IMG/VR virus record: IMGVR_UViG_3300010354_020894
Span: 1-25,539 of that record
Length of the DNA: 25,539 nucleotides
Source: a virus
Direction: 5' to 3' (one strand)
Under the pieces are notes generated by a model. It did not search any database. It was not told the DNA's origin and worked only from the letters and a program-made list of their open reading frames with translations. The stretch's first letter is position 1. Each line of letters starts with the position of its first letter. Positions 1-25,539 of this stretch are shown here, piece by piece. The position numbers were made by a program, and so were the translations under genes.

Positions 1-1
1 A

Positions 2-397
2 GAAAAGCCCCTAATCGCGACTGCACATCCTGGCTACTATCAAAGACAAGGTCACAATCCCATGGGTACTCCTGAGACTGATAGTCGCTCTACAGCGTGC
101 ATACCAGGAAACAGGTACAGGCCTTGTTACTGGGCAGGTGGTTTCAATGGTGGCGAGTTCGAAGCTTTTATGAAAATGTCGAAAGAGATATCGGGAAGAG
201 TTGACCTTGATACCTCGAACAGCATCGTTGCCGTCTGGCACGACGAGTCTCACTTGAACGCATACCTCTCGGAACCACAGAATCTTGAAAATGTGAAAAC
301 TCTTGTGCCATCATATTGCTATCCTGAGAGCTGGTCTCTTCCGTTTGAGAGAAAGATTCTTGCCCTAGACAAGGACCATGCAAAAGTGAGAAATTAA
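2..397 (+). CDS. Glycosyltransferase family 6 (ABO blood-group type), C-terminal part, 5' truncated by window edge
   Basis: The frame is open from base 2, so this is the last 131 residues of a longer protein. GT6 enzymes are retaining transferases that move Gal or GalNAc from a UDP-sugar onto a galactose acceptor. The visible family signature is HPGYY (9-13), a Ser-Thr-Ala-x-Ile-Pro stretch (30-35), a WAGGFNGG block (44-51), AVWHDESHLN (77-86, with the catalytic-site Glu at 82) and KILALDKDH ending in VRN at the C-terminus. These match the C-terminal half of mammalian ABO transferases and bacterial BgtA/WbnI in order and spacing. The nucleotide-binding DXD or NXN motif lies upstream, outside the window. 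An internal ATG at 62 would remove HPGYY and is not the true start. The stop overlaps the next ATG (TAATG). Family assignment is firm. The sugar transferred is unknown. Confidence 0.9.
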   Translation, partial: EKPLIATAHPGYYQRQGHNPMGTPETDSRSTACIPGNRYRPCYWAGGFNGGEFEAFMKMSKEISGRVDLDTSNSIVAVWHDESHLNAYLSEPQNLENVKTLVPSYCYPESWSLPFERKILALDKDHAKVRN

Positions 398-1200
398 TGA
401 AGATTGGTGTTTTTGGAGCATCAGGAATGTTAGGCCACATCCTTGTGAAGCTATCAATCATGAGTGGCCTCAATGTAACTCCTCTCTCTAGAAAAAAGAT
501 GCCAGGAGATCTTTGTGAGATACCTGTCGAATATTTTGAGGCCTCAAATTACGATTTGAAATCTCATGATTTCGACTATGTTATCAACTGCTGTGGACTA
601 ATCAAACAAAGATCGACAAGCAACTCTGCCCTCTATGAGATTAATCGAGAGTTTCCAAAGAGACTTGCGTCAAAATACGGAAAAAGACTGATTCACATCA
701 GCACTGACTGCGTCTTTTCGGGAAAAAGAGGGATGTATGTCGAAAGTGACGAAAAGGATGCACAGGACAATTATGGGCTTTCAAAGTCCGGCGGAGAAGA
801 GATTGATGCGAGAGTCTTAAGGACCAGCATTATTGGAACTCATGCTGAAGATTGCAACGGACTTCTAGAGTGGGCGAGGAGCCAGAGAAACAGGTCAGTT
901 GAGGGTTATATTGATCATTTCTGGAGTGGAGTTACTACGCTCGAGCTGTCAAAGCTGATCATTGATGAAATTGAAAACATCGAATCACAAAGACTGAGGC
1001 ATGTATACTCCAATAGGGTTTCTAAGTTTGATGTTTTGAATGTTATCAACGATGAGTTTGATCTTGGCATGAGCATCAAGGTTGCATCAATTGGCCTGAT
1101 AGACAGAAGTTTATCAACAATCTTTGAAGACAATAAGATTAGAAAGAATCTTCGAAACCAAGTGCAAGAACTAAGAGATTTTGAGAGGATCAAGCTGTGA
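397..1200 (+). CDS. RmlD/WbvR-like NAD(P)-dependent nucleotide-sugar 4-reductase (extended SDR)
   Basis: 267 residues with a Rossmann glycine motif GASGMLG (7-13), the STD triad region (Ser102, Asp104), and the catalytic Tyr126 and Lys130 of YGLSK, all as in dTDP-4-dehydrorhamnose reductase (RmlD). These cytoplasmic enzymes reduce the C4 keto group of a 4-keto-6-deoxy nucleotide sugar. No RmlA, RmlB or RmlC is in the window. A UDP-HexNAc 4,6-dehydratase of the PseB/WbvB type lies 1.7 kb downstream, so a WbvR-like role (reducing UDP-4-keto-6-deoxy-L-HexNAc) is at least as likely as dTDP-rhamnose synthesis. It lacks the cupin domain found in CapF/WbjC. The start overlaps the GT6 stop and the stop overlaps the next GTG. 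Fold and class are confident. The substrate is inferred. Confidence 0.82.
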   Translation: MKIGVFGASGMLGHILVKLSIMSGLNVTPLSRKKMPGDLCEIPVEYFEASNYDLKSHDFDYVINCCGLIKQRSTSNSALYEINREFPKRLASKYGKRLIHISTDCVFSGKRGMYVESDEKDAQDNYGLSKSGGEEIDARVLRTSIIGTHAEDCNGLLEWARSQRNRSVEGYIDHFWSGVTTLELSKLIIDEIENIESQRLRHVYSNRVSKFDVLNVINDEFDLGMSIKVASIGLIDRSLSTIFEDNKIRKNLRNQVQELRDFERIKL

Positions 1201-2165
1201 TAAAGATATTTGCAATTCATTTCAATAGGCCTGACTTTATTCTTCTGCAAAACAAGACTCTACGAAAGTTTGTAAAAGAAGACTTTGAGTATGTTGTGGT
1301 CAACAATGCAAGTCAACCAGAGATAAGAAACGTCCTGGAACAGGCTGCTAAAAGCATTTCAATCAGGACAATTCAGGTATTCGAAAACATTGACCAACAT
1401 GCTGCAGCAGCATATCCAGGATATCATCACTCCATTGCAATGAATCAAATCCTCAGAGACGAGATCAAAAACCAGAATGACATATGTGTGATTCTTGATG
1501 GAGATATGTTTCTATTGAAGCCTTACTCATTTGAAGAAAAGATGAAAGGGGTCCAGCTTCTCGGTGGACTGTTGCAGCAAAAGGGAAGATACTGGCTCAC
1601 ACCTGTTGCTATTGGAATGAAGCCATTTGAGCTTCCTGACTTTGACTCCATCAACTTGATTGGTTCACACATTTTTAACATGGAGCCACATGACAAGTCT
1701 AAAGATGTGTCTTTCTACCCAAGAAAGGTCGGAGACAATTACGTCTTTGATTGTCCGGCATGCACCGGTGCTGTTTCCTGTAGCGATGAAAATCACATAA
1801 GGCTTGACACCGGTGGAGAAATATACACTTACTTGAGAGACCATCCTGATGTCAAGGTGAAAAGAATGTCAACCACATCCCAGATCAAGAATGACTCTAT
1901 TCACAAATTTCCTGAGCTTACAAAGCACGGATACACAGAAGAATACCATTTTGAGATCTACGATGGAAGTTTCTTGCACTACTGCAGAAGTAGCAATTGG
2001 GATAGAAAAAATTTCGACTTTCATCAAAGAAAGACACGTGTCCTTGTCGACATTGCAGAGTCTGTGATGAGAGGTGAAACTTCTTTGGACTCAGATTACA
2101 CCCTTGATGACAATGAGTGGAGCGGGTGGCCTCTCGAAGTAATGAAAACACATGGAGTAATCTGA
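1197..2165 (+). CDS. Putative GT-A-fold glycosyltransferase
   Basis: 322 residues starting at GTG inside a GTGA overlap with the preceding stop. The N-terminus (IFAIHFNRPDFI) and the first 100 residues alternate strands and helices like a nucleotide-diphospho-sugar transferase. An acidic metal-binding motif DGD at 101-103 (in ILDGDMFLLKP) fits the DXD of GT-A enzymes. The central region has paired cysteines (CPACTGAVSC) that may be structural. A C-terminal HxC-type stretch (FLHYCRSSNWD) is probably part of the active site. I cannot place it in a CAZy family. It sits between a nucleotide-sugar reductase and a methyltransferase, consistent with a role in glycan assembly. Confidence 0.65.
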   Translation: MIKIFAIHFNRPDFILLQNKTLRKFVKEDFEYVVVNNASQPEIRNVLEQAAKSISIRTIQVFENIDQHAAAAYPGYHHSIAMNQILRDEIKNQNDICVILDGDMFLLKPYSFEEKMKGVQLLGGLLQQKGRYWLTPVAIGMKPFELPDFDSINLIGSHIFNMEPHDKSKDVSFYPRKVGDNYVFDCPACTGAVSCSDENHIRLDTGGEIYTYLRDHPDVKVKRMSTTSQIKNDSIHKFPELTKHGYTEEYHFEIYDGSFLHYCRSSNWDRKNFDFHQRKTRVLVDIAESVMRGETSLDSDYTLDDNEWSGWPLEVMKTHGVI

Positions 2166-2872
2166 TGCAAAAAATTAGCGATTTTTCCGACAAAGTTACG
2201 AAGTTTCGATACTTCAAGAACACCGATTTTCGAGTAGACGGAATCAGGTTTGGAAACTGGGGCTCAAGGCCTTATGAGTACTTTTGGGTCGCTGCTGTTG
2301 AGAATGCTGAAGGAAAAGACATTCTCGACATTGGAACAGGAACTCCAACTGAGCACAATTGGCATGAATTTGTCGCCTATCATGTCAAGCCTAAGTCATA
2401 TCTTGGAATAGATTTTGATGACAGGCTCAAGAAAGACTGCATTTTGCTCGAGAACCATAGGGTGGTTTGGATGGATGCATCTTCTTTGGACGCACCAGAC
2501 GACTCATTTGATATCATTTACTCAATATCAACATTTGAGCATATTGACAGCGTAGAAAAGTTCATGGAAATAATGAGTGAGTGCAGGAGAGTATTGCGAC
2601 CTGGTGGCAAAATGATTGTAACTCTTGATGAATATTGGGACAATAGAATAACCGACTCCCTTCCATGGAACGAGCTTGAGAAGGCTTATGTGAGAGGAGG
2701 AAAGAACTTTATCGATAGATCATATGGGATGGTTGACTTTGCAAGTGACATAGCAGAAATGTTCCGCCCTGTTGACGAGGTGCCAGTAAAGAAAAATGCG
2801 GATGACTCCCTCCTGTACAGTAGAGTCTACAACGATTGCATCAGTTACGGTGTATTTGAAGTGATAAAATAA
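2165..2872 (+). CDS. Class I SAM-dependent methyltransferase (Methyltransf_11-like)
   Basis: 235 residues from the ATG at 2165, which overlaps the preceding TGA (TGATG). An in-frame ATG at 2117 would overlap the upstream gene by 49 bases and is less likely. Motif I is LDIGTGTP (54-61), followed by the SAM-ribose acidic loop GIDFDD (81-86), the DASSLDAPDDSFD segment, and motif post-I/IV FDIIYSISTFEHI. RRVLRPGGKMIVT gives the usual late strand. This is the Methyltransf_11 layout common among sugar O- or C-methyltransferases in polysaccharide clusters. The substrate is not determinable from sequence. A glycan acceptor is inferred from the neighbours. Confidence 0.82.
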   Translation: MQKISDFSDKVTKFRYFKNTDFRVDGIRFGNWGSRPYEYFWVAAVENAEGKDILDIGTGTPTEHNWHEFVAYHVKPKSYLGIDFDDRLKKDCILLENHRVVWMDASSLDAPDDSFDIIYSISTFEHIDSVEKFMEIMSECRRVLRPGGKMIVTLDEYWDNRITDSLPWNELEKAYVRGGKNFIDRSYGMVDFASDIAEMFRPVDEVPVKKNADDSLLYSRVYNDCISYGVFEVIK

Positions 2873-2896
2873 AGAAAGGTTGATATCCTTATCTCC

Positions 2897-2901
2897 AGGA
2901 G
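2897..2901 (+). promoter_or_regulatory. Ribosome binding site that selects a TTG start at 2907
   Basis: AGGAG lies 5 bases before an in-frame TTG at 2907. The alternative TTG at 2880 has its only purine run (AAAGAAAGG) directly abutting the codon, a poor spacing. The 2907 start also puts the Rossmann glycine motif about 9 residues from the N-terminus, as usual for the family. Confidence 0.6.
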
Positions 2902-2906
2902 AGCTT

Positions 2907-3854
2907 TTGAAGAACGAGAGCATTCTAATTACTGGCGGCGCAGGTTTTCTCGGAAAACAGATCATCTCAAAGTCCTATGAAGACAACGAGATCACGGTGT
3001 ACTCCAGAGACGAGGCAAAGCACTATTTCCTAAAGAAGAAGTACCCAAAAGTTAGATTCGTTGTAGGAGACGTAAGAGACTTCGACAGGCTAAGGAGGGC
3101 ATGTCAGGGACAGACAATTGGAATTTTTGCTGCAAGTCTCAAGCAAATAGAGGCATGTGACGAGAATCCTGAGGAGGCCTCGAAAACCATCATTGATGGA
3201 GCCTTCAACAGTAGAAGAGCTGCCGAAGACTGTCAGCTCAAGGCAGCCTGCTTCATAAGCTCAGACAAAAGTAGGGCTGCAACTACCGTGTATGGAGCAA
3301 TGAAATACGTTGCAGGTGAGTCTTTCATACTTCATGCGGGTAACTCACCGAGACTGACAACCGCAATCTATGGAAATGTTCTCAACTCCACAGGAAGCAT
3401 CATTCCTCTCATATGGAATGCAATCAAGAATAGGAAGTCACTACAGCTCTACTCAGATAAGATGACAAGGTTTCTTCTTCCTGTTGATGATGCAGTATCA
3501 TTGATCACGTCGAGCCTGAAGAGTGAACTCACAGGTGTGAATATCGTTCCCAAGATACCAAGTGCAAGAATCAAGGACATCTTTGAGATATATGCAGAGA
3601 ATTTTGGTCTTCGATACGAGATGGCGGCTCCCAGAGTTGGTGAAAAAATTCACGAAGTGATGGCATCACCTGAAGAGATCAGGAGAATGCAATATCGTCA
3701 AGATCTCGGATTCTACACCATCGACCCAAGGAAGGAATACAATCAACTTCAATTTCCCAATGATGAGTATTCATCAAGAGATCATTGTGTGTCGATTGAA
3801 GACCTTGATAAGCTCTTAAGGCAATCAAATTACTTCGAATCAGCGAACGAGTGA
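2907..3854 (+). CDS. UDP-HexNAc 4,6-dehydratase, PseB/FlaA1/CapE type (Polysacc_synt_2)
   Basis: 315 residues from the preferred TTG start (324 from the alternative TTG at 2880). The N-terminal Rossmann motif is TGGAGFLG. The catalytic set Asp120-Lys121 (in SSDK), Tyr129 and Lys133 (YGAMK) has the Asp+9=Tyr spacing of H. pylori FlaA1 (Asp132/Lys133/Tyr141). Enzymes of this soluble, inverting family convert UDP-GlcNAc to a UDP-2-acetamido-2,6-dideoxy-4-hexulose. This is the first step towards pseudaminic acid, L-FucNAc, L-RhaNAc or L-QuiNAc. No PseC-type aminotransferase is in the window, but an RmlD-like reductase lies upstream. That combination favours a deoxy-amino sugar of the L-RhaNAc/L-QuiNAc kind over pseudaminic acid, as inference. 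The C-terminal SDR domain appears complete. Confidence 0.85.
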   Translation: MKNESILITGGAGFLGKQIISKSYEDNEITVYSRDEAKHYFLKKKYPKVRFVVGDVRDFDRLRRACQGQTIGIFAASLKQIEACDENPEEASKTIIDGAFNSRRAAEDCQLKAACFISSDKSRAATTVYGAMKYVAGESFILHAGNSPRLTTAIYGNVLNSTGSIIPLIWNAIKNRKSLQLYSDKMTRFLLPVDDAVSLITSSLKSELTGVNIVPKIPSARIKDIFEIYAENFGLRYEMAAPRVGEKIHEVMASPEEIRRMQYRQDLGFYTIDPRKEYNQLQFPNDEYSSRDHCVSIEDLDKLLRQSNYFESANE

Positions 3855-3857
3855 AGC

Positions 3858-4724
3858 ATGAAGATAATTGTTTGGGGCTTGCCACTTCATTCTCACACAC
3901 ATAGCTACATCCATCATGCTTTTGCAAGGGCTTCAATGGCAATGGGCTATGAAACATGTTGGGTTGAGAATTCTGAAAAGTCAAATGAGTTAGTGAGACA
4001 TGATGACATAGTCATATCATGCGGTGTGGCTGATTCATTCCTGTTGTATAAGAAAGGTGTCAATTATGTCCTTCACAACTCCGATAGGGATGACCTTCGA
4101 GACGGAAGTCATCTAAATCTACAGGTGTACACGACGGATGTCTTGAACAGAGAAACAGAAAATCTTGGTGACTTGACTTTCTGGCAATCATCGAACAGGA
4201 CTCTTTATCAGCCTTGGGCGACTGATCTTCTTCCTAATGAGATAGCTTCCGTCACCCCTGTAAATGCGTCTAATCAATCAAACGAGGTCATCTGGATTGG
4301 ATCAATTATGGGTGGAGAGCAAGGAAACTACGAAGAAATTTCAAGATACGCAAGTCTTTGTGACATGAAAGGAAACGTCTTCAAGGTTGCAAGAGGAACA
4401 TCAATCGAAGGAAACATCGAAGCAATCAGAATGAGCAGGCACTCACCAGCTATTCAGGGAAAGTGGCAAGTAGAGAAAGGTTACGTCCCATGCAGAATCT
4501 TCAAGAACATTAGCTATGGCAGGATGTCATTGACGAATTCAAGGACAGTGGCAGACCTTCTGGAGCTGGATTTTTGCAAGGATATCGATGAGCTTTATGA
4601 GAAGTCTGAGTCTGTTGCTCTTGGATGCGAATCATCTATCACAAGAAGCAAGATGAAACTAGTGTCCGATAAGCACACGTACATCAACAGGCTCGAGAAG
4701 ATCATGAGATTTGTGAGATCCTAA
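3858..4724 (+). CDS. Putative GT-B-like glycosyltransferase
   Basis: 288 residues. The N-terminus MKIIVWGLPLHSHTHSYIHHAF looks like the first Rossmann half of a GT-B enzyme that locates and loads a substrate. The second half has a strand-plus-glycine motif VIWIGSIMGG (144-153), then HSPAIQGKW and a segment YVPCRIFKNISYGRMSLTNS that resembles the C-terminal donor-site region of CgeB-like glycosyltransferases, where a 'captured tail' is kept at the interface. I found no DXD and no E-x7-E motif, so the family is uncertain. It starts 3 bases after the upstream stop and its own stop overlaps the next ATG (TAATG). It is most likely a transferase of the surrounding glycan pathway. Confidence 0.5.
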   Translation: MKIIVWGLPLHSHTHSYIHHAFARASMAMGYETCWVENSEKSNELVRHDDIVISCGVADSFLLYKKGVNYVLHNSDRDDLRDGSHLNLQVYTTDVLNRETENLGDLTFWQSSNRTLYQPWATDLLPNEIASVTPVNASNQSNEVIWIGSIMGGEQGNYEEISRYASLCDMKGNVFKVARGTSIEGNIEAIRMSRHSPAIQGKWQVEKGYVPCRIFKNISYGRMSLTNSRTVADLLELDFCKDIDELYEKSESVALGCESSITRSKMKLVSDKHTYINRLEKIMRFVRS

Positions 4725-5419
4725 TGATATCTGTGATTATTGCCGCCAAAGATTGTGAGAAATGGATTCAAAGAACTGTTCAAAGTTTATTAGAACAGGA
4801 ATTCCATGATTGGGAGTGTTTGATATCTGTCAACGGTTCATCCGATAGAACCGAAGAAATTGCAAGGTCTTTCGATGATAGAAGATTCAGAGTGATTACA
4901 AGCGATATTCCAAACAAATCTCTTGCTGTGAATAGAGCTCTAGTCAACTCATCAAGGGACTTGATTTGCATACTTGATGCGGATGATTTGTGGCACCCTA
5001 CAAAGTTAGGCAAACAATATCTCAGTATCATCGATTCCAAAATCGATATCCTTGGGACTCAAATGGTCTACATTGATGAAAATGAAAATGAGATTATGAA
5101 TACACCGCATTTGCCCACGGATCACGATTCATGTGTTTCAAGTCTCATGAAAAGAGAAAATCCAATAGCGAACTCATCTGTAATGTACAGGAAATCGCTG
5201 CATGACAAGGTAGGATACTATGATCCTGAGATGTTTGCCGTGGAAGATTATGATATTTGGATGAGATCCATGAGGGCTGGACTGAGATTCTCAAATCTAA
5301 AAGAAAAGCTCCTGTTTCACAGGCTTCACGGTCAGTCTCATTACAATTCCACTAATAAGCAGCAAATTTGCAAGCATCTTGTTGATGAGATCAACTTCTT
5401 CTTTGAAAGGAACAAATGA
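4724..5419 (+). CDS. Family 2 glycosyltransferase (GT2, GT-A fold)
   Basis: 231 residues with a textbook GT2 start MISVIIAAKD, the VNGSSDRTEEI nucleotide-binding loop (37-46), the metal-binding DADD at 85-88 (ILDADDLWHP), an acceptor-side ANSSVMYRK strand, and the catalytic-base pair Glu174-Asp175 in VEDYDIWMR. These inverting enzymes add a sugar from a UDP-, GDP- or dTDP-donor to a glycan. It has no membrane segment, so it acts in the cytoplasm or peripherally at the membrane. Length is at the short end for the family but the core is complete. Coupled to both neighbours by TAATG and ATGA overlaps. Donor and acceptor unknown. Confidence 0.9.
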   Translation: MISVIIAAKDCEKWIQRTVQSLLEQEFHDWECLISVNGSSDRTEEIARSFDDRRFRVITSDIPNKSLAVNRALVNSSRDLICILDADDLWHPTKLGKQYLSIIDSKIDILGTQMVYIDENENEIMNTPHLPTDHDSCVSSLMKRENPIANSSVMYRKSLHDKVGYYDPEMFAVEDYDIWMRSMRAGLRFSNLKEKLLFHRLHGQSHYNSTNKQQICKHLVDEINFFFERNK

Positions 5420-6102
5420 TGAAAGTTTACACGTTTTACTCAAAAAGTCACGAATCTCTCTTCCGAAGACTTGAAGACTCAATAACAAAGAATTGTAAAG
5501 ATCTTGTCCTGGTACCAGAGATTATAGAGCAAGAATGCCCCTCAGGTGAGTATATGAATGCCGGGTGGGGAGAAAGTATGAAAAAGAAACTGTCAGTAAT
5601 TTTGACGGCAATAGAGAACGGTGAAACATTCATTCACTCAGATGCTGACATTGTGTTTCTTAAGGACGCAAAGAATGAGCTTGTCACTGAACTGGGTGAC
5701 TATGACATAGCTTTTCAAAATGATGGCGGTACTGGTGGAACTTGGTACTGTATGGGGTTTTTTATCTGTAGGCCTTCTGCCAGAATCAAAGATCTCTTCA
5801 TGTATGTGAAAGACAGAATTGACATGTTTGAAGGAAATGACCAATTAGCCATGAATAATGCGATAAGTGACTTTAGAAACCCCAATCCTGGAGAAGGGTG
5901 GAAAGACATCAAGTACAAGCATCTTTCAAGCAGATTTTTCACATATGGACTTCATAGACCTGTGAATAACTTGCCGTGGACAGGACAAGCATTCGGTGTT
6001 CCAAGTGATATCATCACGTTTCACGCAAATTGGACCAAGGGCATAGAAAATAAGCACAAAATAATAGATTACGTTACAAGATCCTTGGAGATCAACAAAT
6101 GA
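5416..6102 (+). CDS. Nucleotide-diphospho-sugar transferase (PF03407-like)
   Basis: 228 residues. The start is the first of two adjacent ATGs (5416 and 5419), with AAAGGAA just upstream; either could be used. The DAD motif at 76-78 (FIHSDADIVFLKD) and the following DIAFQNDGG and GFFICRPSAR segments are characteristic of the Nucleotid_trans family, whose members include plant RRA/RGXT and bacterial and viral homologues. The aromatic-rich tail with TFHANWTKG matches the conserved His-x-Asn/Asp-x2 element near the C-terminus of GT-A transferases. Soluble; role in glycan assembly inferred from context. The specific sugar is unknown. Confidence 0.72.
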   Translation: MMKVYTFYSKSHESLFRRLEDSITKNCKDLVLVPEIIEQECPSGEYMNAGWGESMKKKLSVILTAIENGETFIHSDADIVFLKDAKNELVTELGDYDIAFQNDGGTGGTWYCMGFFICRPSARIKDLFMYVKDRIDMFEGNDQLAMNNAISDFRNPNPGEGWKDIKYKHLSSRFFTYGLHRPVNNLPWTGQAFGVPSDIITFHANWTKGIENKHKIIDYVTRSLEINK

Positions 6103-6920
6103 ACTTGATCACCCAAAACTGGGTTCAGTTCAGTCAGGTCGATGATCCAATTAGAACTGAAGAAACTATCTTCTATCAACTGCAAAATGTTGATCTGGGA
6201 CTTCCATTGGTGTCTTTGCCTCTTGCATATTCAATCAACAGGTTTGGAGTTGACGCCACGCAAAGAATGATAGACGAGATCGAAAAAAGAGAAAAATGCA
6301 CCAAGATATACGTGTGCCAGCACATACTTGTGAGTAGGCTAAATTTCGGAGAAAACTTAGTTTTCACCCCTCACACTGTAGAGAGCGACAGTTTTCATTT
6401 TGTTCCGCACTACAACCCAGCATTTCAAACGAAAAGAGACTTCTTAAGGTTCTCTGACAGAAATTGGAATTTTTCTTTTATGGGAGATTTCAATACAAGT
6501 CAAATTAGAGAAGAGATAGGGTCGAAATTATCCGGAATATGCCCGGTACAGCAGACAGGAAAGTGGTTTTTCTCACATGATTTTGCAACTCAATCAATCT
6601 TAAAGTCAAACTATCAAAAATTGCTTGAAGATACAAAGTTTCCTCTTTGCCCGCAAGGCACTGGTCCATCGACATTGAGATTCTTTGAAACCCTATCATC
6701 AGGTGGATTTCCAGTGATATTCAACGATATCAAGCTCCCGAAAGACATTCGAAAGTACGTCATCTCATCTTCAATAGGAGATATTGAAGGAGGAAAAATT
6801 ATGTCACAATTGAAGAAATTCGACAATAATATTCAAGAAGAAATGATCGAAATGTACTGGTCAAGGTATTCAAACGAAAAACTTTCTCTTTCAATCATTG
6901 AAAAGGTAAGGCAAGCATGA
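6099..6920 (+). CDS. Exostosin-like (GT47) glycosyltransferase
   Basis: 273 residues. The C-terminal donor-binding block FPLCPQGTGPSTLRFFE with LSSGGFPVIF (181-208) reproduces the exostosin/GT47 signature, in which a Cys-Pro-x-Gly loop is followed by a Glu that contacts the nucleotide sugar (here Glu197) and a Pro-Val-Ile strand. The N-terminal half (HILVSRLN, VFTPHTVESDSFHFVPHYNP) provides the acceptor-side Rossmann domain. Eukaryotic members act on heparan sulfate or plant cell wall. Bacterial and viral members are poorly characterised. No signal peptide or membrane anchor, so cytoplasmic. Overlaps its upstream neighbour by ATGA. The fold is likely; the sugar is unknown. Confidence 0.72.
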   Translation: MNLITQNWVQFSQVDDPIRTEETIFYQLQNVDLGLPLVSLPLAYSINRFGVDATQRMIDEIEKREKCTKIYVCQHILVSRLNFGENLVFTPHTVESDSFHFVPHYNPAFQTKRDFLRFSDRNWNFSFMGDFNTSQIREEIGSKLSGICPVQQTGKWFFSHDFATQSILKSNYQKLLEDTKFPLCPQGTGPSTLRFFETLSSGGFPVIFNDIKLPKDIRKYVISSSIGDIEGGKIMSQLKKFDNNIQEEMIEMYWSRYSNEKLSLSIIEKVRQA

Positions 6921-7657
6921 ATGCAAATCATGATATCATGAGAGAACTAGATGAATTCTCACATCTTTACTCACAAAGGCCAATATTCGACAATTCTGGA
7001 GGAATGAAGTCTCCTCACATGTTTGGGCTGTACAGGTGGCTAAAAGATCACCAGCCTGAACTGATTATTGAAAGCGGAATCTGGAAGGGACAAGGAACAT
7101 GGTTGCTAAGAAAGACCTGTCCAAGTTCAAGGATTATCTCCATTGATGTGAACATGTCAAACAGGGTCTTTGTAGACGAAAGAGCTTCCTACTACGACAA
7201 AGACATCACAACGCTAGATTTGAAATCTTTGGTTAGAAATTTCGATCAAGATAAGGTGCTTGTTTTCTTTGATGATCATCAAAATTTTGACAATAGAGTT
7301 GACTTTTTGATCGAATCAAAGGTTCGACACGTAATATTCGAGGACAACTATCCGACAGGTCAAGGTGACTGTGTTTCTCCAAAAAAGCTTATAGAGGCAT
7401 CAGAGAGAAACGAAGAAATACAGGAAAAGTACGCTAAATTGTCTGCTGAAAGAGTAAGGTCCATCAGGAACAAAATAGAAAAGTACACCGAACTGCAGCC
7501 CATCTTTGTAGATTCAATGACAAGATGGAAAGTTCCTTGGAGTTATGAAACCGTGAAGCCGCTGTTGAGCCATGATGATTCTCATGCTTATAAAGATTTC
7601 TTTGATGAAAGGTTTGATTACACATGGATTTGTCACTTGGAGCTAAAAAATGAGTAA
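6917..7657 (+). CDS. Class I SAM-methyltransferase-like protein
   Basis: 246 residues. A glycine-poor motif I, IIESGIWKGQGT (50-61), is followed by the acidic ribose-binding strand ISIDVN (74-79), FFDDHQNFDNRVDFL (118-131) and VIFEDNYPTGQ (139-149). This resembles the cephalosporin-hydroxylase/CmcI and rhamnosyl O-methyltransferase type of Rossmann methyltransferase, in which a DDxH-type pair binds a metal for catalysis. A charged helical segment (about 160-195) follows, probably a lid or oligomerisation arm. The C-terminus ends eight bases past the next start, so the genes are coupled. Methyl transfer to a sugar is inferred from context. Catalysis is not proven. Confidence 0.62.
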   Translation: MNANHDIMRELDEFSHLYSQRPIFDNSGGMKSPHMFGLYRWLKDHQPELIIESGIWKGQGTWLLRKTCPSSRIISIDVNMSNRVFVDERASYYDKDITTLDLKSLVRNFDQDKVLVFFDDHQNFDNRVDFLIESKVRHVIFEDNYPTGQGDCVSPKKLIEASERNEEIQEKYAKLSAERVRSIRNKIEKYTELQPIFVDSMTRWKVPWSYETVKPLLSHDDSHAYKDFFDERFDYTWICHLELKNE

Positions 7658-8240
7658 AGAAAGGCTTGGAACCGATTACGGTGGGTGGGTTGTTGAATTA
7701 GACTTCATCAATGATGGCGATGTAATCATCGATGCAGGACTTGGAGAAGACATAAGTTTTCTTGAAGAGCTTGCAAAGATAAAAAACGTCAAGATCATTG
7801 GTATTGACCCGACTCCAAAATCTCACTCCTACGTTGAGAGCAGGAACTTAAAGTCTTTGTCACTTCATAAGTTGGCAATTGCTCCAAAAGGAGTAGAATC
7901 TATTTCTCTGTATAAGAACACGAACCCAAATCACGTTAGTGAAAGCTATCTGCAAGATCACGGGTCAGTAGGGCAGGCATTTCATACCGTGAAATGCACC
8001 TCGTTTGCTGACCTAATCCAGGAGCATAATCCTTCACTCATAAAGATGGATATCGAAGGAGCAGAATACGACGTTCTTCAAGAATGCATCGGAGTCAAGC
8101 AAATCTGTGTTGAGTTTCATCATCATTGCCTTAAGACGCGAGACATAAACGACACGAATAAGATGGTTAAGATGTTAAGAGATGCTGGTTATGATGTCAT
8201 AGCTTCAAATGGCATTGAATACAGCTTCTTGCTAACGTGA
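7650..8240 (+). CDS. FkbM-family SAM methyltransferase
   Basis: 196 residues. The hallmark FkbM motif IKMDIEGAEYDVLQ sits at 131-144, preceded by the SAM-binding strand VIIDAGLGEDISFLEEL (25-41) and the GIDPTP ribose loop, and followed by CVEFHHH. FkbM enzymes O-methylate sugars or polyketides; phage and cyanobacterial relatives are common in surface-glycan clusters. Start chosen at ATG 7650 because GGAG lies just upstream and the frame overlaps the preceding stop by eight bases. Soluble. The methylated position is unknown. Confidence 0.85.
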   Translation: MSKERLGTDYGGWVVELDFINDGDVIIDAGLGEDISFLEELAKIKNVKIIGIDPTPKSHSYVESRNLKSLSLHKLAIAPKGVESISLYKNTNPNHVSESYLQDHGSVGQAFHTVKCTSFADLIQEHNPSLIKMDIEGAEYDVLQECIGVKQICVEFHHHCLKTRDINDTNKMVKMLRDAGYDVIASNGIEYSFLLT

Positions 8241-8244
8241 TGAA

Positions 8245-9555
8245 ATGTGCAGCTTCTTAGTAACAAGTAAGAGAAATTTCAACTTGGAGATGGTCAATCA
8301 CTTCATAAAGAAGAGAGGGCCTGATCTTACGTCCTGTTTAGAAGACGATCAGTTTTTCTACATTCACAATCTCCTGTCAATAACAGGAGATCTCACAAGC
8401 CAACCGATCAAAAATGACTCTATTACTCTTGTCTACAACGGGGAAATCTACAACTATCGAGACTTTGGAGAATATCAGTCAGACGGACTTTGCCTGATCG
8501 ATCTTTACGAAAAGTTTGGAACCGAAGCATTTCAGATGGTAGACGGAGAATTCGCAATAGTTCTCCATGACAAGAAAAGGAAAAAGATCTACCTTTGCAC
8601 CGATACTTTTGGAACAAAACCCTTGTTCTACTCTACGTCAAAAAGTGACTTTGGCGCAAGTTCATATCAGTCATCCTTGCTTTTGTTAGGATTTGAGCAG
8701 GTTATTAAGTGCAAACCAAATCAAATTACTGTAATAGACCAAACTACATTGTCTGTTTGTGACGAGATTCCTCTCTATACTTTTGACCTGACTCAACATA
8801 AGAAAACGTATGATGATTGGGATGCTGCTTTCGTTAGCAGCGTTGAAAAAAGAATCAGAGGGCTCAGACACAATCTTGTAGTCCCAATGAGTAGTGGCCA
8901 CGATAGCGGCCTGATTTGCTGTGTACTGAATGAAATGAATGCAGATTACGTTTCAATCTCAATTAGGGGAAAGGAAAATCAGGATGTTCTGAATAGAAGA
9001 TTCGAGATCAAACGCGGTGTAAAGTACATTCATGATAAGATCTCATCTTTTGACATCGAGAAAATTAAGGAATCTTTTTCAAGTGATGTAGAGAAATTCT
9101 TCTACGGCCCAGTGCCAGGCACTCATATTCAAGACGGATTTAATGATCAAGGAGCGATCGGTCTTTACTTTGTTCTCAAGGAATCAAGGGAAAAGAATAA
9201 TTGCAAAGTGATCCTCTCTGGTCAGGGTTCTGACGAGATGATGTCGACTATAAAAGAGTATGGGTTTCAAACGACAAATCCGATTCCATTTCCTGATGAC
9301 CTGACGAATGTCTTTCCTTGGGGAAACTTTTACTATGGCTCACAATCTTCTTATTTGATGAAAGAAGAGTGCGTAGCAGGCTCTCTTGGAATGGAAACCA
9401 GATATCCATTTCTCGATAGGAAACTTGTTCAAGAATTTTTGCAACTCGACTCCAGCCTGAAAAATGCAAAATACAAGGCTCCGATTGAGCATGCATTCAA
9501 AAAGAGGAACTATCCATTTTACGAAGGTAAGATGGGTTTCAATATCGGACTATGA
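8245..9555 (+). CDS. asnB: Asparagine synthetase-type glutamine amidotransferase (AsnB/WbpS-like), shortened C-terminus
   Basis: 436 residues. The ATG at 8245 is followed by TGC, exposing the Ntn nucleophile Cys2 after Met removal. The glutaminase domain has RGPD (24-27), NGEIYN (65-70) and DGEFA (100-104). The synthetase domain has a variant PP-loop SSGHDSG (216-222, family SGGxDSS), LSGQGSDE (324-331) and ETRYPFLD (384-391), so both half-sites are present. The usual reaction turns aspartate, glutamine and ATP into asparagine. Homologues in O-antigen clusters, such as WbpS, instead amidate sugar uronic acids. Residence among glycan genes, together with a nucleotide-sugar dehydrogenase 3.9 kb away, makes uronic-acid amidation plausible. 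The protein stops right after KMGFNIGL, about 100 residues earlier than E. coli AsnB. No recognisable AsnB tail appears in the other frames. Confidence 0.87.
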   Translation: MCSFLVTSKRNFNLEMVNHFIKKRGPDLTSCLEDDQFFYIHNLLSITGDLTSQPIKNDSITLVYNGEIYNYRDFGEYQSDGLCLIDLYEKFGTEAFQMVDGEFAIVLHDKKRKKIYLCTDTFGTKPLFYSTSKSDFGASSYQSSLLLLGFEQVIKCKPNQITVIDQTTLSVCDEIPLYTFDLTQHKKTYDDWDAAFVSSVEKRIRGLRHNLVVPMSSGHDSGLICCVLNEMNADYVSISIRGKENQDVLNRRFEIKRGVKYIHDKISSFDIEKIKESFSSDVEKFFYGPVPGTHIQDGFNDQGAIGLYFVLKESREKNNCKVILSGQGSDEMMSTIKEYGFQTTNPIPFPDDLTNVFPWGNFYYGSQSSYLMKEECVAGSLGMETRYPFLDRKLVQEFLQLDSSLKNAKYKAPIEHAFKKRNYPFYEGKMGFNIGL

Positions 9556-9576
9556 ATCACTTTACAGGGAAAATCA

Positions 9577-10335
9577 ATGCCGTCAATATCTGAGGAGTGT
9601 CCTCATTATGGAGATGCTTGCGATCTTGCATCTCGCGATGATGAATTCTTTTCGACATTCAAGAGAAATAACTTCTACAGGGCTGTTCTAGAACATGTGT
9701 CAGAGGAACAGGGACAAATGTATTATGATGAAATTGATGAAAACTCTCTTATGAAGAAAGAGATTCACAAGTTTTCAATTAATGACTTTTATGGACTGCC
9801 TATTGTTCACGATTTTGAGTTTGGAACATTCTCACCTACGACACTGAGATATGCGAAGGTCCTCAATGACATATCTAAGCTGGTTGACATAAACGATTCA
9901 AGCATAGCCGAAATAGGCGCTGGATATGGAGGCCAATATCTTGTGACGAGGCAACTATTCAAACCAAAGAGATATTCTTTCTTTGATATAGACCCAGCAA
10001 TCAGGCTCATCAAGAAGTACACAAGGATCTCAAGATCAGATGATATCGATCTCGATTTTTACGTCTCAAACTCAAGCATTGAGATGAAGAACTACGATCT
10101 AGTAATTAGCAACTATGCAATCTCTGAGTGTGAGAAAGACATTCAGGACTATTACATTTCTAATGTGATAGCAGGTTCCAAAAGAGGATACATCACTTTC
10201 AATCACATGAGAGGCTATTCTATTGATGACTTTATTACAAGGCTAAAAGATCTTGGTAAGGTCCCAAGCGTTGGTGAGGAGAATCCTCAAACTTCTCCTC
10301 CTGGCTCAAGAAAAAATTTAATCATTACTTGGTGA
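9577..10335 (+). CDS. Putative sugar O-methyltransferase (EIGAGYGGQ family)
   Basis: 252 residues. The motif EIGAGYGGQ (112-120) is the signature of a recognised 'putative sugar O-methyltransferase' family found in surface polysaccharide loci. It is followed by SFFDIDPAI (the SAM-ribose acidic loop) and LVISNYAISECEKDIQDYY, a motif IV-like segment. A family-typical N-terminal helical region of about 100 residues with several acidic patches precedes the fold. Starts 21 bases after the asnB stop with AGGG upstream. No partner module is fused. The acceptor is unknown. Confidence 0.78.
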   Translation: MPSISEECPHYGDACDLASRDDEFFSTFKRNNFYRAVLEHVSEEQGQMYYDEIDENSLMKKEIHKFSINDFYGLPIVHDFEFGTFSPTTLRYAKVLNDISKLVDINDSSIAEIGAGYGGQYLVTRQLFKPKRYSFFDIDPAIRLIKKYTRISRSDDIDLDFYVSNSSIEMKNYDLVISNYAISECEKDIQDYYISNVIAGSKRGYITFNHMRGYSIDDFITRLKDLGKVPSVGEENPQTSPPGSRKNLIITW

Positions 10336-10339
10336 GGAA

Positions 10340-10912
10340 ATGCAGCACTATTATCATTCAATTGGCGAAAATTGGTTCACATACCCTGGATTTTATGCAT
10401 CTGTTGTGAGAGAGTTCGAATCAGGATCTAAATTCGTAGAAATAGGATCCTGGAGGGGAAGAAGCTCTTGCTTTCTCGGGGTCGAGATTTTCAACTCCGG
10501 TAAAAGCATAGAGCTTCACTGCGTGGATACCTGGTTAGGCTCTGAGGAGCACCAACCAGGTGGAGAATTTCCTGAGGGGTATCAGATCCTTAAAGATGAC
10601 GGTCTTTACAAAGAGTTCATAAGCAACATACAGCCAATAAAGGACATCATAAAACCGATTAGATTGACATCTATAGAGGCTTCTTCTCTGTATGAGGACG
10701 AAAGTTTGGATTTCGTTTTTCTTGATGCATCTCACAAGTATGAAGATGTCAAGCAAGATCTGGTCGCTTGGTATCCAAAGGTAAGGAAAGGAGGAATTTT
10801 TGCCGGTCATGACTATCCATCATGGCCTGAGGTTGTGAAAGCAGTCGATGAATTTTTCCCTCAAAAAGATTTTCATTCAAATGAACTTTGTTGGATTCAT
10901 AGAAAAAACTGA
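10340..10912 (+). CDS. Class I SAM-dependent methyltransferase (Methyltransf_24-like)
   Basis: 190 residues. VEIGSWRGRSSCFL (33-46) is motif I in the variant with GSWxGxSS, HCVDTWLGSEEH (60-71) holds the acidic ribose contact, LDASHKYEDVKQDL (128-141) is the conserved D-x-S-H-x-Y-E-x-V segment of the family, and GGIFAGHDY (151-159) ends the sheet. The DxSH/HDY pair is the metal-binding set of catechol-O-methyltransferase-like enzymes. Starts 4 bases after the upstream stop with GGTGAGGA as ribosome binding site and ends in a TGATG overlap. Small soluble methyltransferase, presumably for the same glycan. Confidence 0.78.
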   Translation: MQHYYHSIGENWFTYPGFYASVVREFESGSKFVEIGSWRGRSSCFLGVEIFNSGKSIELHCVDTWLGSEEHQPGGEFPEGYQILKDDGLYKEFISNIQPIKDIIKPIRLTSIEASSLYEDESLDFVFLDASHKYEDVKQDLVAWYPKVRKGGIFAGHDYPSWPEVVKAVDEFFPQKDFHSNELCWIHRKN

Positions 10913-11499
10913 TGAACTCTCCAAAATCAGGAATATCCATAGGATGGAGACCAGGAAATCATGCAGGCATAATGGGATGTACCGAAATGCCATGGCTTGT
11001 GATGGAATCCATTGATTTCATTTTTGAAAGAATTAACAAGGAATCAACCGTATTCGAATACGGAAGCGGATCCAGCACATTTTGGTTTTCTAAGTTGGTA
11101 AGCAAAGTCTATTCAGTAGATCACGATCCAAATTGGTTTTCTCAGATGAATAACCTGATGTCTTCTCAAAAAATTTCAAATGTTGATTTAAGGCTTTCAA
11201 GTTGTGAGATGAGATATGTTCTCGATCATGATTCTGAGGTTGAGGAGCAATACGAGAATTATTCAAAGATGATTTCTAATCTTGAAGTGAAAGAATTTGA
11301 TGTTATTTTGGTCGACGGAGTCACAAGGTCAATGTGCATCAAAGAGTCTATTTCTCACCTCAAAAAAGGAGGAATGTTGGTTATTGACAATGCTGAGAGG
11401 CCAGCATATTTCAAGGCAATAGAGTCAGTTCCCTCCAGTTGGAAACGATACGAATTTTCTTGTGCCGTAGACACTACTTTGATTTTCATAAAGGAATAA
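10912..11499 (+). CDS. Rossmann-fold methyltransferase-like protein
   Basis: 195 residues. Starts at ATG in a TGATG overlap. Motif I is FEYGSGSSTFWF (48-59), then VYSVDHDPNWF (66-76) as the acidic SAM-ribose contact, FDVILVDGVTRSMCI for the motif-IV strand, and GGMLVIDNAERPAYF near the end. This matches the Methyltransf_24 group. The N-terminus has a Trp-rich, Pro-containing stretch that suggests substrate contact. It forms a tandem pair with the preceding gene but the two share little identity beyond the fold. Function by context: glycan methylation. Confidence 0.65.
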   Translation: MNSPKSGISIGWRPGNHAGIMGCTEMPWLVMESIDFIFERINKESTVFEYGSGSSTFWFSKLVSKVYSVDHDPNWFSQMNNLMSSQKISNVDLRLSSCEMRYVLDHDSEVEEQYENYSKMISNLEVKEFDVILVDGVTRSMCIKESISHLKKGGMLVIDNAERPAYFKAIESVPSSWKRYEFSCAVDTTLIFIKE

Positions 11500-11505
11500 A
11501 ATCAA

Positions 11506-12441
11506 ATGAAAAGAAAAATCCTCACCACAGGCACCACAGGGCTTCTTGGAAGTGAGATAATTGCACTTGAAAGCACAGCAATCGGAATATCATCCAAAGA
11601 ATGTGATCTCACTGAGACTAACCACGCCATCCTTACACTTGAAGACGGTCAAGTTGATACAGTCATTCACTGTGCAGCAAGAGTCGGAGGGGTGAAGGCC
11701 AACACTGACTACGTTGCTGACTTCTTTGACGACAATGTGAAGATGAACATGAACGTTCTTGATGCGTGTCGTGAGAGGAATCTGAAGCTTGTCTCTGTGC
11801 TCTCGACCTGCATCTATCCGGACGCTCCCTACGTGAAGTATCCACTCACGGAGGATCAGCTTCACATGGGTCCTCCGCATCCATCCAACTTCGGGTATGC
11901 ATACGCCAAAAGAATGCTTGAAGTTCAGTCACGTGCTTATCGCCAACAGCACGGATGCAACTTCATCTCGGTCATTCCGAACAACCTCTACGGTCCAAAC
12001 GATAATTACGACCTGAATAGTGGCCACGTAATTCCTGCGCTTATACGCAAGTTTCACGAGGCAATCGTAAGCAAGAAAAGAGAAGTGATTATCTGGGGAT
12101 CAGGTAAGCCACTTCGCGAGTTCACATTCGCAAGAGATGCCGCAAGTATCATCCTGTGGCTTGCTCAAAACTATGACGGAGAATTACCTGTCAACATAGG
12201 AAATCCACAGCAGGTTTCAATCGAAAACTTGGCTCTCACAATTTCTGGTGAAATGAATTATCAAGGAACAATCAGGTTTGACACTAGCAAGCCAGACGGT
12301 CAGTTTAAGAAGCCTTCATCGAATGAATATCTGAGATCTCTCGGATGGAAAGGCGAGTATACGTCTCTTCGTGAAGGCCTTAAGGAGACGATAAAGTCAT
12401 TTAGAAGTAGATACCCAAATGTTCGTGGTGTTACCATATAG
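11506..12441 (+). CDS. fcl: GDP-L-fucose synthase (GDP-4-keto-6-deoxymannose epimerase/reductase)
   Basis: 311 residues, full length for the family. Rossmann glycine motif TGTTGLLG, signature AARVGGVKAN (57-66), Ser100/Cys102 in LSTCIYPD, catalytic Tyr131 and Lys135 (YAYAK), and His174 in SGHVIPALI. The relative spacings Ser-Cys (+2), Tyr-Lys (+4) and Lys-His (+39) equal those of E. coli Fcl (Ser107, Cys109, Tyr136, Lys140, His179). It converts the Gmd product to GDP-L-fucose in the cytoplasm with NADPH. Gmd is encoded 3 bases downstream, so the two form a functional pair. Hand counts give about 50% GC in the first half and 42% in the last 260 bases. Confidence 0.93.
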   Translation: MKRKILTTGTTGLLGSEIIALESTAIGISSKECDLTETNHAILTLEDGQVDTVIHCAARVGGVKANTDYVADFFDDNVKMNMNVLDACRERNLKLVSVLSTCIYPDAPYVKYPLTEDQLHMGPPHPSNFGYAYAKRMLEVQSRAYRQQHGCNFISVIPNNLYGPNDNYDLNSGHVIPALIRKFHEAIVSKKREVIIWGSGKPLREFTFARDAASIILWLAQNYDGELPVNIGNPQQVSIENLALTISGEMNYQGTIRFDTSKPDGQFKKPSSNEYLRSLGWKGEYTSLREGLKETIKSFRSRYPNVRGVTI

Positions 12442-12444
12442 CAT

Positions 12445-13419
12445 ATGAAAACAGCTCTTATAACTGGCGTAACAGGTCAAGATGGAAGCTATCTTGCCGA
12501 ACTTCTTCTAGAAAAAGGCTATAAAGTAGTAGGAATGAAGAGGAGGACGTCTCTTTTAGCTACGGACAGAATTGACCACCTTCTCAAGCACTCGAACTTT
12601 CAGCTTGTCTATGGTTCAATGAACGATGCAGGATCTTTCTATCGTCTATTTGCCAATCAGAAGTTCGATGAAGCCTATAATCTTGCCGCCCAATCTCATG
12701 TTCGTGTCTCATTCGAGGTTCCTGAGGAGACGGTAGACGCCGTAGCAATGGGACCTCTCCGGCTATTGGAATGCATTAGGACCATGCAACCAGGCTGTCG
12801 CTTCTATCAGGCTTCCTCCTCAGAGATGTACGGTGATAACCCAGAACACCCACAGAACGAGCAGACTCGACTCATGCCGGCGTCTCCATATGCCTGCGCC
12901 AAGGTCTTTGCCCATGGTCTCACTCGCAACTACAGAGAGAGTTACGGCATCCACGCATCTTCCGGAATCCTCTTCAACCACGAGAGCCCTCGCCGAGGTG
13001 AGACTTTCGTCACCAGGAAGATCACGCTTGCGGCAGCCCGGATCAAGCTCGGTCTACAGGACAAGATTGCCCTCGGCAATCTCGATGCACTTCGAGACTG
13101 GGGCTATGCCAAGGACTATGTAGAGGCAATGTGGCTCATGCTACAGCAGGACAGGCCTGATGACTACGTTGTCGCCACCGGTGAGACACGAACGGTCCGT
13201 GAGTTCTTGAACGAGGTTTTCGATATTGCAGGACTTGATGTTGACAGGCATTTGGTAATTGATGAGAGACTAAAGAGGCCACATGAAGTTCCATGGCTTG
13301 AAGGAGACTGTTCAAAAGCTAAAGATCGTCTTGGATGGTCACCAAAGACAACCTTCAAGGGACTTGCAAGACTAATGTACGAACACGACCTGAAGGTCGA
13401 AATGGAGAAATTGAGATGA
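12445..13419 (+). CDS. gmd: GDP-mannose 4,6-dehydratase
   Basis: 324 residues. [20 protein letters not shown] at 7-26 is the family-specific N-terminus. NLAAQSHV, the catalytic Ser125-x-Glu127 (SSSEMYG) and Tyr149/Lys153 (SPYACAK) match E. coli Gmd Thr133/Glu135/Tyr157/Lys161 in spacing. [17 protein letters not shown] (177-193) and [20 protein letters not shown] complete the signature. It makes GDP-4-keto-6-deoxy-D-mannose, which Fcl then reduces to GDP-L-fucose. GC content rises from 38% near the start to 52-62% over 12721-13080 and falls to 40-45% at the end. This hump is unlike its neighbours and hints at mosaic origin. The stop overlaps the next ATG (ATGA). Confidence 0.95.
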
Positions 13420-14390
13420 GCATTGCCGTAATTGGCCAGGGGTTTGTAGGTGGTAGTCTCACAACCGTTTTCTCTGAAAGAGGTGAGACAGTCTACGTTT
13501 ATGATAAGGCTGGAAAGGTAGCACAAGGCGGAATCTCCAGTTTCACAAGGCAGATTACCAGAGAAATTGTGACACCAAAGTCAATCACTGATTTTGTAAG
13601 AGAGTGTGAAGCCACTTCGGGTTTCTCAGGTGTGTATTTTATCTGTGTTCCAACTCCGATGTATGATGATGGTTCACCTGACACCAGAATAGTCGAGGAT
13701 GTCTTAGATCTTGTAGCATCTGCCCCATATGCCGTAGACTCACCCAGAAGAATTGCTGTCATAAAGTCCACAGTACCGCCAGGTTCCACAGAAAGATGGA
13801 ACAAGCGTTTCAATGACTTGGACCTTCACATTGTCTTCAATCCTGAGTTCCTCACTGAGGCTAACGCCCTGAATGACATGAGGACTCAAAATAGAATAGT
13901 TCTTGGCGGTCCTCGACCCTACATCAACACGGTGAGGAATGTCTTTATGAGAGCATTTCCAAAGGTTCCTATCATCAAGACGAGCTCAACTACTGCCGAG
14001 ATGGTAAAGTACACAACAAATTGCCTTTTGGCTGTGAAGGTTGCATTTGCGAACGAAGTTTCACAGGTATGCGAACATCTCGACAAGGATGGACTAAATG
14101 TTGATTACGATAAGGTGATCGAGTACGTGAAATTTGATCATAGACTTGGAGACACTCATTGGTCGGTGCCAGGACCTGTCCCAACTCACGATGGAAGGTA
14201 TGTAAAGGGTTTTGGTGGTCACTGCCTTCCAAAGGATCTAAACGCACTAATGAGCGTTGCAAGGTCATACAAGATTGAGCCAACTGTCATGAAGGCAGCT
14301 TGGGAAAAGAATCTTGAAGTAAGGCCACAAGAAGACAGAGACTGGGAGCTTCAGGTAGGAAGGGCAGTGTCAAGGAGAGAGAATGTATGA
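13416..14390 (+). CDS. UDP-glucose/GDP-mannose dehydrogenase family protein lacking the C-terminal domain
   Basis: 324 residues from ATG 13416 (ATGA overlap with gmd). An upstream in-frame ATG at 13335 lies inside gmd and is unlikely. N-terminal NAD-binding domain: [12 protein letters not shown] (4-15), [12 protein letters not shown] (75-86), [10 protein letters not shown] (116-125). Central domain: [15 protein letters not shown] (141-155), [22 protein letters not shown] (193-214) and the catalytic Cys270 in [11 protein letters not shown]. These enzymes oxidise the C6 hydroxyl of a UDP- or GDP-sugar to a uronic acid in two NAD steps. The usual C-terminal nucleotide-binding domain of about 100 residues is absent. 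The protein ends in an Arg-rich tail. Either substrate binding is completed by another protein, or the reaction is altered. The substrate is not assigned. Confidence 0.85.
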
Positions 14391-14799
14391 AGTAGGACTT
14401 ATCGCAGGATCATTTGACCTAATTCACCCTGGTTACATCAAGATGTTTGATGAGTCAAAGAAAGTCTGCAATCGTCTCATCGTCGCTCTGCAAGACGATC
14501 CTACTATAGACAGACCTGACAAGTGTAAGCCAGTACAGTCATGGGATGAACGCAGAATCATTCTGGAATCACTTCGTCAGGTGGATGAGGTAACCTATTA
14601 CAACACTGAGAAAGACCTCAGAAGGCTCCTGGGTTCAATCAAATTCGATATAAGAATCCTCGGAAGTGATTACATCGGCAAGAGATTCACAGGAGACGAC
14701 CTCGACAAGCCTGTCTACTATTGCAACAGGAGTCACAATTACAGCCTCACAGACCTCAAAAGGCGAATCTTCGATTCAGTAAGAAATGTGAAAATGTAG
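14383..14799 (+). CDS. Cytidylyltransferase-like protein (TagD/GCT type) with altered HxGH motif
   Basis: 138 residues, the size of glycerol-3-phosphate cytidylyltransferase. The start AGSFDLIHPGYIKMF holds the nucleotidyltransferase HxGH motif as HPGY (15-18), with Tyr replacing the second His. Downstream elements are kept: the phosphate-contacting Arg of DERR, the ILGSDYIGK segment (93-100), and the final RSHNYSLTDLKRRI (116-129), corresponding to RTxGISTT in TagD. Family members attach CMP or AMP to a sugar or polyol phosphate, giving CDP-glycerol or ADP-heptose. Because the second His helps bind the triphosphate, activity may be reduced or shifted. Eight-base overlap with the dehydrogenase gene. 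Context suggests activation of a polyol or sugar phosphate. Confidence 0.72.
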   Translation: MYEVGLIAGSFDLIHPGYIKMFDESKKVCNRLIVALQDDPTIDRPDKCKPVQSWDERRIILESLRQVDEVTYYNTEKDLRRLLGSIKFDIRILGSDYIGKRFTGDDLDKPVYYCNRSHNYSLTDLKRRIFDSVRNVKM

Positions 14800-14805
14800 G
14801 AAAAG

Positions 14806-14814
14806 TGGTATAAG
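14806..14814 (+). promoter_or_regulatory. Candidate extended -10 promoter for the nuclease gene
   Basis: TGGTATAAG reads TGn followed by TATAAG, five of six bases of the -10 consensus, with the TG dinucleotide that replaces a -35 box. No -35 match and no T4 MotA box were seen upstream. Transcription would begin near 14821, just at the ribosome binding site AAGGAG (14821-14826). It lies in one of the few gaps above 30 bp. Plausible but unproven. Confidence 0.4.
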
Positions 14815-14832
14815 ATTGGAAAGGAGAAACGA

Positions 14833-15630
14833 ATGTCAGACTTTCCAACAGGCAAGCCACATGTATCCTACTCGGAGGTCAGCACATGGCACTCCTGTGG
14901 GCACAAGCACAAGCTCACCTACATCGACAAGGTAGAGACTCCGGAGCAGGATTGGTCGCATGCCGACTTCGGAAAGCACGTCCACTCCGGAGTCGAGAAC
15001 TACCTGAAGACCCGTGTGATGGACATTCCCGCAGTCGTCAAGCTCATCGAAGATGACTGGTCAGCAAAGAATCGTCCTGAAGTTGAGAAGTGGTCCAAGT
15101 GGGCTGTCAACATCCTCACAGACTTCCCAGGCTGGCTGGATACTGAACATCCCGGGTGGGAACTACTCGGTGCTGAGCTTCCCCTCTACGAGGACATTCC
15201 TGAAGAGGAGACAATCAAGTTCAAGGGATTCGTTGACTCCATAGTCCGTGTTCCTCTCAATGATGAGAAGACAAAGTGGAAGGTCTGGATCCTGGACTGG
15301 AAGACGGGACCTGCCGGTGGATGGCGCAGGGACAAGCTTGAGAATGAACTTGTTCTTGCCCAGCTCTGGCTCTATAAGGCATATCTGCTTCGCAAGCTTG
15401 AACTTCAGAGCCGTGATGTAGGATGTGCCTTCGTTGTCCTAAAGAAGGGAGCAAAGCCAGGCTCGACAATCGCTCGATATGACATCTCGGTAGGGCCAAA
15501 GCCTATGGAGAAGGGTGAAAAGATGGTCAAAAGCATGGTTTCTGGAGTAAGGAAAGGCAAGTTCTTGAAAAACAGGTATTCATGTGAATGGTGCCCCTTT
15601 AAGGGAACACAGCACTGTACCAGTATTTAA
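14833..15630 (+). CDS. PD-(D/E)XK nuclease, Cas4/AddB-like, with predicted 4Fe-4S cluster (PDDEXK_1)
   Basis: 265 residues. Nuclease core: Gly47 to His51 (FGKHVH), Glu115 (LGAELPL), Asp135 (FKGFVDS), then Asp155-Trp-Lys157 (ILDWKTG) and QLWLY (177-181). These are the RecB-type motifs I to QxxxY. One N-terminal cysteine (Cys22) and a C-terminal Cys251-x2-Cys254-x7-Cys262 array match the Fe-S cluster layout of Cas4, AddB and Dna2. It probably processes DNA ends in recombination or replication in the infected cell. No cas1, cas2 or helicase is nearby, so CRISPR adaptation is not indicated. It is GC-richer (53-62% in sampled 60-base blocks) than the gene before it (42%) and is flanked by gaps. 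This suggests separate acquisition. Confidence 0.88.
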   Translation: MSDFPTGKPHVSYSEVSTWHSCGHKHKLTYIDKVETPEQDWSHADFGKHVHSGVENYLKTRVMDIPAVVKLIEDDWSAKNRPEVEKWSKWAVNILTDFPGWLDTEHPGWELLGAELPLYEDIPEEETIKFKGFVDSIVRVPLNDEKTKWKVWILDWKTGPAGGWRRDKLENELVLAQLWLYKAYLLRKLELQSRDVGCAFVVLKKGAKPGSTIARYDISVGPKPMEKGEKMVKSMVSGVRKGKFLKNRYSCEWCPFKGTQHCTSI

Positions 15631-15636
15631 CCTGCT

Positions 15637-15669
15637 ATCCCCGCGACATAAAGTTCACCAAGCGGGGAT
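15637..15669 (+). promoter_or_regulatory. Perfect 8-bp inverted repeat covering a start codon
   Basis: ATCCCCGC at 15637-15644 and its reverse complement GCGGGGAT at 15662-15669 enclose a 17-base loop. The ATG of the next gene (15668-15670) is partly inside the right arm, and its only purine-rich leader (GCGGGG) is the arm itself. No T-run follows, so a simple intrinsic terminator is unlikely. It could hide the start codon or bind a protein. It could also mark an insertion boundary of the nuclease cassette. Confidence 0.4.
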
Positions 15670-16915
15670 GTACTTGCGAAAGAGAAAGATACTTATACTG
15701 TCGGACCACGCATTAAGCACCAGTGGCGTTGGAACGCAGACCAGACACCTTGTTACAGGCCTTCTTGAGAAGGGGCACTGGACTTTTAGGCAACTTGGTG
15801 CTGCTATCAAGCATGCGAACTATGACACGGTAGCAGTAACTCCTGATTTCATCATAAAGCCCATCGATGGCTTCGGTGACAGAAACCTTTTACGGGTTCT
15901 TCTTGCTACCGAAAAGCCCGATGGGATTCTCATTTTTACAGACCCAAGATTCTTTACTTGGCTCTTTGAGATGGAGGATGAGATTCATCAGGTCTGCCCT
16001 GTTGCGTGGTGGCACGTCTGGGATAACTCACCAATGCCTGAGTTCAACAGGCCAATGTACGAGTCGACCGATCTTATCAATTGTCACTCGTACATGACTT
16101 ACGAGCTAATAAAAGATCAATTCCCAGGTAAGACAAACTTTATTCCACATGCAATACCAGCAAACATATTCAAGCCTCTTTCGAACCCTGAGATCAAGCA
16201 TTTCAAGTCCATGCTTCTTGGGCACGATAAGGTCAATGATTTCGTTGGAGTTTGGAATAACAGGAATGCAAGAAGGAAGAGGCCGTCTGATGTGATAGAG
16301 TCATGGTCGATCTTCCTTGACAAGCTGCAAGCAAAGCACGGCCACAGAAATGCTACCCTCATAATGCACACTGATCCTCTCGATCAGGAAGGGCCAAACC
16401 TAATTGAGGTTTCAAAGCATTTTGGTATAGAGAATAAGATTGCATTCTCGAAGGACAGGTTAGAATTTGACAAGATGAATGTCATTTACAATATCTCGGA
16501 CTTCTGCATTAACTTTTCATATGCCGAGGGTTTTGGACTTGCGACTCTTGAAGCAATGATGTGTTCAAAGCCGATAGTTGCCCTAAAGACCGGCGGCCTC
16601 ACAAGGCAAATTATCGACCACAGGGACGGTTCTGAGAATGGTGTGGCTCTTCCTGTGGAGATGAGGTCGCTTGTAGGATCTCAACAGGTTCCGTACATTT
16701 ACGAGGACTATGTCTCTACAGAGACTGTTGCAAATGCATACATGAAGCTCTATGAGATGGGACCTGTCGAGAGAGAAAAACTTGGAAAGAAGGCAAGGGA
16801 CTATGCTAACTCGGAATTCAACTATCAGAAGACTGTAGACGAGTGGGATAGGACTCTTTTGAATTTAGTCGACAATTACAAGCCTGAAAACAAGTGGAGG
16901 ACGGAGTGTCTGTAA
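15668..16915 (+). CDS. Glycosyltransferase family 4 (GT-B) protein
   Basis: 415 residues from ATG 15668. A frame extension to 15584 would overlap the nuclease gene and the hairpin, so the later start is preferred. The N-terminus RKRKILILSDHALSTSGVGT is a typical GT4 acceptor loop (short strand then GVGT). The donor domain has EGFGLATLE with Glu287 and Glu295 (the E-x7-E motif), SKPIVAL and TGGLTRQII. Retaining enzymes of this class transfer a sugar from an NDP donor. No signal peptide is seen. The gene is coupled to a second GT4 that starts inside its end, and the pair sits directly ahead of the virion module. This suggests glycosylation of a virion or surface component late in infection. Start-codon access may be controlled by the preceding hairpin. 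Confidence 0.85.
   Translation: MYLRKRKILILSDHALSTSGVGTQTRHLVTGLLEKGHWTFRQLGAAIKHANYDTVAVTPDFIIKPIDGFGDRNLLRVLLATEKPDGILIFTDPRFFTWLFEMEDEIHQVCPVAWWHVWDNSPMPEFNRPMYESTDLINCHSYMTYELIKDQFPGKTNFIPHAIPANIFKPLSNPEIKHFKSMLLGHDKVNDFVGVWNNRNARRKRPSDVIESWSIFLDKLQAKHGHRNATLIMHTDPLDQEGPNLIEVSKHFGIENKIAFSKDRLEFDKMNVIYNISDFCINFSYAEGFGLATLEAMMCSKPIVALKTGGLTRQIIDHRDGSENGVALPVEMRSLVGSQQVPYIYEDYVSTETVANAYMKLYEMGPVEREKLGKKARDYANSEFNYQKTVDEWDRTLLNLVDNYKPENKWRTECL
16896..16900 (+). promoter_or_regulatory. Ribosome binding site that selects GTG start at 16906
   Basis: GGAGG lies 5 bases before GTG 16906. The alternative GTG at 16894 would put this site inside its own coding sequence. The later start leaves the protein beginning with the hydrophobic strand of the GT-B fold, as usual. 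Confidence 0.6.
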
Positions 16916-18069
16916 GAAAGAATGTTCTACTAAGGGCGCCGCTCCTTTCGATATCAGGGTACGGAGTTCATGCAAGGCAGATATTCAGGTGGCTTGAGAA
17001 GAAAGACGTGAACGTCTACGTTGACATTGTTCCCTGGGGGATCACATCGTGGTATGTGAATCCTGATTCTTTGGATGGACTTGTCGGAAGAATCATGTCA
17101 AAGTCCGTCAAGCCAACGGAGAAAATAGACGTTGCATTCATGCTACAGCTGCCAAACGAGTGGAGCAGGGTCGAAGGTGCAATAAACGTCGGAATGTCTG
17201 CAGGAGTTGAGACCGACAGGGCAAATCCAGATTGGGTTGACTGCTGCAACATGATGGACGCCGTTGTGTTTCCATCACAGTTTTCTCTGTCAGGAATAAA
17301 GAGATCAGGAAACCTTGTGAAGCCATCATACGTTGTTCCTGAATCTTTTACTGACAAGATACTCGAGGTCGATTCTGGGTTGGATCTTCCTGATGTCGAC
17401 ACAAAGACTAATTTTTTAGTTGTTGGACAGGTAACAGGTTTCACACCAGATTCTGATAGGAAGTGCATATTTCACACAGTGAAGTGGTTCTCGGAGGCCT
17501 TTGCTGGAAGAAAGGACGTTGGACTCATACTAAAGTCTAATCTTGGAACCAATTGTGTCTATCACAGGCATCAGGCAAGGGATCTATTCAAGAAACTCTT
17601 GAAGGAAGTAAGACCAGGAACTTTTCCTCGTGTGTACCTCCTGAATGGTGAAATGTCAGAGACTGAGATGGCATCCCTCTATAGGTCAGAAAAGGTTAGC
17701 GCCCTTGTTTCTTTGACTCGAGGTGAGGGATTTGGACTTCCAATACTTGAGGCTGCAGCGTCAGGTCTACCTGTGATAGCAACTAATCACTCGGCTCACA
17801 CGGAGTTCCTGAGACAGGGAAAGTTTATAGGAATTGACCACAAGATGAACCCAGTCTCGAAGGAAAGAGTTGATGGGAAGATATTTATTGAGAATGCAAT
17901 GTGGGCAACTCCCGATGAGATGGATTTCAAGAGGAGAATAAAGAAGTTTGTTGAGTCCCAGCAGGTTCCAAAGGAATGGGCTGATGACCTCATGCTGAAG
18001 ATTAGAAACTCACATTCAAGTGCTTCGATAGAATCCATCTACGACAGGGAGCTTGGATCATTGCTGTGA
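16906..18069 (+). CDS. Second GT4-type glycosyltransferase
   Basis: 387 residues from GTG 16906 (391 from GTG 16894). The N-terminal half has RAPLLSISGYGVHARQIF, the loop pattern of GT4 enzymes, and VGMSAGVETDRANPDWVD in the acceptor domain. The donor domain has LTRGEGFGLPILEAAASGLP with Glu274 and Glu282 (E-x7-E), then PVIATNHSAHTEFL. It overlaps the stop of the first GT4 gene by ten bases and its own stop overlaps the following GTG. The two GT4 proteins share the fold but are clearly different in sequence. They are unlikely to be a recent duplication and probably add successive sugars. Confidence 0.84.
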   Translation: MSVRKNVLLRAPLLSISGYGVHARQIFRWLEKKDVNVYVDIVPWGITSWYVNPDSLDGLVGRIMSKSVKPTEKIDVAFMLQLPNEWSRVEGAINVGMSAGVETDRANPDWVDCCNMMDAVVFPSQFSLSGIKRSGNLVKPSYVVPESFTDKILEVDSGLDLPDVDTKTNFLVVGQVTGFTPDSDRKCIFHTVKWFSEAFAGRKDVGLILKSNLGTNCVYHRHQARDLFKKLLKEVRPGTFPRVYLLNGEMSETEMASLYRSEKVSALVSLTRGEGFGLPILEAAASGLPVIATNHSAHTEFLRQGKFIGIDHKMNPVSKERVDGKIFIENAMWATPDEMDFKRRIKKFVESQQVPKEWADDLMLKIRNSHSSASIESIYDRELGSLL

Positions 18070-18365
18070 TAATAGCTCTTACAACACTTTGCCTAATCCA
18101 GTTTGCTGCAATTGGAGCTCTCTCCTATTATTGCTACAAGTTTGGAACTACGATCATAAAGTTTCAAGAGTCAATTGAAGAGTCTCTTGACATGCTAGAT
18201 GAAAGATACAATTCTATCTCAAAGGTCTTGGAGATTCCCCTGTTCTATGATTCACCTGAGATTAGAAGGGTTGTAGACGATGTGAGAGAAAGCAGAGAAG
18301 TCCTCCTCAAAGTTGCCAGTAAGATTGGCAATGTAGAAGACGTGAAGGACGAGGAGGAGACTTGA
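18066..18365 (+). CDS. Small one-helix membrane protein, unknown function
   Basis: 99 residues from GTG in a GTGA overlap. Residues 2-23 form a hydrophobic helix without a cleavable signal-peptide motif, so it is likely an N-terminal anchor with the remainder in the cytoplasm. Positions 32-56 are predicted coiled coil by heptad hydrophobics, and the tail (about 85-99) is very acidic. A central segment VLEIPLFYDSPEIRRVV looks like a conserved element of a phage family, but I cannot name it. Position between a glycosyltransferase and the sigma factor, within the same transcription direction, suggests late expression. No function assigned. Confidence 0.6.
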   Translation: MIIALTTLCLIQFAAIGALSYYCYKFGTTIIKFQESIEESLDMLDERYNSISKVLEIPLFYDSPEIRRVVDDVRESREVLLKVASKIGNVEDVKDEEET

Positions 18366-19087
18366 AAGGTAAAAAGAAAATGAAAGGAGACCAGCCATCT
18401 CCCACACGTGAGCTTTACTTTGGCCCCAGCGTACAGTTCGCAATTGGAAAGTTTCACCAAACCGATTCTTATCAAGTTAGGGGAGTCATCTACACAGAAG
18501 AGATTCTACCTGCCTTCAATAAGCTTGTTGAAAATCTCATCTTCATTTACGGTTTCTCAAAAAATACAGATTCAATTCATGAGCTGCGCTCCGACTGCGT
18601 GAACTTCCTATATGAAAACCTTCACAAATTTGACGGGTCTCGTGGCACAAAAGCTTTCTCCTACTTTAACGTTGTTGCCAGAAATTGGCTTATAAACAAC
18701 GCAAAGAGAAAGACTAAGGACTCAATCAGGAGCGTGTCAATAGACGACATAAACTTGCTCTCAAAGAGAGACAGAAACGAGATCATGAATCATTCGATCG
18801 TTGAGTCGCCAGATGATGTTATGATAAGTTCTGGTCTCAGAGGCAGAATCTTTGAAGTCCTTGACGAAATAGACAAGAGGCTCACAGAAGAATACGAAAA
18901 GATGACCCTCATGGCTCTTAGAACAGTTTTCGAAAAGTTAGATGACATTGACTTGTTAAATAAAAGAGCCATCTTTATCTACGTAAGAGAGCTCTCTTGC
19001 GTGCAGCCAAAGCAGCTTTCTGCTGCAATGTCTCAAATTAGGAAACACTACAGAGATATTAGCAAAGGAATGGGAGGCATATTTTGA
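18362..19087 (+). CDS. Phage RNA polymerase sigma factor for late transcription (gp55-like)
   Basis: 241 residues from TTG 18362, which has GAGGAGG at 18351-18357, four bases upstream, and sits in a TTGA overlap. An ATG at 18380 is a possible later start. Residues 75-117 carry a sigma region 2-like sequence: DCVNFLYENLHKFDGSRG, then KAFSYFNVVARNWLINNAKRK, where the aromatic run matches the promoter-melting/-10 recognition helix of sigma-70 family members and of phage late sigma factors. A C-terminal half with charged helices follows. It would redirect host RNA polymerase to late promoters. I found no obvious TATAAATA-like late promoters in the window. Longer than T4 gp55 (185 residues). Confidence 0.82.
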   Translation: MKGKKKMKGDQPSPTRELYFGPSVQFAIGKFHQTDSYQVRGVIYTEEILPAFNKLVENLIFIYGFSKNTDSIHELRSDCVNFLYENLHKFDGSRGTKAFSYFNVVARNWLINNAKRKTKDSIRSVSIDDINLLSKRDRNEIMNHSIVESPDDVMISSGLRGRIFEVLDEIDKRLTEEYEKMTLMALRTVFEKLDDIDLLNKRAIFIYVRELSCVQPKQLSAAMSQIRKHYRDISKGMGGIF

Positions 19088-19443
19088 GCGAACACGACAT
19101 TCTGAAGAGGCACAAGGAAGCCGAAGACAAGGTAAAAGGCTTTAGCAGGCTTTTGGACGAGCTTTCCACAGCTGATGACAAAAGAAAGGCCCTATGGAAA
19201 GAGATATACTCAAATGCAGTTCATGATCGAGAGAATGCTTATGCGCTGTATATCTCACTTTATCAAAATCTGCAGGGAACTTCAAATGACCACAATGCTA
19301 TTGGTCCAATGCTAGTTCGATACCTTGAGAGAATGTCAAAGTCAAATGAACAGCTGATCAAGCTTGCTGAGATGATCAGGGCTTCCGACGCAGAAAGCCA
19401 AATGTCCCCGGACGACATGTTCTCTGCAATTGAAGGTGGGTAA
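19084..19443 (+). CDS. Small protein after sigma factor; possible late-transcription co-activator
   Basis: 119 residues from TTG in a TTGA overlap with the sigma gene. It is mostly helical and charged, with no transmembrane segment and no recognised domain. The C-terminus reads SPDDMFSAIEGG, an acid-hydrophobic tail resembling in kind the sliding-clamp-binding peptides at the C-termini of T4 gp55 (SLDFLYE) and gp33 (LDFLL). Together with its place next to the sigma factor, this raises the possibility of a gp33-like co-activator, but sequence similarity elsewhere is not evident. It could equally be a small structural or assembly protein, since baseplate genes follow directly. Tight coupling suggests it is made with the sigma factor. 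Confidence 0.5.
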   Translation: MSEHDILKRHKEAEDKVKGFSRLLDELSTADDKRKALWKEIYSNAVHDRENAYALYISLYQNLQGTSNDHNAIGPMLVRYLERMSKSNEQLIKLAEMIRASDAESQMSPDDMFSAIEGG

Positions 19444-20931
19444 GTGCCAGCTCCCATAAATCCAAATGCCAACAAACCGTTCCATGTAAGTCCATTTCAG
19501 AAGGCGGTTGTTGTATCGATTGCAGTGATTGCAGGAGACCAATCAATAGTCCGGGCCGCACAAGACTTGGGACTCAAGATAAATCAGGATTTCATTGTCC
19601 CAAATACGATAATTGCAAGAAGGATTACGAACGGTGCCGATGACAATGGCACGTCCGCTGGGATATTTTACCCATTCTTTTCTTCACACATATCAATGCC
19701 CGTGAAGCCAGGTGAGACTGTTTGGGTGATATTTGACACTTCCGACGTTAGTGCTGGTTATTGGATGAGCAGAGTTCATGGAACCATAATATCAGAAAAC
19801 ATTAACTACACACACAATGATAGAGCATTTTCACTTACAGCTGCACCTCCAACAACTGCTGAAAAATCACGCGGTGATGGATCACCGCCCGCCGTTCAAA
19901 CAACAAGAACGGACAATGACTTTCCAAATCAGTCCTTGACACAGGATCCAAGTTCAAATCCATTTGATGAGATTTATTTGAATTCTATAGGAGTTTTTTC
20001 TTTGGCTCCTCTTGAGCCCATACCAAGGCTTAATAAGAGGCCCGGTGATCTTGTAATACAGGGTTCGAATAATTCTGCGATCATACTGGGAATCGATAGA
20101 GGGTGGCCATCAGATAGCACTGCATTTACTGAAGCTCAAACAACGAATGCAAAATCAATAGCTCGAGAAAAGGCAGGTGCAATAGACCTTGTCGTTGGAA
20201 GATCAAGGTGGATAAATGGTGACAATTCTATGTCCGGGAAAAGAACTGTCCCACCAACATTCCAAAACTCTCCAAGAGGATATTTCGAACCAGTTAGAGA
20301 CTTCATTGCGAAGAAAGCCACAGAAAATCTAGCAGAAGGAGACCCAGATTTTCTTGATGATGCATCTAGAATTTATGCAACAATGCAGACTGAGGTCGAC
20401 TTAAATTTTTCGCTTGGTGTATTCTCACCAAAGCTATTCACCACAGCAGAAGTTGCTGCAGATGTTACAGGAGCAGCAATAGTTGCAAAGTCTGATGAGA
20501 TTAGAATAATCGCTAGGAAGTCAGTAGAGAATAATATCACAGGTTCAATAAGAATCGTGAAGGAAGGAGAACCAACTGATGACCTTGCTTCAATTTTCCT
20601 TCTCAATGACGGAGTAATTCAGATATCAGGAAAGTCAATTTACCTTGGAAGACACAAGGATGACGGAGGAGCAGGTGATGGACCGAGTGATGAGAACGAT
20701 GCTGCTGGAATGTCACAGCCATATGTGAAGTACGAACAGCTCAAGAAGCTTCTTACCGATGCTTTCACCGATGTTCAAAACTTTTGTAATTCATTGCTAT
20801 CACACAAGACGCCTGGATACGGAGCGCCTTCTGTTGAGATAGTTGATGCTGCAAGGCAGCTCAACAGTAACATGAATGATAGAATTTCTGAGATTCCAAA
20901 CGTGATGTCTAAGAGAATTTTCGGAGAATAA
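19444..20931 (+). CDS. Phage baseplate/hub-type structural protein with OB-fold-like N-terminal domain
   Basis: 495 residues from GTG 19444, directly after the previous stop, with AAGGTGGG as ribosome binding site. Residues 80-113 (SSHISMPVKPGETVWVIFD and GYWMSRVHG) match the strand pattern and the P-G-E-x-V-W-V element of the gp5/VgrG-type OB fold in baseplate hubs. The later part is beta-rich, with DEIRIIARKSVENNITGSI and GVIQISGKSIYLG, resembling the strands of a spike-like trimer, followed by a helical C-terminus. There is no lysozyme domain as in T4 gp5. Location immediately before the gp25-like gene supports a baseplate role. The exact equivalent is uncertain. Confidence 0.7.
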   Translation: MPAPINPNANKPFHVSPFQKAVVVSIAVIAGDQSIVRAAQDLGLKINQDFIVPNTIIARRITNGADDNGTSAGIFYPFFSSHISMPVKPGETVWVIFDTSDVSAGYWMSRVHGTIISENINYTHNDRAFSLTAAPPTTAEKSRGDGSPPAVQTTRTDNDFPNQSLTQDPSSNPFDEIYLNSIGVFSLAPLEPIPRLNKRPGDLVIQGSNNSAIILGIDRGWPSDSTAFTEAQTTNAKSIAREKAGAIDLVVGRSRWINGDNSMSGKRTVPPTFQNSPRGYFEPVRDFIAKKATENLAEGDPDFLDDASRIYATMQTEVDLNFSLGVFSPKLFTTAEVAADVTGAAIVAKSDEIRIIARKSVENNITGSIRIVKEGEPTDDLASIFLLNDGVIQISGKSIYLGRHKDDGGAGDGPSDENDAAGMSQPYVKYEQLKKLLTDAFTDVQNFCNSLLSHKTPGYGAPSVEIVDAARQLNSNMNDRISEIPNVMSKRIFGE

Positions 20932-21195
20932 ATGCCAATACAGCCAACCACAACCCAGATCCTTCAAACTTCAATATTCGAAGCATTCAAAAATGCAAGG
21001 GACAAGGGGACTGGGAGCGGGTCATCTGATCCTGATGCAATAGTTGAGAAGCTTGCGTCTGACCTGACAAGCGCAATTGAATCATATGTGATTTCTTGCA
21101 TAATCACCAACCTGCCTGGACAGACGGTCGTCGGACAGGCGGCAGGATTGCCGGTTGTAGGACAGACGGTTTCACCAGGGACATCCGGGTCGTGA
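20932..21195 (+). CDS. Small structural-module protein with Val-Gly-Gln repeat tail
   Basis: 87 residues. The ATG follows the previous stop directly, with CGGAGAA upstream. The first 60 residues are probably alpha-helical (QTSIFEAFKNARDKGTGSG, ASDLTSAIESYVISCIITN). The last 27 residues have a short two-copy repeat PGQTVVGQ and PVVGQTVSPG, rich in Val, Gly and Gln, a pattern often seen at the ends of small phage structural proteins. I do not recognise the family. Position between the OB-fold protein and gp25 suggests a baseplate or tail assembly component. Confidence 0.55.
   Translation: MPIQPTTTQILQTSIFEAFKNARDKGTGSGSSDPDAIVEKLASDLTSAIESYVISCIITNLPGQTVVGQAAGLPVVGQTVSPGTSGS
21118..21170 (+). 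repeat. Two in-frame copies of GGACAGACGGT, 42 bases apart
   Basis: Identical 11-base copies at 21118-21128 and 21160-21170 start 14 codons apart in the small structural gene, with a degenerate third GGACAGGCGG copy between them. They encode the repeated Gly-Gln-Thr-Val units. Probably internal tandem duplication in a surface-exposed tail. Confidence 0.6.
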
Positions 21196-21243
21196 TTTCG
21201 GTTTCAAAAACTTGATTCTTGAATACCTACTACTGGGTGAAGT
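21196..21243 (+). other. 48-base gap before the gp25-like gene
   Basis: The largest intergenic gap in the window. I see no clear -35/-10 pair, no TATAAATA-like late promoter and no hairpin followed by T-run. GGGTGAAGT next to the ATG serves as a weak ribosome binding site. Possibly a promoter I cannot recognise. Confidence 0.5.
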
Positions 21244-21726
21244 ATGTCCTCAAAGTCCGTTTCATATAACTTCAAGTCTGTTGGACAAACTGCTACCTCA
21301 ATCGCAAGTCAAAGACCTCCTGATGTTCAAAGGCCAATAGGGATAAAAACACCTCTCGAACTCGGGACAGGTGCGGACGGCCTACTGAAGATGCACAAAG
21401 ACTTGGAGAGACAGCTGTCTGACAATTTCAGAAACTTGCTTTTGACCAACTGGGGCGAAAGGATGTTCATGTATGATTTCGGTGCCAATCTCAAGGAACT
21501 TCAATTTGAGCTTGGTACCGAGGATGGAGACGTGGAGGCTATCAACAGGATTAGAAATGCCACATCCAAGTACATGCCGTTCATAGACCTGCAGACATTT
21601 GAGACATTCAATGTTCCTCTAGTCGTTGGATATACTTCAATAGTTGGCATCAGGATTACGTACACAATACCTGTGATTTCTGAAAATCGAAAAACAATTG
21701 AGGTAGCAATAGGGAGTGTAACATAA
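21244..21726 (+). CDS. Baseplate wedge protein, gp25-like (GPW_gp25)
   Basis: 160 residues. The signature NLLLTNWGERMFMYDFGANL (64-83) is the GPW_gp25 core (Asn-Leu-Leu-x-Thr, then Gly-Glu-Arg and Phe-Gly-x-x-Leu), found in T4 gp25, phage P2 gpW and type VI secretion TssE. T4 gp25 is one of the central wedge proteins linking gp6/gp53 to the sheath-initiating platform. A disordered N-terminus of about 40 residues rich in Ser, Gln and Pro precedes the core; T4 gp25 is about 130 residues. Stop overlaps the gp6-like ATG (TAATG). Confident. Confidence 0.92.
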   Translation: MSSKSVSYNFKSVGQTATSIASQRPPDVQRPIGIKTPLELGTGADGLLKMHKDLERQLSDNFRNLLLTNWGERMFMYDFGANLKELQFELGTEDGDVEAINRIRNATSKYMPFIDLQTFETFNVPLVVGYTSIVGIRITYTIPVISENRKTIEVAIGSVT

Positions 21727-23555
21727 TGGCTTCTAATCCAACACAGGCCAACCAAAGAAATTACCTTGCAAAGGACTTTACTGCTCTTCGTGCAGACCTT
21801 CTCAGGTATTCACAGACATTTTTCCCTGACAGGATCCAGGACTTTAGTGAGACAAGCCTTGGCGGTCTCCTGATAGACCTCGCTGCCTCTGTCGGAGACA
21901 CACTCACCTATTACCTCGATCATCAGTTCAAGGAGCTTTCTTGGAGTGATGCGGTCGAGCTTTCGAATATTGAGAGGCACATCAGGAATAATGGAGTAAA
22001 GATCACAGGAGCATCACCGGCAACAGTTGAATTGACTGTCTTTGTCGAAGTTCCATCTGAGCTTGTGTCAGGAATCTACGTGCCTGAGAGGGTGTCTCTT
22101 CCAGTCGTTGAAGCAGGAAGCGTATTTTCTTCAAACAGTTCGATAGACTTCACAACTCTTAGCAATGTAGATTTTGGTGCTAGAGACAGCTATGGCTTGC
22201 TGCTTTGCAATGTTGAGACAGGTGATTTGAATGATGATGGAACGCCTGCAAGCTTCATACTCAGTGCTCAAGTTTCTGCAACAAGTTCTATCATTGCCAC
22301 CGAGACTTTCACAATTCCGAATGGCTTTAATCCATATCTCACAATATCACTTTCTAATCAGAACGTATCAGAGATACTGTCGGTGACAGACACAGAAGGA
22401 AATGAATACTATGAAGTCGACAGTCTAACCCAGGACACGGTCTATAAGACGAATCAGGCTTACGACTCACAAGGAAATATAATCTCACAAAACTTAGAGC
22501 TGGTAAGTGCTCCAAGAAGATTTATGGTCAACACGACCCTTACGACAAGAGTCACATCTCTTATGTTCGGCGGAGGAGATGTGAACTTTACTGAGGGTGA
22601 TGCATTCCCTGATCCTTCGAGACTTGCGATTCCACTGTATGGAGGAAGCACAGTAAATAGATTTTCGGTAGATCCAAACTCACTCTTGAGGTCAAGGACT
22701 CTCGGGGTCGCCCCAACCAATACTGTGATAACCGTGAGGTATAGGCACGGAGGAGGATCGTCACACAACGTCTCAGCAAACTCCATAAGGACAGTGAGGA
22801 CGGTATCGACAAGGTTTCCATATGAGGCTTCCGATTCTGCTGCTTCTATCAGGGCGTCAACTGATGTACTTAACTCTACGGCAGCCACAGGAGGAACTGC
22901 TCAACCAACTGTCAATGAATTGAGGCAGCTTATCCCATCGGCAAAGAATTCTCAATTAAGAATAGTCACAAAGCAGGACCTAATTGCAAGAATTTACTCA
23001 ATGCCATCAAGATTTGGAAAGGTCGTAAGGGCCGGTGTGAGATCTAATCCTTCAAATCCTCTTGCAAAGCAGCTTGCAATCATAGGAGCAGATTCCTCAG
23101 GAAACTTTGATTACGTGACTGATTCGACAAAAGAAAACATAAGAACTTACATAAACGATATGAGGCTCATAAGCGATGCCATAGACGTCGTTGATGCTGA
23201 CATTGTGAACTTTCAGGTCTACATTGAAGTTGTCGCAACTCCTAACTCAAACTCTTTCGAGATATCTTCGTCAGTGATAGAGGCAGTTCAGAACGTTCTT
23301 AGCAAGTCGAATTCACAGATTGACAGACCGATACTCATAAGTGATGTGACTTATGAAATCATAAATGTTCCCGGCGTTCTATCGTTGGTCTCCTTGTCCT
23401 TTGAATCAGTTACAGGAACAGTTGATGGAAGAACCTACGTAGGTTCAACTTTTGACTTCGAGCTGAATACCAACAGGGGAATCATCGTTCCGCCGACGAA
23501 TGGGATATTCGAACTCAGATATCCACAAAGCGACATATTCGTGACCGTGGTGTGA
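21726..23555 (+). CDS. Baseplate wedge protein, gp6-like (J-like family)
   Basis: 609 residues. The N-terminal segment NYLAKDFTALRADLLRYSQ, followed by the phrase QDFSETSLGGLLIDLAASVGD and TYYLDHQFKELSW, is a strongly conserved gp6/baseplate J-type N-terminus in T4-like phages, in which the helix bundle docks on gp25 and gp53. The central part has repeated beta-rich segments including RFMVNTTLTTRVTSLMFGGGD, and the C-terminal third (SKNSQLRIVTKQDLIARIYSM) resembles the J-family interaction domain. Slightly shorter than T4 gp6 (660). Order gp25 then gp6 is as in other T4-like baseplate operons. Confident. Confidence 0.9.
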   Translation: MASNPTQANQRNYLAKDFTALRADLLRYSQTFFPDRIQDFSETSLGGLLIDLAASVGDTLTYYLDHQFKELSWSDAVELSNIERHIRNNGVKITGASPATVELTVFVEVPSELVSGIYVPERVSLPVVEAGSVFSSNSSIDFTTLSNVDFGARDSYGLLLCNVETGDLNDDGTPASFILSAQVSATSSIIATETFTIPNGFNPYLTISLSNQNVSEILSVTDTEGNEYYEVDSLTQDTVYKTNQAYDSQGNIISQNLELVSAPRRFMVNTTLTTRVTSLMFGGGDVNFTEGDAFPDPSRLAIPLYGGSTVNRFSVDPNSLLRSRTLGVAPTNTVITVRYRHGGGSSHNVSANSIRTVRTVSTRFPYEASDSAASIRASTDVLNSTAATGGTAQPTVNELRQLIPSAKNSQLRIVTKQDLIARIYSMPSRFGKVVRAGVRSNPSNPLAKQLAIIGADSSGNFDYVTDSTKENIRTYINDMRLISDAIDVVDADIVNFQVYIEVVATPNSNSFEISSSVIEAVQNVLSKSNSQIDRPILISDVTYEIINVPGVLSLVSLSFESVTGTVDGRTYVGSTFDFELNTNRGIIVPPTNGIFELRYPQSDIFVTVV

Positions 23556-23563
23556 GGTAAAAC

Positions 23564-25069
23564 GTGATACTCTTTTCAACATCATCAGCTGACACTTACA
23601 TTACGAATAAGATTATCGATAGCTCATACCAAGTCTCAGGAAACGTTGGAAGAGCTGGGACCATAGATATCTTCAAGCTTTATGATGAGTCAAGTACCAT
23701 CACAGGAAGTCTCGAACTATCAAGAGGATTGATAAAGTTTGATGTTGGCAATGTCAAGCTGAAAGCAGGAAAGTCCATCGATCTAAATTCGAGTGATTTC
23801 GAAGCCAGGCTTATCATGAGAAACATCTCTACAGGACAGCCTGTTCCACGTGACTTCACATTAAGCATATTCCCTCTGTCCAGGTCATTTGACGAAGGGG
23901 CAGGCCGAGATGTGATATCATTTGCTGATGTCGATGCTGCGAACTTCCTGTCAAGCAGCATCAATTCTTTGTGGAATATGTCTGGTGCAAATGAGATGGG
24001 CAATCTGAATTCATCAGGAATAGACATCATTTCAAGTGGAAACTTGAATGATGGCAACGGACTTGTCTCTTTGAGAACAGACTTCAGATTTGAGGAAGGT
24101 AACGAAGACCTGTCAATAAACATAACGAGACTTGTATCAGGAACTGTTGCTGGAATTCTACCAGATCACGGCTATAGAATTTCATTCTCCGAGAGTGAAG
24201 AGGATGATCAGACCACAAGGTTCGTGAAAAGATTCGCTTCGAGGCATGTCACACAGCAGTCATTGAGGCCTTACGTTATAACCGGATACAATGATTCGAC
24301 CGTTGATCATCATAGCTGCTCTTTCTTCAATGTGACAGGAACCCTGTATACTTTCAACTTTGTGAATGGATCCGGATTCAACTTTTTATCAGGATCTTCT
24401 CTTTCTCCTATAACAGGTTCAAACTGTCTTCTTCTGAATCTTACGACTGGTAGTCTGACAATCAGTCTCACAGGCAGCCAAAAATCTTTTGGAGATTACG
24501 TAAGCGGTGCTTATTACGCTGAGTTTTCTTTGAATTCATTCACACAGCTTTTGAATGGAGTTTCACTAGAAAATCATGCTCTCACAAGTGGAAGCATCAA
24601 GTTTCAAGAAAACTGGACATCTCTCGATGGAACAGTAAACTTTGCGAAAGACACGGTAACTTATGCAAGAACCGCTGGATCTTCAAGAGTAGGAAATCAA
24701 AGACAGCTGGTGTTAGGCTTGTCATCACTGCCAGGCAGGATAAATCAGGGGGATGTCATAAGAGTTAGGTTCGGAATTTTCGATAACCTTCTGCACGAGA
24801 GGTCATCAAGATTCTCCCTTGCAAGGACTCCTCTGCCACTAACAAATTGCAAGTTTAGAATCAGAGACATTCAGGCTGACTATCTTTTGTTCGATTTTGA
24901 CATGAAAGGAACTGAAGTTTCCCTTGACTCTATCGGTAATTTTTTCGATCTTTACACAGAGAATCTTCCTGTAGGAATTCAGTATGGGATCGAGATCTCT
25001 GCATTGATTGACGGAAAGACATCAATATTCAGAGATGATAAATTGCAATCGTTTATTGTGAGCAAATAA
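23564..25069 (+). CDS. Large virion/baseplate structural protein, unassigned
   Basis: 501 residues from GTG 23564, with GAGGT six bases upstream. Residues 1-70 (SADTYITNKIID, RAGTIDIF, ELSRGLIKFDV) follow the pattern of a DNRLRE-like beta-sandwich module found in surface proteins: Asp-Thr-Tyr-Ile, a small-residue stretch, then Arg-Gly-Leu-Ile-Lys-Phe-Asp. The middle is rich in Ser, Thr, Asn and Gly (for example SGSSLSPITGSNC). The sequence is beta-predicted throughout, without membrane segments or enzyme motifs. Its place after gp6 makes a baseplate periphery or tail-fibre-attachment role plausible. Stop overlaps the next ATG (TAATG). I cannot give a T4 counterpart. Confidence 0.6.
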   Translation: MILFSTSSADTYITNKIIDSSYQVSGNVGRAGTIDIFKLYDESSTITGSLELSRGLIKFDVGNVKLKAGKSIDLNSSDFEARLIMRNISTGQPVPRDFTLSIFPLSRSFDEGAGRDVISFADVDAANFLSSSINSLWNMSGANEMGNLNSSGIDIISSGNLNDGNGLVSLRTDFRFEEGNEDLSINITRLVSGTVAGILPDHGYRISFSESEEDDQTTRFVKRFASRHVTQQSLRPYVITGYNDSTVDHHSCSFFNVTGTLYTFNFVNGSGFNFLSGSSLSPITGSNCLLLNLTTGSLTISLTGSQKSFGDYVSGAYYAEFSLNSFTQLLNGVSLENHALTSGSIKFQENWTSLDGTVNFAKDTVTYARTAGSSRVGNQRQLVLGLSSLPGRINQGDVIRVRFGIFDNLLHERSSRFSLARTPLPLTNCKFRIRDIQADYLLFDFDMKGTEVSLDSIGNFFDLYTENLPVGIQYGIEISALIDGKTSIFRDDKLQSFIVSK

Positions 25070-25539
25070 TGTCAAAGACCTCAATAGTCTCAGATTTCAC
25101 TACGATTGAATCTCTTTTAGAAGCTCAAGCTTCAAGCAGGTCAGGGCAGAAAACTGTCAACAGTGTCAAATCAGGTGTTATAAGCTCTTCATCATTCAGA
25201 TTGAGTGCACCAGGAAGGCCAATCCAATCAACTCAGCAATTGCCTGTTGATTGGTCTAAGTTTCAGAACTTCGTATTCTTTGGATCTTCTGCTACACTTA
25301 CAAACATAGCCTTCGATACAATCATCAATAAGTTTCCATTCGATGGCACTTTTACTGAGATCGAAGATTACTTTGACAGCCTGTCTGGATTTGAGAAGCA
25401 CATCTTCAATTCATTCCCGAAGTCTCTCAATGCTCTTCACTTTAGCAGTTCATACATTAGCGTAATAGACTCGGCAGGATCACTTCTTCCACTTCTTTCA
25501 AGAAATAAGACAGGTGCATCTGTACTAGATCCAGGATCT
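25069..25539 (+). CDS. N-terminal part of a large tail/virion structural protein, 3' cut by window edge
   Basis: The frame from ATG 25069 stays open for 157 codons to the window end. After a Ser-rich start comes VDWSKFQNFVFFGSSATLTN, then KFPFDGTFTEIEDYFDSL and GFEKHIFNSFPKSL. I recognise this as the N-terminal element of very large phage structural proteins annotated as LamG-domain or tail proteins in marine phages. That recognition is from memory and not checked. It probably continues for many hundreds of residues to the right. No signal peptide. Coupled by overlap to the upstream structural gene. Confidence 0.6.
   Translation, partial: MSKTSIVSDFTTIESLLEAQASSRSGQKTVNSVKSGVISSSSFRLSAPGRPIQSTQQLPVDWSKFQNFVFFGSSATLTNIAFDTIINKFPFDGTFTEIEDYFDSLSGFEKHIFNSFPKSLNALHFSSSYISVIDSAGSLLPLLSRNKTGASVLDPGS

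Follow-up and report, generated by a model that had tools for sequence, protein, structure and literature searches.

A putative dehydratase-reductase gene pair for a UDP-6-deoxy-L-HexNAc in the surface-glycan island of an uncultivated phage

Two genes in a surface-glycan island of an uncultivated phage probably encode a dehydratase-reductase pair of UDP-6-deoxy-L-HexNAc synthesis. The dehydratase would take water off C4/C6 of UDP-GlcNAc and invert C5 to give a 4-keto-6-deoxy-L sugar, and the product of the pair is likely to be some UDP-6-deoxy-L-HexNAc, which a glycosyltransferase of the island would then use. For L-RhaNAc as the specific end point the balance is even; sequence alone does not reveal which sugar, or which stereochemistry, results. 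It would most likely be built into the O-antigen or capsule of the host, where it would exclude rival phages, and less likely into the virion. Protein families, active-site residues and conservation of the pair are observed; substrate, product and use are inferred.

Gene content of the window

The window, i.e. the whole stretch of 25,539 nucleotides analysed here (IMG/VR record IMGVR_UViG_3300010354_020894), comes from an uncultivated virus and encodes tail genes of contractile-tailed phage type. Because these 25.5 kb come out of a larger genome, absences in the window say nothing on the whole phage. With regard to a cyanophage host, the psbA family was found in none of 13 records searched, and a T4-type portal in nine of the 13. 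The features discussed below are:

2..397, + strand, C-terminal part of a family 6 glycosyltransferase, truncated by the record end
397..1200, + strand, RmlD-like SDR 4-reductase of 267 aa, cupin-less, with GxxGxxG start, STDCVF and YGLSK active site
1197..2165, + strand, 322-aa protein between reductase and dehydratase, with a 53% identical counterpart in the same place in locus L005
2117..2872, + strand, class I methyltransferase, a gene that L005 does not have at the same place
2897..2901, + strand, AGGAG, likely ribosome-binding site of the dehydratase, read from the sequence
2907..3854, + strand, predicted inverting UDP-GlcNAc 4,6-dehydratase, phage type, 315 aa, with D120-K121 and Y129xxxK133
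11506-12441, + strand, Fcl-like gene, 256 bits with the Fcl model (cut-off of 500 not reached)
12445-13419, + strand, Gmd, 440 bits with the Gmd model (over the cut-off of 415)

The 322-aa protein has no match in Pfam, NCBIfam, PHROG or PDB, and its DGDMF stretch makes it a candidate glycosyltransferase. The window also holds a GDP-mannose branch, in which Gmd has a reductase partner of its own in the adjacent Fcl-like gene; that Gmd is already paired counts in favor of the pair reading. In agreement with the original prediction that PseC, Rml genes and a WbvD-like 2-epimerase are absent, the 25.5-kb window contains no DegT/PseC-type aminotransferase (PF01041), no RmlC (PF00908), no RmlA-type nucleotidyltransferase (PF00483) and no WecB/WbvD-type 2-epimerase (PF02350). 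The RmlB model gives weak matches to Gmd, Fcl and the dehydratase.

Dehydratase and reductase

Both pathway reading frames are intact, lie on the + strand and encode small, soluble proteins. The frame of the dehydratase is open from TTG 2880, but translation most likely begins at TTG 2907, with AGGAG five bases upstream. Counted from 2907, the catalytic residues are Asp120-Lys121 and Tyr129, exactly as first described for a PseB/FlaA1-like enzyme; counted from 2880 the same residues are 129, 130 and 138. The active site has the tyrosine motif (YxxxK, Y138xxxK142 from 2880) and not MxxxK, and in the alignment the stretch around SRDLNY is absent, so that the enzyme is without the CapE-type latch (CapE 287-309, as defined in PMC3699295).

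On sequence and fold matches the dehydratase is predicted to be of the inverting kind. Its best solved matches by sequence are inverting dehydratases, and a fold search with the AlphaFold model (pLDDT 90.8) returned inverting enzymes with Z values of 34.7-37.1 versus 30 for the retaining PglF; within that range the inverting enzymes are not told apart from one another, Mg534 ranking sixth. The best curated model is PseB (TIGR03589), with 197.4 bits below a cut-off of 407.75. In bacteria, PseB-type enzymes also yield this keto sugar, on the way to pseudaminic acid, an observation that counts against the pair reading. With the CapE/FnlA/WbjB model TIGR04130 the dehydratase scores 127.7 bits; the cut-off of 730 also misses true CapE-type enzymes here, since a bacterial one (L208) and the S. 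aureus CapE fragment reach 536 and 528 bits. A phage-only profile ranks 4TQG/Mg534 first (198 bits) before PseB (161) and CapE (151), but a single added CapE-type row lifts WbjB and CapE above Mg534, and the window sequence alone scores 147 with PseB and 145 with Mg534. The enzyme has the DK...YxxxK residues, is latchless and aligns with 4TQG 11-317, to the C-terminus of Mg534, with no large gap. It is placed in a separate clade.

The reductase, announced as RmlD-like and cupin-free, is an intact 267-aa SDR with a Pfam match to RmlD_sub_bind (59 bits) and no cupin match in Pfam; the S. aureus CapF frame in locus L016 measures 373 aa. It fits the WbvR/Mg535-type description of a cupin-less SDR of ~270 aa with YxxxK, encoded with an inverting dehydratase. 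With the RmlD model TIGR01214 it scores 57.3 bits against a cut-off of 224, a value exceeded by RmlD in four of 30 genomes searched, all four bacterial. A profile of 35 bacterial reductases near such dehydratases gives 226 bits, a profile of four RmlD proper 58 bits, whereas held-out RmlDs score 168-477 bits with the remaining three. By these scores the window reductase appears to be a dedicated cupin-less SDR and is not RmlD proper. The fold search did not separate RmlD from its family: the best solved fold for the AlphaFold model (pLDDT 94.3) is RmlD 1vl0, with a TM of 0.78 and 20% identity.

In a tree of 117 reductases three RmlD proper stand apart from the rest, a separation that is weak alone because they served as outgroup and CapF is attached via a branch of length 10. 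The window reductase and that of L005 fall outside a 19-row viral clade of pair reductases in the same tree. Constraining the two with RmlD was not rejected in an AU test of 55 rows (p 0.58); the test leaves the attachment point open, and the window reductase is not firmly inside the pair-reductase family. The original prediction had named clustering with RmlD and nearby rmlABC genes as the outcome that would speak against it. The reductase scores below the RmlD cut-off and RmlA and RmlC are lacking in the window, within the limit set by the AU test, which allows the RmlD group next to the window reductase. An HxWxG motif occurs in 94 of 106 rows of the reductase family and in none of four RmlDs; it was set aside as a family mark since the bacterial rows had been fetched with it and, of 55 distinct reductases reached through the dehydratase, just 27 carry it, most others having W[NS]G with a different first residue.

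Recurrence of the pair and competing pathways

An alignment scan with the dehydratase yielded at least 597 stretches and at least 283 relatives; in the best 80 viral loci both families co-occur in 71, which is more than chance. Among the matches listed, with 60 distinct viral dehydratases, the reductase is present in 53 loci and adjacent in 43, downstream of the dehydratase in 42 of these, whereas the same count gives four adjacent Gmd, no Fcl and one UGD. A 2-epimerase appears in three of these loci. The reverse scan started from a reductase alignment (200 relatives, 80 kept) and found the dehydratase in 50 of the 80 viral loci, adjacent in 41; as 22 have neither dehydratase nor 2-epimerase, reductases of this family may also have different partners. 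A close-relative scan of viral contigs with the reductase alone as query gave no relatives. Of 80 bacterial reductase loci, a sample that is not neutral because the reductase motif was used for the scan, 48 contain the dehydratase family, 44 the 2-epimerase and nine neither. The window pair itself is non-adjacent, with two reading frames between and the reductase first, a point against the pair reading. The order is likewise reversed in L013 and in L005, where one reading frame lies between the two.

It is unlikely that the route runs on to UDP-L-QuiNAc (or L-FucNAc) by means of a 2-epimerase from the host or from another part of the phage genome. The window is only a 25.5-kb fragment, locus L008 has the three genes consecutively (dehydratase, 2-epimerase, reductase), and the 2-epimerase is also found in 21 of the 48 bacterial dehydratase-reductase loci. 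PF02350 is, however, present in only six of 35 IMG/VR records searched whole and absent from 29, including the 257-kb nearest relative and others of 178, 207, 178, 173 and 154 kb, in a search that recovered the family in 11 of 14 control genomes. The L-RhaNAc half of the pathway first proposed is supported by the predicted inverting dehydratase with its non-RmlD reductase and by the Mg534-Mg535 precedent; the quinovosamine half is unsupported because the 2-epimerase is lacking in the window and in those 29 records.

It is improbable that the dehydratase is a PseB working towards pseudaminic acid, with PseC and the later enzymes encoded outside the window and the reductase unrelated. In favor of this, no curated model scores higher than PseB, the active site carries a tyrosine, and three of 20 records (G002, G009, G021) have complete or almost complete DegT aminotransferases, with short pieces in two more. 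Against this, the PseB cut-off is missed, NeuB (PF03102) occurs in one of 20 records, neither NeuB nor DegT (PF01041) is found in the nearest relative, the DegT gene of G002 lies directly before RmlC some 6 kb from the dehydratase, and the recurrent neighbor is a reductase and no aminotransferase. Least probable is that the reductase is RmlD for dTDP-L-rhamnose (or a GDP-sugar reductase) merely sharing the island: its top matches in Pfam and among solved folds are to RmlD and the AU test is compatible with an RmlD group attaching next to it, but its score is far from the RmlD cut-off, RmlA and RmlC are missing from the nearest relative as well, the relatives with RmlC (G002, G014) have another RmlD-like gene beside RmlC, separate from the pair reductase, and Gmd is neighbored by Fcl.

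On a balance tipping slightly against, a dedicated two-gene UDP-L-RhaNAc cassette may be common among large uncultivated phages, its dehydratases forming their own clade (YxxxK enzymes without a latch, with members also on a few contigs of Patescibacteria and other bacteria). The cassette would usually stop at L-RhaNAc, with no 2-epimerase, and some phage genes labelled 'rmlD' would in fact encode its amino-sugar reductases. Annotation of phage glycan islands works with generic labels: the sole PHROG match of dehydratase and reductase is one broad 'nucleotide-sugar epimerase', and auxiliary-gene surveys of phages report rmlD and conclude rhamnose, e.g. in PMC12911398. If UDP-L-RhaNAc is what the pair makes, some of the genes reported as rmlD would point to an amino sugar derived from UDP-GlcNAc, and the implications for the host surface, for the exclusion of phages and for immune-like bacteria-phage recognition would differ.

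Comparison with known systems

PseB/FlaA1 of pseudaminic acid synthesis shares with the window dehydratase DK...YxxxK, the inverting fold and 33% identity over the fold, whereas the window enzyme stays under the PseB cut-off and is partnered by a reductase instead of PseC. S. aureus CapE-CapF-CapG and P. aeruginosa WbjB-C-D (UDP-L-FucNAc) likewise combine an inverting dehydratase with a downstream SDR reductase, but CapE has MxxxK and a latch and CapF a cupin, unlike the latchless YxxxK dehydratase and cupin-less reductase of the window. V. cholerae O37 WbvB-WbvR-WbvD resembles the window in its proposed chemistry and cupin-less reductase, by the description in the original prediction only, and differs in its 2-epimerase. 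That WbvB is exactly such a dehydratase is doubtful, since Vibrio is counted among the genera with the MxxxK-plus-latch type (PMC3699295). Capsule/LPS clusters beside structural genes, of the type seen in the cyanophage or jumbo phage P-SSM2 and S-SCSM1 (PMC7824862 and PMC9602691), have glycosyltransferases, methyltransferases, Gmd/Fcl and a family 6 glycosyltransferase in common with the island; no dehydratase of the window type was found in the cyanophage records of the phage collection.

According to PMC4691112, Mg534 (323 aa) and Mg535 (270 aa) of Megavirus make UDP-L-RhaNAc. Phage and giant virus differ in that the dehydratases share ~30% identity and that these phages usually have no 2-epimerase gene, and Mg535, like WbvR, is likened to the window reductase by description and not by sequence. 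The Mg534-Mg535(-Mg536) genes of Megavirus chilensis (UDP-L-RhaNAc/L-QuiNAc) resemble the window in an inverting dehydratase adjoining an SDR reductase in a virus glycan cluster, and Mg534 and the window dehydratase are alike in being latchless with an active-site tyrosine.

Layout of the glycan island and its nearest relative

The window is the entire IMG/VR record of 25,539 bases and comes from a virus with a larger genome. Closely packed glycan genes, all reading in one direction, form an island in the left half, and baseplate-wedge-like genes (PHROGs 261, 43 and 219) lie in the right part. The features considered are:

2-397, family 6 glycosyltransferase, C-terminal part
397-1200, + strand, RmlD-like reductase (267 aa)
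1197-2165, protein without family match
2117-2872, methyltransferase
2907-3854, + strand, PseB-like dehydratase (315 aa)
3858-11500, 8-kb run of glycan genes
14833-15630, PD-(D/E)XK nuclease

The reductase and dehydratase reading frames are both intact. The dehydratase residue numbers of the original prediction are reproduced with the best-reading start, TTG at 2907, preceded by AGGAG. As predicted, the reductase is without a cupin, and family searches of the window confirmed the absence of PseC- and WbvD-type genes; RmlA- and RmlC-type families were not found in the window by such searches either.

The nearest relative found, L005, sits on a 257-kb record and largely keeps the gene order: family 6 glycosyltransferase, reductase (51% identity), unknown protein (53%), dehydratase (69%), Fcl (72%), Gmd (90%), nuclease (80%), two glycosyltransferases and then tail genes. 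The 1197-2165 protein lies between reductase and dehydratase in both. The methyltransferase and the 8-kb run are missing from the corresponding L005 places, and from these differences gene turnover in the island is fast. A T4-type portal was found in 9 of 13 records tested, including that of L005. The nuclease, a replication-type gene, is oddly located among glycan genes. Elsewhere the family 6 glycosyltransferase occurs in 70 phage records, and Synechococcus or Prochlorococcus phages account for 64.

Pairing of dehydratase and reductase

Among the best 80 of at least 283 viral dehydratase relatives, a reductase is present in 71 loci and adjoining in 60; with repeats removed, the values are 53 and 43 of 60. 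In the same 60 loci the control genes of the window are rarer (Gmd in 22, adjoining in 4; Fcl in 8, adjoining in none; UGD in 8, adjoining in 1). Of the viral loci found via the reductase (80 kept of 200), 50 contain the dehydratase and 11 a 2-epimerase; 22 have neither gene. Of the 80 bacterial loci, fetched by reductase motif and many on short contigs, 48 contain a dehydratase and 44 a 2-epimerase; 21 carry both genes and 9 carry neither.

The 2-epimerase family PF02350 occurs in 3 of 14 IMG/VR records of one set and 3 of 21 of a second; one of the six, G022, was picked for its reductase alone. At the viral locus L008 dehydratase, 2-epimerase and reductase stand in a row, so a phage is able to hold all three together. 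In most records the encoded route ends after the reductase.

In the bacterial loci L214 (6566-10015) and L230 (6606-10059) another SDR, an RmlC-like cupin, a window-type reductase and a WecB-type 2-epimerase follow one another, apparently a different route to an amino sugar, with the cupin encoded separately. Because such loci are without the window's dehydratase type, members of the reductase family act in more than one such route. Two relatives, G002 (contig 31493-33633) and G014 (contig 33825-35693), additionally have RmlC next to a further RmlD-like gene, both away from the pair.

Relationships of the two enzymes

The window reductase reaches 57 bits with the rmlD model (cut-off 224). It scores 226 bits with a profile of 35 bacterial reductases, each within 4 kb of a dehydratase, versus 58 with an RmlD profile of four bacterial genes above the cut-off, from genomes also holding window-type reductases. 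The former profile wins for all 58 viral reductases of a reduced set. The predicted structure has the RmlD fold (TM 0.78, 20% identity), a match between model and fold without power to separate substrates. The tree does not fix the reductase's place within its family.

The dehydratase belongs to Pfam Polysacc_synt_2 and falls below both curated cut-offs, PseB and FnlA. Among solved proteins the highest sequence scores are 147 bits for PseB and 145 for Megavirus Mg534, followed by WbjB (125) and CapE (124), with retaining PglF distant at 56. When the window is combined with 26 viral relatives in a profile, Mg534 scores highest (198), ahead of PseB (161) and CapE (151); a profile containing one CapE-type row puts WbjB and CapE at the top. 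The model (pLDDT 90.8) gives Z 34.7-37.1 to all inverting enzymes and 30 to PglF.

The active site is YxxxK, as in 77/77 viral and 8/8 bacterial sequences of the window's type and 10/11 other viral sequences; other bacterial dehydratases show YxxxK in 5/41 and M in 35/41, with 1/41 cut. A quick tree built from 64 of the 136 sequences places the window with 15 viral and 7 bacterial sequences on one side of a long branch that has full support. Of the eight bacterial sequences of the window's type, four are titled Patescibacteria (Parcubacteria, Paceibacterota and the like) and one Prochlorococcus. Eight bacterial contigs, which may be chromosomal or viral, carry the phage-type dehydratase with a reductase nearby (L216, L217, L226, L227, L237, L243, L244, L257); several are titled Patescibacteria.

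Proposed chemistry and known systems

Searching 50,697 phage records with the dehydratase returned a single uncultured huge phage, together with two Staphylococcus phage-labelled records that both match through a CapE-type gene within a capsule locus; another query yielded a further uncultured phage record and two records labelled Listeria at 22-26% identity. Record OR844989.1 ('Staphylococcus phage SA 1306 Kay'), and likewise OR849864.1, carries a CapE-, CapF-, CapG- and CapP-like run, which is an S. aureus capsule locus, and is probably host DNA filed as phage. In literature covering few subscription journals, judged by titles and the openings of abstracts, phage N-acetyl-L-rhamnosamine was not found beyond a giant-virus review, nor was a phage 6-dehydratase with UDP-GlcNAc and auxiliary metabolic genes. 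On these results the chemistry is known, and the dehydratase clade and phage setting were not found described in the literature searched.

An island glycosyltransferase probably attaches the sugar, and the 1197-2165 protein is a candidate for placing it. By analogy with cyanophage glycan clusters, thought to change the host envelope against rival phages (PMC7824862, PMC9602691), the target would be the host envelope. The sugar end point is set by reduction face and C3, features without trace in sequence. The simplest reading is Mg534-Mg535 chemistry, in which UDP-GlcNAc would pass through a 4-keto-6-deoxy-L sugar to UDP-L-RhaNAc, steps shown for the Megavirus enzymes in PMC10117803 and PMC4691112. 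The window dehydratase is without the segment matching the latch of CapE, an absence that PMC4691112 reports for Mg534.
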